DNA of 64,000 nt, from assembly GCA_009838525.1 (NCBI GenBank), contig VXRJ01000019.1, positions 73,932 to 137,931 on the forward strand, given 5' to 3'. Shown piece after piece: positions 1-64,000 of this stretch (its first letter is position 1; each line of letters begins with the position of its first letter). Below the pieces are notes generated by a model. That model was not told the origin of the DNA and made no database searches. It saw nothing but the letters and a program-made list of their open reading frames with translations. Both the position numbers and the translations under genes were made by a program. This DNA is from Acidobacteriota bacterium. GTDB taxonomy: Bacteria > Acidobacteriota > Vicinamibacteria > Vicinamibacterales > UBA8438.

Positions 1-405
1 CATCCCCGCCATGTTCAGGCGGGTGTTCTCGTGGACGACGATCTCCACCTCCTCGGGGAAGAACATGTTGCTGCCGACATGGTCGCCATGCGTATGCGTG
101 TTGATGATCGTCGTGACCGGCTTGTCGGTGACCGTCCGGATCCGCTCCATGAGCGCGGGACCCCAACCACCCAGCTTGGTGTCGACCAGCGTGACGCCCT
201 CGGCGCCGACGTAGACGCCGGTGTTACCGCCACTGAACGCCTCGCGGTTCAGCGGGCTCGATCCGGTGATGACGTACAGGTTGTCGCGCACCTGCTCGAT
301 GACCGCCGCATCGAGCGCGGCCTGTGTGAGCTGCTGTTCCGAGTTGACGGCGACCGAGAAACCGGCCGCCATGACGAGAGCACCGAGTACCAGAATCCGC
401 TTCAT
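1..405 (-). CDS. Metallo-beta-lactamase-fold hydrolase, exported (partial, 3' end off window)
   Basis: Only the first 135 residues are in the window. The ATG at 403-405 opens a short hydrophobic leader, then a typical MBL beta-sandwich start. The zinc motif HTHGDH is at residues 104-109 and is preceded by IIN, the usual strand before the first metal ligands. The family is zinc-dependent hydrolases of varied substrates, so the substrate is unknown. The gene lies 15 bp downstream of the propeller lipoprotein gene and probably shares its transcript. It is clearly related to the complete MBL protein at 28274-29191 (shared TDKPV and INTHTH blocks). Family is certain; function is not. Confidence 0.85.
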   Translation of the reverse strand, partial: MKRILVLGALVMAAGFSVAVNSEQQLTQAALDAAVIEQVRDNLYVITGSSPLNREAFSGGNTGVYVGAEGVTLVDTKLGGWGPALMERIRTVTDKPVTTIINTHTHGDHVGSNMFFPEEVEIVVHENTRLNMAGM

Positions 406-420
406 CGTCGCCTCTAACCG

Positions 421-1410
421 CTACTCGAACGTGACCCGCGTGATGCTCGGCGGATCCTCGTCGGCGAAGTGCGGGTGGACGACATACACGTCGTCACCGA
501 CGACGGCCGCCGTCGTCCCCTGTGTCTCGAACGGTGCGACTCCCGCGACGCTCGCCGTCGCCCAGTCGTCGTCGCTCGTGAGCGCCACCACCTGGTTCGC
601 CGAGTTGCTGACTATCGCCAGCCGCCCCGCGCTCCAGACCATTCCGTCCTGACCGGGCACTTCCTGAGGCAGCGTCACTTCGGACGACGCCGCCGGATCG
701 GCAAGCGGCACCTTCCAGAGCGTCGCGCCGCGCGCCACCAGCAGATAGCCCCCAGGATGGTGGACGATGCCGTTCGGGCCGGCGCCGCCATCGTCGAACC
801 GGTGGAAGAGCGACGCCTCGTAGTCGGCCGTCACCCGATACAACGCGTTCAGCCGCGTGTCGGTGACGTAGGCGGTGCCGTCATCGGAAACCGCCACGTC
901 GTTGGCGAAGTGAACGGCGTCGTCGCCCGCTTCGGCCACCGCGGCGAGATCGACCATCGTGATGCGCTCGCCGGTCGTCAGGTTGTACACGCCCAGCTTC
1001 GCCTGCCCCATGCCGCCCGACTGGAATACCGAGCGGTCGGCGTTGGCGACCAGAAGGCGGTCGCGTGGCTCATCCGCCTCGATCCCAACCGAGGAAACCA
1101 GCTCTTCGTCTTCGACCAGCGGCGTCACCCGTCCGTCCGGATGCACCTCGTAGACCGAGCCCTCGGAGAGCGAGCCGGTAAGCAACCGGCCGTTCATCAT
1201 GTCGAACTCCACCCCTTCCGGGATGAAGCCGCCCCGCTCGGCCACGATCTCGTCCGGCAGCATCGCCGCCGCCGGAGGGGCGGGCGGCGGCTCGGTCGCC
1301 GGGATCGGCGCCGACGCCGGCGGCTCGGATCCGCCGCCACAACCGACAAGCAGACCTGCCAGGGCCAGGAGCGCGGCGAACGCGGCAGTCGGGAAAGACA
1401 CTCTACGCAT
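421..1410 (-). CDS. SMP-30/gluconolactonase-like beta-propeller lipoprotein
   Basis: A 329-residue exported lipoprotein. The ATG at 1410 gives a leader with a lipobox ending at Cys24 (LLVGC), then a Pro/Ala-rich linker to about residue 50. The rest is repeats of a six-bladed propeller of the SMP-30/NHL type, with blocks such as NDVAVSDDG, VTDTRLNALYRV and GPNGIVHHPGGYLL. Family members bind Ca2+ and include lactonases, but many are uncharacterised binding proteins; nothing here fixes a substrate. A longer upstream reading of the frame exists but overlaps the divergent membrane-protein gene and lacks a leader, so I chose this start. It probably forms an operon with the MBL gene at the left edge. 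Confidence 0.8.
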   Translation of the reverse strand: MRRVSFPTAAFAALLALAGLLVGCGGGSEPPASAPIPATEPPPAPPAAAMLPDEIVAERGGFIPEGVEFDMMNGRLLTGSLSEGSVYEVHPDGRVTPLVEDEELVSSVGIEADEPRDRLLVANADRSVFQSGGMGQAKLGVYNLTTGERITMVDLAAVAEAGDDAVHFANDVAVSDDGTAYVTDTRLNALYRVTADYEASLFHRFDDGGAGPNGIVHHPGGYLLVARGATLWKVPLADPAASSEVTLPQEVPGQDGMVWSAGRLAIVSNSANQVVALTSDDDWATASVAGVAPFETQGTTAAVVGDDVYVVHPHFADEDPPSITRVTFE

Positions 1411-1422
1411 ACGGGAGCCTCC

Positions 1423-1455
1423 TCTGTCCGTAGGGTTCTGTCCGTAGTATAGGAT
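1423..1455 (+). promoter_or_regulatory. Divergent promoter region with an 11-bp direct repeat
   Basis: The 54-bp gap between the lipoprotein gene (leftward) and the DUF6644 gene (rightward) must hold both promoters. TCTGTCCGTAG occurs twice, at 1423-1433 and 1437-1447 (14-bp period), which could be a binding site. A -10-like TAGGAT at 1450-1455 faces the DUF6644 gene and would give a very short or absent leader. No good -35 is visible. Confidence 0.35.
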
Positions 1456-1464
1456 GCAGCCGAC

Positions 1465-2496
1465 ATGCGGGACACCCTGGCGCAACTGCTCGCGGAATCG
1501 CCCACCCGGGAGTGGATGGTCTATCTGCTCAGCACCGTCCCCGGGCTCCCTCCGATCGCTCAGTCGTTCCACATCCTCGGGATCGCTGCCGTTGTCGGAT
1601 CCATTGGCATGGTCGATCTCCGGTTTCTCGGCCTCGCCCTCCGGAACCAGAACGTAAGCGAGATGATCCACCGGCTGTTGCCGTGGACCTTTGTGGCGCT
1701 CGCGGTGAACCTGGTGACCGGCTCGCTCTTCGTCCTCGCGCGGCCCGTCCGCTACGTCTACAACCCCGTCGTCAGCTTCAAGCTGGCCTGCCTCATTCCG
1801 GCGGTGGCGATGGCCTTCGCCATCTGGTGGATGAACCGGCGAGAGCATGGCTACTGGGAGCGAACGCCAGCCCGGCTGGGGACGGCCCGCGCGATCGCGG
1901 TGGTGTCCCTTTGCTGCTGGATCGGCGTCATGCTGGCCGGGCGCTGGATCGCTTACTCCGAGTACATCACCGACCCCTTCTACTTTCCGTTCGCCTGGGA
2001 AGAACTCGCGGCCTACCCATCGATCTGGCAGTGGATTCAGGACCATCCCATCGCCCAGCACATCGGTTTCACGTGGTGGTTCCCGTTCCTGGAGTCGATC
2101 CATGTCATCGCGATCGGCCTGGTGGTCGGCTCCATCATGATGGTCGATCTGCGCCTCCTTGGACTCGCCGCGCTCCGCTATCCGGCGAGCCAGGTAACGC
2201 GCAAGCTGATCCCGTGGACCTGGGGAGCATTCGTCGTTGCGGCCATCACCGGCTTCGGCCTGTTCGCAACCCGGGCGACCGGCTACGTCGACAACACCGC
2301 CTTCCAGATCAAGTTCCTGCTGCTCCCCCTCGCCTGCCTGAACATGGCGTGGTTTCAGTTCCGCACGTTTCGAGGCGTAACGGTGTGGGATACCGCCGCC
2401 GACACACCGATGGCGGCCAAACTGGCCGGCGGGATCTCGCTGCTGCTCTGGGCGGGCATCATTCTCGCCGGCCGCTGGACGGGACACCTCATTTAG
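1465..2496 (+). CDS. DUF6644-type integral membrane protein with internal duplication
   Basis: A 343-residue polytopic membrane protein without a cleaved leader. Two halves repeat each other. Residues about 32-150 (SFHILGIAAVVGSIGMVDLR to a helix ending MLAGRW) match about 210-343 (SIHVIAIGLVVGSIMMVDLR to a helix ending ILAGRW). Each half has about four hydrophobic helices with His, Arg and Trp near the membrane face. DUF6644 has no established function; conserved His in helices could hold a heme or metal, but that is inference. It is transcribed divergently from the lipoprotein gene and is followed by an ankyrin gene on the other strand. Confidence 0.75.
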   Translation: MRDTLAQLLAESPTREWMVYLLSTVPGLPPIAQSFHILGIAAVVGSIGMVDLRFLGLALRNQNVSEMIHRLLPWTFVALAVNLVTGSLFVLARPVRYVYNPVVSFKLACLIPAVAMAFAIWWMNRREHGYWERTPARLGTARAIAVVSLCCWIGVMLAGRWIAYSEYITDPFYFPFAWEELAAYPSIWQWIQDHPIAQHIGFTWWFPFLESIHVIAIGLVVGSIMMVDLRLLGLAALRYPASQVTRKLIPWTWGAFVVAAITGFGLFATRATGYVDNTAFQIKFLLLPLACLNMAWFQFRTFRGVTVWDTAADTPMAAKLAGGISLLLWAGIILAGRWTGHLI

Positions 2497-2572
2497 GGGT
2501 CCGCCGGCCTCCAGGCGGGCAAGAGAACACCAGTCGATGCGGGCGTGGACGCCGGCGCACCGCCGGTGACGC

Positions 2573-3886
2573 TCAGCGAATGGGATCGGGCGGGGTCGGC
2601 GACGTCGCTCCCAATCCGAGCAGGAGCGCTTCCATTTCGGGAAACCGCCGGCCGAGGTTGGCGTAGAAGATGCCCTGCGTAATCGTGAGCGGCGTCCAGC
2701 CCCGCTCGTTCACCGCGTTGAGCGGCGCTCCCCGATCGAGCAGGTAGCGGACCAGTTCGGGCGCATCGCGCATCACCGCGCCGTGCAGCGCGGTGTCGCC
2801 ATTGTCGTCGACGGTGGCGACCGAGTCGCCAAGCTCCACCATCAGCTTGACCGCCTCCAACGCTTCCGCGGCGCTGCCCGGACTCTCGCTCGCCGACCAG
2901 ATGCCGACGCCGGCCGCCACGAGCAACGCGGTCGTGCCGTCTTCGTTCGCCGTCATCGGGTCGGCGCCCAACTCGAGCAACATCCCCATCAGTTCGACGT
3001 CAACCGCCTTCGCGGCGAGCAGGAACGGCGTCGCTCCGGCCCGGTTCAGCATGTTGCGATAGCCGTCCTGCGGCTCCCCGGTCTGCCGCGCGTTGACGTC
3101 GGCGCCATGCGCCGCCAGGGCCCGGACCAGCTCCAGATCGGTCACCGGGCCGGACGGGATTGCCGACGGATTGTTGTAGTGGCGGTTCGGACGCCGGGTC
3201 CAGACCAACTGGTGCAGGGGCGTCCAGCCCGGTCCGTCCGCGGCGGCGTCGGCTCCCCGGTCGAGCAGGCGGATCGCGAGGCCGTAGTGCGCGTTCACCA
3301 CGGCGAGATGGAGCGGACTCGTCCCATCCGGCAGCTCCAGGTTGACATCCGCGCCGGCGTCGAGGAGAGCGTCGACCGTGGCCCCGCGACCGGCCCGAAC
3401 CGCGAAGGCGAGCGGCGTGAATCCACCGTCGGAGCGCGCATCGATACGGGCGCCGGCCCCGACGAGGGGCGCCACGACGGCGGCGTGACCCTCGGCCGCG
3501 GCCCACATCAGCGCGGTCTGCCCGCGCCAGCTCTCACGGGCGTGGACCGACGCGCCGGCGCCATGACGGAGGAGCGCCTCGACGCTCGCCACGATGCCGG
3601 TGCGCGCCGCCAGCATGAGGAGTGTCTCGCCCTGTGGCGAGACCTGGTTCGGATCGGCGCCGGCGGCCAGAAGCGCCTCGATAACGGCGGGATGGCCGGC
3701 GGCGCTGGCCAACGCGATCGGGGTTACGCCGTGGCGGGTTGCCGCATCGACCGCCGCGCCGTCCTCCAGATGCCGCCCGACCGCGGCGAGGTCGCCCGCG
3801 TGGGCCGCCTCGTGGAGCGCCGTCGCGCCGTCGCCGTCAATCTGCGCGGCCGGCGCGATCGCTACCGCCAACAGCAGGGCGAGCAT
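2573..3886 (-). CDS. Exported ankyrin-repeat protein
   Basis: 437 residues. A short hydrophobic leader (LALLLAVAIAPAAQ) suggests export. About ten ankyrin repeats follow, recognisable by blocks such as DGATALHEAAHAGDLAAV, GVTPIALASAAGH and NGDTALHGAVMRDAPELV. Ankyrin repeats bind protein partners and carry no catalysis. The ATG at 3886 is the only usable start because the frame has a stop 27 nt upstream. It follows the DUF1552 gene by 27 bp and is the last gene of the DUF1592-DUF1552-ankyrin operon, so its partner may be one of those two proteins (inference). Confidence 0.85.
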   Translation of the reverse strand: MLALLLAVAIAPAAQIDGDGATALHEAAHAGDLAAVGRHLEDGAAVDAATRHGVTPIALASAAGHPAVIEALLAAGADPNQVSPQGETLLMLAARTGIVASVEALLRHGAGASVHARESWRGQTALMWAAAEGHAAVVAPLVGAGARIDARSDGGFTPLAFAVRAGRGATVDALLDAGADVNLELPDGTSPLHLAVVNAHYGLAIRLLDRGADAAADGPGWTPLHQLVWTRRPNRHYNNPSAIPSGPVTDLELVRALAAHGADVNARQTGEPQDGYRNMLNRAGATPFLLAAKAVDVELMGMLLELGADPMTANEDGTTALLVAAGVGIWSASESPGSAAEALEAVKLMVELGDSVATVDDNGDTALHGAVMRDAPELVRYLLDRGAPLNAVNERGWTPLTITQGIFYANLGRRFPEMEALLLGLGATSPTPPDPIR

Positions 3887-3913
3887 GATGGAAGCGGTCG
3901 CTGCAGACGATCA

Positions 3914-5266
3914 CTAGACGCCGCTCAGGCGGGCCAGCTCCGTCAACCGGCCCGTGCTGTCGCCCAGGCCGTCATCCAGGCGGATACCCGCCTTGTCGAG
4001 CTGGCTCACCAGCAGGTTGGTCATCGGCGTGTCGCGCGGATAGCGGAGGTGCCGTCCCCCCTGGAGCTGTCCGCCGCTCCCGCCCGCCAGCAGCAGCGGG
4101 AGGTCGTAGTGCAGATGCTTGTTGCTGTCGCTCAGTGCGGCGCCGTAGAGCACGAGCGACTGATCGAGCAACGTCCCGTCTCCGTCCGGGGTCGCCGCAA
4201 GCGTCTCGAGGAAGTCGCGGAACAGCGTGACATGGAACGTATTGATCTTTGCAAGCTGCGCCAGCTTCTCCGGATCGTTCCGGTGGTGCGACAGGCCGTG
4301 GTGCGATTCCGGGATCCCGACCTCCGGATAGGCGCGCCCGTTCAACTCGCGTCCCAGCATGAACGTGAAAACACGCGTGATGTCCGCCTGCCAGGCCAGC
4401 GCGGCGAGGTCGAACATCAGCCCGACGTGCTCGGTGTACGACTCCGGAATGCCGACGGGGCGATCCAGCGAGGGCAACTCCGCGTCGCTGCGCTCCGAGA
4501 GCTGAATGCGCCGCTCGATCGCGCGGACCGCGTCCAGATACTGCGTGACGCGCGCCCGGTCGCCCGCACCCACCTCCCGCTCGAGCCGATGCAGGTCATC
4601 CGCAATCGCGTCGAGAATGCTCCGGTCCTTCCGGAACTGCACGCGACGCTCGGCCGTCGATCCTCCCTCGCCGAACAGCCGTTCGAAGACGACGCGCGGA
4701 TTGTTCTCCATCGGAAGCGGCGTTGTCGGCGTCCGCCACGCGATGGTGTTCATATAGATGCAGGAGTAGCCGTTCTCGCAGTTACCCACCAGGAAGTCGC
4801 GATCGATCGCCAGCTCGAGCGACGGCAGCGGCGTCTCGCGGCCGAGCTGCTCCGCGGCTATCTGGTCCGCCGTCATGCCGGCGCGGACGTCCGCCCCTTC
4901 GGTCTCCCTGGGATGGACACCGTTCAGCCAGGTGGCGGTAGCGCGCGTGTGCTCGCCGTTGCCGTCACCCAACGCTTCCGCCTGCCCCTGCGCCAGACCG
5001 CTCAGCACGACCATGCGATCACGGTAGGGGGCGAGCGGACTGAGCGTTGGTGACAGATCCAGCGGCCCGTCGGTCGGCGGCGTCCAGGCCCCCATCGACA
5101 TGCCGTTCGGGATGTAGACCCATCCGAGGCGGCGGACCGGCGTCGCGGCGTGACCGACAAGGCCGGCGAGCGGCGGCGTCATGGCGTCGAGCAGCGGCAA
5201 CGCAAGCGTGGCCCCCAGTCCACGCAGCACGGTCCGACGCGACAACGTCTTCCTGGTGATGATCAT
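3914..5266 (-). CDS. DUF1552 protein with twin-arginine leader
   Basis: 450 residues from the ATG at 5266, 8 bp after the DUF1592 stop. The N-terminus has a twin-arginine export motif (SRRTVLRG, from residue 9) and a hydrophobic stretch, so it is probably folded in the cytoplasm and exported by Tat. The body is a DUF1552 domain with conserved blocks RLGWVYIPNGMS, ATWLNGVHP and HHGLSHH. Members almost always sit next to DUF1592/DUF1588-type cytochrome-like proteins in Planctomycetes and Acidobacteriota; no activity is established. The larger upstream reading in this frame lies within the DUF1592 gene and is a shadow. Confidence 0.88.
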   Translation of the reverse strand: MIITRKTLSRRTVLRGLGATLALPLLDAMTPPLAGLVGHAATPVRRLGWVYIPNGMSMGAWTPPTDGPLDLSPTLSPLAPYRDRMVVLSGLAQGQAEALGDGNGEHTRATATWLNGVHPRETEGADVRAGMTADQIAAEQLGRETPLPSLELAIDRDFLVGNCENGYSCIYMNTIAWRTPTTPLPMENNPRVVFERLFGEGGSTAERRVQFRKDRSILDAIADDLHRLEREVGAGDRARVTQYLDAVRAIERRIQLSERSDAELPSLDRPVGIPESYTEHVGLMFDLAALAWQADITRVFTFMLGRELNGRAYPEVGIPESHHGLSHHRNDPEKLAQLAKINTFHVTLFRDFLETLAATPDGDGTLLDQSLVLYGAALSDSNKHLHYDLPLLLAGGSGGQLQGGRHLRYPRDTPMTNLLVSQLDKAGIRLDDGLGDSTGRLTELARLSGV

Positions 5267-5274
5267 GGCTTCGC

Positions 5275-7740
5275 CTATTCTGCCACGGCGGCGGGCCGGG
5301 GCAATGCGGTTCGCATCCGGAACGGGAGGCTCCTGACGATTTCGGTGACGATCGCCGAGAAACGGTAGTCCTCCGCCGCGGCCGCGCGGGTGATCGCCCG
5401 GACCGCCGGGGCATCGTAGTACTCCACGCCGCGGCCCAGCGCATAGGTCAGCAGTTTCTCCACGAGCGTGCCGACGAACCGGTCCGGCCGTCGCAGCAGC
5501 GCATCGCGCAATCCGGCGGCGCCGTCGAAAGTCGTTCCGTCCGGCAACTCGCCGGTCGCATCGATCGGCTGATTCGTCACGGTGCGGGTGCGGAAGCGGC
5601 CGACCGCATCGAACTGCTCCAGGGCAAAGCCGGGTGGATCCATCAACCGGTGGCAACTGGCGCAAGCGGGCGCCGCGCGGTGAAGTTCGGTTGCCTCGCG
5701 CATCGACAGCGGCGCGCCGTCGCCCGCCGTCTCCTCGAGCGACGGGACGTCCGGCGGGGGCGCGGCAGGCGGCGTGCCGAGCAGATTCTCCAGTACCCAC
5801 TTGCCGCGCAGCACCGGAGACGTCCGGTTCGGATAGGCGGTGACCGACAGGATGCTCGCGTGCCCGAGAAGGCCGCGGCGCGCCTCGTTCGCCAGCGCGA
5901 CGCGGCGGAAGTCGCCGCCGTAAACGCCCGGGATGCCGTAGTGCCGCGCGAGCCGTTCGTTGACGAACGTGTAATCCGCGGTCAGCAGCTCGAGCACGCT
6001 CCGGTCCCCCAGGAAAACGTGCTCCACGAACAGCTCGGTCTCCCGCAACATCGCGTCGCGCAGTCCCTCGCCGACATCCGGGAAGAGGTCTTCGTCCGGC
6101 ACCACGGCCGGGATGTTCCGGAGGTAGAGCCACTGGCCAGCGAAGCTCGTAACGAGCGCCGTGGCGCGCTCGTCGGCCAGCATCCGGCGCGCCTGGCGCT
6201 CCAGTTCGTCCGGATTCCGGAGACGGCCGGCCTCCGCGGCGGCGAGCAACTCGTCGTCCGGCAGGCTGCTCCAGAGGAAGAACGACAGGCGCGATGCCAG
6301 TTCGAGGTCGCTCACCGCATACGACTCGCCCGGTTCCACCCCTGGCGGATCGCGCTCGACGCGCAGGACGAACTCCGGGCTGGCGAGCAGCCAGCGCAGC
6401 GCCATCTCGATTCCCGCCTCAAAACCGCCGTCGGCCGTCCCTTCATCGTAGAAACGGAGGAGGCTGTCGACCTCGTCGGGCGACACCGGACGGCGCCAGG
6501 CCTGTCGCGCAAGGCGGGCCATGATCGTGCGCGCGCATTCCCGCGCCACTTCCGCCGAGTCTCCCTCCGGTCGACAGGAAAAGACCCGCTGCCGGCTCGG
6601 CGTCGTATCCGCCGGGGGCGCGCCGGTCGCCGCGTAGGGCCCGGTGACGGTGACGCTGCCGAGGTACGGTTGAACGCGCGTATCGCCGCCGGTGATGCTC
6701 GTGTACGGCCGCAGGTAGGGCTGGCGCTGCGTTTCGGGATAGGCGTACGTCTGCCGGACGAAAGTTGCCTGCAGCACGTGGGGTCCGGCGCCGACCGGCA
6801 CCCGCACTTCCCAATCGGCGTCGGCGTTGCGCTGCCGCGCCCGCCAGTCGCGGTACGCGTCGCTGTCGCGCGGCGCGTCGGGTGGTGGCTCACCGACCGT
6901 GAACGTGCCAATCAACTCGCCGTCGAGGCTTAGCTCCAGCGCGTGCTCGAGGGTGAACGCGGCGAGCGCGTCGCCCGCATCGCGCGCGAGGCTGACCGCG
7001 ATTACGTACTCGCCATCCTCCGGGAAGTTGTGGCGGAACTGTCCGCCGCCGCGTGTACCGAAGGGCAGCCCCGGCATGCGGTCGTCCTGGGACAGGTCGC
7101 TCGGCAGGCGGAAGACCTCGGCGGTGGCCGACGGCGCCGGCCGTCCCACCGCGACGCGGCTGATCCTGCGGGCCGCGGCGAGGTAGCGCTCGAGGAGTGT
7201 CGGTGACAGCCCGAGCACACCCGCAATGTTGTCGAAGCCGTAACTGGCACCGTCGGCCGGCAACAGTTCGGCGACGTCGATAGGGAGATCCAGCAGATCG
7301 CGGACCGCGTGGTGGTACTCCGTCCGGTTCAAACGATGGAACGCTTCGGTCCGCCCCGGATTGGGGTCGGCGGCCGCGGCCCCATCGAGCTCGGTTTCCA
7401 GCCAGGCGACGAACCGATCGTACGTTGCCGCGTTCGGCCGGGGGCGCGGTGGCGGCGGCATGGCGCCGGCACGCAGCTTGCGCACCACGGTCTCCCAGAC
7501 GGCGGGCGCCTCACCGACCCGGGCGAGGTCCAGCCCCTCGAACGTCAGTCCGGCTGTCTCCAGCCGGTCGTTATGGCAAGTGAGGCAGTAGCGCTGGATC
7601 AGCGCGCGCTGCCATTCCGGGTCCGGCGGCTCGGGTGCCGCAGCCGGCTGCGCGCCGGCCGCCGGGACGAAGAGGAGGCAGACGGCGGACAGCAGGCCGA
7701 CGGCTCGGCAAACCGTTCGGGCAAACTGCGCGCGTCTCAT
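5275..7740 (-). CDS. DUF1587/DUF1592/DUF1588/DUF1585 planctomycete-type cytochrome-like protein
   Basis: 821 residues. The ATG at 7740 starts a Sec leader (to about AGAQP, residue 31). A heme-type CLTCH follows at residues 52-56 and a second CxxCH (CASCH) at 693-697, within the conserved block ending MDPPGFALEQFD. Between them are the DUF1587, DUF1595, DUF1592 and DUF1588 segments (for example LNRTEYHHAVRDLL and RLSFFLWSSLPDDELL); DUF1585 is at the C-terminus. The layout suggests a periplasmic c-type cytochrome-like oxidoreductase, but no reaction is known for the family. First gene of a three-gene operon with DUF1552 and ankyrin genes. An upstream ATG at 7773 would add 11 residues ahead of the leader and is less likely. 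Confidence 0.88.
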   Translation of the reverse strand: MRRAQFARTVCRAVGLLSAVCLLFVPAAGAQPAAAPEPPDPEWQRALIQRYCLTCHNDRLETAGLTFEGLDLARVGEAPAVWETVVRKLRAGAMPPPPRPRPNAATYDRFVAWLETELDGAAAADPNPGRTEAFHRLNRTEYHHAVRDLLDLPIDVAELLPADGASYGFDNIAGVLGLSPTLLERYLAAARRISRVAVGRPAPSATAEVFRLPSDLSQDDRMPGLPFGTRGGGQFRHNFPEDGEYVIAVSLARDAGDALAAFTLEHALELSLDGELIGTFTVGEPPPDAPRDSDAYRDWRARQRNADADWEVRVPVGAGPHVLQATFVRQTYAYPETQRQPYLRPYTSITGGDTRVQPYLGSVTVTGPYAATGAPPADTTPSRQRVFSCRPEGDSAEVARECARTIMARLARQAWRRPVSPDEVDSLLRFYDEGTADGGFEAGIEMALRWLLASPEFVLRVERDPPGVEPGESYAVSDLELASRLSFFLWSSLPDDELLAAAEAGRLRNPDELERQARRMLADERATALVTSFAGQWLYLRNIPAVVPDEDLFPDVGEGLRDAMLRETELFVEHVFLGDRSVLELLTADYTFVNERLARHYGIPGVYGGDFRRVALANEARRGLLGHASILSVTAYPNRTSPVLRGKWVLENLLGTPPAAPPPDVPSLEETAGDGAPLSMREATELHRAAPACASCHRLMDPPGFALEQFDAVGRFRTRTVTNQPIDATGELPDGTTFDGAAGLRDALLRRPDRFVGTLVEKLLTYALGRGVEYYDAPAVRAITRAAAAEDYRFSAIVTEIVRSLPFRMRTALPRPAAVAE

Positions 7741-7813
7741 CGATCCGCCAGGTACAGGCCCGCCGGGCGGCATGCGCTATTCTACCCGCAGCGTGATGCG
7801 GAGGCCCTGGGCG

Positions 7814-9448
7814 ATGGATAGACGGCGGTTCCTGGCGGGCAGCGCCGGCGCCCTCGGTGCGGCGGTTTTCGGGCACTGGCCGCTCGACCGGCTTCTGGCG
7901 GAGTCGGCGCCGCCCCAGGCGGCGGACTGGGACATGGGGTGGGTGCGTCACCTGCTCCCTTCGGTGAGCGACTCGCGGATCCTGCTGAAGGCCTCGTTCG
8001 AGCGGCGTCTCGGCGCCGCACCGGTGCTGCGCGTCGAGGCGGCCGACGGCGCCGGAATCGAACTGCGCGTCGACGGGCGGCGGTCCGACACCGCAGGCGA
8101 GTTCTGGCAGTTCCACGTCACGGATCTCCTGCCCGCCCGGCGGTACCGGCTTTCCCTCGCGGAGAACCGGGGCCGTGCGCTCTGCGATCCGTGGGAAATC
8201 TCGACCTTCCCGGAACGCGACGCCAGTCCCGAGAGGTTCCGCCTTCTCTTCTTTACCTGCGCCGGCGGCCCGAGCGGCACCTACGAGGGAATCGGCCAGC
8301 GGAGCGGTTTCCTTCCGACCGCCATCCGCAGCCGCCTGCTCCGCCGCGCGCTCCGGGAGGCGCCGGATGCGGCGGTCGCCAACGGCGATCACATCTACTG
8401 GGACCTGCACACGTGGCTGGGCGAGAACCCCGGCCAGCTCAGCCCGGCCGCGCGCGAATCGAACTTCGACTTCTCCGCTTCGGTCTTCGGCGGAAGCAAC
8501 GAGACCGCGCTGAAGGCGGCGGCGGGACCACAGATCGTCCCGCTCTACGGCGCCGACTTCCGCTCGACGCCGATCTTCTTCCTGCAGGACGATCACGACC
8601 ACTGGGAGAACGACGGCGCGGACGTTTTCCCGATCCCGTGGTTCCAGTTGCAGCTCGCGCGCGCAACACAGTCGCTCTATTACCCGGAATTCCTCCCCGA
8701 TCCCCGACGCCCCGTCGGACTCCCCTGGTCACATACGCCGGACCGTGGCGACCTGTCGGAGAGCTTCGGCACCCTCCGCTACGGCGATCTCGCCGAGGTG
8801 CTGCTGTACGACGTCCGCCGGACGGTGACCGTCTCGGGCGCGAACCCGGTCTTCATCGACCGGCAGGTCGAAGGATGGCTGATCGACCGGACGCAGGACG
8901 CGAACGTCCGTCACCTGGTGCACGCACCCTCGAATCCGTTCGGATGGAGCGCCGGGAAATGGGGCGAGTGGTACCCCGACATCCTCGACCGGGAGACGGG
9001 CGAGCTGACCACCGCCATCGAGAAGCCCTGGTGGCAGCCAGGGTGGCTCGAACAGCACGACCGCCTGATCAGTGCGATCGCGGCCCAGCGCGAACGCGTG
9101 CCTCTCGTGGTCAGCGGCGACCTTCACGCGATCGGCATGGGCCGGATCCACCGCGCCGGCACCGTCGATCTGAACGCGCATCCGGTGACGGCGGTGCTGA
9201 GCGGCCCGATCGGCACCTCGGTCCGGGGCTTTCCCAGCAACGTGCGCGGCGTCGGCTCGACGCCGCCGGCCCACCTCGACATCGAGGAAGCAGTGGCGCC
9301 GATCGAGGATCACGGCTTCACGATCGCCGACTTCCTCCACGACCGTATCGTGCTCCGGCAGTACCGCTGGGACGTCGACCTACAGCCTATAGAGGCAATC
9401 GACACGCTCGAACCGTTCTTCACGACCGAACTGCCGATCCCCGGCTAG
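7814..9448 (+). CDS. PhoD-like metallophosphatase, Tat-exported
   Basis: 544 residues. The ATG at 7814 has a clear Shine-Dalgarno (CGGAGG, 7799-7804) nine bases upstream and opens a twin-arginine leader (DRRRFLAGSAGALG). Metal-binding blocks of the calcineurin-like/PhoD superfamily are present: FTCAGG, NGDHIYWD, QDDHDHWEND and SGDLHAIGMG. It is therefore a periplasmic phosphodiesterase or phosphatase of the PhoD group; the substrate cannot be told. It is divergent from the DUF1592 operon, with a -10-like TATTCT at 7778-7783. Longer starts at 7772 and 7796 lack a ribosome-binding site. Confidence 0.88.
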   Translation: MDRRRFLAGSAGALGAAVFGHWPLDRLLAESAPPQAADWDMGWVRHLLPSVSDSRILLKASFERRLGAAPVLRVEAADGAGIELRVDGRRSDTAGEFWQFHVTDLLPARRYRLSLAENRGRALCDPWEISTFPERDASPERFRLLFFTCAGGPSGTYEGIGQRSGFLPTAIRSRLLRRALREAPDAAVANGDHIYWDLHTWLGENPGQLSPAARESNFDFSASVFGGSNETALKAAAGPQIVPLYGADFRSTPIFFLQDDHDHWENDGADVFPIPWFQLQLARATQSLYYPEFLPDPRRPVGLPWSHTPDRGDLSESFGTLRYGDLAEVLLYDVRRTVTVSGANPVFIDRQVEGWLIDRTQDANVRHLVHAPSNPFGWSAGKWGEWYPDILDRETGELTTAIEKPWWQPGWLEQHDRLISAIAAQRERVPLVVSGDLHAIGMGRIHRAGTVDLNAHPVTAVLSGPIGTSVRGFPSNVRGVGSTPPAHLDIEEAVAPIEDHGFTIADFLHDRIVLRQYRWDVDLQPIEAIDTLEPFFTTELPIPG

Positions 9449-9454
9449 GAACAA

Positions 9455-9486
9455 GGCGCCCGCGCGCCAACCGGGGCGCGCGCGCC
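9455..9486. terminator. GC-rich hairpin between convergent genes
   Basis: Two 14-base arms (9455-9468 and 9473-9486) pair with two mismatches around a 4-base loop, between the PhoD-like gene and the oppositely oriented lipoprotein gene. No T tract follows on either strand, so a bidirectional terminator is likely but unproven. Confidence 0.45.
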
Positions 9487-9529
9487 CTGGCTGGGCGGCG
9501 CCGGGCTGCGGTTCCGGCCAGCGCCGGCG

Positions 9530-10693
9530 TTACCTCCCCTCCAGTTGAACCTCGGCGATCGCGATGCCACTCTCGCCGGCAACCGCGTAGAGGAGATAGA
9601 TCCGGCCGTCTTCCTCGTAGATCGCCGGGTCGCGGAGCTGGTTGACGTGGCCGTACGCGGTGGAGCGGACGGACGGCTCGAGCGGCGCATCCGCTCCCTC
9701 CCAGTCGAACTCGGGTCGCAGCACTTCCCCGCCCGGCGTTTCCTCCCAGGTCATCCAGTCGCCGGCCAGATCGATCGTGCTCACCTTGACGTGCTCCGGC
9801 ACTTCCCCCACTTCCGTCCAGAAGACGTACAACGTGTCGCCGCGCCGCAGCAGCGCCGCATGCCGCATGTTCGGGTTGAAGAGGCGCGGCCCCTCCTCGA
9901 AGCCGCCGAGCGGATCGCGCGAGCGGTAGAACTGCCCCGGCATGGACATGATGTAGGTGTAGCCGTCGTACGCGAACGCCCGCATGTAGCTTCGGCCGAG
10001 CCGTTCCGGGCGTGTCTCGAAGTCGATGCCGTCGCTCGAGAGCGCGACCCGCGACACCTGCGTCGAGATGCCGTCGAGGCCGTGGTAATACATGACAATG
10101 CGCCGGTTGGCGTCGTCGACATGGACGTCCGGCGACGCGATGTGCGGGGTGATCGCCTCGGTCACCGGGTCGTGCGACATCCCCGCCGGACGGGCGGGCC
10201 TCGCGAGGATCTCCGCCCGCTGTTCCGGCGTCAGCTCGGGCGGCGCCTCGAGGAAGTGCGACCCTTCGATCTGGAGGCTGCCGGGCGGGTGAATGGTCCA
10301 GGGGCCGAGCAGTTCGTCCGCGTAGGCGAGGCGAATGTACAGCCCCTTGTGGTCGGCGAAATAGAGGTAGTACCGACCCAGCGGATTGTCGATCCACTCG
10401 GGCACGCGAATCAGCGAAGGACCCTGGATGTTGACGCCGATGCTCGGGTGCAGGTCGGGCGTGATGATCGGCCCGTCGAGGAGACGCTCCGCGCGCACGC
10501 CGTGCGCAGGAGGAGGGGCCGCCTCGCCGCGCCCCGCCGGCGGGGCCGCGTCCGTCGCGGTTTCGCCGCCAGCGGCCGGATCGCCGGCGCCTGCCCCACC
10601 GCAACCGGATGCGAGCATGGCGGCGACGGTCAATACCGGGACGGTCGCGGCCAGGATTGACCTCGTCTTGCGTGCCGAGACGATCTTCACCAT
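9530..10693 (-). CDS. Lipoprotein with five-bladed (GH43-like) propeller
   Basis: 387 residues from the ATG at 10693, which has AAGGTGG upstream; a GTG at 10711 is possible but poorly spaced. The lipobox is MLASGC, Cys31. After a disordered Ala/Pro linker, the sequence reads like a glycoside-hydrolase family 43/32-type propeller: a GPSLIRVP strand, YYLYFADHKG, SPDVHVDDANRRIVMYYHG, LYVFWTEVG and QLRDPAIYEEDGRIYLLYA. The DPAIYEEDGRIYLLY block is typical of these folds. Whether it keeps the acidic catalytic triad is unclear, so it may bind rather than cleave sugars. The neighbouring exported gene at 10733 lies only 39 bp upstream and could be in the same transcript. Confidence 0.75.
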   Translation of the reverse strand: MVKIVSARKTRSILAATVPVLTVAAMLASGCGGAGAGDPAAGGETATDAAPPAGRGEAAPPPAHGVRAERLLDGPIITPDLHPSIGVNIQGPSLIRVPEWIDNPLGRYYLYFADHKGLYIRLAYADELLGPWTIHPPGSLQIEGSHFLEAPPELTPEQRAEILARPARPAGMSHDPVTEAITPHIASPDVHVDDANRRIVMYYHGLDGISTQVSRVALSSDGIDFETRPERLGRSYMRAFAYDGYTYIMSMPGQFYRSRDPLGGFEEGPRLFNPNMRHAALLRRGDTLYVFWTEVGEVPEHVKVSTIDLAGDWMTWEETPGGEVLRPEFDWEGADAPLEPSVRSTAYGHVNQLRDPAIYEEDGRIYLLYAVAGESGIAIAEVQLEGR

Positions 10694-10732
10694 TCGCGCC
10701 ACCTTCACCACTCCCTTCAGTTCGTACTCCGT

Positions 10733-11665
10733 TCAGTTGCGGAAAACGTCCGACTCCTCCACCACGACCTGGAACCTCCGGAACTCCGAATACTCGGCGG
10801 TTCCGGTCACCCGGGAGCCGGACTGGCGGTTTGCATAGCGCTCGCGCATCTCGACCGGCACCGGATGCCCAATCGTCTCGTCCATCGCGTAACGGACGAC
10901 GATGAGCGACTCGAGGTTCGGGTCATCGAACGACAGCTCCGTGACCAGCACCCGACCGGTGGCGGCCTCGATAAAGTAACGCCCCCGGGACGGCACGTTG
11001 CCCCCGCGGCGTTGCTGAATCACCGTAGTGGGCCAGGTCTCGCGATAGGCCACCACCCAGACGTCGCCGGCATCGTCAGGCAGGTCGACCCCGAGTTCGG
11101 GATCCTCGCCATCCGACAGCCGCTCGAAGTCAAAGCGGGTCTTGAAGGACGAATGCAGAAAGAGCAGCGCCAGCGTCGGCGTGTTCGTATTGCGCTCGAT
11201 GTCGCCGACGTTGTAGCGGGAACTGTCGGTCAGTATCCCCTGTATTCGATCGCGCACCGTCGCCGACGGATCGAGGAAAAGTCCTCTCAGGCGCTCGGCG
11301 CGATCCTGCACCGTACTGCCATCCACCTCGAATACGTCCCGAAAGCCGAAGTGCCGGTAGGACCCCTCGGGCCGCACGAGGAGATAATCCGACCGGAGGG
11401 TGACCCGATCGAAGCCGGCCCGGCCGCCGAACCCGGCGGATGCCGGCATCGTGGCGCTCTGCTCGTAGCGCTCCTCCATGACGACGTTGGTCAGCCGTTC
11501 ATGGAGGTCGTCGACGTACTCGGTCGCCCGTCCCAGCACGGCGCCCAGAGACTCGGCCTGCGCGCCCGACAGGCCCGGGGCCACCAGAGGCGACACAACG
11601 GCGACGACCGAGGCGCACAACGCCGCGCGAACGCACGCCCGATGCGGACGCCGCCCGTTGCCCAT
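10733..11665 (-). CDS. Exported protein of unknown function
   Basis: 310 residues with a Sec leader ending near LSGAQA. I do not recognise a named domain. The mature part opens with an amphipathic helix (TEYVDDLHERLTNVVMEERYEQ), then alternating strands with many aromatic and Arg residues (LVRPEGSYRHFGFRDVFEVDG, RGRYFIEAATGRVLVTELSFDD). Similar proteins are frequent in Acidobacteriota genomes as lone exported proteins of about 300 residues, often rich in strands; that is recollection, not a search. It is divergent from the PQQ dehydrogenase at 11757 and precedes the propeller lipoprotein. Confidence 0.7.
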   Translation of the reverse strand: MGNGRRPHRACVRAALCASVVAVVSPLVAPGLSGAQAESLGAVLGRATEYVDDLHERLTNVVMEERYEQSATMPASAGFGGRAGFDRVTLRSDYLLVRPEGSYRHFGFRDVFEVDGSTVQDRAERLRGLFLDPSATVRDRIQGILTDSSRYNVGDIERNTNTPTLALLFLHSSFKTRFDFERLSDGEDPELGVDLPDDAGDVWVVAYRETWPTTVIQQRRGGNVPSRGRYFIEAATGRVLVTELSFDDPNLESLIVVRYAMDETIGHPVPVEMRERYANRQSGSRVTGTAEYSEFRRFQVVVEESDVFRN

Positions 11666-11756
11666 GCCGGCAGTCTACTACTCCGGCGCACATGCGGGTA
11701 GAATCCGGGGATCCGGCCAATCGCCCCCGGCGCGGACCCCGGGAAGGGAGTGCACC

Positions 11757-13529
11757 ATGACCCGACAGCCCTTCGTTCTACGATGCGCGTCAGCCCTCTT
11801 CCTCACGCTGATGCTGGCCGCCCTCGGGCCGGGCGGCAACTCCGCCACCGCGCAGACGGGCGACGGATTTGTTCCGGTAACCGACGCGATGCTGCAGGAT
11901 CCGGCTCCCGGCGACTGGCTCATGTGGCGCCGAACCCTCGACGGGTGGGGCTACAGCCCGCTGGATCAGATCAACCGGGACAACGTCGGCGAGCTGCGGA
12001 TGGTATGGGCCCGCGGCCTTGCCCAGGGGGCCCAGCAAGGCACGCCGCTTGCCTATGGCGGCACGCTGTTCATGCCGAACCCCAACGACATCATCCAGGC
12101 GATAGACGCAGTGACCGGCGATCTCCTGTGGGAGTACATCCGGGTGATTCCCGACGACATCAACGAGTACGTCGGCGGCCTGATCAGCGTGAACCGGAAC
12201 GTGGCGATCCACGGCAACCGGATCATCCACACCGCCAACGACGGATACGTCCTGGCCCTCGACGCGTCTACCGGTCAACTCGTCTGGGAAACGGAGATCT
12301 TCGACTACACCGAGAACCCGGTGCGGCACTCCTCGGGTCCGATCGTCGCCAACGGCAAGGTGATCTCGGGACGTAGCTGCCGTCCGCGGTTCGGGCCGGA
12401 GGCGTGCGCCATCATCGCGCATGACGCCGAGACCGGCGAGGAGCTATGGCGCCGTCCCCTCATCCCGGCGCCGGGCGAGCCGGGCGATGAGAGCTGGGGA
12501 GGTGTTCCCTACGAGGACCGGGCCCACGTCGGCTCGTGGATGGTCCCGAGTTTCGACCCGGAGCTGAATCTGATCTATGTCGGCACCTCGGTCACGTCGC
12601 CCGCACCGAAGTTCCTTCAGGGCGGCGCCGACCTGAAGCACCTGTACCACAACTCCACGCTTGCGCTCGACGCCGACACCGGCGAGATCGAGTGGTACTA
12701 CCAGCACCTCAATGACAGTTGGGACCTCGACCATCCGTTCGAGCGGATCCTGGTCGACACGACCGTGGCGCCGGACGCCGGTGCGGTGGATTGGATCAAC
12801 CCGCGCATCCAGCCGGGCGAAGTGCGCAGGGTGCTGACCGGCATCCCGGGCAAGACCGGCATCGTCTACACGCTCGACCGCGAAACGGGCGAGTTCCTCT
12901 GGGCCACCGGCACCACGACGCAGAACGTCATCAGCGACATCGACGGGACGACCGGCCAGGTTACCGAGAACGCGGAGCTGGTCTTCAGCGCGCTCGGCCA
13001 GGAGATGTTCACCTGCCCCACCTGGAACGGCGGGAAGGACTGGGAGGCGGGGGCCTATTCGCCGCTGACCAACATGATGTACATGCCGCTCCGCAACGCC
13101 TGCGCGAGGATGCTCGCGACCGACGCGCCCGGCACGTCGCACTATGCCCTGGCCGTGCGCAACCAGATCGCGCCGGGCACCGATCAGGTGGGCACGGTCT
13201 TCGCCATCTCCGCCGAGACGGGGGAAACCGCGTGGGTGCACGAGCAGCGTGCGGCGACGATGTCGCTCGTCGCCACCGGCGGCGGCCTGGTCTTCGGGGG
13301 CGATAACAACGGCCGCTTCCACGCGTTCGATCAGGAATCCGGCGAGGTGCTCTGGGAGATCAACCTGGGCTCCGCGGTGACCGGCTTTCCGATCAGCTAC
13401 GCGGTAGACGGCCGGCAGTACATCGCGGTCGGCACCGGCACTGCGAGCACCGCGTCCCTGTTCGGCCGGCTGACACCGGAAATCCGTCCGAGCACCACCA
13501 ACAACCTGTTCGTGTTCGCGCTGCCTTGA
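11757..13529 (+). CDS. PQQ-dependent dehydrogenase, periplasmic (alcohol dehydrogenase-like)
   Basis: 590 residues. The ATG at 11757 has AAGGGAG upstream and starts a Sec leader (cut near SATAQ). The mature part is an eight-bladed quinoprotein propeller with repeated W-motifs: DAVTGDLLWEY, DASTGQLVWE, DAETGEELW, DADTGEIEWYYQ and SAETGETAW. Conserved PQQ-pocket blocks RSCRPRFGPEACAI and CPTWNGGKDWEAGAYSP are present. No cytochrome c domain is attached, so electrons must pass to a separate carrier. The substrate is likely an alcohol or aldehyde, but cannot be assigned. A weak -10 (TAGAAT, 11699-11704) lies in the gap to the divergent gene. No PQQ biosynthesis gene is in the window. Confidence 0.88.
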   Translation: MTRQPFVLRCASALFLTLMLAALGPGGNSATAQTGDGFVPVTDAMLQDPAPGDWLMWRRTLDGWGYSPLDQINRDNVGELRMVWARGLAQGAQQGTPLAYGGTLFMPNPNDIIQAIDAVTGDLLWEYIRVIPDDINEYVGGLISVNRNVAIHGNRIIHTANDGYVLALDASTGQLVWETEIFDYTENPVRHSSGPIVANGKVISGRSCRPRFGPEACAIIAHDAETGEELWRRPLIPAPGEPGDESWGGVPYEDRAHVGSWMVPSFDPELNLIYVGTSVTSPAPKFLQGGADLKHLYHNSTLALDADTGEIEWYYQHLNDSWDLDHPFERILVDTTVAPDAGAVDWINPRIQPGEVRRVLTGIPGKTGIVYTLDRETGEFLWATGTTTQNVISDIDGTTGQVTENAELVFSALGQEMFTCPTWNGGKDWEAGAYSPLTNMMYMPLRNACARMLATDAPGTSHYALAVRNQIAPGTDQVGTVFAISAETGETAWVHEQRAATMSLVATGGGLVFGGDNNGRFHAFDQESGEVLWEINLGSAVTGFPISYAVDGRQYIAVGTGTASTASLFGRLTPEIRPSTTNNLFVFALP

Positions 13530-13604
13530 TCGGGGGCGGCCCACCCATCCGAACGTCTCCCGGACGCGTTGCAGATCGGCCGGTTCGCCGGTCGCCCGCG
13601 GAAG

Positions 13605-13637
13605 CACCTTGACACCAAGGTGCCCACACAGTAGCCT
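13605..13637 (+). promoter_or_regulatory. Promoter with operator-like inverted repeat for the DUF7662-VapC pair
   Basis: A consensus -35 TTGACA (13609-13614) and a -10-like TAGCCT (13632-13637) are separated by exactly 17 bases. The -35 lies inside a perfect inverted repeat, CACCTTG (13605-13611) and CAAGGTG (13616-13622), with a 4-base loop. A repressor bound here would block the polymerase, as in autoregulated toxin-antitoxin modules. Confidence 0.6.
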
Positions 13638-13732
13638 TACAAGGTTCGGCGCGGATCGGCGGCGACGTCGGCGTCCGCGGCGTTGTGAGGCAGTTCAGTC
13701 GCATCCCCCGGGCACGGAGAAACCTGTCAATC

Positions 13733-14137
13733 ATGAACAGCAAGTACACCCCGCTCGAATCCCACCTGCGTGATTCCGGACATGCGCGCGTGCCCATGAC
13801 TTTCGGCGAAATCGAACAGGTCATCGGCGCCGGGTTGCCACCCGCCGCCCGCAGGCACCGTGCGTTGTGGTCCAACAACCCCGGCAACTGGGTCATGACG
13901 AAGGCTTGGCTCGCAGCGGGATACGAGACGGAGAAAGTCAACATGGAGAAGCAGAGGCTGGTCTTTCGGAAGGTCGTAACGGCCACGCCGGCGCCAGAAG
14001 CCGGCGGCGAATCGTCCACGGCGGAACGTACAGGGTCGTTCGCAGACGTTCTTGGCTCCCTGAAGGACACCATCACGATATCGCCTGGCACGAATCTGAC
14101 GGACCCCATCGGCGAAGACTGGAACGCCGCGCGGTAG
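13733..14137 (+). CDS. DUF7662 protein, probable antitoxin
   Basis: 134 residues from the ATG at 13733. The N-terminal 70 residues match the DUF7662 pattern: KYTPLESHL, then MTFGEIEQVIGAGLPPAARRHRALWSNN, then a Trp-rich helix and a short strand (KVNMEKQRLVFRKV). The tail is Ser/Thr/Glu-rich and probably disordered, which suits an antitoxin that wraps a toxin. Seven bases separate its stop from the vapC GTG, and an operator-like promoter precedes it. The pairing with a PIN toxin supports an antitoxin role; DUF7662 itself has no settled function. A GTG at 13685 would lengthen the N-terminus by 16 residues. Confidence 0.7.
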   Translation: MNSKYTPLESHLRDSGHARVPMTFGEIEQVIGAGLPPAARRHRALWSNNPGNWVMTKAWLAAGYETEKVNMEKQRLVFRKVVTATPAPEAGGESSTAERTGSFADVLGSLKDTITISPGTNLTDPIGEDWNAAR

Positions 14138-14144
14138 CGTCCAA

Positions 14145-14558
14145 GTGACCGACTTCCTGCTCGATACGTGCGCCGTCATCTGGACGGCCCACAAGGACCC
14201 GTTGCGCGAACCGGGCGCGAGCCAATTGCAGGACGCGTACCGGCGCGGGGCACGCTTGTTCGTCTCCCCCATCACCGCATGGGAAATCGGGATGCTCGTG
14301 GCGAAGGGGAAGATCGCGCTTGCGCTCGATCCCGACCTCTGGTTCCAGCGCTTCTGCGAGTTGCCCTCCGTGACGCTGGCAGCGATGCCGACGTCCGTGT
14401 TGGTCTCATCGACCAGGCTGCCGGGAACGCCGCCTCCCGATCCCGCGGACCGCATCCTCATCGCGACCGCCCGCACCTTCGGGCACGTGCTAGCCACGCG
14501 TGACGCCAGGATTCTGGAGTATGGCTCTCAAGGTCATGTGCGGGTTATTGAGTGCTGA
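14145..14558 (+). CDS. vapC: VapC-type PIN-domain ribonuclease toxin
   Basis: 137 residues, GTG start at 14145. The acidic residues that hold Mg2+ in PIN domains are all visible: Asp7 (FLLDTCAVIW), Glu47 (TAWEIGM), Asp102 (DPADRILIATA) and Asp120 (ATRDARI). The length is normal for VapC. The family cleaves RNA, often tRNA, when the antitoxin is lost. The partner is the DUF7662 gene just upstream, replacing the usual VapB. Translation is probably coupled, given the 7-bp gap. Confidence 0.9.
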   Translation: MTDFLLDTCAVIWTAHKDPLREPGASQLQDAYRRGARLFVSPITAWEIGMLVAKGKIALALDPDLWFQRFCELPSVTLAAMPTSVLVSSTRLPGTPPPDPADRILIATARTFGHVLATRDARILEYGSQGHVRVIEC

Positions 14559-14704
14559 AGTGCTGACATCACCGCAGGCGCCGGGCACTCCACCGTCCCA
14601 AGGATCGCACCGTCCGGCGACTCGTGGCACGCTTCCCAGGTGGCGGAATCCTCAAGCATGGCCGCAAGCCATCGCCACTCGCGGCGATGTCGCCAGGGAA
14701 GGCG

Positions 14705-14712
14705 TATAGAAT
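14705..14712 (+). promoter_or_regulatory. -10-like element upstream of the selenoprotein gene
   Basis: TATAGAAT at 14705-14712, 63 bases before the ATG at 14776. No convincing -35 is seen. The 217-bp gap after vapC otherwise shows nothing recognisable. Confidence 0.35.
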
Positions 14713-14775
14713 GGCCGCACTCGCAGCGAGGGTGGCCGGTTCGGTCGCCGACGCCATTTTTCTGGAGACGAGACG

Positions 14776-15969
14776 ATGACACGCTGGACATTCGCAGCAG
14801 CGGCTCTCGCGTTGCTGGCGGCTCCGGCCGAGGCGGTCGCGCAGGAGGCCGCCCCGGTCCGCTCTGCGCACGAAGACCTGGAACCGGGCACCCAGACCGA
14901 CGACCTCGGCATCACGTTCGGCCTGCCCGCGAGTCATCCCGGGCGCCGCTACCCGGCGTCCCACGAGTTCCCGTCGGGACCGGAGGTCGGCCAGCGGCTT
15001 CCGGAGTTCTCGCTGCCGAATCAGCAGGGGCGCATGGTCGACTACCACGCGGACCGGGGCGATTCAAAGTCGATTGTCGTGTTCTACCGCTCGGCTGTGT
15101 GGTGACCGTACTGCCGCACGCAGCTGGTCGAGCTGCAGACGAACCTGGGGCTCTTCGAGGAGGCAGGCATTCGCGTCTACGGCGTGAGCTACGACAGTCC
15201 GGAGCAGCTCCGGGCGTTCGCCGACGAGCATGACGTGACGTACGAGCTCCTGTCCGACGTCGACTCGGCCGTGATTCGGGAGTTCGGCATCCTCAACACC
15301 CTGATCGCTCCCGAGGATCCGGAACAGGCCGCCGGCCGCAGCTTCTACGGCGTGCCGTTCCCCGGCGTCTACGTGACGGACGAGAACGGCGTGGTTACCG
15401 AGAAGTTCTTCCACCGGCACTACGCCAGCCGCGCCTCGGCGGGGACGATCCGCGACTCCGCCCTCGGCGAGATCCTCGCGCGCCACGAGGTTCCGGTCGT
15501 CGAGCTCGGTGCCGAACAGGTGAAGATCTCCGCGTTCCTGTCCGACCCCGCGATGCAGTTCGAGACCCAGTCGACGGTTCACGTGCGCTTCGAGCTCGCG
15601 GACGGACTCCACATGTACGGCCAGCCGCTGCCCGACGGCTACATCGCTTCCGAGGTGACGGTTCCCGACACCCCGGGGCTGCGCGTAGGGGCGATACGGT
15701 ACCCGCCGACGCACCCGAGGGAGTTCCCGCTGCTCGGAGTCACCCTCAACGTCTACGAAGGGGTGGTCGACGTCGCGATTCCCGTGACGCCGGACGCGGA
15801 AGTCTTCCACCGGTCGAACCCGGACCGGCCGGACGTCGTCGAGGTGCCGCTTTCTGTGCTGTACCAGGTCTGCAGCGAGACGATCTGCTACACCCCGCGG
15901 ACCGAGACGCTCTCTCTGACGGCGCCGTTCCAGCCTCTCGTGACCCCGGGCGCCCCGAGAGCGAGATAG
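14776..15969 (+). CDS. Probable selenoprotein: thioredoxin-fold redoxin fused to a DsbD-alpha-like domain
   Basis: Read through the in-frame TGA at 15103-15105, this is 397 residues. The ATG at 14776 has GGAG (14763-14766) upstream and opens a Sec leader (to about residue 23). Residues about 70-235 are an AhpC/TSA-type redoxin: VGQRLPEFSLPNQQGRMVDY, then VVFYRSAVW, the TGA codon (residue 110), PYC (Cys113), QLVELQ, and later GVPFPGVYVTDENG. Homologues have Cys at the TGA position, so the motif would be U-P-Y-C. Residues about 240-397 resemble the N-terminal domain of DsbD, with a redox pair CSETIC (Cys366/Cys371). A GGU-loop hairpin starts 14 bases after the TGA. The frame stays open and conserved for 288 codons after it. 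Predicted role: periplasmic thiol/disulfide or peroxide reduction. The alternative is a nonsense mutation; its exact placement at a redox cysteine argues against that. Confidence 0.87.
15120..15136 (+). promoter_or_regulatory. Bacterial SECIS-like hairpin
   Basis: Perfect 6-bp arms GCAGCT (15120-15125) and AGCTGC (15131-15136) enclose the loop GGTCG. The first loop G is 21 bases after the TGA, inside the 16-37 base window known for bacterial SECIS elements, whose apical loop typically carries an exposed G or GGU read by SelB. The hairpin lies within the coding sequence, as required in bacteria. Confidence 0.75.
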
Positions 15970-16075
15970 CACCCCGCTTCCCGGCAGCTGCGGGTTTTCC
16001 GGCTGTTACTACCCAACTCCCTTTGTAAACTACCGTCGATTTGAGGGGTTTCGTCTGACCACGATTGCGAATCAC

Positions 16076-17506
16076 ATGACCACAAGACTACAGATGTCGC
16101 CTGACCTCATGCGAGAGCTGGCCCACGAGGTTACCGAGATTCTGATCGAGCGAAGCGAACAGTTACCCGCAAGCGCTGTGTGGGACGGAGAGTTCCAGCA
16201 GGGTGCGTCGAGTCCGCTGGCGGCGGAACCCCCCGAAGATGGCGGCTCGCCGGCAGCGGCCATCGAGGAGGCCGTACGGGACGTTCTGTCCCCGGCGTTG
16301 CGGCTCGATCATCCGCGATGCTTCGGGTTTGTCCCGAGCGCTCCGACGTGGCCGGGCGTACTGGCCGACTACCTTGTGACCGGATTCAACGTCAATACGG
16401 CTACGTGGCTTACCGCGGGCGGTTCAAGCCAGCTCGAAGCCGTCGTGATCGACTGGTTCCGGAAGTGGTTCGGGTACCCGGAAACCGCCGGGGGCGTGCT
16501 GACGAGCGGGGGATCGGCGGCGGCCCTGAACGCCTTGGTAGCCGCGCGTGAGGCGGCTGGCCACCCCCAGCGCGCCACGGTCTACATGAGCGATCAAAGT
16601 CACAGCGCGCAGGTTCGCGCGGCACGTATCATCGGCATCCGCCCGGAGCACCTTCGTATCCTGCCGACCGGCGCGGACTTCCGCATGGACCCGGACACGC
16701 TGGCGACCGCCGTTGCCGCGGATCGCGCCGCGGGTTGCTCTCCCATCGCGGTATGCGCGGATGCAGCTTCCACCAGCACCGGCGCAATCGACCCGTTGCC
16801 TGCTATCGCGGACTACTGCGAGACAGAGGGCATCTGGTTGCACGTTGACGCGGCGCACGGCGGGGCGCTCGCCATCCTGCCGGAGGGGGCTCAACTGCTC
16901 GAGGGCGTCGCTCGGGCGGACTCCATCGGCATCGATCCGCACAAGTGGCTGTTCCAGCCGTATGAAGTCGGCTGTTTGCTGGTCAAGGACGCGCCTACCC
17001 TCTCGCGGGCGTTCGGCATTCACCACGACATACTCCAGGATTCGGTATGGGGCGCTCGCCATCCGAACGGGGCGGATCACGGCCTGCAGTTGAGCCGGCG
17101 GGATCGCGCCCTGAAGATCTGGCTGTCGATACGGACCTTCGGCATGGCGGCGTTGCGCGCGGCGGTCGCACAAGGGATCGATCTGTCCAACCGCGCGGCG
17201 GATTGGGTGGCGAGCAGCCCGACGCTCGAGTTGCTGACGCCCGCATCGGCGGGAATCGTCTGCTTCCGGGTCAATCCGTCCGGCGCGGAGCTTGACGAGG
17301 CGGAGCTGCAGCGGATCAACAAGAACGTTCTCGCGCGCGTCTTTTGGGACGGCCACGCTTTCATATCGTCGACTTCGCTACACGACACCTTCGCACTCCG
17401 AATGTGCGTCATCAACCATACGACGACGTGGGATGACGTTCACGCAACCCTGGAGAACATCACACGGTTCGGAATGGAAGCGGCTGCAACGCCTCACCCG
17501 GGTTGA
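16076..17506 (+). CDS. PLP-dependent group II amino acid decarboxylase family protein
   Basis: 476 residues, fold type I. The PLP lysine is Lys290 in DPHKWLFQP; HVDAAHGG upstream holds the Asp that contacts the pyridine ring; TSGGSAAALNAL binds the phosphate. The overall order and length match aromatic-L-amino-acid or glutamate-type decarboxylases (pyridoxal_deC family). Substrate choice cannot be read from sequence alone; aromatic amino acids or aspartate are possible. The ATG at 16076 follows a 106-bp gap after the selenoprotein gene; a small exported protein follows after 11 bp. Confidence 0.85.
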   Translation: MTTRLQMSPDLMRELAHEVTEILIERSEQLPASAVWDGEFQQGASSPLAAEPPEDGGSPAAAIEEAVRDVLSPALRLDHPRCFGFVPSAPTWPGVLADYLVTGFNVNTATWLTAGGSSQLEAVVIDWFRKWFGYPETAGGVLTSGGSAAALNALVAAREAAGHPQRATVYMSDQSHSAQVRAARIIGIRPEHLRILPTGADFRMDPDTLATAVAADRAAGCSPIAVCADAASTSTGAIDPLPAIADYCETEGIWLHVDAAHGGALAILPEGAQLLEGVARADSIGIDPHKWLFQPYEVGCLLVKDAPTLSRAFGIHHDILQDSVWGARHPNGADHGLQLSRRDRALKIWLSIRTFGMAALRAAVAQGIDLSNRAADWVASSPTLELLTPASAGIVCFRVNPSGAELDEAELQRINKNVLARVFWDGHAFISSTSLHDTFALRMCVINHTTTWDDVHATLENITRFGMEAAATPHPG

Positions 17507-17517
17507 GGAAGACAGGA

Positions 17518-17994
17518 ATGATGCGGCGAGTCGCAGTGGGAATCGCGCTCACGACCCTCGCCGCGGCGCCGGCGTTTGCGCAGACCTCCGTTTCCGTAGC
17601 GGTGCGGCATGCGACGCGCGCCGTTGGCACGCACGATGTCCTGCCCGCGACGGCCCAAGGCGTGGTGATCGGCACGTCGACGCGGGTGATCGGGCGCCTG
17701 GGGGCGTGGGGATCGTTCACGAGCTGGCCGGAGCCGATCGGCCGGACTATCGCCTTCGGCGGGCGGTTCAACCTCGCGCGCGACGACTGGAAGCTGCGCC
17801 CGGCGGTCCTGCTGGGCACGTGGCGCAAGCCGGCACGCGGCGCCCCCTGGCAACTGATCTTCGGCGGGGGAGTCGGGTTCCGCATCCGGGGGCGATGGAG
17901 TGGCAGCGTCGCACTCGGCGTAATCACGATTCGTTCGACCGGTCTGGCCTATGCCGTGCCGCAGGCCGGCGTCGCGTACACACTGCTGCCGTAA
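17518..17994 (+). CDS. Small exported protein, possible outer-membrane beta-barrel
   Basis: 158 residues from the ATG at 17518, which has AGGAAGACAGG just upstream; it begins 11 bp after the decarboxylase stop, so it is probably co-transcribed. A leader ends near APAFAQ. The rest alternates Gly/aromatic strands (FGGRFNLARDDWKLRPAVLLGTW, QLIFGGGVGFRIRG) and ends in a strand of aromatic type without a terminal Phe. This resembles a small beta-barrel or outer-membrane-protein-like fold, but I recognise no family. Confidence 0.65.
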   Translation: MMRRVAVGIALTTLAAAPAFAQTSVSVAVRHATRAVGTHDVLPATAQGVVIGTSTRVIGRLGAWGSFTSWPEPIGRTIAFGGRFNLARDDWKLRPAVLLGTWRKPARGAPWQLIFGGGVGFRIRGRWSGSVALGVITIRSTGLAYAVPQAGVAYTLLP

Positions 17995-18102
17995 ACCGAA
18001 CGTGCGCTCCGTTGAGGTGCGCCGCCGACCACTGGCTCGGCGTATTCGGTTTGAGTCCCGTCGCGTCTGCCGGCAAAGCCGATGGCACTGCAGGTTCTCG
18101 TT

Positions 18103-18128
18103 TACAATTCCGGCCGACGCACCGGGAG
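18103..18128 (+). promoter_or_regulatory. -10 element and ribosome-binding site for the PQQ dehydrogenase
   Basis: TACAAT (18103-18108) and the ribosome-binding site GGGAG (18124-18128) precede the ATG at 18134 with a 5-base spacing. The leader transcript would be about 18-20 bases. Confidence 0.4.
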
Positions 18129-18133
18129 ATAAC

Positions 18134-20104
18134 ATGCCGATCACGCGACGGTTCGCCCTCATGCTCCTCATGGCCGCGATAACGGGCCTTGCGTCATCGG
18201 CTGACGCCCAGACTGCCGACGCGGACCCCGCAGCGGGCGAGTGGCGCGCGTTCGGGCATGACGCCGCCAACACCAAGTACTCGCCGCTCGATCAGATCCG
18301 ACCGGAGAACTTCCGTGATCTGGAAATCGCCTGGCGCTGGAAGTCGATCTCGACCGAAGTGGCGGCGGAACGTGAGGAGATCGACCCGGGCCCCTTCAAG
18401 ACCATCCCCCTGATGGTCGACGGACTCGTCTACGCCAGCACGGCGCTAGGCCAGGTGGTCGCCGTCGACGCGGGAACGGGAGAAATGGTCTGGTCTTACG
18501 ACCCGGAGACCTACAACCGTCTCGAGCGGCCCGCCAACATGGGCTGGCAACACCGCGGCGTCTCCTACTGGAAGGACGATCGGAGCGCTGACGCGCGAAT
18601 CTTCATCGCAACCCACGATCTGCTCCTGGTGGCGATGAATGCCCGCACCGGCGCCCTCTATCCCAACTTCGGCGCGGACGGCGCGGTGGACCTGAGCACC
18701 AGCCTCGGGCGCCCGGTAGATCGTTCACGCCTGACCCATTCGCAGCCCCTCGCCATCGTGGGAGACACCGTGGTCGTGGGCAGCATCGTGCAGGACACGT
18801 CGCTCACGCGCCGCGAGGCGGACCCGGGCCACGTGCGCGGTTTCGACACGCGGACCGGCGAGTTGAAATGGACGTTCCACACGATCCCGCAGGGAGAGGA
18901 GTTCGGCGCGGATACCTGGCACGACGAGTCGTGGCGCTACTCGGGCCACACCAACGTCTGGGGAACGATGGCGGTGGACGAGGAGCTGGGCTACGTCTAT
19001 CTGCCGACCGGCACTCCCACCAACGACTGGTACGGCGGGATGCGCCACGGGGACAATCTCTTCGCCGAGAGCATCATCTGCGTCGATGCGGAGACGGGTG
19101 AGCGCATCTGGCACTTTCAGGCGGTGCACCACGGGCTCTGGGACTACGACTTCCCCACCGCCGGACACCTCCTCGACATCACAGTCGATGGCCGCGACAT
19201 CAAGGCATACGTGCAGACCAGCAAGCAGGCGTTCACGTACGTCTTCGACCGGGTGACCGGCGAGCCGGTATGGCCCATCGAGGAGCGACCCGTTCCGGCG
19301 GGTGATGTCCCGGGCGAGTGGTACGCGCCGACGCAACCCTTCCCGACGAAACCTCCGCCGTTCGACCTGCAGGGGATCACGCTCGACGACCTGATCGACT
19401 TCACGCCGGAACTGCATGAGGAAGCCATCCGGCTCGCGGGGCGGATGCGGCTCGGACCCATCTTCACGCCGCCGCCGGTGCGGGACGAGCTGGGTCCGAT
19501 CGTGCAGTCGCCGGGTCCCGGGGGCGGCATCAACTGGCCCGGCGCGGCGGTCGATCCGGAAACCGGCCGGCTGTTCGTACCGTCGCAGACCCGCCTCCGC
19601 GCGGTTGAGCTGGTGGAGTACCCGCCCCCGGCAACCGTCGGCTACTTCACCGATCCGTGGGCCGTCAATGTACCGGGCCCGCGCGGCCTCCCGCTGGTCA
19701 AGCCTCCCTACAAACGGGTGTCAGCCTTCGATCTGAACAGCGGCGACCAACTCTGGATGAGCCCTCACGGCGACGGCCCGCGCAACCACCCGGCGCTGCG
19801 CCACCTCAACCTGCCGGCGCTTGGCGGCCACAGCGGCATGCACGGCGGAGGCCCGCTCGTGACGAAGACCCTGCTACTGGTCAACTCCGGCGCGCGCTAC
19901 GTCGAGGACGAAGTCGCCTCGGCCAGCGCAATTACCGCGTACCATAAGGACAACGGGGAGTACCTGGGCTCGTTCACGCTTCCCGCGGTTCCCTATGGCA
20001 ATCCCATCACCTATCTCCACGACGGCAAGCAGTACATCGTCGTCGCCGTCGGCAGCGGCAGCACCACCGCTACCCCGGAACTAATCGCCCTGGCGTTGCC
20101 GTGA
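18134..20104 (+). CDS. PQQ-dependent dehydrogenase, glucose dehydrogenase-like, soluble periplasmic
   Basis: 656 residues from the ATG at 18134, which has a good ribosome-binding site; the frame is open further upstream but without a leader. Sec leader to about SADAQ. The body is an eight-bladed quinoprotein propeller (SPLDQIRPENFRDLEIAWRW, DAGTGEMVWSY, DTRTGELKWTF, DAETGERIWHF) with the HHGLWDYDFPTAGHLLD block of the GDH/Quinate-shikimate group. Unlike E. coli Gcd there are no N-terminal membrane helices, so it is a free periplasmic form. Substrate unknown (sugar, sugar acid or alcohol). Its TGA overlaps the bshC GTG. Confidence 0.87.
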   Translation: MPITRRFALMLLMAAITGLASSADAQTADADPAAGEWRAFGHDAANTKYSPLDQIRPENFRDLEIAWRWKSISTEVAAEREEIDPGPFKTIPLMVDGLVYASTALGQVVAVDAGTGEMVWSYDPETYNRLERPANMGWQHRGVSYWKDDRSADARIFIATHDLLLVAMNARTGALYPNFGADGAVDLSTSLGRPVDRSRLTHSQPLAIVGDTVVVGSIVQDTSLTRREADPGHVRGFDTRTGELKWTFHTIPQGEEFGADTWHDESWRYSGHTNVWGTMAVDEELGYVYLPTGTPTNDWYGGMRHGDNLFAESIICVDAETGERIWHFQAVHHGLWDYDFPTAGHLLDITVDGRDIKAYVQTSKQAFTYVFDRVTGEPVWPIEERPVPAGDVPGEWYAPTQPFPTKPPPFDLQGITLDDLIDFTPELHEEAIRLAGRMRLGPIFTPPPVRDELGPIVQSPGPGGGINWPGAAVDPETGRLFVPSQTRLRAVELVEYPPPATVGYFTDPWAVNVPGPRGLPLVKPPYKRVSAFDLNSGDQLWMSPHGDGPRNHPALRHLNLPALGGHSGMHGGGPLVTKTLLLVNSGARYVEDEVASASAITAYHKDNGEYLGSFTLPAVPYGNPITYLHDGKQYIVVAVGSGSTTATPELIALALP

Positions 20105-21708
20105 GGATCGACACGAGAGAACTCCCCTGGACCGGCCCATTCGTCCGCGACTACTGTCACGCGTTCGACCGCGTCGCGTCCTTCTTCAGCGGATCGCCGA
20201 CCGACGCCGCCAACTGGGAACATGCGGTCGCGGCGCGGCGCGCGCAGCCCCCCGATTCGGCGGTGGCGGAACTGATTGCACGCCAACTTGCCGACCGCGA
20301 TGCGCCCGCCGCGGCTCGCGAGGCGGCCGGCAAGCTGCGCGATCCGCGGACCGTGGCGGTGGTGACCGGCCAGCAGGCGGGGCTGTTCGGCGGACCGTTC
20401 TTCACGCTGCTCAAGGCGGTGACCGCGGTCAGGCTCGCCCGGCAACACGCCGCGGAGAGCGACGGCGCGGTCGTTGCCATCTTCTGGGTCGACGCGGAAG
20501 ATCACGATCTGGACGAAATACGCCACTGCGGTTTCCTGAACCGAAACTCCGCGCCCGAGTCGGTGGTGGTCGACCTCGACGCTCCCCCCGGCACGCCCGC
20601 GGCCGCAGTCCGCTTCGACGGCGCCATCGCTGACGCGGTCGACACACTGCGCGCAGCGCTTCCCGAAACCGAGTTCACGGCGGAGGTGCTGGAGGCTCTC
20701 GCCACGGCGTACACGCCGGGCGTTCGCCTCGTCGAGGCGTTTGCGCGCTGGCTCGACCGGCTGCTGGGTGATCAAGGGCTGATCGTCTTCGATTCGTCGG
20801 ACCGGGCCACCAAGCCCTTCGTCAGGGACCTGTTCGCGCGCGAGTTGCGGGCGCCAGGGCGGACCTGCGAACTGGCGGCGGCCACGGGCAGCGAGCTGAC
20901 GGCACGCGGCTATCATGCGCAGGTCTCCCCCACCCCCGGATCGACCGCGCTGTTTCGAATGAACGGCGCGCGTGAGCCAATACGGATCGACGGCAGCGGT
21001 TTCCTCACGGGCAGCCAGCGCCTCGACGGCGCCGCGCTCCTGGCCGAGCTGGACGACAATCCCGCATCGTTCAGCCCGAATGTCCTGCTCCGTCCGCTCG
21101 TACAGGACACACTGCTCCCGACCGCGGCGGTCGTCGCCGGCCCCCACGAACTCGCCTACCTCGGCCAGTTGCGCACGGTGTACGCGGCGTTCGACCTGCC
21201 GATGCCGTTGATCCATACGCGAGCGACGGCGACTATCGCCGACGCGGCGACAACGCGATTCCTGGCGCGCTATGGGCTGGAACTGGCGCGGCTGCAACCA
21301 CAGGACGACGCCGCGCTGAACGCCCTGCTGGACGCGCAGTTGCCCGGCACGGTCCACGACGCGCTCGATGCGGCGGAGCATGCCGCGGCGGAGCGCCTCG
21401 ATGCGATTCGCGAAGTGGTGCCCGCCGTCGATCCGACCCTGGCGGGGGCCGTCGAGTCGACGCGCGGCCGGATCGAGCGGGATCTTGGCAACCTCCGCAA
21501 CAAGGTCATTCAGGCAGCGAAGCGCCGCGACGAGACGCTACGCCGGCAGTTCCACCGCGCCCGGGCACAGTGCTTTCCGGGAGGCGATCCGCAGGAGCGG
21601 CGTGTCGGCGTCATCCATTTCGTCAACCGCTACGGGTTCCGGCTGATCGACAGCCTCATGACCGAACTCTCCTTCGCGCCCGGCCAGCACGACCTCCTGA
21701 CCCTCTGA
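20101..21708 (+). CDS. bshC: Bacillithiol biosynthesis cysteine-adding enzyme BshC
   Basis: 535 residues, the usual BshC size. The enzyme attaches L-cysteine to GlcN-malate, the last step of bacillithiol synthesis in the cytoplasm. The signature VTGQQAGLFGGPFFTLLKAVTAVRLA is near residues 88-113, followed by the Rossmann-like block WVDAEDHDLDEI. A long helical segment near the C-terminus (GAVESTRGRIERDLGNLRNKVIQAAKRRDE) is the coiled coil seen in BshC. GTG start at 20101, overlapping the preceding stop by 4 bp (GTGA), so translation is probably coupled to the PQQ dehydrogenase. BshA and BshB are not in this window. Confidence 0.93.
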   Translation: MRIDTRELPWTGPFVRDYCHAFDRVASFFSGSPTDAANWEHAVAARRAQPPDSAVAELIARQLADRDAPAAAREAAGKLRDPRTVAVVTGQQAGLFGGPFFTLLKAVTAVRLARQHAAESDGAVVAIFWVDAEDHDLDEIRHCGFLNRNSAPESVVVDLDAPPGTPAAAVRFDGAIADAVDTLRAALPETEFTAEVLEALATAYTPGVRLVEAFARWLDRLLGDQGLIVFDSSDRATKPFVRDLFARELRAPGRTCELAAATGSELTARGYHAQVSPTPGSTALFRMNGAREPIRIDGSGFLTGSQRLDGAALLAELDDNPASFSPNVLLRPLVQDTLLPTAAVVAGPHELAYLGQLRTVYAAFDLPMPLIHTRATATIADAATTRFLARYGLELARLQPQDDAALNALLDAQLPGTVHDALDAAEHAAAERLDAIREVVPAVDPTLAGAVESTRGRIERDLGNLRNKVIQAAKRRDETLRRQFHRARAQCFPGGDPQERRVGVIHFVNRYGFRLIDSLMTELSFAPGQHDLLTL

Positions 21709-21750
21709 CGGGCCGCGCCCACACTGACGGGGGGCCGCGAACCGCCGGGT

Positions 21751-21810
21751 TATACTGGAACCCGCGTCCAGACAGACGTTCGCGCCCGGACGGACGTTCG
21801 CGCCCGGACG
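21751..21810 (+). promoter_or_regulatory. Putative xdhC promoter with 18-bp tandem repeat
   Basis: TATACT (21751-21756) is a -10 candidate 69 bases ahead of xdhC. Between them an 18-base unit, starting GACGTTCGCG, is repeated head to tail at 21775-21792 and 21793-21810 without a mismatch. This could be a binding site or a replication-slippage duplication. Confidence 0.4.
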
Positions 21811-21824
21811 CGCGTATCCGAACC

Positions 21825-22733
21825 ATGAACGAGGAAGTCTTCCGCGCCGTCAACGAAGCATTCCAGCGCGGCGAATCGGCGGCCCTGGTGACGATCATCC
21901 GCACCCAGGGATCGACCCCGCAACGTGTCGGCGCCAAGATGCTGGTTTACGCTGACGGACGGACAGTAGGGACCATTGGCGGCGGCTGCTACGAAAACGA
22001 CGCGTTCTGGAAGGCGCGTCAGGCGCTCGATACGCGCAAGCCGATGGTCGCGCGGTACGAGCTCGCCGACGATCTTGCGGAAGAGTCGGGGCTCATTTGT
22101 GGAGGCCAGATGGAGGTGTACATCGACCCGCTCGAGGCGTCGCCGCAGCTCTATCTCGTCGGCGCCGGCCATGTGGCTCAGCATCTGGGACAGATCGCTC
22201 CGGGCGCCGGCTTTCGGCTGCACGTGATCGATGACCGGGAGAAGTTCTCCAACCGGGAGCGCTTTCCCGATGCGGTGGAGTGCGTCGTGGACGACATCCC
22301 CACATGGCTCGAGAACGCCGACCTGCCGGAATCGGCCTACGTCGTCATCCTGACCCGTGGGCATCGCCACGACCTCGACGCACTTCGCGCGCTCGCCACC
22401 CGGCCGCTTCGGTACCTCGGCCTGATCGGCAGCCGGGCGAAGGTGGCGCGCCTGCACGAGGCGCTCAGCGAAGAAGGCATCGCGGTCACCCATCCCGACC
22501 GCCTGCATGCGCCGGTCGGCCTGGACATCGGGGCGGTCACGCCTCATGAGATCGCCGTCAGCATCCTGGCTGAACTGATCGCCGTCAAGTACAACCGGCT
22601 GGACGGCGGAAGCGCCCGATCGCTCCGATGGACGCCGCGGGCCCTCGCGGATGACGCGCCGCCGGCCGGCGACGAGCCCGCCGGCGACCAGACGGCGGTC
22701 GAAGAACCGGCTGCTATACTCAAGAGTGGTTAG
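21825..22733 (+). CDS. xdhC: XdhC/CoxI family protein
   Basis: 302 residues from the ATG at 21825; upstream reading is a shadow. The N-terminal XdhC_CoxI domain has VTIIRTQGSTPQRVGAKMLVYADG and TIGGGCYE. A C-terminal Rossmann domain follows (LYLVGAGHVAQHLGQIA, then VVILTRGHRHDLDALRAL and RYLGLIGSRAKVARL). XdhC proteins bind the molybdenum cofactor, help its sulfuration, and insert it into xanthine dehydrogenase-like enzymes. No molybdoenzyme is in the window, so the client is elsewhere. The last 40 residues are Ala/Pro/Glu-rich and not conserved in the family. Confidence 0.88.
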   Translation: MNEEVFRAVNEAFQRGESAALVTIIRTQGSTPQRVGAKMLVYADGRTVGTIGGGCYENDAFWKARQALDTRKPMVARYELADDLAEESGLICGGQMEVYIDPLEASPQLYLVGAGHVAQHLGQIAPGAGFRLHVIDDREKFSNRERFPDAVECVVDDIPTWLENADLPESAYVVILTRGHRHDLDALRALATRPLRYLGLIGSRAKVARLHEALSEEGIAVTHPDRLHAPVGLDIGAVTPHEIAVSILAELIAVKYNRLDGGSARSLRWTPRALADDAPPAGDEPAGDQTAVEEPAAILKSG

Positions 22734-22763
22734 CACGCCGGGCACGCGGCAAGCTCGCGTGCC
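22715..22763 (+). promoter_or_regulatory. hrcA promoter and inverted repeat
   Basis: A -10-like TATACT at 22715-22720 lies inside the end of xdhC. Downstream, perfect 8-base arms GGCACGCG (22741-22748) and CGCGTGCC (22756-22763) flank 7 bases. The position between promoter and hrcA start suits an operator, but the sequence is not the CIRCE consensus that HrcA normally binds. Confidence 0.4.
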
Positions 22764-22779
22764 GGTGGTGGACACACCC

Positions 22780-23613
22780 ATGACACCGCGACCGGCTACC
22801 AGTCCATCGGAGCAGCCGCCACTTACCGAGCGCGCCAGCAGCATCCTTGCGTGCGTCGTGCGGCAGTACATCGACAGCGGCGAGCCGGTGTCGTCCCTTT
22901 GGCTGGCGCGTCACGGCGACCTCGGGATTTCTTCCGCGTCGGTCCGAACCGTGATGGCGAGACTCGAGGACGACGGCTACATCCACCAGCCACATACCTC
23001 AGCGGGCCGCGTGCCGACCGACCGAGGTTACCGCTACTTCGTCAACTGCCTGCTCCAGCGACGCCGGCGGCCGAAGGCGCCCCCGGCGGTGGAGGCGCGG
23101 CTACGGCGGGCCCGGACCGTCAGCGGCGTGCTCTCCAGCGTGTCGCACGAGTTGTCAGCCGCCTCGCACCACCTCGCGTTCGCCTGCATGCCGCGGCGAA
23201 CCGCTCTGTCCGTGGCCGACCCACTCTTCATCGAGGGATCCTGGTTTCTCGCCGAGGAAGTCTCCGACGGGTCCAACCGCGTACCGCTGGACATCCTCCG
23301 GACGCTGCTCGCCATGATCGAACGGAAAGATCTCCTCGTCCGCCTGCTCGACGAGTACCTTGATGAGCCGGGCCTGACCGTGGTGATCGGAACCGAAAAC
23401 CGGACACCGGAAATGCAGCCGTTCAGTCTGGTCGCTTCCACGTATTTCGACGGCGAGCAGACTGGCAGTATCGGCGTGATCGGACCGCGCCGGATGCGCT
23501 ACGGGCGCGCCATCTCCACCGTCGATCAGGTTTCCGCCGCCGTCAGCCGCGTGCTGGTAGCTCAGGCGGCTGCGTCCCACCATGACAGACGAGCCGAAAT
23601 CAGCGCCTCCTGA
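22780..23613 (+). CDS. hrcA: Heat-shock repressor HrcA, short form
   Basis: 277 residues from the ATG at 22780. The N-terminal winged helix is clear (IDSGEPVSSLWLARHGDLGISSASVRTVMARLEDDGYIHQPHTSAGRVPTDRGYRYFV in two adjoining blocks). The C-terminal GAF-like end is also clear (TENRTPEMQPFSLVASTY, GSIGVIGPRRMRYGRAISTVDQV). HrcA proteins usually have about 340 residues; here some 60-70 residues of the central dimerisation/insert region are missing, with VADPLFIEGSWFLAEE joining directly to the next helices. Represses grpE/dnaK or groE genes in other bacteria. It overlaps grpE by 32 bp. No frameshift is seen, so the short form appears genuine. Confidence 0.85.
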   Translation: MTPRPATSPSEQPPLTERASSILACVVRQYIDSGEPVSSLWLARHGDLGISSASVRTVMARLEDDGYIHQPHTSAGRVPTDRGYRYFVNCLLQRRRRPKAPPAVEARLRRARTVSGVLSSVSHELSAASHHLAFACMPRRTALSVADPLFIEGSWFLAEEVSDGSNRVPLDILRTLLAMIERKDLLVRLLDEYLDEPGLTVVIGTENRTPEMQPFSLVASTYFDGEQTGSIGVIGPRRMRYGRAISTVDQVSAAVSRVLVAQAAASHHDRRAEISAS

Positions 23614-24205
23614 CGAGGAACCCTCAGCGTCCGCGACAGCCCCTGCCGACGTCGCCACCGGAGAAGGCGACACCGAACCGGCGCCGTCGGTCGTTGACGA
23701 CGTGGCGTCCGAGCGAGACAGGCTTCACGACCTCCTGCTCCGAAAGACGGCAGAGTTCGATAACTTCCGCAAACGGACGGAGCGGGAACGCTCGGAGTTC
23801 GCGCGGCGCGCCGCCGAGGACCTGCTGCGCGACCTTCTGCCCCTCGTTGACGATCTGGAACGTGCCCTAGCGGTTACCCCCAAGGATTCCGACGGTGATT
23901 CGTACCGCATCGGGGTCGAACTGATCCACCGGCAGTTGCTCGAACTGCTCCGCAAGCGAGAGGTGACGCCGATTGCGGCGGTGGGCGAGCCCTTCGATCC
24001 GAATCTCCACGAGGCGGTGACCGAAGAGCCGAGCGACGAACATCCGGAAGGTACCGTCATCAGGGAATTCCGCCGCGGCTACCGTCTGGGCGACCGACTG
24101 CTGCGAGCGGCCATGGTGATTGTGTCGGCCGGAAACGGGGCTGACGACGAAGCGACACCGGAGGCGGACGACAGTGCCCCGGCCAGCGAGGTCGGTCAAA
24201 CATGA
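23582..24205 (+). CDS. grpE: Nucleotide exchange factor GrpE
   Basis: 207 residues. After an acidic disordered N-terminus (1-40), a long coiled-coil helix (ERDRLHDLLLRKTAEFDNFRKRTERERSEF) leads to the beta-wing head with the family signature VGEPFDPNLHEAV and the GTVIREFRRGYRLGDRLLRAAMVIVS block. GrpE releases ADP from DnaK in the cytoplasm. The start lies inside hrcA (32-bp overlap) and the stop overlaps dnaJ by 4 bp, so the three are translationally coupled. dnaK, normally between grpE and dnaJ, is absent here. Confidence 0.95.
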   Translation: MTDEPKSAPPDEEPSASATAPADVATGEGDTEPAPSVVDDVASERDRLHDLLLRKTAEFDNFRKRTERERSEFARRAAEDLLRDLLPLVDDLERALAVTPKDSDGDSYRIGVELIHRQLLELLRKREVTPIAAVGEPFDPNLHEAVTEEPSDEHPEGTVIREFRRGYRLGDRLLRAAMVIVSAGNGADDEATPEADDSAPASEVGQT

Positions 24206-25371
24206 GCGCGCGCGACTACTACGAAGTGCTCGGCGTCTCCCGCGATGTGGACGAGCAATCGTTGAAGCGCGCCTACCGCAAGCTCGCCCTGCAGCATCAC
24301 CCTGACCGCAATCCCAACGACGCCGAGGCGGAGGCGCGATTCAAGGAGGCAGCCGAAGCGTACGCCGTGCTGGCGGACCCCGAGAAGCGGGCCCGTTATG
24401 ACCGGTTCGGTCACGCTGGCGTGCGGGGCGCCGGAGCGGGGGGCATCGACCCATCTACCTTCGCCGACTTCAACGACATTTTCTCCGGCCTCGGCGACCT
24501 GTTCGGTTTCGGCGATGTCTTCGGCGGCGGCACGCGCCGGCGGCAGGGACCGATTGAGGGAAGCGATCTGCGGTACGACCTGCAGATTCCCCTTGAGGAA
24601 GCGGCGGTGGGCCACGAAGCGACGCTTCGCATTCCACGGGAAGAGGCCTGCGACGACTGCAGCGGGTCCGGCGCCGCGCCGGGAACCGGACCTGAACGCT
24701 GCGCGCCTTGCGGAGGGCGCGGACAGGTTCGATCCCAGCATGGCTTTCTCACGGTCGCACGGCCCTGTTCGCGGTGCGGCGGAAGCGGCCAGGTGATAGC
24801 CACCCCGTGCGTGGCCTGCCGCGGCAGGGGCCGCACGACGCAGGAACGGACGATCACCGTCCGGGTGCCGGCGGGAGTAGACAGCGGACAGCGGCTCAGA
24901 ATCGTCGGTGAGGGCGAGCATGGCCTCCGGGGCGGCCCGGCGGGCGACCTGTACGTCGTGGTCCATGTCAAGGAGCACCCGGTGTTCCGTCGCGACGGTG
25001 CGCACCTGCTGTGCGGGGTGTCGACGGGATTCCCGACCCTCGCACTCGGTGGCGAGGTGACGGTCCCGACGCTGAACGGCGACGCGACACTGAAGGTGCC
25101 CAAGGGAACGCAACCGGGAGAACGGTTCCGCCTGCGCGGCAAGGGCCTGCCCCACATGCAGGGCCGCGGACAGGGTGACCTCTATGTCGACCTGAAAGTG
25201 CAGGTGCCGAAACGACTGTCCAGCGAACAGAAGCGCCTGATTGAAGCGCTGCGCGAGACGATGCCGGGGGAAGGCGTCGCGCGCGCGCACGACCTCGCCG
25301 GCACGGAACGGGACGACACCCAGGACGACGACCGCCCGTTCCTGGATCGGATGAAGGACATCTTTGGCTGA
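24202..25371 (+). CDS. dnaJ: Chaperone DnaJ
   Basis: 389 residues with all domains of a type I DnaJ. J domain (1-70) with the HPD motif (LQHHPDRNPND), Gly/Phe-rich linker (about 72-115), a zinc-binding domain with four CxxCxGxG-type repeats (CDDCSGSG, CAPCGGRG, CSRCGGSG, CVACRGRG), and C-terminal substrate-binding domains. It delivers unfolded clients to DnaK. ATGA overlap with grpE; its end overlaps the TTG start of prmA by 8 bp. Confidence 0.96.
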   Translation: MSARDYYEVLGVSRDVDEQSLKRAYRKLALQHHPDRNPNDAEAEARFKEAAEAYAVLADPEKRARYDRFGHAGVRGAGAGGIDPSTFADFNDIFSGLGDLFGFGDVFGGGTRRRQGPIEGSDLRYDLQIPLEEAAVGHEATLRIPREEACDDCSGSGAAPGTGPERCAPCGGRGQVRSQHGFLTVARPCSRCGGSGQVIATPCVACRGRGRTTQERTITVRVPAGVDSGQRLRIVGEGEHGLRGGPAGDLYVVVHVKEHPVFRRDGAHLLCGVSTGFPTLALGGEVTVPTLNGDATLKVPKGTQPGERFRLRGKGLPHMQGRGQGDLYVDLKVQVPKRLSSEQKRLIEALRETMPGEGVARAHDLAGTERDDTQDDDRPFLDRMKDIFG

Positions 25372-26284
25372 CGGGTCGCGGCCGGATCGCCCGGCGCTCG
25401 ACATCCAGCTCCCCGCGACACGCCCCGCGCTCCAGCCCCGCCTCGACGCTCTGCTCGACGACTTCGATCCGTTCGCCATCGAGGAAACGGCCGGCGGCAG
25501 GTGTCGTGTCTACTTCTTCTCCGCCCGGTCGCGCGACGAGGCGGCGCGCGCGATCGACGTTGCTCTCACAACGGACGGGGCCTCGGCGACGCCGATCGAC
25601 ATTCCGGACGACGGTTGGGCGGAACGATCCCAGGGCGGCCTCGAGGCGGTGCGCGTCGGCGATATCGTCGTGGCGCCACCGTGGGATCGGCCCGCGCCCG
25701 ACGATGACGCCATCGTGGTCGAGATCACGCCGTCGACCGGCTTCGGCACCGGCCACCACGCGACCACGCGTCTCTGCCTGTCACTCATGCAACGGCTGCG
25801 CCCGCAGATCGCCGAGAGCCGCCGGGTGATCGACCTCGGAACCGGATCCGGCGTGCTCGCCATCGCGGCAATCCGCCTCGGCGCACGCCATGTGAGTGGG
25901 CTTGATCGCGATCCGGATGCCTTGCGCAACGCGCGGCACAACATGGAGCGCAACGGTGTCGACCACCGTACCCGATGCGGGCGCCCGCCGCGGCATCGGT
26001 CGATTGAGCTGGTCAAGGCCGACCTGACGATTAACGGCGCCAGCAACGGTCGTGCCGATGTCGTTCTCGCGAACCTGACCGGGACGCTCTTCGAGCAACA
26101 GGCCGACACGATAGGGCGATACGTCGGACCGGGCGGCCTGCTGATTGCCAGCGGCTTCACGGAGGAAGAAGACCGACAGGTCCGGGCGGCGCTCGGCAAC
26201 GCACTGACGCTCGTCGCACGCGAGACGGAGGACAACTGGGTCGGCGCGGCATTCCGCCGATCGGGAGCTGGCAGCCCGCGATGA
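25364..26284 (+). CDS. prmA: Ribosomal protein L11 methyltransferase PrmA
   Basis: 306 residues, starting at a TTG (25364) within the end of dnaJ; no closer ATG or GTG gives the full N-terminal domain. The SAM-binding motif is IDLGTGSGVLAIAAIRLGA, preceded by TPSTGFGTGHHATTRLCL, the PrmA hallmark; motif IV is VLANLTG. It methylates ribosomal protein L11 in the cytoplasm. A short Arg/His-rich insertion (TRCGRPPRHRSIE) sits between motifs II and IV. The gene overlaps rsmE by 4 bp. Confidence 0.92.
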   Translation: MADGSRPDRPALDIQLPATRPALQPRLDALLDDFDPFAIEETAGGRCRVYFFSARSRDEAARAIDVALTTDGASATPIDIPDDGWAERSQGGLEAVRVGDIVVAPPWDRPAPDDDAIVVEITPSTGFGTGHHATTRLCLSLMQRLRPQIAESRRVIDLGTGSGVLAIAAIRLGARHVSGLDRDPDALRNARHNMERNGVDHRTRCGRPPRHRSIELVKADLTINGASNGRADVVLANLTGTLFEQQADTIGRYVGPGGLLIASGFTEEEDRQVRAALGNALTLVARETEDNWVGAAFRRSGAGSPR

Positions 26285-27051
26285 CCGTGCGGCGCTTCCA
26301 CGCTCCCATCATTCCGGCCGCCGGCGGGGCCCTGCCGCTTTCGCCGGAAGAAGGTCGCCACCTCGTCCGCGTCCTCCGCCTGCACACCGGCGCCACGATC
26401 CGGATCTTCGACGGCAACGGTCGCGAACACGAAGCGACGGTCGAGCAGGACGATCCACGTCATGTCATCGTTCGCGTCGGCAATCCGATCGAACCGGTGC
26501 CACCGCCGCGGATCCCGGTGACACTTGCCGTCACCCTCCTCAAGGGCCGGAAGCTGGATGACGTCGTCCGGGACGCGACAGCGCTCGGCGTGTCGGCGAT
26601 TGTGCCCGTGGTCAGCCGGCGCGCCGGCGCGGCGCCCGGCGCCGGAGGGCGCCATCTGGCCGACCGCTGGCGAGGTGTCGCCATCGCGAGCGCCAAGCAG
26701 TGCGGGAGTGCGGTCGTGCCGGAAGTGCATGCGCCGTTGGCCTACGAGTCGTTGCTGGCGAATGCGCGGTCAGGCGACGCGTTGCGGATACTCCTGCTGG
26801 AACCGTCCGCCGAAGCCCCGGCGGGCACGTCTCGGACGGGTCCGGCGCCCCTCACGTCCCTCCGTACCGAGCCTGCCCCGCCAGGCGCCATCGTCGCGAT
26901 CGGACCGGAAGGCGGCTGGACGCCCGACGAAGCCTCGCTCGCCATCGGCGCGGGGTTCCGCCCAATGAGCCTCGGGCATCGCACTCTCCGCGCGGATTTG
27001 GTCCCTGTCGTCGCACTGTCCATCCTTCGATCCGTCTGGGACGATCTCTGA
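26281..27051 (+). CDS. rsmE: 16S rRNA m3U1498 methyltransferase RsmE
   Basis: 256 residues. The N-terminal PUA-like part includes EEGRHLVRVLRLHTGATIRIFDGNG. The C-terminal SPOUT knot domain has LLKGRKLDDVVRDATALGVSAIVPV and the SAM-binding IAIGPEGGWTPDEASLAIGAGFRPMSLGHRTLRADL in two adjoining blocks. ATG start at 26281 overlapping prmA (ATGA). Last gene of the hrcA-to-rsmE run. Confidence 0.95.
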   Translation: MTVRRFHAPIIPAAGGALPLSPEEGRHLVRVLRLHTGATIRIFDGNGREHEATVEQDDPRHVIVRVGNPIEPVPPPRIPVTLAVTLLKGRKLDDVVRDATALGVSAIVPVVSRRAGAAPGAGGRHLADRWRGVAIASAKQCGSAVVPEVHAPLAYESLLANARSGDALRILLLEPSAEAPAGTSRTGPAPLTSLRTEPAPPGAIVAIGPEGGWTPDEASLAIGAGFRPMSLGHRTLRADLVPVVALSILRSVWDDL

Positions 27052-27089
27052 TCGCTCTGATCGCGACGGGGCGGGGAAACGCGGCACGC

Positions 27090-27095
27090 TATACT
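27090..27095 (+). promoter_or_regulatory. -10 element giving a probably leaderless kinase mRNA
   Basis: TATACT at 27090-27095 ends 11 bases before the kinase ATG at 27107. Transcription would start at or a few bases ahead of the ATG, and no ribosome-binding site fits between. Confidence 0.45.
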
Positions 27096-27106
27096 CGCGA
27101 AGCCGC

Positions 27107-28138
27107 ATGCTGTTCCGGGGTCAGACGCTAGGCAAGTACAAGGTGGTGGCCCCGCTCGGAAGCGGCGGGTTCGGAGCCGTCTACCGTGCGCGCGACACCT
27201 GGATCGACAAGGACGTCGCGATAAAGGTCCCCCACAAGCAGAACCTGAACTTCACCGAGCTGCTCCAGGAACCGCGCCTGCTGGCCGCGCTCAACCACCC
27301 CAACATCGTCTCCATCACGACGGCGGAGAAGCAGGACAACCTCTTCTTCATCGTCATGGAGTACGTCCCCGGCGAAACACTCGAGACGATCATCGGCGAG
27401 AGCGGCGGCCTCACTCCGGAGCGGACCACGGACTACGCCGCGCAGATCGCGCGCGCGCTCGTCCACGCGCACGAGCAGGGCGTCATTCACCGCGACCTGC
27501 GCCCCCCCAACATCCTGGTGTCCGAGAAGGGCGTGCTCAAGGTCGCCGACTTCGGCACCTCCCGTTTTCTGGAACTGGCCGCGCACAGCACCACAGTCAT
27601 CGGCAGCCCGCCCTACATGGCGCCGGAACAATTCACCGGCAAGGCGGTCTTCGCTTCGGACATCTATTCGTTGGGCATCACGATGTACCAGATGCTGACC
27701 GGCGTGCTGCCCTACGAACCGCCGCCACCCAACGAGCTGGACCGGCTGATGAGCGGGGAACTGGTCCGCGCCCCGCGACACGAGAACCCGGAAGTACCGA
27801 AAGCACTGAGCGACATCGTGGTGAAGGCGCTCGCGCCGGACATCTCCCGCCGCTACCAGCGCGCCACGGACCTGCTGAGCGACCTGGAACCCACGACCAG
27901 GCGCAGTGGGCAACCACCCGTCGCGGCAGCGGTGGGGAGCGAGGGCCGGCCGGCGGCAGCGGGCGACGGCGGCCAGCAGGCCAGAACGTCGACCCAGGTC
28001 GAAGCGGGCAGCGTCGTCACCACCCTTCCCCGCCGGAAGGCCGAGCCGACCCCGGGCGCACGTCGGATCTGCCCGTCGTGCCATCGGCCCCTTCACGCGC
28101 GGGCGGTCGAGTGCCCTTTCTGTGGCGAAGCGGCCTAG
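27107..28138 (+). CDS. Serine/threonine protein kinase with C-terminal zinc ribbon
   Basis: 343 residues, cytoplasmic, with no membrane segment. Bacterial Hanks-type kinase domain at 10-265: Gly loop GSGGFGAVY (from residue 18), ATP lysine Lys40, catalytic loop HRDLRPPN with Asp130, DFG Asp148, and APEQ. The catalytic loop has Arg where Ser/Thr kinases normally have Lys (HRDLK), a form more usual in tyrosine kinases. A disordered linker (about 270-320) leads to a zinc ribbon CPSC...CPFC at the extreme C-terminus. The TAG is followed at once by a palindromic repeat. Targets unknown. Confidence 0.9.
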   Translation: MLFRGQTLGKYKVVAPLGSGGFGAVYRARDTWIDKDVAIKVPHKQNLNFTELLQEPRLLAALNHPNIVSITTAEKQDNLFFIVMEYVPGETLETIIGESGGLTPERTTDYAAQIARALVHAHEQGVIHRDLRPPNILVSEKGVLKVADFGTSRFLELAAHSTTVIGSPPYMAPEQFTGKAVFASDIYSLGITMYQMLTGVLPYEPPPPNELDRLMSGELVRAPRHENPEVPKALSDIVVKALAPDISRRYQRATDLLSDLEPTTRRSGQPPVAAAVGSEGRPAAAGDGGQQARTSTQVEAGSVVTTLPRRKAEPTPGARRICPSCHRPLHARAVECPFCGEAA

Positions 28139-28182
28139 CAGCCCGTGGTCTCGCTGCTACGCGGGGTATCACCACGGGCTGC
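28138..28182. repeat. Dispersed palindromic repeat, copy A (possible terminator)
   Basis: Perfect 12-base arms (28138-28149 and 28171-28182) enclose 21 bases, starting at the last base of the kinase stop codon. About 34 bases of this element recur in opposite orientation at 36304-36336 with about 30 identities. It could act as a terminator for the kinase gene or as a REP-like mobile palindrome. Confidence 0.6.
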
Positions 28183-28273
28183 CAAGCCGTCACCGAACGC
28201 TGCCGTGCGCCGTCAGCGAGGCGGGTCCGAGTAAACTGGGCAGGCTCATCCCAAGAACGTTGGGGAGGAAACC

Positions 28274-29191
28274 GTGTTCAGAACCTGTCTCCTGTCGGCG
28301 CTTGTGGTCACCGGCGTTCTCTCGGTCGTGCTCACCGCGCAGCCTGACGGCGCGCCGCCCACACCGCCGTTGCGGCTGGAGCAGCTCGACGACAAGCTCT
28401 ACGTCCTGCACGGCGGCTGCATGTGCGGCAACACGCTGTTCTACGTGGCAGACGGCGGCGTCGTGATGGTCGACACCAAGGTAGCGGGCCAGGGCCCCGC
28501 CATTCTCGAGCAGCTCCGCGACGTCACCGACAAGCCGGTGGCGATGATCATCAACACGCACACCCACTTCGATCACACCGGGAGCAATGCCGAGTTCGGA
28601 GCGGTCGAGCGGATCGTGGCGCACGAGAACGCGCGGGCCAGCCTGATGAGGACGAGTTGCGCCCCGGTAACCAATTGCGGTGCTTTCAAGGGAGAGAATG
28701 CGCGATTCCTGCCCAACGTCACGTTCAGCGACAACCGCACCCTGGAAGTCGGCGCGGACAGCATCGAGCTTCACTATTTCGGACCCGGCCACACCAACGG
28801 AGACACCTGGATAGTCTTTCCCGACATCCGGGTCGCCATGGGCGGAGACCTCTTCGGCGCCAAGGGAGTGCCGTACATCGACACCGACAACGGCGGCACC
28901 GCGCTCGGCTACGACGACACGATCGCGCGCGCGGTAGCCGGACTGGAGGGTGCGGTGGACACCGTGATCTCCGGACACGTGGAGGCGTATCCCTGGAACG
29001 ACCTTGTCCGCTACGCCGAATTCCAGCGGCACCTGGAAGCCACCGTGCTCGACGAGACCGAGCAGGGACGCACCGCGGAGGAGATTGCCGCTGACTACGC
29101 GCCGCCAACTCATCTGGAGGACTTCTCGTTCTTCGAGCCCTTCGCAACCAACTTCGTGCGCCTGCTGCAGGAAGAAGCCAACAACCGCTAG
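28274..29191 (+). CDS. Metallo-beta-lactamase-fold hydrolase, exported
   Basis: 305 residues, GTG start at 28274, Sec leader to about VVLTAQ. The zinc motif HTHFDH is at residues 96-101, followed by the third ligand region GPGHTNGDTWIVF and Asp in GGDLFGA, and a late ligand in ISGHVEAYPW. This is the glyoxalase II/quinoprotein-relay/SoxH-like exported MBL group; the substrate is unknown. A Cys-rich segment after the zinc motif (HGGCMCG, TSCAPVTNCGAF) could form disulfides. It is a paralogue of the partial gene at the left edge. Confidence 0.88.
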   Translation: MFRTCLLSALVVTGVLSVVLTAQPDGAPPTPPLRLEQLDDKLYVLHGGCMCGNTLFYVADGGVVMVDTKVAGQGPAILEQLRDVTDKPVAMIINTHTHFDHTGSNAEFGAVERIVAHENARASLMRTSCAPVTNCGAFKGENARFLPNVTFSDNRTLEVGADSIELHYFGPGHTNGDTWIVFPDIRVAMGGDLFGAKGVPYIDTDNGGTALGYDDTIARAVAGLEGAVDTVISGHVEAYPWNDLVRYAEFQRHLEATVLDETEQGRTAEEIAADYAPPTHLEDFSFFEPFATNFVRLLQEEANNR

Positions 29192-29278
29192 CCGCCTTGC
29201 CAGAAACCGCGGCCGCCACCTACACTGGAACATTGGTGGCAACTCGCTCACCACAGGCGAGTTGAAAGCAGGGAGACC

Positions 29279-30253
29279 ATGAGTTTCGGCAGCGGCCGCA
29301 TCTGGATGAACGGGACGCTGGTCGACTGGAAGGACGCGAAGATCCATATCGGATCGCACGTGATCCACTACGGCAGCGGCATCTTCGAAGGCGCGCGCTG
29401 CTATGACACACCGGCCGGCTCGGCCGTCTTCCGCCTCGATTCCCACGTCCGCCGCTTCTACGACTCGGCGAAGATCTACCGGATGGAATACGCGCTGAGC
29501 CAGGCGGAGTTCTCCGACGCGGTGCTCGACACGATCCGCGCCAACGGCTACCGGGCCTGTTACGTTCGGCCGCTGATGTACCGCGGCTACGACACCCTCG
29601 GGGTCAATCCGCTGGGTTGCCCGGTTGAGGCAGCCATCCTCGTCTGGGAGTGGGGCGCCTACCTGGGCGACGACGCGCTCGAGCATGGCGTCGACGTTCA
29701 GGTAAGTTCCTGGGGCCGCGGCGCACCGAACCGTTTCCCGTCGATGTCGAAGTGCACGGCCAACTACGCGAATGCCCAGTTGATCAAGATGGAGGCCACG
29801 CTCCAGGGCTACGCCGAGGGCATCGCGCTCGACCCGCAGGGCTTCGTGAGCGAAGGAAGCGGCCAGAACATCTTCCTCGTCCGGGACAACATCATCACGA
29901 CACCGCCCCTCGCCGACTCGATTCTCCCGGGCATCACGCGCGACGTGGTGATCACGCTGGCCGCCGACCTCGGCTACGAGGTGCGGTACGCGACGCTGCC
30001 GCGCGAGATGCTCTACATCGCCGACGAGGTGTTCTTTACGGGCACCGCGGCGGAGATTACGCCGGTCCGTTCGATCGACAAGATCACGATCGGCGATGGT
30101 GCACGCGGTCCCGTCACCGCGGAGATCCAGCAACGCTTCTTCGACGTGATCAACGGCCACGTCCCCGACACCCACGGCTGGCTCACGTTCGTCTATGGCG
30201 GCGCGGCGCAGCCTGCCGCTTCCGGGACCGCGGCGGGCACTCTGCGAACCTGA
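29279..30253 (+). CDS. ilvE: Branched-chain amino acid aminotransferase
   Basis: 324 residues, fold type IV PLP enzyme. Signatures: HVIHYGSGIFEGARCY near the N-terminus, the PLP lysine Lys158 (SMSKCTANYANAQLIKMEA), and EGSGQNIFLVRDNIITTPP. It interconverts branched-chain amino acids with 2-oxoacids in the cytoplasm. ATG at 29279 with AGGGAGACC upstream. The C-terminal 20 residues (GGAAQPAASGTAAGT) are low complexity. recX follows 10 bp later. Confidence 0.93.
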   Translation: MSFGSGRIWMNGTLVDWKDAKIHIGSHVIHYGSGIFEGARCYDTPAGSAVFRLDSHVRRFYDSAKIYRMEYALSQAEFSDAVLDTIRANGYRACYVRPLMYRGYDTLGVNPLGCPVEAAILVWEWGAYLGDDALEHGVDVQVSSWGRGAPNRFPSMSKCTANYANAQLIKMEATLQGYAEGIALDPQGFVSEGSGQNIFLVRDNIITTPPLADSILPGITRDVVITLAADLGYEVRYATLPREMLYIADEVFFTGTAAEITPVRSIDKITIGDGARGPVTAEIQQRFFDVINGHVPDTHGWLTFVYGGAAQPAASGTAAGTLRT

Positions 30254-30263
30254 TCCGCCGCTC

Positions 30264-30755
30264 GTGACCACCTCTCCTTACGCGGCGGCGCTCGCGCTGC
30301 TGGCCGGGCGGGAATTGTCCGCAGCGCAGCTTACCGAACGCCTCGTCACCAAGGGCTACGAACCGGACGAGGCGACGGCCGCGGTGGCGCGGCTCAAGAC
30401 CGAGGGCGCGGTGGACGACCAGCGGGCCGCGGCGATGATCGCGCGCCGCGCCGCGACAATAGCGCACCGGGGCCCGCATCGGGCCCGGCGGGAGATCGAG
30501 GCGGCGGGAATCGCCTCCGATGTGGCGCGCGCGGCGGTGGACCAGGCGTACTCCGAGGCGGGGGACGCCGTCGTGCTGGAACGCGCCCTGGACCGGCGGC
30601 TCAGGGGGCCGGTCCGCGACCGGAAGCACTTCGAGAGACTCTGCCGCTACCTCATCCGCCAGGGGTTCGACAGCGGCGCGGCGATCGCGGCCGTTCGCGC
30701 CCGGGTCGGCCCCGACGATCCGGACGCCGACGCGGATGTCGACGCGGCGCCGTGA
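30264..30755 (+). CDS. recX: Recombination regulator RecX
   Basis: 163 residues from the GTG at 30264. Three tandem three-helix repeats typical of RecX are visible: ALALLAGRELSAAQLTERLVTKGYEPDEATAAVARL, then DDQRAAAMIARRAA and RARREIEAAGIASDVARAAVDQAY, then the last repeat with LCRYLIRQGFDSGAAIAAV. RecX modulates RecA filaments. recA is not adjacent; it sits between ilvE and alaS (recX-alaS adjacency is common). The acidic Asp-rich tail (DDPDADADVDAAP) is not part of the fold. Confidence 0.88.
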   Translation: MTTSPYAAALALLAGRELSAAQLTERLVTKGYEPDEATAAVARLKTEGAVDDQRAAAMIARRAATIAHRGPHRARREIEAAGIASDVARAAVDQAYSEAGDAVVLERALDRRLRGPVRDRKHFERLCRYLIRQGFDSGAAIAAVRARVGPDDPDADADVDAAP

Positions 30756-30792
30756 CCCGTCCATTGCGCCCCCTGTGTCAGAATTGACCCGC

Positions 30793-33603
<2,811 letters not shown>

Positions 33604-33642
33604 CCTGCCTGCACTCACCAACCCAACGAAGCTACCGGAACG

Positions 33643-34065
33643 ATGCGGCCGACGGACCGTGACAGGCCCGAGGAAAGCAACGCGCCGGCGGAACCGGTCC
33701 GTCTCGACGTCTGGCTCGACGTCGCCTGCCTGTTCCGCACCCGGTCGGAAGCTCAGCGCGCGGTGAAAGGCGGCAAGGTCTCCGTCAACGGCGCCCACGC
33801 GAAACCGAACCGCGAGGTGCGCCCCGGCGACGTGTTGCGCATCACCCGGCCGCAGGGAGTCACCCAGGTAGTCGCCGTGACCGCGCTTGCCGACCGTCAC
33901 ATTCCGAAGAACGAGGCTCGCGCGTTGTACGACGACCGCACCCCACCCCCCTCGCAGGAAGAACTCGACTTCCGCCGCTTCGTCCGGCGCGTGGGCCAGG
34001 CAAACGCTTCGAACCGGCCGGACAAGCGCCAGCGCCGCCAGTTGCGCTCGCTGAAGGGCCGCTGA
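33643..34065 (+). CDS. S4-domain RNA-binding protein (Hsp15-like)
   Basis: 140 residues. The S4 domain covers about 24-75 (RLDVWLDVACLFRTRSEAQRAVKGGKVSVNG, then KPNREVRPGDVLRI), followed by a basic tail (RPDKRQRRQLRSLKGR). Hsp15 proteins bind stalled 50S subunits carrying nascent chains, which fits this length and tail. ATG at 33643, 39 bp after alaS, so possibly co-transcribed with it. Confidence 0.85.
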   Translation: MRPTDRDRPEESNAPAEPVRLDVWLDVACLFRTRSEAQRAVKGGKVSVNGAHAKPNREVRPGDVLRITRPQGVTQVVAVTALADRHIPKNEARALYDDRTPPPSQEELDFRRFVRRVGQANASNRPDKRQRRQLRSLKGR

Positions 34066-34105
34066 CCAGGAGCCCCGCAATGCTCACCGGCGCGTGTTGT
34101 CCCGG

Positions 34106-34474
34106 TCAGGGCAACAGATCTACGCCCCGGGTAAGCACCCTGTGCCACGACGGGTGGTCGGACCGGAGACGCGCCAGTTCCTCAAGCGTATAGGGAAACA
34201 GATCCAGCCCCACGGGGAACTGCATCGGCAGGTAGTCGCCGGCGCGCTCCCGAAGGGGCTTGTCGGAGCGCACGAGGGCGAGGCAGACATCAACGTCGCT
34301 GCCCGGAGATGGAATCCCGTGCACGCGCGACCCGAACCATACGATGCGCCGCACCTCCGGCCTGTGCTCGGCAATCCCTGCCGCCCAACGGCGAACCGCC
34401 CGCTCAACGGCCGCTTCGTTGTTCGGCTTGACGACGAGCGAAGGCGATGAGCCGCTCGGCGCAGGCAATGGCAT
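34106..34474 (-). CDS. MNT-type nucleotidyltransferase, antitoxin of a HEPN/MNT pair
   Basis: About 122 residues from the ATG at 34474; an in-frame start at 34522 is possible. The minimal nucleotidyltransferase motif is FGSRVHGIPSPGSDVDV, with Gly48-Ser49 and Asp60/Asp62 as metal ligands. In the best-studied HEPN/MNT systems the MNT protein AMPylates the HEPN toxin to silence it. The gene overlaps the end of the HEPN gene by about 70 bp in a different frame, so translation is linked. Confidence 0.85.
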   Translation of the reverse strand: MPLPAPSGSSPSLVVKPNNEAAVERAVRRWAAGIAEHRPEVRRIVWFGSRVHGIPSPGSDVDVCLALVRSDKPLRERAGDYLPMQFPVGLDLFPYTLEELARLRSDHPSWHRVLTRGVDLLP

Positions 34475-34814
34475 CGTCCGAGTCCTTCCTGGTGTAGAAG
34501 TCCGCCGGCGTTCCCGCGTCAAGGCCGTTCGGGTAGCGCGTCGGAATGTAGTGCTTGTCGAGCGTCTTGGCGCAAATCACTAGCTCTTCCGGCGCGTCAT
34601 CCCCCGCGATGACACCGAGAAGCACCGTCACCGTATGGCCCCAGGCGTCGGCGCCGCGACTCATCAGGACAGCCTTGAGGGCCTTCTCCGCCGCCTGCTG
34701 GGAGGCGAAACAGGCCCAGTCGTGGGACTTGCCGTCTCTTGCGTGACGGGCAAGTCGAAGGTCGGCGTCGGCCTGGCGAAGCCAGTCGGCGTGTCTGGAA
34801 GCCACCGGAGACAT
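34404..34814 (-). CDS. HEPN-domain protein, RNase toxin of a HEPN/MNT pair
   Basis: 136 residues, all-helical. The HEPN core is HADWLRQADADLRLARHARDG, SHDWACFASQQAAEKALKAVL and the RNase motif Rx4-6H as Arg53-His60 (RGADAWGH). It is upstream of, and overlaps, the MNT gene, the usual order of the module. Expected to cleave RNA unless modified by its partner. First element of the accessory island running to about 42.8 kb. Confidence 0.88.
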   Translation of the reverse strand: MSPVASRHADWLRQADADLRLARHARDGKSHDWACFASQQAAEKALKAVLMSRGADAWGHTVTVLLGVIAGDDAPEELVICAKTLDKHYIPTRYPNGLDAGTPADFYTRKDSDDAIACAERLIAFARRQAEQRSGR

Positions 34815-34973
34815 TCTAAGGGGATGTCCAAGGTCATTGGTATCGAACGCCCTGCCGACGGGTTCGACACACTGGTTGGATCGAAGAAGGATTCATGCGA
34901 AAAGAACATCTTGCGCGGCTGAACCGGCTCGTCGTTAGCGCCGCCCTGTCCGCCCTGCTCGACGGGAATCCCT

Positions 34974-36300
34974 CGCGGTTGCAGGCCACGCCGATCCTTC
35001 TCGAGGCCCTACAGCGAGCCGTTCGCTTCGCGCGGGGTGGCGGCCTGGCACGGTCCCGCGCCGGTTGCGGACCCTTGCCGCACACGCGTGTTCCTAGGCA
35101 CGCTCGATGCCCGCCTCATCGCACTCGACGCCGCCACCGGCGCCCCGTGCGCCGACTTCGGCACGGGCGGAGCGAACGTGTGGAGCGTGATGTCGGCCGA
35201 CCCGGAGCGCGACCTCGTCTTCCTGCCCACGACGTCGCCCTCGCCGGACTTCTATGGCGGCATGCGTCCGGGCGACAACGCCTTCGCCAATTCAGTGGTC
35301 GCGCTGCGGGCATCGACCGGCGAGTTCGTCTGGGGCTACCAGACCGTCCGGCACGACCTGTGGGACTACGATCTGGCCCCGCAGCCGCTGCTGTTCAGCC
35401 ATACCGTGGCAGACGGCGTTCAGAGACCAGCCCTGGCGCAGGCCACGAAGACCGGGTTCGTGTTCGTACTGGACCGCGAGACCGGCGAACCGCTGCATCC
35501 GGTCGAGGAGCGGGCCGTGCCCCAGAGCGACGTTCCCGGTGAGCAGGCGGCCCGCACCCAACCGTTCCCGAAGCTGCGGCTGCATGCCACCGATGCGCGG
35601 CCCCTGCCGTTCTGGTACTTCAATGCGGAGCACCGCGCCGCCTGCGAGAGGCTCACCGCCGGCGTCCGTTACGAAGGCATGTTCACCCCACCCTCCCTCG
35701 AAGGCACGCTGATGTATCCCGGCAACGCGGGCGGCACAAACTGGGGCTCGATGGCCTACGACCGCGCGTCGCGCATCGGCTACGTGGCCGTCAGCCGACT
35801 GCCGACGATCGTGAAACTGATCCCCCGCGAGCAGTTCCGCGCCGCCGCCCGCCAGGGCACACTGAACGGGGCGCGCGCGCAACACACCGAGCAGGACGGC
35901 ACGCCGTACGGGATGGCGCGCTTCGAACTGCTTCACAACGGTCTCTCGTGCCTTGAAGGCCCCTGGTCGACGCTCGTCGCACTGGATCTGGACCTGGGGG
36001 AGGTGCTGTGGGAGCGGCCCCTGGGCACGTCGGAGTGGGGCTCCTTCACCAGCGGCGGCCCCATGGTCACCGAGGGGGGCGTCGTGTTTCAGGCCTCCAC
36101 GTCAGACCACATGCTGCGCGGCTACAGCGGCGCCGACGGCAGCGAGCTTTGGGCGCGTGAACTGCCGGCCGGCGCGCACGCAACGCCCATGGGCTACCGG
36201 CACGGCGGGATGGACTACGTCGTGGTTGCGGCGGGCGATGGGCTCGCCGGGGGCGGCGGGCGGGGCGATCACGTGATCGCATTCCGGATGCCTGCCGGGC
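34974..36300 (+). pseudogene. PQQ-dependent glucose dehydrogenase-like gene, truncated and frameshifted
   Basis: Strong homology to exported quinoproteins runs from RPYSEPFASRGVAAW (about 35005) to GDHVIAFRMP (about 36290), with blocks RVFLGTLDARLIALDAATG, RHDLWDYDLAPQPLLF, PGNAGGTNWGSMAYD and TPMGYRHGGMDYVVVAAG. The leader and about the first 100 residues are missing. A remnant LQATPILLE just upstream (34982-35008) is in another reading frame, which points to an internal deletion with frameshift. The original stop is also lost: the frame runs on through a palindromic repeat to a TGA at 36504-36506. The N-terminal PQQ blades cannot form, so it is probably dead. It resembles the intact gene at 18134. 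Confidence 0.75.
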
Positions 36301-36303
36301 CGG

Positions 36304-36350
36304 CAGCCCATGGTGAACCCCGCGTAGCACCGAGAGCGGCGAGGCTCTCG
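36304..36350. repeat. Dispersed palindromic repeat, copy B, with adjoining hairpin
   Basis: 36304-36336 is the reverse complement of most of copy A at 28138-28182 (about 30 of 34 positions). It is followed by a second hairpin, arms CGAGAGC (36331-36337) and GCTCTCG (36344-36350). It lies exactly where the PQQ pseudogene loses its stop. Confidence 0.6.
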
Positions 36351-36502
36351 GCTGACAAGGCGCGGTCCCGTTCGCGAACTGCCCGGAGTCTGCGCCCGCC
36401 CTGCATCTACGCCGTTTGCCGACCGGTCGGAAGGGCGCCCGCCGCGTCGTCGTATCATGGAAGGTGCGTCGGCGCACTCCCATCAAGCCCAACGGCAGCG
36501 GC

Positions 36503-39500
36503 ATGAACGACTCCCTAACACCGGCCACTCCCGAACCCGCGCCCGGCGCCGCGGACAAGCTCGACCGGCTGCGCGCGCTGCTGCGCGAGATGTTCCAACT
36601 CGACCGCGGCGACCTCGACTTCGGGCTGTATCGCATCATGAACCTGAAGTCGGCCGAGGTCGGGGCGTTCCTCGACAACGACCTGCTGCCCCAGGTCAAG
36701 GAGAAGCTGCGGCTCACGAGCGACGAGGAGCGTGCCAGGCTGAAACACGAGCTGGAAGAATCCCACAAGGCGGCCTGGAAGCTGGGTCTCAACCCTGACT
36801 CGAATCCGCCACCCGAAATCGTCAAGTTGAACCGGCGCCTCGACGAGATGCAGAAGGACGCCGACGCCGAGGCCGATGTCTATAACCACCTCGCCAGTTT
36901 CTTCGGCCGTTACTACGCCGAGGGCGACTTCATCTCCCAGCGCCGCTATTCGAGCGGCGGCCGGTCGGCCTACCTGATTCCGTACGACGGCGAGGAAGTG
37001 AAACTGCACTGGGCCAACGCGGACCAGTACTACGTCAAGACCACCGAGAACTACGCCTCCTACGTCTTCACGGTCGGTTCGGGCTCCGCGGCGCGTCGCG
37101 TGCGCTTCGAGATCGCGGCAGCCGACAATGAGAAGGACAACATCAAGGAGGTCAACGGCCGGCAGCGGCGTTTCGTGCTTGCCGGGGGCGAAGACGCCAT
37201 CGATGTCGGCGGCGCCGATCTCGTCATCCGCTTCGAGCACCGGCCGCTGACCGAAGGCGAGAAGACGAAGTGGCCGGGCAACGGCAACACCCAGCAGGGC
37301 CGGCTCAACGAGTCGGCGGTGGAACGCATCCTGCGCGCCATGGAGCCCGATTGGCAAGCGCTGCTGGCCGTGGCGGCGCCCACCGAGGCGGACGAAGAGC
37401 GCACGCTGCTGGCGCGGCATGTCGACCGCTACACGGCGAAGAACAGTTTCGACTATTTCATCCACAAGGATCTGGGCGGCTTCCTGCGCCGCGAGCTTGA
37501 CCTCTACCTGAACACCGATGTCCTGAACCTCGACGATCTGGAGCGGGGCGACGCCGCCCGGCTCGACCGCGCGCTGGCGCGGGTGCGGGCCACGCGTCAC
37601 GTGGGGCACAAGATCATCGACTTCCTGGCCCAACTCGAAGACTTCCAGAAACGTCTCTGGCTCAAGAAGAAGTTCGTCCTGGAAACCAACTGGTGCGTCA
37701 CTCTGGACCGGGTTCCGGAAGCGCTATACCCGGAGATCGCGGCCAACCCGGCGCAGCGCAACGAGTGGATCGAACTGTTCGCCGCCGACGAGATCACGGG
37801 CGACCTGACCAACGGCGGCGCTACGTGGAGCGACCCGCCCACCGTCGACTTCCTCAAGGCGAACCCCGGTCTCGTCGTGGACACGCAGCATTTCGACGAG
37901 AACTTTACGGACCGCCTGCTGGCAGCGCTCTCCGACGCCGGGCCGCTGGACGAGCAGACGGACGGCCTGCTGGTGCACGGCGAAAACTTCCAGGCGCTGA
38001 ACCTGCTTCAGGCGCGGTACCGCGAGCAAATCCAGTGCGTGTACATCGATCCGCCGTACAACTCGAAAACCACACAGATCCTCTACAAGAACTCCTACCG
38101 GCACTCGTCGTGGATCTGCCTCATGGACGACCGGCTGCGGCTCAGCCACGCACTGTCCACGCTTGATGGCTCGCACGTCGTGGCCATCGACGAGAACGAG
38201 CAGGAAGTCCTCGGAAGGCTCCTGTCGACCTTGTTTCCGGACCACACCAGAATCTGCGTCGCCGTGGTCCACAACAAGAAGGGAATCCAGGGCGCATTCT
38301 TCTCCTACAACCACGACTACGCCTTTTTCTGCATCCCGCCGGGCCTACGGGAGTCGAACGGCACGCCCGTCTCCGAAGAGGACCGGGAGTTCGACAACTT
38401 GCGGAAATGGGGACGGGAGTCGGCTCGATCAACGGCGAAGAACTGCTTCTACCCGATCGTGGTCAAGGACAATGCGATCGTCGGGTTCGGAGACGTGAGC
38501 CCGGACGACTTCCATCCCGGCGCGGCGAACGTGGCTCGGGACGACAGCGTGCTCGTCTACCCCGTCGATTCCCGGGGAGTCGAGCGGAAGTGGCGCTACG
38601 CGCGCGGTTCCGTGGAAGGCATTCAGCATCTCCTGAGGGTCAAGGTCGTTGGCGCCTCGGGTGAAATTCAGATTGAGAAGGGCCGATCCGAAAAGACCAT
38701 CAAAACCGTATGGGACGACCCGCGATACATCGCGGGCGACTACGGCACGCGCTGGCTCACGAACCTCGGCCTCAAGGTCGAGCAGGACCTGTACCCGAAA
38801 TCGATCCATACGGTTATGGATTCCATATCCGCAATCTCGGACGAGCACGCAACGGTCCTTGACTACTTCGCGGGTTCCGGCACGACCGGACATGCCGTTG
38901 TCAACCTCAACCGCGAGCGTCGAGGACAACGTCGCTACGTCCTGGTGGAAATGGGGCCGCATTTCGACGCGGTTATCCTGCCGCGCACGAAGAAGGTCGT
39001 CCATTCTTCGGACTGGAAGGACGGTCGGCCCGTCTCGCGCGACGGCGTGTCGCAGGTGTTCAAGTACGTGCGCCTGGAGTCGTACGAAGACACGATGGAC
39101 GGTCTAGAAGCGGTTCCACCGTCGGACCAACAGCAGGCGCTGCTGGAAGCGAACACCGAGCTTGCCGAGGATTACCGGTTGCGCTACGCCCTGGGCGCCG
39201 AAACATCCGGCAGCGCTTGCCTGCTCGGCAAGCGATTCACGGACCCGTTCGCGTACGGGCTCTCCGTGGTACGCGACGGCATGCGCCGCAATGCCCCCGT
39301 CGATCTGCCGGAGACGTTCAACTACCTGATCGGCCTGCGCATCGAATCGCGGCGCCGAATCGACGGTGTGCTGGCCATCACGGGCACGGACGCCGAAGGA
39401 CGCAACTGCCTCGTCCTCTGGCGGAATCTCGACGAGACAGACCACATTGCCCTTGACACCTGGTTCCAACACAACCGCCAGCAATTCGCCAAATCGCTGG

Positions 39501-39655
39501 ACCGCGTCTATGCCAACGGCGACCACACGCTGAACGCCGTGCGACAAGAAGGCGAGCACTGGACTGCGGAAACCATCGAACCGGTCTTTCGCGCCGCGAT
39601 GTTCGAACAGGCCGCGATTCAATCACCAGCGAACCTCCGTGGGTCTCGCGAGTGA
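36503..39655 (+). CDS. Type III-like site-specific DNA methyltransferase (Mod)
   Basis: 1050 residues from the ATG at 36503, much longer than classical Mod (about 650). The amino-methyltransferase motifs are in beta-group order: motif IV DPPYN at 516-520, then motif I DYFAGSGTT at 787-795, with the target-recognition region between. The N-terminal 500 residues (FQLDRGDLDFGLYRIMNLK, SYVFTVGSG) form an extra domain of unknown role seen in some Type III Mod proteins. It should methylate N6-adenine or N4-cytosine at an unknown site. The ATG overlaps the pseudogene's terminal TGA; a -10-like TATCAT is at 36453-36458. The restriction partner follows after 40 bp. Confidence 0.88.
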   Translation: MNDSLTPATPEPAPGAADKLDRLRALLREMFQLDRGDLDFGLYRIMNLKSAEVGAFLDNDLLPQVKEKLRLTSDEERARLKHELEESHKAAWKLGLNPDSNPPPEIVKLNRRLDEMQKDADAEADVYNHLASFFGRYYAEGDFISQRRYSSGGRSAYLIPYDGEEVKLHWANADQYYVKTTENYASYVFTVGSGSAARRVRFEIAAADNEKDNIKEVNGRQRRFVLAGGEDAIDVGGADLVIRFEHRPLTEGEKTKWPGNGNTQQGRLNESAVERILRAMEPDWQALLAVAAPTEADEERTLLARHVDRYTAKNSFDYFIHKDLGGFLRRELDLYLNTDVLNLDDLERGDAARLDRALARVRATRHVGHKIIDFLAQLEDFQKRLWLKKKFVLETNWCVTLDRVPEALYPEIAANPAQRNEWIELFAADEITGDLTNGGATWSDPPTVDFLKANPGLVVDTQHFDENFTDRLLAALSDAGPLDEQTDGLLVHGENFQALNLLQARYREQIQCVYIDPPYNSKTTQILYKNSYRHSSWICLMDDRLRLSHALSTLDGSHVVAIDENEQEVLGRLLSTLFPDHTRICVAVVHNKKGIQGAFFSYNHDYAFFCIPPGLRESNGTPVSEEDREFDNLRKWGRESARSTAKNCFYPIVVKDNAIVGFGDVSPDDFHPGAANVARDDSVLVYPVDSRGVERKWRYARGSVEGIQHLLRVKVVGASGEIQIEKGRSEKTIKTVWDDPRYIAGDYGTRWLTNLGLKVEQDLYPKSIHTVMDSISAISDEHATVLDYFAGSGTTGHAVVNLNRERRGQRRYVLVEMGPHFDAVILPRTKKVVHSSDWKDGRPVSRDGVSQVFKYVRLESYEDTMDGLEAVPPSDQQQALLEANTELAEDYRLRYALGAETSGSACLLGKRFTDPFAYGLSVVRDGMRRNAPVDLPETFNYLIGLRIESRRRIDGVLAITGTDAEGRNCLVLWRNLDETDHIALDTWFQHNRQQFAKSLDRVYANGDHTLNAVRQEGEHWTAETIEPVFRAAMFEQAAIQSPANLRGSRE

Positions 39656-39695
39656 TTGATCGAGGACGGGCAAGGGCTGACGCAGAGACGCGACG

Positions 39696-42600
39696 ATGAG
39701 CCTCCGGAACCACCTCGCCCTGCACCGCTTCGTCTGCTTCGAGTTCGGCTATAGCGACCTCGACGGGCTGCTCGAACGGCTGCGTCCGGCACGCGGAGAA
39801 CTCGCGGCGGACGTCGGTAGCGACTACGCGCTGGCGCTGGAGCCGCTGCCGGCCAGGGCGCGGGTGACAGCCGGCCGGCTTGCGGAGTACGACGCGAACA
39901 TCACCGCGCACAGCGTTCGGCTCCGCATGACCGGCGAACACGGCCGGACCTGGAAGCCCCATCAGTATCTCGCGCTGCTCTTCACGGAGTACTACCTGCA
40001 TCGGTATTTCGACGAACCCGAGGAGCTCCGGCGGGATCTGAACTTGGCGCGGCGGCAGACGCGGGAGACGCTCGCGCTGCCGGAGTACACGGCGGACGAC
40101 CTGCGCGTCCTGGCGTTCCAGAGCGCCACCGGCTCCGGCAAGACGCTGCTCATGCACGCGCACGTCCTGCAGTACCGGCACTACCTGGACCGGGCAGGCG
40201 GGCGGCTGAACAACGTCGTGCTGCTGACGCCGAACGAGCAGATGTCGGGGCAGCACGAGCGCGAGCTCCGCGCGAGCGGGCTGCACGCGCGGCTGTTCTC
40301 CAGCGAGGCGGGCGCCGATCTGTTTCAGCCGGTCGAGATCATCGACCTGAACAAGCTCGCCGAGAAGAAGGGCGTCAAGCGGGTCGCGGTGGCCGACTTC
40401 GGCGACGACAACCTCGTGCTGGTCGACGAGGGTCACCTCGGCGCGTCCGGCAAGGTATGGCGCGAACGCCGCCGCGAGTTGTCGAGCGGAGGCTTCACGT
40501 TCGAGTATTCCGCCACATTCAACCAGGTGGTGGGCGGCAAGGACCGGGACCTCTTGAACGCCTACGGCAAGTGCCTGCTGTTCGACTACGCCTACCCGCG
40601 GTTTCATGCCGACGGCTACGGCAAGGACTACACGATCTCCAACCTGCCGCGCGGCGCGGAGGACGAGAACAGCGACATGTACCTGCTCGGCTGCCTGCTG
40701 ACCTTCTACCAGCAGTGCCGCATCTGGCGGGACAACGCAGGCAGGTGGCGGGCGTTCAACCCGGCGAAGCCGCTGTGGGTGTTCCTCGGCAAGACGGTCT
40801 CCGGTTCGAGCAAGGCGGATCGGGCGACGCGCTCGGACGTAGCGCGGATATTGCGGTTCCTGGGCTGGGTGATTGGCCGCGCCGACGAGGTGAGGCCGAT
40901 GATCGCGCGCCTGCTGGAGGGCCGCTCGGGGCTGCTGGGCGAAGCCGGCGCCGACTACTTCGCCGGCCGCTTCGACCAGCTTCCGCGGGCCGGCGCGGAC
41001 CTGTACGACGAGCTGTGCGAGCTGCTGTTCCACGGGCAGGGACGGCTGCACGTCGTCTACCTGACGGCCGGCGAGGGCGAACTGCATCTGCGGGTTGCGG
41101 ACAACTCGCCCTTCGGCGTTGTCAACGTGGGCGACTCGGCGGCGCTCTACAAGCTGCTGACCGAGGCGCCCCATCCCGACTTCGACGTGGACCGAGAGCT
41201 CGGGTTCGCGGCCCGGCTGTTCGCCGACGTGGACCGGCCGGACTCGACCGTGAACATCGTCGTAGGGGCGCGCCGCTTCATCGCCGGCTGGAACTCCTGG
41301 CGCGTCAGCACGATGGGCCTGATGCACGTCGGCGTTGGCGAGGGTCCGGAGATCATCCAGATGTTCGGGCGCGGCGTGCGCCTGAAGGGCTGGAACCTGA
41401 GCCTCAAGCGGCACGGCGAGAGCGGCGCCGTGTTGCCGGCGGACAGCGGCGGATTGCAGGAGCTGGAGACGCTGTACATCTTCGGGCTGCGGGCCAACTA
41501 CATGCAGACGTTCCGGGACCTGCTGCAGGCCGAGGGCATGCGCGTCGATCGGGAAACCGTCACGCTCCCGGTCGCCTGGAACGTCGGGAGGCAGAAGACC
41601 CTCAAGCTGATCCGGCTCCGGGAGGGATTGAAGTACGAGCATTCCGACGGTCGCCCCGTGCTGCCGGACCCCGGGAGCGACGACAGTCCGCCGTCAGTGG
41701 AGATGGACCTGCACTCGCAAGTGCAGGCGGTCGCTTCGGGCAGCGCCAAGGACACTGAGGACGCCTCGCGGAGGCCCGTCAAACTCGAACCCGGTCACGT
41801 CGCGCTGTTCGACCGGACCCGTATCCGGGACGCGCTGGCGGCGCGCAAGTGGCGGATGGGCTGGCACAACCTGGTCATCCGGCCGGAGACGGTCGACCGG
41901 CTTCTGGAGAGCGACGCATGGTACGAGCTTCACGCACCGGCGGAACGGATGCTTGTGAAGCGGTTCGAGGACGTTCGCGCGCTCGAAGGGATCGCCACGG
42001 AGCTCATCGCCGAATACGCGGCCGGGTTCTGGCGGCAGCGGCGCCGGCGGTGGGAGAGCGACCGGATCGAGGTCGTCGAACTGGACGAGAACGACCCGAA
42101 CAACATCCGCGAATACCGGCTATCCGTCGACGCTGCCGAGACCCGGCTGATCGAGGATGTGCGCCAACTCGCGGATCACTTGGTGGACGGCCGCCGCTAC
42201 CATCTGAAGCTCACTGTGCTCAACGTCAAGACGCACGCCTACTATCCGTTGCTGCACGCCGACAGGGACTGCAAGATCACTATCCAGCCGGTCGCCCTGG
42301 ACGGGACCGAGAAGGCGGTGGTCGAGGCGCTGAACGATCTCGCCGAGCGGATCGATCCCTGCCTGCAAGGCCGGGAGCTGTACCTGATCCGCAACCTCAC
42401 GCGCGGCCGGGGGGTGTCGTTCTTCGACGACTACGCCTACTACCCGGACTTCATCGTGTGGCTGCTCGACGGCGCCGACCAGCACGTCATCTTCCTCGAC
42501 CCGAAGGGTCTCGTCCACTACGGGCCGCGGGAGCGGCAGAAGGTGAGGCTGCACTCCGAGATCAAGCGGATAGAGGAACGCGTGCGGGCCTCCGACCCGG

Positions 42601-42755
42601 ATCTGCGCCTGCACGCCTACGTGCTGTCGGTTACGCCGCCCGAGCGGATCGGCGACAAGCTGCGCCCGCGGGACTCCTGGGAGCGGGACGGCGTGTACTT
42701 CCTGAACGACGCGGACTGCCTGCCAAAGCTGTTCGGAGACGCGCTCGGCGGGTGA
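39696..42755 (+). CDS. Type III-like restriction enzyme, DEAD/DEAH helicase-nuclease (Res)
   Basis: 1019 residues. Superfamily 2 helicase motifs: Walker A SATGSGKT (143-150), DEGH (244-247) as the DExH box, SAT (YSATF), and motif VI GRGVRLKG (from 558). A C-terminal PD-(D/E)XK nuclease is predicted from YYPDFIVW (Asp918) and FLDPKG (Asp935, Lys937), with Asp in place of the more usual Glu. It should translocate and cleave unmethylated DNA together with the upstream Mod. 40-bp gap to mod; convergent with the NHL-type gene, whose stop is 14 bp away. Confidence 0.88.
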   Translation: MSLRNHLALHRFVCFEFGYSDLDGLLERLRPARGELAADVGSDYALALEPLPARARVTAGRLAEYDANITAHSVRLRMTGEHGRTWKPHQYLALLFTEYYLHRYFDEPEELRRDLNLARRQTRETLALPEYTADDLRVLAFQSATGSGKTLLMHAHVLQYRHYLDRAGGRLNNVVLLTPNEQMSGQHERELRASGLHARLFSSEAGADLFQPVEIIDLNKLAEKKGVKRVAVADFGDDNLVLVDEGHLGASGKVWRERRRELSSGGFTFEYSATFNQVVGGKDRDLLNAYGKCLLFDYAYPRFHADGYGKDYTISNLPRGAEDENSDMYLLGCLLTFYQQCRIWRDNAGRWRAFNPAKPLWVFLGKTVSGSSKADRATRSDVARILRFLGWVIGRADEVRPMIARLLEGRSGLLGEAGADYFAGRFDQLPRAGADLYDELCELLFHGQGRLHVVYLTAGEGELHLRVADNSPFGVVNVGDSAALYKLLTEAPHPDFDVDRELGFAARLFADVDRPDSTVNIVVGARRFIAGWNSWRVSTMGLMHVGVGEGPEIIQMFGRGVRLKGWNLSLKRHGESGAVLPADSGGLQELETLYIFGLRANYMQTFRDLLQAEGMRVDRETVTLPVAWNVGRQKTLKLIRLREGLKYEHSDGRPVLPDPGSDDSPPSVEMDLHSQVQAVASGSAKDTEDASRRPVKLEPGHVALFDRTRIRDALAARKWRMGWHNLVIRPETVDRLLESDAWYELHAPAERMLVKRFEDVRALEGIATELIAEYAAGFWRQRRRRWESDRIEVVELDENDPNNIREYRLSVDAAETRLIEDVRQLADHLVDGRRYHLKLTVLNVKTHAYYPLLHADRDCKITIQPVALDGTEKAVVEALNDLAERIDPCLQGRELYLIRNLTRGRGVSFFDDYAYYPDFIVWLLDGADQHVIFLDPKGLVHYGPRERQKVRLHSEIKRIEERVRASDPDLRLHAYVLSVTPPERIGDKLRPRDSWERDGVYFLNDADCLPKLFGDALGG

Positions 42756-42769
42756 AACCCGTCGTCTCG

Positions 42770-43909
42770 TCAGCGCGCGACGAAAGGCGGACGGATCAGC
42801 AACGCGGGATCGGCGTCGGTCTTCGGCACCAGCTTCTGGGTCCGGCCGTGCTGGTTGTCGCCGCCGTAGAGGTTGCCGTCGGAATCGACCGAGAACGTGT
42901 GCACCTCGAGGAAAGCCGTCGGTCCTTCGGTCTCCACGTTCCACGTATATAGACGGTTGCCGTCGAAATCGAGCTTCACCAACTTGAGCGGCCGCAGATC
43001 CGAGAGCCACAGATGGTCCTCGCCGACGATGATGTCGAGGGGCAGGCCGAAGCCGGACCACGTGGCGAGATGGTCGACCTCGGGGTGGTACTCGCCTGAC
43101 GCGTCGTCCGAGATGCGGAACTTCTGGACGCGGCCGTTGGCCCGATCGAGGGCGAAGACGAGGCCGTCGGGGCCCACGCCCAGGGCATGGATGCCGTTGA
43201 ACCGGCCCGGCTCGGTGCCAAACCCGCCGAACTCCGTCTGGTAGCGCCCCTCGCTGTCCAGAATGATGATGCGGTGATTGTCCAGCCCGTCCGCCACCAG
43301 CACCCGACCGTCGGGCAGGAAGGCGACATCCTGGGGCCGGCCGAAGTGGGTCTCGTCGTCGCCGCCGACGTTCTTCTCGCCAAGCGTCATGATCAGCTCG
43401 CTGCCGTCATTGGACAACACGAAGATCTGGTGCCGGGTCTCGTTGATCACCCACACGCGGCGTTCCGGGTCGTAGGGGCTGATCCGAACCCGATGGGGAC
43501 CGGGGCCGTCCGAATCCGCGCACAGGTGGTCCCACTGATCCCACACCTCGATCAGATTGCCGTCCGCGTCGACCACCATCAGGCAGTTCTGCCACGTGCG
43601 AAGTTCGGCGTCGCCCAACACATTGATCCCGATGGAACCGGCATAGCCGGCGAACTCCGGCGGGACCGGGTCGGGCAACCGTGTCTCCCCGCGCTGCGAA
43701 ATGAAGATACGGTCGGGCGACTCGACGAAAACGCCCGAGTTCCCGCCGAAAGCGAAGCCCTCCGAGGCGAACGGCTTGTGCCAGCCCGGGACCACATCGT
43801 AAGGGCTGGGCCCGATCGGACCCGGGTCCGGCTCCGGCTCCTGCGCGGGGGCAACGACCCCGAGGATCCCCGCCAGCAACACGGCGACGACGGAAGTGGT
43901 GTAACGCAT
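42770..43909 (-). CDS. Exported NHL-repeat six-bladed propeller protein (PAL-like)
   Basis: 379 residues with a Sec leader to about VVAPAQ. NHL-type repeats are clear: GRPQDVAFLPDGRVLVADGLDNHRIIILD, RFNGIHALGVGPDGLVFALDRANGRVQKF and VHTFSVDSDGNLYGGDNQHGRTQKL, each given in part. The set resembles peptidyl-alpha-hydroxyglycine alpha-amidating lyase-like proteins of bacteria, but family members serve many roles. It is between the restriction system and the qhp cluster, read in the same direction as the latter but separated by hairpins, so it is probably its own unit. Confidence 0.8.
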   Translation of the reverse strand: MRYTTSVVAVLLAGILGVVAPAQEPEPDPGPIGPSPYDVVPGWHKPFASEGFAFGGNSGVFVESPDRIFISQRGETRLPDPVPPEFAGYAGSIGINVLGDAELRTWQNCLMVVDADGNLIEVWDQWDHLCADSDGPGPHRVRISPYDPERRVWVINETRHQIFVLSNDGSELIMTLGEKNVGGDDETHFGRPQDVAFLPDGRVLVADGLDNHRIIILDSEGRYQTEFGGFGTEPGRFNGIHALGVGPDGLVFALDRANGRVQKFRISDDASGEYHPEVDHLATWSGFGLPLDIIVGEDHLWLSDLRPLKLVKLDFDGNRLYTWNVETEGPTAFLEVHTFSVDSDGNLYGGDNQHGRTQKLVPKTDADPALLIRPPFVAR

Positions 43910-43939
43910 GCGGGCGAGTATACAGAGTTCGCGCGCCGT

Positions 43940-43957
43940 GCCGGCCTGGAGGCCGGC
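43940..43957. terminator. GC hairpin between qhpE and the NHL gene
   Basis: Perfect 7-base arms GCCGGCC and GGCCGGC with loop TGGA. The surrounding bases, in reverse complement, resemble a stretch at about 2503-2523, so this may also be a small dispersed repeat. Confidence 0.4.
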
Positions 43958-44010
43958 GCACCGTAGTGAAGCCGGCGCGTCGGAAGCTTCGCTGGCGCAG
44001 AACTTCTACG

Positions 44011-44030
44011 GCGCGCCCGGCAGGGCGCGC
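44011..44030. terminator. GC hairpin at the end of the qhp cluster
   Basis: Perfect 8-base arms GCGCGCCC (44011-44018) and GGGCGCGC (44023-44030) with a 4-base loop; the arm touches the qhpE stop codon. No T tract follows, but the position suits the end of the minus-strand transcript. Confidence 0.5.
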
Positions 44031-44725
44031 TATCCCGTGCGCCGGCGCAGCGTTTCCACCAGCGCGCTGAAGTCGCGGACGCCGGTTTCCATCATCAGAC
44101 CCGCCGCCGTGCCGGTCATGTTCGCCACTGCGAAGCTGAGCCCCTTGAGGTTGCGCTCCGGATCGACGCCAGGGATGGAACGGGGATAGCCGCACGTCAG
44201 GAATACGGGGGCATCAGGAGGCCCCGCGACGGCGTACGTGCCGCGCGGGTACGACCAGTCCAGCTCGACGCGGAGCACGCCCTCCAAACCGAGCGTCCCA
44301 GGCAACCAGTCCACGCTCCGATCCGAACCGGCCGCCACTACGATGGCGCCGGCCGCGTTTGCGCGCCGGACGGCGGCCGCAAGCGCCGCGGCGCACGATC
44401 CATCGGTCGTGCCGAGGCTCAGGTTGACCAGCGGCAGCGCGAGACTGGCGGCCCGTTCGATAGCCGCTACGAGAGCCTCGACGGACGTGTCGAGCGTGCG
44501 GTCGAAGACCTTGAGCGGGCAGACCTGCACGGCCGGCGCGAGATCCTGGATGGCGGCCGCGACCGCGGTGCCATGGCCCAGCCGGTCGACCACGTCCTCG
44601 TGGGTCATGCCGTCGCGGCTGAAGCCGGCGCCTTCCACCAGCGCGCCGACATGCGGATGGCCGGCGTGGATACCGCTGTCGATCACGCCGACCGAGAACT
44701 CACTTGATCGCGTAGACACCATCAT
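44030..44725 (-). CDS. qhpE: Subtilisin-like protease QhpE, leader peptidase for the QHNDH gamma subunit
   Basis: 231 residues without a leader, so cytoplasmic. The S8 catalytic triad is Asp16 (GVIDSGIH), His51 (GHGTAV) and Ser197 (GLSFA). It is much shorter than secreted subtilases, as known for QhpE, which cuts the leader off the cross-linked gamma subunit before export. The position that is normally the oxyanion Asn (AAGN) reads AAGS (Ser134), a departure from the family. The gene is separated from qhpF by the DUF5343 gene and an empty 334-bp stretch, so it may need its own promoter. Assignment rests on size, triad and the rest of the qhp set. Confidence 0.82.
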   Translation of the reverse strand: MMVSTRSSEFSVGVIDSGIHAGHPHVGALVEGAGFSRDGMTHEDVVDRLGHGTAVAAAIQDLAPAVQVCPLKVFDRTLDTSVEALVAAIERAASLALPLVNLSLGTTDGSCAAALAAAVRRANAAGAIVVAAGSDRSVDWLPGTLGLEGVLRVELDWSYPRGTYAVAGPPDAPVFLTCGYPRSIPGVDPERNLKGLSFAVANMTGTAAGLMMETGVRDFSALVETLRRRTG

Positions 44726-45059
44726 GAGCTCTCAAACGACACACAATACGCGGATGCGCCCAACCTGATTCCACGCCCTCCATTCTTCCGAATCTACGGT
44801 GGATCACAGATCCCCCAAACCGCCGAGAGGACCGGAATGTGAGATACTCCGATTGAGGCAGAAGAAGCGTTGTGGTGCCCGGTTGCTAACGTCGGGGATG
44901 CTGAAGACAGCAATCCTCGCACGGCGCACCGATTGGGTAAGGGTGCCCGCCACGGGGGAATCTCGCGCCGTTTCGACCACGCCACCGAGATGACCCCTTC
45001 TTGGTTGTGGCCTCCGTCGCCGGCGAGCCGAGGCGGCGGAGGCTAGACCATTCTCATCA
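44726..45059. other. 334-bp non-coding gap with one strong hairpin
   Basis: No gene, tRNA or insertion sequence is seen here. One hairpin stands out: 12-base arms at 45010-45021 and 45032-45043 with a single G-T pair and a 10-base loop. It lies 17 bases beyond the DUF5343 stop (minus strand) and is probably its terminator. The promoter that qhpE would need should lie at 44730-44800, but no clear -10/-35 pair is visible. Confidence 0.5.
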
Positions 45060-45785
45060 TCACCCCCCCGCGCTTTCCTCGCCATGTCCATCAGCGAGTT
45101 GGTTGCCCGTCTCGTATTCGTCCAACTTGCTAATGAGCTCCCCCACGAAGTTTCGGTCGGCAGCTTCGAGCGTGAGGATGTTGAGGGATGTGACGATCTT
45201 GATCGTCCCACCGCTACGGAGTTCGACAACCCGAATCGACTCAGTTGCGCCCGATGCCTGCCGCTTGCCCCCATGCTTCGATTGACGACGAGCACCGGCT
45301 GCACGAGGCTTTGGCGCCGTCGCGTTGCCATTCCTCTTTCGTTTCGACTTCCCAAGCCGTGAAGACACCTCAATCCCCGCGTACTCGGCGGCCGCAAGAA
45401 AAAACCGTTCAGCCCTCTCCTTGGTGCTGCCGGTCACGTCGTAAGACTTGGCCATCTCTTCACCAAGCTGTGCTGGTGTCGCCCTCTTGAGGTCTAGTGC
45501 GAAGAGTTCCGAGTACCGCTCTTCGAGTATGTCCTTCAGAACCTGCCGGCGTTTCGACTCGTCCGACACAGCCAGCTTCTTCAGTTGTTCCGTGGGCTCG
45601 TCGTGGTCGTCAATCAACCGAAGGAACCGGAATCCAGCGAGCAGTTGGTTCTGAAGCCCACCAGACATGCTCGGGAAGACCGTTCGGTCAACACGGCTTG
45701 GCATCTCGTCGGCGAGCTGTTTGATCGCATTCTCAAACGTCCGCCATGGGACGTATACGGACGCGCGGCGTTCGGTACTCGTCAT
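45060..45785 (-). CDS. DUF5343-type protein, probable inserted accessory gene
   Basis: 241 residues from the ATG at 45785, which has a strong ribosome-binding site (AAAGGAG) upstream. Residues about 10-150 fit DUF5343: a VPWRTFENAIKQLADEMPSRVDRTVF opening, LLAGFRFLRLIDDHDEPTEQLKKL, and ERAERFFLAAAEYAGIEVS. A basic low-complexity linker (KSKRKRNGNATAPKPRAAGARRQ) follows, then a short strand-rich C-terminus. DUF5343 proteins are often found in mobile or defence-rich regions; no function is fixed. Base composition is visibly less GC-rich than its neighbours and its promoter is AT-rich, so recent acquisition is likely. It interrupts the qhp cluster. Confidence 0.72.
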   Translation of the reverse strand: MTSTERRASVYVPWRTFENAIKQLADEMPSRVDRTVFPSMSGGLQNQLLAGFRFLRLIDDHDEPTEQLKKLAVSDESKRRQVLKDILEERYSELFALDLKRATPAQLGEEMAKSYDVTGSTKERAERFFLAAAEYAGIEVSSRLGKSKRKRNGNATAPKPRAAGARRQSKHGGKRQASGATESIRVVELRSGGTIKIVTSLNILTLEAADRNFVGELISKLDEYETGNQLADGHGEESAGG

Positions 45786-45799
45786 TCCACTCACTCCTT

Positions 45800-45847
45800 T
45801 GTAATATGACATATACCATATACCTAATGTGCCTAGCAAATGGTATA
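45800..45847 (-). promoter_or_regulatory. AT-rich promoter with inverted repeat for the DUF5343 gene
   Basis: In a GC-rich region this stretch is strikingly AT-rich. Arms TATACCAT (45812-45819) and ATGGTATA (45840-45847) form a perfect 8-base inverted repeat with 20 bases between, upstream of the DUF5343 start. This fits an operator for autoregulation around a minus-strand -10. Confidence 0.5.
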
Positions 45848-45932
45848 CGGCCTCCCGGCGGAATCCGGTAACAGCGTGCCGACTGCGAAGTGACGCAGGT
45901 ATCCCTATACACTCATGCACTGTGTGGAGCGA

Positions 45933-47678
45933 TCAAGCTCGTGCCGTCTTCGGTCCCACCGCCTGCCCCGCGAACAGGCGCGCGAAAGCCCCGCCCCGCG
46001 CCAGCAGGTCTTCGGGCGGGCCGATCTCCGCCACGCTCGCGCCGTCCAGGGCGACGACGCGGTCCGCGTGGCGGGCGAGCTCCAGGCGATGCGTGATGAT
46101 CAAGGTAGTCCGCTCCCGCATGATGGCCTCGTAGCCGTCGATCACATGCCGCTCGGCGACCGGATCCAGCGACGCGGTCGCCTCGTCGAGCACGAGCACG
46201 CTCGGGTCGGCCAGCAGGGCGCGCGCGATCGCAACACGCTGCCGCTCCCCCGCCGACAGCGCCGCTCCCCGCTCGCCCAGGACGGTGTCGTAGCCTTCCG
46301 GCAACCCGGCGATGAAGTCGTGGATTCCAGCCGCGCGCGCGGCCGCCTCCACTTCGCCGGCATCGGCGTCCGGCCGGGCATAGCGCAGGTTGTCCGCCAT
46401 CGATGCGTGAAAGATGAACGGGGCATGCTCCACCAGCGCCACGTGCCGGCGGAGGAACGCCAGCGGGAGGGTCGGCAGGTCGTGGCCATCGAGCCGAACC
46501 GCTCCCTCGTCGGGATCGAGCAGCCGCAGCAGGAGGTCGGCGATCGTCGACTTTCCGGCGCCGCTGCGGCCGACGATCGCCACCGTCTCGCCCGGCGCGA
46601 CGGTGAAGGACACGTTATCGAGCGCCGGCGCGCCACGGTCGAACGACAGGCTCACCCCATCGAATTCGACGTGACCTCGCACGCCGGCGGGCGCGGAAGC
46701 CCCCGGCGCTTCCTCCACCTCGATCGGCGCATCGGCAATCTCGTTGACCCGCGCCAGCGACACCCGGGCGGTGGCCAGACTCGCGTAGAGCCCCATCAGC
46801 GCCTGGACCGGCCCCATGAGCCGGGTCTGGTAGGCCATGAAGGCGACGAGCGTACCCATGGTGAGCGTGCCGTCGAGAACACGGAAGCCGCCGTACAGAA
46901 ACACCGCGCCCATCCCCACCGACAGCAGGACCCCCGGCAATCCGCCCGCGAGATAGGTCACGCGCTGCATCGCCATCAACGCGTCGATGAACGCCTGGTT
47001 CCGGTCACCAAAGCGGCCGGTCTCCCGCTGTTGGGCGTTCGCCGTCACGACGAGCCGCATCGCCGACAGCGTTTCGATCAGGAAGCTGCCGATGTCCGCG
47101 CTACGTTCGCGGAAGGTCGCGACGCGACGCTCCAGCCGGCGCCGGTAAACGACCAGTGCCCAAATGCTGAGGGGCAGGACGGCGACTCCCGCGAGGAAAA
47201 GCCGCAGGTCGAGAAAGATCATGAACCCGACCGACCCGACCAGAAAGAGGATGTTGCCAATCCACCCGAGGGCGGCCTCCGCCGCGACGCGCTGGATTTC
47301 GCCGATGTCGTTGTTGAGCCGCGAGACGATGTCGCCCAGCCGCGTGCGCGTGTAGAAGCGGGGCGAGAGCCGCTGCAGATGGCGGTACAGGTCGAGACGC
47401 ATGTCGAACAGGATCTCCGCCGACACGAGCGTGTAGCGGAGACCGCTGACCACGTTGAGGAGGAAGCCGAGGACGGTCAGGCCGACGAACAGGCCAACCA
47501 CCCGCATGAGCACCGTGCGGTCGCCGGCCAGCAGCGCGTCGTCGACAAGGTTCCGCGACAGGAGGGGAACGAACAGGGCGGCCAGGGTGCTCGCGAGGCC
47601 GAGGATGACCACCAGCGCCAGACGCCGCCAGTACGGCGCGACATAGGCCAGCGCGCGTCTGAACTGGGGGTCGAGCAT
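45933..47678 (-). CDS. qhpF: ABC exporter QhpF (fused permease and ATPase)
   Basis: 581 residues. The N-terminal half has six hydrophobic helices of the type I ABC exporter fold; the C-terminal ATPase has Walker A VGRSGAGKST, signature LSAGERQRVAIARALL and Walker B VLVLDEATASLD. In the qhp system QhpF is the transporter linked to export of the processed gamma subunit. It starts 22 bp after qhpB and follows qhpB on the same strand, which supports the assignment over a general drug exporter. No peptidase domain is attached; that job falls to qhpE. Confidence 0.85.
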   Translation of the reverse strand: MLDPQFRRALAYVAPYWRRLALVVILGLASTLAALFVPLLSRNLVDDALLAGDRTVLMRVVGLFVGLTVLGFLLNVVSGLRYTLVSAEILFDMRLDLYRHLQRLSPRFYTRTRLGDIVSRLNNDIGEIQRVAAEAALGWIGNILFLVGSVGFMIFLDLRLFLAGVAVLPLSIWALVVYRRRLERRVATFRERSADIGSFLIETLSAMRLVVTANAQQRETGRFGDRNQAFIDALMAMQRVTYLAGGLPGVLLSVGMGAVFLYGGFRVLDGTLTMGTLVAFMAYQTRLMGPVQALMGLYASLATARVSLARVNEIADAPIEVEEAPGASAPAGVRGHVEFDGVSLSFDRGAPALDNVSFTVAPGETVAIVGRSGAGKSTIADLLLRLLDPDEGAVRLDGHDLPTLPLAFLRRHVALVEHAPFIFHASMADNLRYARPDADAGEVEAAARAAGIHDFIAGLPEGYDTVLGERGAALSAGERQRVAIARALLADPSVLVLDEATASLDPVAERHVIDGYEAIMRERTTLIITHRLELARHADRVVALDGASVAEIGPPEDLLARGGAFARLFAGQAVGPKTARA

Positions 47679-47700
47679 GCGGGCCGTCTCCGGGGCCGCC

Positions 47701-48888
47701 TCACGGCGCCGGCGACGACGGCATCACGATCAGCCCGGACGTCATGTCGCCGTCCAGGGTCAGGGTCCCGAGGTAGTCGAACGACTCCGTATCGTAGAAG
47801 TCGATTGTCTCGCCCGCCGACGAGATGTAGAGCACCTCGCCATTCGTGCTGACGTCGACGGCCATGCGTGGGCGGCCCGCGATCTGGCGGCGAAAGCCAA
47901 CGCGCCGCTGCTCCAGGTCGAAGGTCCAGAACTCGTAGCCCTCGATCCGGCTTGCCAGCCCGTAGGCCGTCTGCCGCCCGGGCGCCAGGGCGAACTGGAT
48001 TCCGGTCGCCGGCCCCAGCGTGTAGAAGTCGACGTCCCGATTGGGCAGGTCGATCCGGGCGACCCCCATCAGCTCGCGATCCTGCGCGTCGTCGTGCAGC
48101 GTGAAGAGGCCGGTGAAGAACCCGGGCTCCTCGTACACGAGGTCGGTCGAGAAGCCGAAATCGATGCGGCCGAGCCCGGGCTCGAGCGGTTCGCGCAACG
48201 ACCAGCGGTCGACTTCGGTGAAGCCCTCCGTCTCCAGGATGAGAACGTCACGGCCGAAGAAGTAGAGATAGTCGCCGTCGGGCGAGAACAGCATCCGCGC
48301 GCTCGGCGACGGCTCCTCCGTCGGCCACGGCAGTTCCTCGACGATCTCGTGCGTCGCCATGTCGACCCGCACCAGCCGGTACGGCTCGATCTCGAAGCGG
48401 TCGAGATGCTTGACGGCGGTGTCGAGGTTGAGGATGGCGGTGCGTCCGTCGGGGGCCACGCGGAATGAACGAATGCGGACGCGCCGGTTCCCGTCGCTGA
48501 AGTTGAACGAGTCGGTGACCTCGCGCGAGGCGATGTCGACCGTCGTCAGATGCTCCATGGTCGGGTCGAGGAAGTAGAAGCGTTCCCGATCTTCGGAGAC
48601 GACCATCGAGCGGGGCGCACCGTGCGGCACCTCGATCTCGTCGACGACGCTGGTCGTCGCCTCGTCGATGACGAAGATCCGGCTCGGGTAGGCCCCGAGA
48701 TACAGGGTGCCGTCGCCGGCCGACATCGGCTCGGCGGATTGCGCCGCCGCCAGCGTCGCGACGCTCAGCGCGAGCGCCGCCAGCGCAAGCGCCACGGCCA
48801 GGGCGCTCGGCCCCGGCCGGCCTCGCGACGCGAAGCCCTCAGGGGAAGATGAGGTCAATCTTTCGCCAGTCCTTCTGCGCGGCCGCAC
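47701..48888 (-). CDS. qhpB: Quinohemoprotein amine dehydrogenase beta subunit
   Basis: 395 residues, a seven-bladed YVTN-type propeller with a Sec leader (ALAVALALAALALSVATLAAAQ). Propeller blocks include LYLGAYPSRIFVIDEATTSVVDEIEVP, DGRTAILNLDT, RMLFSPDGDYLYFFGRDVLIL and GEVLYISSAGETIDFYDTE. In QHNDH the beta subunit holds the gamma subunit and closes the active site. The start overlaps the end of qhpC by 50 bp; a TTG nearer the leader is possible because the n-region is long. Confidence 0.85.
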   Translation of the reverse strand: MRPRRRTGERLTSSSPEGFASRGRPGPSALAVALALAALALSVATLAAAQSAEPMSAGDGTLYLGAYPSRIFVIDEATTSVVDEIEVPHGAPRSMVVSEDRERFYFLDPTMEHLTTVDIASREVTDSFNFSDGNRRVRIRSFRVAPDGRTAILNLDTAVKHLDRFEIEPYRLVRVDMATHEIVEELPWPTEEPSPSARMLFSPDGDYLYFFGRDVLILETEGFTEVDRWSLREPLEPGLGRIDFGFSTDLVYEEPGFFTGLFTLHDDAQDRELMGVARIDLPNRDVDFYTLGPATGIQFALAPGRQTAYGLASRIEGYEFWTFDLEQRRVGFRRQIAGRPRMAVDVSTNGEVLYISSAGETIDFYDTESFDYLGTLTLDGDMTSGLIVMPSSPAP

Positions 48889-49234
48889 ACTTGGCCGTCC
48901 AGTCCGGCGCGTGATTCAACTGATCCGGCACCTGCGCCGGCCAGAAACAACCCAGATGGCAGTCGAACAGGTCGCGCTCGACCGGCTGGCACAGCCCGGC
49001 CGCACCGCCGTTCCGGTCGGCTTCCCATCCTGGCGAGAAGACGAAGCTGCATCCGAGCGGAATATGCGGCCCCTCCGGCTTGGGTGGCCCGCTGCTCCCC
49101 TCCTGCAACGCCACCACGCGGCCCTCCGGCTGCCCCGGGGACGCGCCCGCCGCCCCGGCAGCGTGAGGCCGCGCCTCGGCGAAGCCCTCGGCGATCCGGG
49201 CGGCTTTCTGGTTAATGGGTCGGAGATGCGTCAT
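48839..49234 (-). CDS. qhpC: Quinohemoprotein amine dehydrogenase gamma subunit precursor (CTQ-bearing)
   Basis: 131 residues: a leader of about 55 and a mature core of about 76. All cross-linking residues of the Paracoccus subunit are present at the same spacing (offset +55): Cys62-Glu71, Cys82-Asp88 and Cys96-Asp104 for thioether bonds, and Cys92-Trp98 for cysteine tryptophylquinone. The conserved frame is SPGWEADRNGGAAGLCQPVE and WPAQVPD. The leader (MTHLRPINQKAARIAEGFAEA, then a Gly/Pro-rich stretch) is about twice the 28 residues known in Paracoccus. The protein is cross-linked by QhpD, oxidised by QhpG, cut by QhpE and exported. It overlaps qhpD by 23 bp. Confidence 0.95.
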   Translation of the reverse strand: MTHLRPINQKAARIAEGFAEARPHAAGAAGASPGQPEGRVVALQEGSSGPPKPEGPHIPLGCSFVFSPGWEADRNGGAAGLCQPVERDLFDCHLGCFWPAQVPDQLNHAPDWTAKCAAAQKDWRKIDLIFP

Positions 49235-50762
49235 CGTTCACCTCAGCAGGCGGGTCACCACCATCGAACCGCCGGAGAAACGCCGGATTCCGCTCGGCGA
49301 TCTCGCCGTAGATCTCCAGGCAGGTCTCCGTCCATCCGCGTATCCATTCGCAATAGTGCAGGTTGGGGGCCTGCGTGGTCCCGTAGCGCGTGTACGCCTC
49401 ATGGTAGCAGCCACCCGCGCAAAGGGGACGCGCCCAGCACGTCCGGCAGTCCGTCTTCCGGTCTATGTGATGGGCGTCGAGGAACGCCTCCTGGGCGGAC
49501 TCGTCGACGCCCTCCCGCACCGTCCCCAGCTTGTGGTCGCCGGACCCGGCGAACCGGTGACAAAGCGCCACGTCGCCGTTCGTTGCGACTCCCATCAGTC
49601 CGAGCCCCGCCCCGCACGGCAGCGCCTTGCTCGCCCCCTTGTGGAGCTCCTCGATCGTGTCGGCCACGTTGCTGAAGCCGTGGTGCCGGCCTTCGAGCGC
49701 AGCCTGCAGGAACTCCCGGCCCAGCTCGCGGAACTGCGCCAGCATGGAATCGAAGCCACTATCTCCGATGGCGTGAGCGCGGCCGGGCGACGTCGTGACC
49801 GGCGCGAAGCCGACCTCCCAGAATCCGATGTCCTCGGTGAGATGCCGGTAGATCCGAGTGATGTCGAGCACGTCGGAAGTCAACGTCACCCGCGCGCCGA
49901 TCGGCCGCGACCGGTGGCGTCGGAGCAACTCGCGCACCTTCGGCGCGACGACGTCATAACTCCCCCGTCCGTCGTGAAACACGCGAAACTTGTCCTGCAT
50001 CTCCTTCGGGCCGTCGATGGATATCGTCACCCCGACGTCGTTGTCGGCCAGAAACTCGATCACCTCCGGGCGCAGCAGCGTGCCGTTCGTCGTCAGGCTG
50101 AACTCGACCCGCTTGCCCACCTCCGCCGCGCGGTGGCGCGCGTACGGGATCGTCTTCTCCAGCACGGCGAAGTTCAGCAGCGTTTCCCCGCCGAAGAAGG
50201 TAAGCCGCACGACCGGGCTGTTTCCCGAACGCTCGATCATGAAGTCGACGCTCTCCCGCGCCGTTTCCTCGCTCATCAGCTTCGGCATGCCGCCGGCCGT
50301 CGGTTCGGCAATCCGGTCCTCGCCGTACTCGTAGCAGTAGGTGCAGGCGAGATTGCAGCGGTTCGTGACGTTGACGACCAACGTCGACAACGGAATCGGC
50401 TTCAGCGGGATGATGTTCGGTGCGGGCTTCGGCGCGGGGGCCGGCGGGCCGGGCTCAATCGGCACGATCACGCGGGCGCCGGCCAGCTCGGCCAGTGTCG
50501 CCTCGACTTCCGGGAGGGCGAAACGCCCCGCGAGACGGCCGAAGAGGTCCGGCGGGGCGAGGCGCCCAGCGCTCAGCGCGTCGACCACGGCGGCCGACGT
50601 CTCGTCAAGCGCGAATACCGCCGCGCTCGGCACGAGATAGAGGAACCGGCGACCCGCCGCCTCGAAGGGATGGCACTCGCCGAGGGAAAGGAACTCAACG
50701 CGCCGATGTTTCGCGTCAGCGCCAGCGGGACTTCCAGCGAACTCGTCACGACGCGCGGTCAT
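49212..50762 (-). CDS. qhpD: Radical SAM/SPASM enzyme QhpD, gamma-subunit thioether cross-linker
   Basis: 516 residues from the ATG at 50762, overlapping the qhpA stop (ATGA). An N-terminal PqqD-like peptide-binding domain lies at about 20-100. The radical SAM core has CNLACTYC (three Cys for the 4Fe-4S cluster with SAM) and FFGGETLLN. The C-terminal SPASM domain supplies further cluster ligands (CGAGLG, LCHRFAG, CRTCWARPLCAGGCY, CEW). QhpD makes Cys-to-Asp/Glu thioether bonds in the gamma subunit. Gene order directly before qhpC matches the known operon. Confidence 0.93.
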   Translation of the reverse strand: MTARRDEFAGSPAGADAKHRRVEFLSLGECHPFEAAGRRFLYLVPSAAVFALDETSAAVVDALSAGRLAPPDLFGRLAGRFALPEVEATLAELAGARVIVPIEPGPPAPAPKPAPNIIPLKPIPLSTLVVNVTNRCNLACTYCYEYGEDRIAEPTAGGMPKLMSEETARESVDFMIERSGNSPVVRLTFFGGETLLNFAVLEKTIPYARHRAAEVGKRVEFSLTTNGTLLRPEVIEFLADNDVGVTISIDGPKEMQDKFRVFHDGRGSYDVVAPKVRELLRRHRSRPIGARVTLTSDVLDITRIYRHLTEDIGFWEVGFAPVTTSPGRAHAIGDSGFDSMLAQFRELGREFLQAALEGRHHGFSNVADTIEELHKGASKALPCGAGLGLMGVATNGDVALCHRFAGSGDHKLGTVREGVDESAQEAFLDAHHIDRKTDCRTCWARPLCAGGCYHEAYTRYGTTQAPNLHYCEWIRGWTETCLEIYGEIAERNPAFLRRFDGGDPPAEVNDDASPTH

Positions 50763-52501
50763 GGTCCCGATTCCCCGCGCCGCAGGTACACCGGCACCGT
50801 CACCAGCAGGTGCGCCCGGGCCCTGAGCGGACGCTCCAGCTCGACGCCGCTGACCGGCTCCGCCGCGAGCGTCGCCACGACCCAGACGTCGCCGACGTTG
50901 TTGCGGTTGCCGCTCCGCTCCGGATTCGGTCCGTCGACGGCCGGTTCGAACGCGCCGTCCTCGCCGAGCGTACCGACGAAGGCGGTGTCGTCGTCGTCGT
51001 AGGTGACCGCGTACTCCTCGACACTCCAGTCCACATCGACCATTCCAAGATCGAGGTCGTCGTCGGTGCCCGACTCCCCATCGGGCCCATCGTGCCAGGC
51101 GCGCGCCTCGAAGTACTCGTACTGCTTGGGAAACACGATGCCCCCGACACGCGCCAGCCCGGTCGCCGGGGTCACGTCGAGCCGGTGGATCTCGTCGAAG
51201 ACAGTCACCGCCGCGGTCAGCGAGGCGGAACCGATGAACAGGTCGCGCGCGCCGATTCGGGCCTCCGCGTCCACCGTGACGGCGAGCGTCGCGGACGTCG
51301 CGGACGGTTCGCTGACGGCGGTCACGGTCAGGCCCGCACCGAGATCGATCGACGCGGCGTCGAGCGGCTGGGGGAGATTGGCGCCGAAGAGCTGCAGCGT
51401 GACGTCGCCCGCCCGGGACGGCACGGACCGCGGGTAGACCCCGGTGATCAGCGGCTCCGAGCCGACACGCCGCAGCGTCACGTCGATGCCACGCTCGTCG
51501 TAACCGCCGGTGAACCAGCGTCCCGTAATCTCCTCGCGGTCGCGCGAGAGGAACATCACTTCCCGCGCCTCGAACTGCCCGGGGCTCGTGGAGCGGCCGC
51601 GCCACTGATAACCCGTATAGATCAGCGCCTCGCCGGTGCGGGTGACCTCGACGTCGCGTGACGGGTAGCGGTAGCTGGTCCGTGTATCCAGCTCGTCCGG
51701 CGCCGACGGGTCCGACGCAACGGTCAGGGTGCCGTACACGGGACCCTGGCCGCGCTCGTGACCGACTAGCGCCCACGTTCCGTCGAGAACCGGCGTGCGC
51801 ATGTTCGCCGACCAGCTCGTCCACTCCGTCGTATCCAGCGGAAAAGCCTCCGCCAGATGGGCCACGGCGCGCTCGACCGCGGTCCGCTCATCGGCGTCGT
51901 CGCCCCCATCCGCCCCTTCCCCTCGGGAATCGACGTTCCGGGTGAACGACTGAAAATCCGCGAACGGGTAGTAGCCGCGGTGCATGGCGGTCAGCAACCC
52001 CCATTCCTCGAGGGTCCGCCGCTGGTTCAGCACGCGGCCCATCGAGTGGCAGCGGTTGCACGTCTCCTGCGTCTCGGGATCGGCTTGGTAGAAGAAATCG
52101 ATGTTCCGGCGCTCCACCTCGAAGGCCCCGAGACGCGCCTCCTCCGGCGCCAGGCCATGATGGGTCGCCAGGTATCGAACCGCCTCACGGGCGTCCGCCG
52201 GCTCGATCTGCAGATCGTTCAGAAGCACCATGCGCCGGATGGTCTGCTGCCACCCCTCCGGCGACGTCCGCTGATAGGAAATGCGGCTCATCCGCCCCTG
52301 CTCGTCCGAGGGATGGCAGTCGCCGCAGACCCGGTGGACGAGGTCGCTGGCGACGGGAATCCCGCCGTCGGGCAGTCCGCCGCCCGACGCGTCGTTCTGT
52401 GCCGACACCGGCGCGGCTCCGGCGATGAGCGCCGCGGCGGCCAGCGCGACCGCACATGATCCCGCTCCGTGCCCGGAGAGTGGGAATCGTGAGAGAGACA
52501 T
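50759..52501 (-). CDS. qhpA: Quinohemoprotein amine dehydrogenase alpha subunit, diheme
   Basis: 580 residues from the ATG at 52501, with a Sec leader to about PVSAQN. Two c-type heme sites, CGDCH (59-63) and CNRCH (148-152), lie in the N-terminal cytochrome domain with helix TSPEGWQQTIRRMVLLNDL between. The rest is the three beta-sandwich domains of the alpha subunit (VYGTLTVASD, DVTLRRVGSEPLITGVYP, LFIGSASLTAAVTVFDEIHRL). It takes electrons from CTQ in the gamma subunit and passes them to a periplasmic carrier after oxidising primary amines. The longer upstream reading is a shadow of qhpG's tail. Confidence 0.93.
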   Translation of the reverse strand: MSLSRFPLSGHGAGSCAVALAAAALIAGAAPVSAQNDASGGGLPDGGIPVASDLVHRVCGDCHPSDEQGRMSRISYQRTSPEGWQQTIRRMVLLNDLQIEPADAREAVRYLATHHGLAPEEARLGAFEVERRNIDFFYQADPETQETCNRCHSMGRVLNQRRTLEEWGLLTAMHRGYYPFADFQSFTRNVDSRGEGADGGDDADERTAVERAVAHLAEAFPLDTTEWTSWSANMRTPVLDGTWALVGHERGQGPVYGTLTVASDPSAPDELDTRTSYRYPSRDVEVTRTGEALIYTGYQWRGRSTSPGQFEAREVMFLSRDREEITGRWFTGGYDERGIDVTLRRVGSEPLITGVYPRSVPSRAGDVTLQLFGANLPQPLDAASIDLGAGLTVTAVSEPSATSATLAVTVDAEARIGARDLFIGSASLTAAVTVFDEIHRLDVTPATGLARVGGIVFPKQYEYFEARAWHDGPDGESGTDDDLDLGMVDVDWSVEEYAVTYDDDDTAFVGTLGEDGAFEPAVDGPNPERSGNRNNVGDVWVVATLAAEPVSGVELERPLRARAHLLVTVPVYLRRGESGP

Positions 52502-52562
52502 CCGTGGGATTGTTGTAGCACACATTCCGGTTCGGATCGACCGCCTCGGCCCCATGCCGCGC

Positions 52563-54182
52563 TCAGGCTTCGTTGCGCAACACGCCCCGTCCCAGGAGCA
52601 CGGCCAGCGCACCGAGAAAATCGGCCAGGTCCACCGGTGCGCGCGATCCACAATACGCCTCGTACAGGTCCGGCACCTCCGTCCGGCTCTCCGCAATCTC
52701 CATCAGCGCCAGAAGATCAACCCCCCGCAGGTATCGAATGGCGATGGCGCCAGCCTTTCCCGCATCGAGCGACAGGCAGGCGTCGGCCACGATCTCCCGT
52801 CCCTCGACGGCCGGCGCCGACGTCGTACGGACCGCATCGGTCGGCCGCAAGCGAATCGAGGGCGCGCGGCGCAGCGCGTCGAACGCGGAACGGACCGCGG
52901 GATCGCGGCGAAACGCTTCGACCGCATCCGGCCCGCCGGCACGGCTGCGGACACCGTCCATTGCCATCGGATCCGAACGGTCGCTCCAGAACGGATGCAA
53001 CTCATGCTGCGACACCTGGGCGAAGAACTCGGAGGACTGCCGGCGGTACGCGTCCCAGACCTCCTGCTCCCGCTCGGCGTGGAAACGAAGCGCCAGGTCC
53101 GCACGGGTGGGATGCAGCAGGCAGGTGTTGGCCACGACCGAGGCCAGCCAGGCCGACGCCATCGCCTTCTTGACCCCGAACGAGGATAGCGGGTCGATGA
53201 AGGTGGCGGCGTCACCGACCAGCAGATAGCCGGGCCCGCCGAAGCGGCGGGAGCCGTACTGGGAGGCGTCGCAGGCCCAAGGCTCCCCTTCGAGTGAGGC
53301 GCCGGCGGCAAGGCGGGCCAGATGAACCGTCTTGCCGACTTCGGCCCGGTAGCGCGCGGCGAGGGATCCCGGATGGTCGGTTTCGGTAGTCCGGGGATCG
53401 ACCATCACGGTCACGTAACGCCGCCGCTCGGATAGCGGTACCGACCATGCCCATCCGTCGGCGTATGCCTCGACGACCGTATGCGAAGCGTCCCCGGGCT
53501 CCCCACCGGGCTCGACGCCGGACGCGGATGCCGGTCCGGCGAACGCCCCGCCGCCATCGCGCCGCCAGATGCCGACCAGCGCGAGCGTCGTCTCCGCCGC
53601 CTGCAGGCGCGTACGATGACGGCGGGCGATGACGCCGGCTCGGCCGGAACAGTCGAGAACGATGCGCGCCGAGGCCGTCACGGCGCGTTCCCGCTCGTCC
53701 CGGCCGGCCACCACCATCGGGCCGTCCTGGCCGTTCGCCACCCGCCGGACCGTAACGCCGGTCCGGACTATCGCGCCCGCTCTCCGCGCTTCGTCCAGAA
53801 GCAGGCGATCGAAGTCCCGGCGAAGCACCTGATACCCGACGCGTCCGCCCCCGAACGACGCCACGCGGGGTGGGCCGGCGCCCCAGCAAACCGTGTTGCC
53901 GCCCGTCGTGACGAAACCCGCCCTCTCAACCGCCTCCCGGACGCCGATCGCCTCGAACACCTTCCGGCAACTGGGCGGCAGCGACTCGGCGAGCGACGGA
54001 GTCCCGGCCTCGGACTTCGCCAGGAGCAGGGCCGAATGCCCCCAGGCCGAGAGCAGACGCGCCGCGGATGAGCCGGCGGGACCGCCACCAATGATCGCGA
54101 CGTCGACCGGGCCGTCCCCGTCTCCTCCGGGCGCCGGTTCGCGATCGGAGCCCGGGCGGGTGGGCGCAATGCTCTCTGCCAC
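52563..54182 (-). CDS. qhpG: FAD monooxygenase QhpG, tryptophan hydroxylation for CTQ
   Basis: 539 residues from the GTG at 54182; the frame is open further but overlaps the divergent DUF411 gene. The FAD motif DVAIIGGGPAGSSA starts at residue 28; a GDAATFIDPLSSFGVKKAMAS block near the middle is the flavin-contact region of halogenase/monooxygenase-type proteins. In Paracoccus QhpG adds two hydroxyls to the gamma-subunit Trp before CTQ closes. It precedes qhpA by 61 bp. Taken alone it could be another group A flavin monooxygenase; the neighbours make QhpG the likely identity. Confidence 0.85.
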   Translation of the reverse strand: MAESIAPTRPGSDREPAPGGDGDGPVDVAIIGGGPAGSSAARLLSAWGHSALLLAKSEAGTPSLAESLPPSCRKVFEAIGVREAVERAGFVTTGGNTVCWGAGPPRVASFGGGRVGYQVLRRDFDRLLLDEARRAGAIVRTGVTVRRVANGQDGPMVVAGRDERERAVTASARIVLDCSGRAGVIARRHRTRLQAAETTLALVGIWRRDGGGAFAGPASASGVEPGGEPGDASHTVVEAYADGWAWSVPLSERRRYVTVMVDPRTTETDHPGSLAARYRAEVGKTVHLARLAAGASLEGEPWACDASQYGSRRFGGPGYLLVGDAATFIDPLSSFGVKKAMASAWLASVVANTCLLHPTRADLALRFHAEREQEVWDAYRRQSSEFFAQVSQHELHPFWSDRSDPMAMDGVRSRAGGPDAVEAFRRDPAVRSAFDALRRAPSIRLRPTDAVRTTSAPAVEGREIVADACLSLDAGKAGAIAIRYLRGVDLLALMEIAESRTEVPDLYEAYCGSRAPVDLADFLGALAVLLGRGVLRNEA

Positions 54183-54194
54183 GCCCGGCGAGCA

Positions 54195-54213
54195 TATAAT
54201 GCTGTCCAAGGAG
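54195..54213 (+). promoter_or_regulatory. Promoter and ribosome-binding site of the DUF411 gene
   Basis: A perfect -10 TATAAT (54195-54200) is followed by AAGGAG (54208-54213) and the ATG at 54221. The 38-bp gap also has to start the qhpG gene leftward; its GTG is so close that qhpG may be leaderless or use a promoter inside the DUF411 gene. Confidence 0.55.
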
Positions 54214-54220
54214 ACACTGC

Positions 54221-54691
54221 ATGAAACGGACACTGATGGGTGTGGCGGTTGCCTTGGCGGTAGGCGTATCCGGATGGACGCTGGCTGGCGCCCAGGAGAG
54301 CGAGACCGGTCACGCGATCGACGTCTACAAGACGCCAACCTGCGGCTGCTGCGCAATTTGGGTCGACCACCTGCGGGAGCACGGATTCAAGGTAACGGTG
54401 ACCGACGTCCCGAACGTTGTTCCGCTCAAGCAACGGCTGGGAATCCAGCCGGAGCTCTCGTCGTGCCACACGGCGGTCGTGAATGACTACGCGATCGAGG
54501 GCCATGTGCCGGCATCCGATATCCTGCGGTTGCTCCGCGAGGGGCCGCGCGTCGCGGGCCTTGCGGTGCCCGGAATGCCCCTCGGCTCACCCGGGATGGA
54601 GATGCCGGATCCCTCGCGTCACGAGCGGTATGACGTAATCGCGTTCGATCGCCAGGGCGGGATGGAAGTCTGGGCGACGCACGGCCCGTAG
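54221..54691 (+). CDS. DUF411 metal-binding protein, exported
   Basis: 156 residues, Sec leader to about LAGAQ. The DUF411 signature is PTCGCCAIWVDHLREHGF with a second Cys in LSSCHTAVV and GHVPASDILRLLRE. DUF411 proteins are periplasmic and bind copper through these Cys residues; some support copper delivery or resistance. The end is Met-rich (VPGMPLGSPGMEMP), in keeping with copper. It is divergent from qhpG, but the two do not need to be linked in function. Confidence 0.88.
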   Translation: MKRTLMGVAVALAVGVSGWTLAGAQESETGHAIDVYKTPTCGCCAIWVDHLREHGFKVTVTDVPNVVPLKQRLGIQPELSSCHTAVVNDYAIEGHVPASDILRLLREGPRVAGLAVPGMPLGSPGMEMPDPSRHERYDVIAFDRQGGMEVWATHGP

Positions 54692-54727
54692 ACGGACCGC
54701 TGCACGAATCGGTATCATTACGCGTTT

Positions 54728-55000
54728 ATGGCCAACCACAAGTCAGCCCTTAAGGCCCACCACAAGAGCCTGGAGCGGCAGGAGCGCAATAGCCGGCTCA
54801 AGAGCCGGATGCGCCGGGCCATCCGGGCAACGCGTCGCGACATGGACGCCGGAAGCGATGCGGCGGAGCTCCGTGAATCCGTCCGTTCCGCCAACGCCCT
54901 GATCGATACGGTGGCCGGCAAGGGAGTTATTCACCGGAACGCCGCCGCCCGCCACAAGTCGCGCCTCGCCAGGCGCCTGCGGAACGCGGACGGCTCCTAG
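54728..55000 (+). CDS. rpsT: Ribosomal protein bS20
   Basis: 90 residues, the normal size. The basic helical start ANHKSALKAHHKSLERQERN and the conserved AGKGVIHRNAAARHKSRLARRL near the end identify S20, an early-assembly 30S protein. ATG at 54728; a -10-like TATCAT lies about 11-16 bases upstream, so the message has a very short leader. Its TAG overlaps the stop codon of the convergent holA. Confidence 0.96.
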   Translation: MANHKSALKAHHKSLERQERNSRLKSRMRRAIRATRRDMDAGSDAAELRESVRSANALIDTVAGKGVIHRNAAARHKSRLARRLRNADGS

Positions 55001-55968
55001 CGGCGCCCCCGCGGACCGCCGCCCCCGGCTGGCGCCCGTCCCCTCCCGCCGCACAACTCGGCGACCAGCCGCTCGAGCAGCACGCGCGGATCGCCGCCCG
55101 ACTGCTTCAGCGCCCGGTCGGTGCGAAACACGGCGTCAATCGCCGGGCCGGTCCGCGTCGGGCCGAGACGGCTCCGCGCCACCCAGGCGAGCTGCCCCAG
55201 CACCATGTACGGGACGGCGCCGGCTTCGAGCGCCAGGCCCACTTCCCGGAGGGCGCGGCGCGTGTCCCGCTGCTCTATCGCCCGCGCGACCGCCCAGTCG
55301 TCGTCCGGACCGGCTACGGATGCCCCCACTACCGTCCGGACGTCCTCGACCGTGATTCTGGGAGCGTCCGCCGCGTAGAGCGAGAGTCGGTCCAGCGCAC
55401 CGCGCAGGGCGCTGGCGTCGGAGCCCACCACGGCCGCCAGCAGCCGCACCGCCGCGGGCTCCGCCTCCCGGCCCATCTCCTTCAGCCGCCTCACAATCCA
55501 GTCTCCGGCGTCGGTGGCGTCGGCCAGATCGCCGCACCGCACCACATCCGCTGCTTCGCTGATCCGCCTGAAGACGCGACGCCGCTCGTCCAGATCCGCG
55601 ACCTCGAGCAATACCGTCGCGTGCGGCGCCGGCTCCTCAAGGTAGGCCTCGAGGGCCGAGAGACCCTCCGTCGCCGCCTGACTCTCCCGCTTCGGCTGCA
55701 GCACGTGCTCGGCATGCAGGACGACGATCACGCGTCGCGCCGCCATCATCGGGAGGGTCTGGGCGGCGTCGAGCACTTCCGGAATCGTTGTCTCGTCCCC
55801 CTGGAACCGGTCGACGTTGAAGAGGCGGATGCCCTCGTCGATCGTGGCGACGGTCGCCTCGATCAGCGCCCGTTTCTCCGCCGCATCGTCTCCCAACAGC
55901 AGGCAGACGGAGCCCGGGCCGCCCGTGGCAAGTCGCGCACGGAAAGCGGCGGGCGTCAGCTCCGGCAA
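54997..55968 (-). CDS. holA: DNA polymerase III delta subunit HolA
   Basis: 323 residues if the TTG at 55968 is used; it follows AGGAG in the 7-bp gap after lptE, and the longer reading overlaps lptE. An AAA-like N-terminal domain (SVCLLLGDDAAEKRALIEATVATID, RRVIVVLHAEHVL) and helical C-terminal domain (VRLLAAVVGSDASALRGALDRLSLYA, ARAIEQRDTRRALREVGLALEAG) match clamp-loader delta. The pI-raising Gly/Arg tail (RGRAPAGGGGPRGRR) is not conserved. Part of the leuS-lptE-holA operon. Confidence 0.9.
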   Translation of the reverse strand: MPELTPAAFRARLATGGPGSVCLLLGDDAAEKRALIEATVATIDEGIRLFNVDRFQGDETTIPEVLDAAQTLPMMAARRVIVVLHAEHVLQPKRESQAATEGLSALEAYLEEPAPHATVLLEVADLDERRRVFRRISEAADVVRCGDLADATDAGDWIVRRLKEMGREAEPAAVRLLAAVVGSDASALRGALDRLSLYAADAPRITVEDVRTVVGASVAGPDDDWAVARAIEQRDTRRALREVGLALEAGAVPYMVLGQLAWVARSRLGPTRTGPAIDAVFRTDRALKQSGGDPRVLLERLVAELCGGRGRAPAGGGGPRGRR

Positions 55969-55975
55969 CGGCTCC

Positions 55976-56551
55976 TCAGAACGCCTCGAGGATAGAGCTG
56001 ACGACGGTGTCCGCGAAGTCGGTCGCGAGACGTTCCACCGTGTTGTTCCGCTGGCCGAAGAAAGTGGACGGACTGGCGACGTCACCGGTGCCGGAGGCAA
56101 CGTCGTACTCGTCGGCGAACTGCAACTGCGCGTTGTCCCAGATAACCTCGCCGGTCGTAAGGTCGCGGAACTCGATGCTGGCGATCAGCGTGAAGATGTA
56201 GCGCGACGCCTGCTGGTCCGCGTTGAAGCTGGCGGGTTCGATACGGATGTTGGTGATGGCGCCGATGAGCGACGCATCCGCGCCGGCGGTACCGGTCTGC
56301 ACGCGGTAGGAGCCGCGGCCGATGAATGCGGTGCGCACCTCCTGCGTCAGCAGCTGCTCGACGTCGAAGACCGCGGTCCGGTTCTCGAAGGTGGGGATTG
56401 CGACAGTCTCAATGTAGTCGGGCAGGAACGACCCGCGCCCCGCCAGCGTATAGCCGCAGCCGGCCGCGAACATGCTGGCCCCGGCTACGGCAATCGCGGC
56501 GACCGCCGCGATGACGAAGCGACGACAGGAACGTTGGAATTCAGTGGTCAT
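55976..56551 (-). CDS. lptE: LPS assembly lipoprotein LptE
   Basis: 191 residues from the ATG at 56551, which has GAAGGA upstream; a TTG at 56569 is also open. The lipobox is FAAGC (Cys32) followed by GYTLAGRGSFLP, the LptE opening. IPTFENRT and the late VSSILEAF are typical. It pairs with LptD in the outer membrane to insert lipopolysaccharide, which implies a Gram-negative envelope. Position between leuS and holA is the usual one. Confidence 0.88.
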   Translation of the reverse strand: MTTEFQRSCRRFVIAAVAAIAVAGASMFAAGCGYTLAGRGSFLPDYIETVAIPTFENRTAVFDVEQLLTQEVRTAFIGRGSYRVQTGTAGADASLIGAITNIRIEPASFNADQQASRYIFTLIASIEFRDLTTGEVIWDNAQLQFADEYDVASGTGDVASPSTFFGQRNNTVERLATDFADTVVSSILEAF

Positions 56552-56579
56552 CACGGTCAAGTCCTTCAAACGGGACGGT

Positions 56580-59150
56580 TCAGCCTCTCGCCACTATGCT
56601 AACCATTCGGCCCGGCACAACGAGGACCCGATCGATCCGTTTGCCTTCGGTGTGTGCCTGAACCTGCGAAGTCTCCAGCGCGAGACGTTCCAGCTCCGCC
56701 CGGGACGCGTCAGTCGGAACCGTCACGCGTGCCCGCACCTTGCCGTTCACCTGCACCGGCACGACCACCGTCTCCCCCGCCGCCACACCGGCATCCGCCA
56801 CCGGCCAGCCCGCTGCCGCAACACCGTCCGCGTAGCCCAGCGCTTCCCACAGCTCTTCACCCACGTGCGGGGTAAAAGGAGACAGCATCAACACCAGCGC
56901 CTCGATCGCTTCCCGCAGGACGGCTAGCGCGGCCGCCGACGGACCGGCCTCGGGATCGCCGTTCTTCGGGGCGAAGGGACCGATCTTCCGCCGTTCGCAG
57001 AAGGAGTACAGCTCGTTGACCAGTTCCATAAGCGCGGCGACCGCCGTATTGAGATGCACGCGGGGATCGAGGTCTTCGGAAACCCGCGCAATCGTCCGAT
57101 GCGTCTTTCGCCGAAGGGTCCGCTCGTCATCGTCGAGCGTCACACTGTCGAACGACACCGGCCCGGACGCCGCGCGGAAGTTCTCTGCGAACGGCATCAC
57201 GAGGCGCCAGACGCGTCCCAGGAAACGGGCGCTTCCCTCGAGTCCGGCGTCGGTCCATTCAATCTCCTTCTCCGGCGGCGCGACAAAGGTCTCGTACAGG
57301 CGCAGCGCGTCGGCCCCATGCTTCGACATCATCTCGTCCGGGTCGACGACATTGCCCTTCGACTTCGACATCACGGCGCCGTCCTTCAGGACCATGCCCT
57401 GCGTCAGCAGCCGCGTGAACGGTTCATCGTGCGAGAGCAATCCCAAATCGCGCAGGACGCGGCAGAAGAAGCGGGAGTAAATCAGGTGGAGGATGGCATG
57501 CTCGACCCCGCCGCAGTAGAAGTCGATGGGAGCCCAGTAGCGGACCGCCTCCGGATTGAACGCGGCGCCGGCGTTGGACGGATCGCAATAGCGGTAGAAA
57601 TACCAGGATGAATCGACGAACGTGTCCATCGTGTCGGTCTCGCGCCGCGCTGCGCCGCCGCAACCCGGGCACGTGGTGTTGACGAATGACTCGACCTGGG
57701 CCAGCGGCGAGTCACCCTGTCCGCTGAACAGCTCCACCTGCGGCAGTTCCACCGGCAGTTGATCGTCGGGCACCGGCTGAACGCCGCAACTGTCGCAGTA
57801 GACGATGGGGATGGGCGTGCCCCAGTAGCGTTGGCGCGAGATCCCCCAGTCCTTGAGGCGAAACTGCACTTCGCCCCGACCGAAGCCGCCCGCCTCCGCC
57901 GCCGCGGCCATCTTCCCGCGCGCCTCGGCGCTGTCCAGAGCCGTATAGTCGCCCGAGTCGACCAGCCGGCCGTACTCCGGGACCGCCGCTTCCAGCCGGT
58001 CGCCCGTCGGCAGCGTCTGCCCCGACGGCTGAATCACGACGCGGACCGGAAGCCCGTATTTTCTGGCGAACTCGAAGTCCCGCTGATCGTGCGCCGGCAC
58101 CGCCATGATCGCCCCGGTGCCGTACTCCGCGAGAACGAAGTTGGCTACCCAGATGGGCACCGCCTCGCCGCTGAACGGGTTGATCGCGACGCGTCCGGTA
58201 TCGATGCCTTCCTTGTCGATCTGACCGGTCAGCCGGGCCGTCCGATCCAGCGCCCGGAACCGCTTCACGCGCTCGAGAAAGGCCTCGCCGTCCGTCCGCC
58301 CCGCCGCAATCCGTTCCACCAGAGGATGCTCCGGCGCCAGCAGTACGAACGTCGCACCGTAGATCGTGTCGATGCGCGTCGTGAAGACTTCGATCGGTTC
58401 CCCATCCCCGTCCGCCGTCCCGTCGGGTTCCGCCAGCGCGAACTGCACGCGCGCTCCCTCGGAGCGGCCAATCCAGTTCCGCTGCATCGTCAGGACCTTG
58501 TCGGGCCATTGATCGAGCGTCTCGATCCCGTCGAGCAATTCGTCGGCGTACTGCGTGATCCGGAAGAACCACTGCGCCAGCTCGCGCCGGCCGACGGTTG
58601 CCCCGCAACGCCAGCAGCCTCCGTCCACCACCTGTTCGTTCGCCAGGACCGTCTGGCAGTCGGGACACCAGTTCACGGAGGCTTTCTTGCGGTAGGCGAG
58701 ATTCCGCTCGTACATCCGGAGGAAGATCCACTGGTTCCAGCGGTAGTAGTCCGCATCGCACGTCGCAAGCTCCCGCTCCCAGGCGTAGCTGATGCCGAGT
58801 CGCTGCAACTGATCCTTCATGTGCGCGATGTTCTCGCGCGTCCACGTCTCCGGATGGGTCCGGTTCTTGATTGCCGCGTTCTCGGCCGGCATGCCGAAGG
58901 CGTCCCATCCGAAGGGATGGAGGACGTTGTACCCGCGCATCCGCTTCATTCGGGCGACGACGTCGCCGATCATGTAGTTCCGGACATGACCAACATGGGC
59001 GTGGCCGGAGGGATAAGCGAACATCACGAGGCAATAGAACGGATCCCGGGCCGGGTCCTCCACCACCTCGAAGGCGCGGCTCTCGCGCCAGCGCTGTTGC
59101 CACTTCCGATCTATCGCCTGGGGGTCGTAGTCGCGCACGAAGAAGCTCAC
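56580..59150 (-). CDS. leuS: Leucyl-tRNA synthetase
   Basis: 856 residues, class I. The HIGH motif is HAHVGH (in [17 protein letters not shown]) and the KMSKS loop appears as [11 protein letters not shown]1 editing domain is in between ([20 protein letters not shown]), with a zinc-type [13 protein letters not shown] and CWRCG. Start at 59150 ([21 protein letters not shown]). It opens the leuS-lptE-holA operon. Confidence 0.97.
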
Positions 59151-59243
59151 CAGGGTACGGGGCCGGCGCCATGGCCGGCTCCCGATCGGGTTCCTGATCG
59201 ATAGTCTACAGTCTCGACCGCGCGGGCGGCCCGAAGGGCGGTC

Positions 59244-60284
59244 CTACCACCCGAGGGAGGGCCAGTACGCGGCCTGGGCCTGCTTGACTGAGGCAAGCAC
59301 GGCGCCGGCGGTCCCGGTCGGCCCGGCCGCGGGCGGGACGGACGCCGGCGTCTCTTCGGCGCAGGTCTCGAGAGTCATGTCGAGGCACGCCTCGAGCGCG
59401 TCGAGGTCATAGCCGCCCTCGGTCACCACCGCGAAGCGGCCATCACAGTGCGCAGCGGCGAACCCGCGCAGCCGCCGGTTGAGGGTGCGGAACCCGTCGA
59501 CGGTCAGGCGCATGCCGCCGAGCGGATCGGCGGCGTGCGCGTCGAATCCGGCCGAGAGGATCAGAAGATTCGGGCCGAAGGCGCCTAGCACGGGTAGAAC
59601 GACGTCGCGAAAGACAAGATCCTGATCCGCGTCGGTCGCCCCGGCGGCGAGAGGAATATTGAGGGTTGCCCCGGCGCCGTCACCCCGCCCCACGTCGTCC
59701 GCGGCGCCGGTGCCGGGATAGAAGGGGTATTGGTGCGTCGAGACGTATAGCACGCTCGGATCGTCATAGAAGATCCACTGGGTGCCGTTGCCATGATGGA
59801 CGTCGTAGTCGATGACCGCCACGCGCGCCGCGCCTCGCGATCGGGCATGCGCCGCCGCCACCGCCGCGTTGTTGTAGAGACAGAAGCCCATCGCGCGCGC
59901 CCGCTCCGCGTGGTGGCCCGGCGGCCGGACAAAGGCCAGGCCGGGGGCGTTCCGATCCAGTGCGTGGTCGACCGCCGCAATCGTGGCGCCCGCCGCGAGG
60001 CGCGCGATCGTCTCCGACTCGGGCGACGTGTAGGTGTCGGGATCGAGGCGGACGCTCCGCCCCGAGGTAGCGGCGATGCTCCCGAGGTAGTCCGCGGCGT
60101 GCACTCGGGCAAGCGCCTGGTCGGCCACCGCCTCGGGCTCGGCGATCGTGCCGCCCTGTGACCGCCACCGGTCGGCGGCGCGGGTCATTGCCTCCGCGCG
60201 CGCCGGGCGTTCCGGGTGGCCCGGCGGCGTTTCGTGCTCCACGAAACGGGACGAGGCGATCAGCAACACGTCCGCGAGTGCCAT
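59244..60284 (-). CDS. Histone deacetylase/AcuC-family amidohydrolase
   Basis: 346 residues. The zinc deacetylase motifs are RPPGHHAE, DYDVHHGNGTQ (Asp and His ligands), STHQYPFYPGTG and LSAGFDAHAADPLGG. Bacterial members deacetylate acetyl-lysine (AcuC), polyamines or other small amides; which applies here is unclear. The ATG at 60284 lies 2 bp after the DUF374 stop, so it ends the etf operon. Confidence 0.92.
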   Translation of the reverse strand: MALADVLLIASSRFVEHETPPGHPERPARAEAMTRAADRWRSQGGTIAEPEAVADQALARVHAADYLGSIAATSGRSVRLDPDTYTSPESETIARLAAGATIAAVDHALDRNAPGLAFVRPPGHHAERARAMGFCLYNNAAVAAAHARSRGAARVAVIDYDVHHGNGTQWIFYDDPSVLYVSTHQYPFYPGTGAADDVGRGDGAGATLNIPLAAGATDADQDLVFRDVVLPVLGAFGPNLLILSAGFDAHAADPLGGMRLTVDGFRTLNRRLRGFAAAHCDGRFAVVTEGGYDLDALEACLDMTLETCAEETPASVPPAAGPTGTAGAVLASVKQAQAAYWPSLGW

Positions 60285-60286
60285 CG

Positions 60287-61003
60287 TCAGTTTGTCTCCC
60301 GTGCCGGCGCCCGGGCCATGACTGTCGCGCGTTCGGCCAGAGCCGCGAGAGAGTCCGCCAGCTCTCGTCGCTTCTCCTCCATTACATCATCGTCCGGACG
60401 GCGCGGGACGTAGATCGGCGGGCCAATCACCATGGCAGTTCGCGCGAAAGGCTTCGGCACCTGCGTGCCGTCCCAGCTCCGGATCGTCCAATAGCGATCC
60501 GACTCGGCATGGAACGGCAGGATCGGCTGGCCGGTCAGACTGGCGAGCCAGACCGCACCCGGCTGTACCGAACGCGCCGGGCCGCGCGGTCCGTCGACGG
60601 CAAACCCGGTCGGCGCGCCGTCCACGCTCAGGCGGCGCATCCGGACCATGGCGCGCGCGCCGCCGCGCGACGACGATCCGCGGGCCGTCCGATAGCCGAA
60701 CCACTCGATCAGCCGGCCGATCCACTCCCCGTCGAAATTCTCGCTGATCATCACGACGATCCCGCGCCCGCGCCAGAACCAGGTGGCGTGCAGGACACGG
60801 CCGTGCCAGAAGGCGAGGACGGGCTGGCGGCCCGACGCGACGATCGCGTCGTGGTGCTCCATCCCTTCGACGCGCCATCGCAGCGTCCGGCAGATGGCGT
60901 CGACGACCGGGGCTCCGAGCGCGCCGATCAGCCGCGCCATCGTCCGCTGGCGGAACGACAGCCGTCTTGGCGTATCGTCGTGGCGCGCCGGCCCTTCGGT
61001 CAC
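60287..61003 (-). CDS. DUF374 lysophospholipid acyltransferase family protein
   Basis: 238 residues from the GTG at 61003, overlapping the ETF:QO stop (GTGA). The conserved acyltransferase-type blocks are VLAFWHGRVLHATW (His in place of the usual NHxxxxD), SENFDGEWIGRLIEWFGY, and AVDGPRGPARSVQPGAVWLASLTG. DUF374 proteins are thought to acylate lipid A precursors or lysophospholipids, but few are tested. It sits between the ETF:QO and deacetylase genes. Confidence 0.85.
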   Translation of the reverse strand: MTEGPARHDDTPRRLSFRQRTMARLIGALGAPVVDAICRTLRWRVEGMEHHDAIVASGRQPVLAFWHGRVLHATWFWRGRGIVVMISENFDGEWIGRLIEWFGYRTARGSSSRGGARAMVRMRRLSVDGAPTGFAVDGPRGPARSVQPGAVWLASLTGQPILPFHAESDRYWTIRSWDGTQVPKPFARTAMVIGPPIYVPRRPDDDVMEEKRRELADSLAALAERATVMARAPARETN

Positions 61004-62679
61004 ATTCCTTCGTATTGCGGGCCGCCCTCCCCCTCCGGCGGTACCCAGTCGATGATCTGGTACGGATCCATGATGTCGCACGTCTTGCAGTGCACGCAGT
61101 TCGATGCGTTGACCTGCAGCCGCTTCCCCTCACCGGCGCCGGCATCAACGATCTCGTAGACGTTGGCGGGGCAGAACCGCGTGCAGGGATTCCGGTACTC
61201 CTCAATGCAGCGCGTGCGGCAGATGTCCGTGTCATGGACGATCAGGTGCGACGGCTGGTTCTCGTCGTGGCGCGTCCCGGAATAGTGGACGTTGGTCAGC
61301 CGGTCGAACGTCAGCGTCCGGTCAATCGGCACGCCGGGCGCCTCCGGCGCCTGCCGGCCGCGGTAATAGTCGTCCACCGTCCGGATCCGTTCATGCCCGG
61401 CATGCGACGGGATCGGGTCGCGCAGCCACCAGCCGCCGGTCAGCAGCGACAGCCCGGAAAAGACCAGCCCGGGCAGGAGGCCGGCTCCGAATGCCTGGTG
61501 GACGTTCCGGACCGGGTACAGCTCGCGATGGATCGGCCCCTCCTGAATCAGCCGATCGTACCCGGCAAGCCGGGATGCGGAGACGTCACCCGCCCGGATG
61601 GCGGCAAATGCCGCCTCGGCCGCCGCCATCCCGCTTCGCATCGCGAGGTGAATACCCTTCAGCCGCATCGAATTGAGGAATCCGCCGGCATCTCCCAGAA
61701 TGAGTGCGCCGTCGGCGTGGCACTTCGGGATGGCGTGCCAGCCCCCCTCCGGCAACGCCTTCGCGCCGTAACGCACCATCTGCCCGCCGTCGAGCAGCCG
61801 GGCAACCAGCGGGTGCCGCTTGAACCGCTGAAAGGCGACATGCGGATCGAACAGCGGATCGCGGTAGTCGAGCCCGGCGACGAAGCCGACCGACAGCCGC
61901 CCCTCCGGCAAAGCGTAGATGAACCCGCCGCCGAACTCCTCGAAACGCAGGGGGTGGCCCATCGTGTGGATCACCGAACCGGGAGCCAGACGCTCCGGAT
62001 CGACATCCCACAACTCCTTGATGCCGATGGCGTATGTCTGCGGCTGACGATCGGTGTCGAGGCCGAGCCGCGCGATCAGCGTCTTGGTCAGGTTGCCCCG
62101 CACGCCGTCGGCGAGCAGCGTCACCGGCGCGCGGATGTCGACGCCCGGCTCGAATGTCGGCCGGCGGGAACCATCCTTCGCGATGCCCCGGTCGCCGGTC
62201 CGCGCCCCGACGATGCGGTCGCCGTCGTACAGCAATTCCGACGCCGCAAAACCGGTAAAGACATCGACACCCGCCGCCTCCACTTGATCCGTCAGCCAGG
62301 CCGCAAAGCGGTTGAGCGAGATGACGTAGTGGCCGTGGTTGCGGAGCGGCGGCGGCGTGAAGGGAAACGGGATGGCGCGACGGCCGGTCAGGAAGTAGAT
62401 GCTGTCGCGCGCGACCGGGGTCTCGAGCGGTGCGTTCCGCTCCCGCCAGTCGGGGATCAGGTCGTGAAGGGCCGAAGGATCGAGGACCGCGCCCGAGAGC
62501 ATGTGCGCGCCCGGCGCGCGCGCCTTCTCGAGCAGGGCGATCGCGAGGGGCTCGCCTCCCGCTTCGGCGCTGAGGCGCGCCAGCCGATATGCCGCGGCGA
62601 GGCCGGCCGGTCCGCCGCCGACAATCAGGACGTCGACCTCGAGCGTGTCGCGATCCGGCTCGATCGGATCCAGGGTCAG
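61000..62679 (-). CDS. Electron transfer flavoprotein-ubiquinone oxidoreductase
   Basis: 559 residues. The FAD motif DVLIVGGGPAGLAAA is at about 16, and LGDAGGFLNSMRLKGIHLAMRSGMAAAE matches ETF:QO. The C-terminal 4Fe-4S ferredoxin-like part is NPCTRFCPANVYE and NCVHCKTCDIMDP. It passes electrons from ETF to membrane quinone. No ATG, GTG or TTG fits near the N-terminus: the best start is a CTG at 62679 that overlaps the etfA TGA by 4 bp, as the other junctions of this operon do. Confidence 0.93.
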   Translation of the reverse strand: MTLDPIEPDRDTLEVDVLIVGGGPAGLAAAYRLARLSAEAGGEPLAIALLEKARAPGAHMLSGAVLDPSALHDLIPDWRERNAPLETPVARDSIYFLTGRRAIPFPFTPPPLRNHGHYVISLNRFAAWLTDQVEAAGVDVFTGFAASELLYDGDRIVGARTGDRGIAKDGSRRPTFEPGVDIRAPVTLLADGVRGNLTKTLIARLGLDTDRQPQTYAIGIKELWDVDPERLAPGSVIHTMGHPLRFEEFGGGFIYALPEGRLSVGFVAGLDYRDPLFDPHVAFQRFKRHPLVARLLDGGQMVRYGAKALPEGGWHAIPKCHADGALILGDAGGFLNSMRLKGIHLAMRSGMAAAEAAFAAIRAGDVSASRLAGYDRLIQEGPIHRELYPVRNVHQAFGAGLLPGLVFSGLSLLTGGWWLRDPIPSHAGHERIRTVDDYYRGRQAPEAPGVPIDRTLTFDRLTNVHYSGTRHDENQPSHLIVHDTDICRTRCIEEYRNPCTRFCPANVYEIVDAGAGEGKRLQVNASNCVHCKTCDIMDPYQIIDWVPPEGEGGPQYEGM

Positions 62680-63680
62680 TCTCCCCCGGCGTCTCCACCC
62701 TCGAGCGCCGCCTGAATCGCCGGCACGATCTCGAACAGGTCGCCGACGATGCCATAGTGCGCCACCTCGAAGATGGGGGCGTCGGCATCCTTGTTGATGG
62801 CGACGATCGTGCGCGCCCCCTTCATGCCGACCAGATGCTGAATGGCGCCGGAGATGCCCAGCGCCAGATAGAGTCCGGGCGCCACGGTCTGGCCGGAACT
62901 GCCGATTTGCCGATCCATCGGCAGCCAGCCGGCGTCGCAGATGGGTCGGGAGGCCGCCACCTCGGCGTCGAGAGCGCGCGCCAGCTCCTGGACAAGCGGC
63001 AGGTGCTCCGCATCCTTGATGCCCCGGCCCACCGCAACGATCCGCTCCGCCTGGGTCAGGTCGACCGCCTGCTTCGCCTCCCTGAACGGCGCTTCCGGCT
63101 GCTGGCGGATGGCCGCCGCGTCCAGTTGCACCTCGACCGCGCGGACCGGCGCCGGTGCGTCGCCGCGGCGCGCGCTGTCGGCGCGCCACGCGCCGATCTG
63201 GATGGTCGCGCAGTGCGGCGGCGGACCCTCCGGCGCCACATCCGCGACGAACTTCCCCTGGAACATTGGGCGGACGAAGACCGTCGCGCCGTCGTGCGCC
63301 CTGGCTCCGATGCAGTCGGGAATCAGGAGGCGCCCGATCCGGGCGGCCAGAGCGGGTGCGTAGTCGCGCGTCTGGTACGTGTGCGGCCAGAGCACGAGGT
63401 CCGGCGAGACGCCGCCGATCACCTGCGCGTAGGCGGTGGTGAGGCCGTCGGCGGTGTAGGGCTCGAGCGCCGCGTGATCGATCGCGAGCACTCCGTCGAC
63501 GTCCGCCGCGGCCAGCTCCGCCGCCGACGACGCGAGAGATGCCCCCGCGCCGGCCAGCGCGACCGTGATCGGCCCGGCGGGCGCCGCGTCGCTCGTGGCG
63601 ATCTGCTGCGCCGCCGCCACCGTTTCCCAAGTGGCGGGATTGACCGCGCCGTCACGCTGTTCACCGACAACCAGGATCAC
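62676..63680 (-). CDS. etfA: Electron transfer flavoprotein alpha subunit
   Basis: 334 residues. The C-terminal FAD domain has the conserved block GSSGQTVAPGLYLALGISGAIQHLVGMK, then IVAINKDADAPIFEVAHYGIVGDLFEIVPAI. It pairs with EtfB to take electrons from acyl-CoA and other dehydrogenases. ATG at 63680 overlaps the etfB stop by 4 bp; its own stop overlaps the ETF:QO start. Confidence 0.96.
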   Translation of the reverse strand: MILVVGEQRDGAVNPATWETVAAAQQIATSDAAPAGPITVALAGAGASLASSAAELAAADVDGVLAIDHAALEPYTADGLTTAYAQVIGGVSPDLVLWPHTYQTRDYAPALAARIGRLLIPDCIGARAHDGATVFVRPMFQGKFVADVAPEGPPPHCATIQIGAWRADSARRGDAPAPVRAVEVQLDAAAIRQQPEAPFREAKQAVDLTQAERIVAVGRGIKDAEHLPLVQELARALDAEVAASRPICDAGWLPMDRQIGSSGQTVAPGLYLALGISGAIQHLVGMKGARTIVAINKDADAPIFEVAHYGIVGDLFEIVPAIQAALEGGDAGGD

Positions 63681-64000
63681 AGGACGCGCGCCTCCTCGCG
63701 AAGCAATCGCACCAGCTCACGCGCCGCCTCCGCGGGCGCGCCGTCGATCAGGTGCGTGTCGCCGGACTTCTCCGGCGCGTACATCCGTAGGATCCGCTGT
63801 CCGCCGACGCCGGAGAGCTCCGGCGTCACCTTGCGGATCTCCTTCCGCTTGGCCGCCATGATCCCCCGGAGCGTGGCGTAGCGAAGCTGGTTGATGCCGC
63901 TCTGAATCGTCAGGAGCGCTGGCAGCGGCAGGCTCACCCACTGGAACCAGCCGCTCTCCAGTTCCCGCTTGACGCGGAGCGATCCCTCTCCACCGGCCTC
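63677..64000 (-). CDS. etfB: Electron transfer flavoprotein beta subunit (partial, 5' end off window)
   Basis: The C-terminal 107 residues of EtfB. The frame reads from the right edge (EGSLRVKRELESGW) through the family block TIQSGINQLRYATLRGIMAAKRKEI to a Leu-rich tail. An internal GTG at 63937 is not the true start. First visible gene of the etfB-etfA-ETF:QO-DUF374-deacetylase operon. Confidence 0.92.
   Translation of the reverse strand, partial: EAGGEGSLRVKRELESGWFQWVSLPLPALLTIQSGINQLRYATLRGIMAAKRKEIRKVTPELSGVGGQRILRMYAPEKSGDTHLIDGAPAEAARELVRLLREEARVL

Follow-up and report, generated by a model that had tools for sequence, protein, structure and literature searches.

The bacterial selenoproteins closest to the one reported here are the Prx-like thiol:disulfide oxidoreductases (PF00578, UxxC) and the 'Redoxin family protein'/Prx-like 3 group (PF08534, UxxC), listed in Table 1 of PMC13188914 and Table 2 of PMC2398784. 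In these proteins, selenocysteine (Sec) is the first residue of a UxxC motif within an AhpC/TSA or redoxin domain, Cys-containing homologues exist, and the SECIS element follows right after the UGA. The locus analysed here shares all of these features, but its redoxin domain is fused to a domain with an invariant CxxxxC motif, resembling the N-terminal domain of DsbD (nDsbD), and the protein is probably exported. TsoB, a rhodanese/DsbD fusion-like selenoprotein (NF045694, PMC13188914), is likewise a DsbD-related fusion; it is, however, rhodanese-like with a UxxxxU motif, whereas the present protein is a redoxin with UxxC. The redoxin–nDsbD fusion is absent from the selenoprotein lists of PMC13188914 and PMC2398784, and a literature search, with most subscription papers outside its reach, returned no selenoprotein paper on a redoxin–DsbD_N fusion. 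UxxC redoxin selenoproteins are therefore already known, and the new part, for which no report was found, is the fusion to an nDsbD-like domain.

A redoxin reading frame with one in-frame TGA

The window, i.e. the whole 64,000-nt stretch of DNA that was analysed (C19:73932-137931), belongs to a 4.29 Mb genome in 38 contigs (96.9% complete) from an uncultured bacterium. Kinship with named orthologues at ~86% identity, which are assigned to uncultured Vicinamibacterales or Vicinamibacteria of the Acidobacteriota, would place this genome in the Vicinamibacterales. On the forward strand of the window, a frame extends from an ATG at 14776 to a TAG at 15967-15969, its sole interruption being a TGA at 15103-15105. 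The first-pass annotation had described 109 codons, this TGA and 288 further codons; the upstream portion and the TGA stand as described, while the downstream portion in fact consists of 287 sense codons plus the TAG, giving a protein of 397 residues with the TGA at codon 110. That the TGA lies in the W-TGA-PYC motif of a redoxin, also noted at that time, is borne out by the AhpC/TSA match, which spans the codon (residues 71-209) and identifies the sequence on either side of it as one and the same protein. Cys113, the second residue of the UxxC motif, is encoded at 15112-15114 (+ strand) and is invariant in alignment A1. A scan for promoters and terminators found nothing. From sequence comparison, we conclude that 14776-15969 is almost certainly a selenoprotein gene whose UGA would be read as Sec.

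The frame could in principle yield two products, namely a 109-residue protein ending at the UGA and a downstream protein from an internal start such as the GTG at 15184, from which a mechanical open reading frame does exist. We give this reading next to no credence: the UGA falls inside a single Pfam domain and a single fold, neither fragment would hold a working active site, and orthologues show conserved codons in one and the same frame before as well as after the UGA.

Searching 60 relatives and the genome_contigs collection recovered 35 distinct orthologues, and every one of them (35/35) carries TGA at codon 110. They come from Vicinamibacteria and Thermoanaerobaculia and reach down to ~56-60% identity, the TGA being kept in the Thermoanaerobaculia orthologues at ~60%. 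Eight more distant homologues (L043, L046, L172, L173 and L187-L190) have Cys there instead, the codon aligned with the TGA being TGC or TGT. Across all homologues this codon was TGA or Cys and nothing else, the pair that the first reading of the sequence had proposed to look for. At L086, the tblastn match to the orthologue splits in two near position 6950, which suggests a frameshift in that draft genome.

These data also bear on a trivial origin of the stop codon, i.e. a pseudogene or sequencing error in which TGA arose from TGC or TGT. Although a one-base change would suffice, the identical TGA recurs in independent assemblies, which excludes a sequencing error; the first-pass annotation had argued that a random nonsense mutation would rarely hit this codon. 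Moreover, the sequence after the TGA is under purifying selection (dN/dS ~0.17-0.21 against the closer orthologues), and a covarying hairpin follows the codon (see below). The comparative data thus already refute such an origin, and its chances are vanishingly small. Instead, the locus has the marks of a selenoprotein gene: an in-frame UGA with conserved homologous sequence beyond it, a Sec/Cys pair provided by the eight Cys homologues, and a genome that encodes the Sec machinery (selA, selB, selC and selD).

A SECIS-type hairpin and the selenocysteine machinery

In the current model, a bacterial SECIS element has a stem of 4-16 bp and a loop of 3-9 nt with a G in the first two loop positions, the loop lying 16-37 nt from the UGA (PMC13188914). 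The sequence GCAGCU[GGUCG]AGCUGC at 15120-15136 (+ strand) conforms to this description, with a 6 bp stem (15120-15125 paired with 15131-15136) that starts 17 nt past the first base of the UGA and a 5-nt loop, GGUCG (15126-15130), that begins 20 nt after the UGA. The hairpin had escaped the first-pass annotation, and its compensatory changes add to the support for the selenoprotein interpretation made there, as do the Sec machinery and the restriction of the codon to TGA or Cys. The SECIS of E. coli fdhF has a short stem and a G-U in the apical loop; the element found here likewise combines a short stem, a G-U in its loop and the usual distance from the UGA, but differs in sequence.

The hairpin is tightly linked to the TGA form of the gene. 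In the wider family, all six pairs are present in 89/89 unambiguous TGA sequences (a further one carries an N within its stem), and five of six further TGA loci read by eye also have all six, the diverged L199 showing one stem mismatch. The loop opens with S-G-U, its positions 2 and 3 being G and U in every TGA sequence seen. Among the Cys homologues, in contrast, only 1/8 keeps the six pairs and in 7/8 the hairpin is broken (Fisher p = 6e-10 by sequence count, a value overstated by the relatedness of the sequences). In the orthologues, synonymous sites exceed their expected conservation most strongly in the eight codons that hold this hairpin, +3 to +10 from the TGA: of 354 windows of that size, theirs ranks first (0.94 identical, against an expectation of 0.49).

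Covariation, which covers the upper stem only, was scored over 40 distinct sequences: 240/240 cells are paired with no broken pair, at two stem pairs both partners have changed (GC to CG or UA, and GC to AU), and the score was reached by 0/500 shuffles, slid controls failing as well. At columns 21/31 the two substitutions are both synonymous (CAG to CAA and CTG to TTG), and this doubly synonymous pair change argues that selection acts on the RNA. At columns 18/34, a third codon position is paired with a change that alters residue 121. In silico folding of the 48 nt from the UGA alone preferred another pairing, while the hairpin formed when six upstream bases were added or when folded as a 21-nt core. 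Since the 48-54 nt stretch, folded as a single sequence, had an unremarkable energy (z = -0.8 and -0.2), we rely on the comparative evidence. Rfam contained no named RNA family matching the window or the surroundings of the TGA, which is uninformative because bacterial SECIS elements vary.

The genes needed for Sec insertion, selA, selB, selD and that of tRNA-Sec, had been proposed as a check on the selenoprotein reading, and all four are present in the source genome. The tRNA-Sec scores 60.6 bits, above the Rfam cut-off, and is identified by ARAGORN as tRNA-SeC (anticodon tca); SelA scores 540.7 bits; and SelB, with 304 bits including its pieces, is encoded on the same contig, ~20 kb past the end of the window. 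SelD shares a long frame of ~850 aa with an Ndh-like FAD domain (L024, C27:129198-130112), a fusion known from marine metagenomes (PMC2398784). A PrxQ-like gene without a TGA adjoins this Ndh–SelD gene.

In a tally compiled by hand from the search results, SelA was above its cut-off in 44/51 genomes with the TGA form versus 2/7 with the Cys form only (p = 0.003, kinship not corrected), and was correspondingly absent more often in the latter (5/7 versus 7/51). One genome (G044) has the TGA form, the Cys form and SelA. Two others (G350 and G373), both fairly complete drafts, carry the TGA form with no SelA above the cut-off; draft genomes can miss SelA.

The gene being known from DNA alone, the UGA might be read as something other than Sec, be it through a reassigned code, through misreading as Trp or Cys, or through programmed readthrough that could give another residue. 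Reassignment was rejected: TGA is an ordinary stop in 6/10 neighbouring reading frames examined, so the genome is not TGA-reassigned. The complete Sec machinery, Cys as the only alternative residue in homologues and a hairpin that fits the SECIS model speak against the remaining variants as well, leaving a non-Sec reading as a whole very improbable. With the UGA read as Sec, the hairpin 3' of the codon would recruit SelB with Sec-tRNA-Sec, Sec would be inserted at residue 110, and translation would run on to residue 397.

Two fused redox domains and a predicted electron route

The predicted protein starts with a hydrophobic segment (MTRWTFAAAALALLAAPAEAVAQ; 14776-14844, + strand), which by inspection is a likely signal peptide and which the structural model renders as a low-confidence helix at residues 4-14. 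Together with the link to DsbD discussed below, this N terminus, judged by eye, makes export to the periplasm likely. An AhpC/TSA peroxiredoxin-like domain (residues 71-209; 14986-15402, + strand) follows, which matches PF00578 at 101.4 bits (cut-off 26, E = 4e-29) and PF08534 (Redoxin) at 51.6 bits (cut-off 26.6), with U110-P-Y-C113 as the UxxC motif. The selenoprotein stays below the cut-off of every NCBIfam model; the SelL-related redox proteins (NF040769), which have the redoxin fold in common with it, match weakly over residues 74-175 (39.8 bits, cut-off 120), so that by this score it falls outside their family. An AlphaFold2 model built with 48 family members (mean pLDDT 85.9) has both domains well formed, and the N-terminal one is closest in fold to Bcp/PrxQ and AhpE (Z 17-18.6), with ResA also among the matches.

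The C-terminal 130 residues, the likely signal peptide and the paralogous set described below are absent from the first-pass annotation. The C-terminal portion matches PF11412 (DsbD_N) at residues 263-381 (15562-15918, + strand; 49.4 bits, cut-off 25, E = 6e-13), an assignment with which its fold and its redox Cys pair agree. Modelled alone (pLDDT 90.6), this domain gave as top fold matches E. coli nDsbD (3pfu, E = 1.4e-5; 5nhi) and the N-terminal domain of ScsB (6c29). Its sequence profile had no match among PDB sequences, so that the kinship with nDsbD came from fold comparison; the absence of nDsbD from the VIA-align fold list is uninformative, because peroxiredoxins fill that list. Like nDsbD and the ScsB domain, which are periplasmic, it has an immunoglobulin-type fold with paired Cys in a YQ-x-C...C-Y context (Cys366 and Cys371 in YQ-x-CSETIC-Y; 15871-15888, + strand; both invariant in alignments A1 and A3). 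It differs from E. coli nDsbD in having four rather than five residues between the Cys (C103/C109 in E. coli), and in being attached to a redox enzyme, whereas nDsbD in DsbD is attached to the membrane domain. Four positions are invariant across the 48 aligned members: 110 (Sec or Cys) and the three Cys at 113, 366 and 371.

In E. coli, nDsbD receives its electrons from cDsbD and hands them on to DsbC, CcmG and DsbG (PMC7347389). By analogy, the nDsbD-like domain here may accept electrons from cDsbD and reduce a thioredoxin-fold partner (PMC7347389). The source genome does encode a DsbD of 607 residues, which has the membrane domain, ends in a Trx domain and matches nDsbD weakly. We thus infer the following route, which we regard as probable with considerable reservation: full-length DsbD would reduce the fused nDsbD-like domain via Cys366/Cys371, and this domain would in turn re-reduce the Se-S bond of the catalytic centre, formed by Sec110 and Cys113 in the peroxiredoxin-like thioredoxin fold, either within a chain or between chains. 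As no operon is conserved, the DsbD link is drawn from domain homology. On balance, the protein would best be described as a periplasmic, self-fed selenothiol oxidoreductase, with protein disulfides or sulfenic acids as its most likely substrates.

The same selenoprotein might instead reduce peroxide or peroxynitrite, with Sec110 as the peroxidatic and Cys113 as the resolving residue and the nDsbD-like domain reloading the pair. In favour of this, Pfam ranks AhpC/TSA first, the nearest folds are those of the peroxiredoxins Bcp/PrxQ/AhpE, Sec is generally favoured in peroxidases, and envelope peroxiredoxins fed by DsbD/ScsB-type transporters are known. The peroxiredoxin signature Px3(T/S)xxC, however, is absent, residue -3 being Ala107 (an Ala kept by at least 90% of the 48 members), which is why we favour a disulfide reductase over a peroxidase. 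In addition, W-U/C-P-x-C resembles the motif of TlpA/ResA-type disulfide reductases, ResA being among the fold matches, and nothing in the gene neighbourhood points to oxidative stress. A peroxidase seems a real possibility, albeit one with somewhat less than an even chance.

Family breadth, paralogues and gene neighbourhood

Taken together, these data lean slightly towards an undescribed family, in which a Sec-containing thioredoxin-fold enzyme with its own nDsbD input is wired directly to the DsbD transmembrane relay in the periplasm. Such a family would have expanded to several Sec paralogues in a genome, in Vicinamibacteria as well as Thermoanaerobaculia, and would share one SECIS hairpin kept by selection on the RNA. 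The same gene, stop codon included, recurs across the whole of a large group of uncultured Acidobacteriota. The case suggests that selenium use is widespread in the lineage and reaches the periplasm. Standard annotation would cut such genes in two, so that draft genomes of Acidobacteriota probably give a false picture of their redox repertoire. The fusion presents a directly testable electron route, from DsbD through the nDsbD-like domain to Sec, and the aligned TGA and Cys forms, with hairpins kept or lost, are good material on how Sec insertion is kept or given up.

The source genome contains two paralogues (L010, C33:16540-17556; L011, C32:68003-69019) with the same two-domain build and W-TGA-PYC motif. 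Both share the hairpin, here with a CGUGG loop, and their relatives across the phylum also carry W-TGA-P-x-C. A search of the plasmid collection returned only distant redoxins.

Further redoxins with an in-frame TGA were observed. In the source genome, a Bcp/PrxQ-like gene (L147, C35:156631-156993) has TGA at the peroxidatic position (FTGG-TGA-TAEC) and is likely a Prx (TxxU) selenoprotein, and a redoxin (L155, C18:523633-523938) with TGA in HRHLR-TGA-LACRRHL (UxxC) is possibly another. Three redoxins of relatives (L130, L132 and L137 in G004, G053 and G050, respectively) share F-Y/H-RG-x-W-TGA-P-x-C and are putative UxxC selenoproteins outside the fusion family.

The genes surrounding the selenoprotein gene in the window, encoding PQQ beta-propeller, DUF7662, PIN-domain and PLP decarboxylase proteins, are not common to orthologous loci, PQQ-type genes near a few excepted; the neighbours not being conserved, no operon-based function can be assigned. 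PQQ-type beta-propeller genes flank the selenoprotein gene at 11478-13529 and 17951-20104, and such genes also lie near it in a few relatives (L058, L061, L065 and L067), which may reflect their abundance only. At 13685-14558, a gene for a DUF7662 protein is followed by one for a PIN-domain protein, possibly a toxin–antitoxin-like pair.
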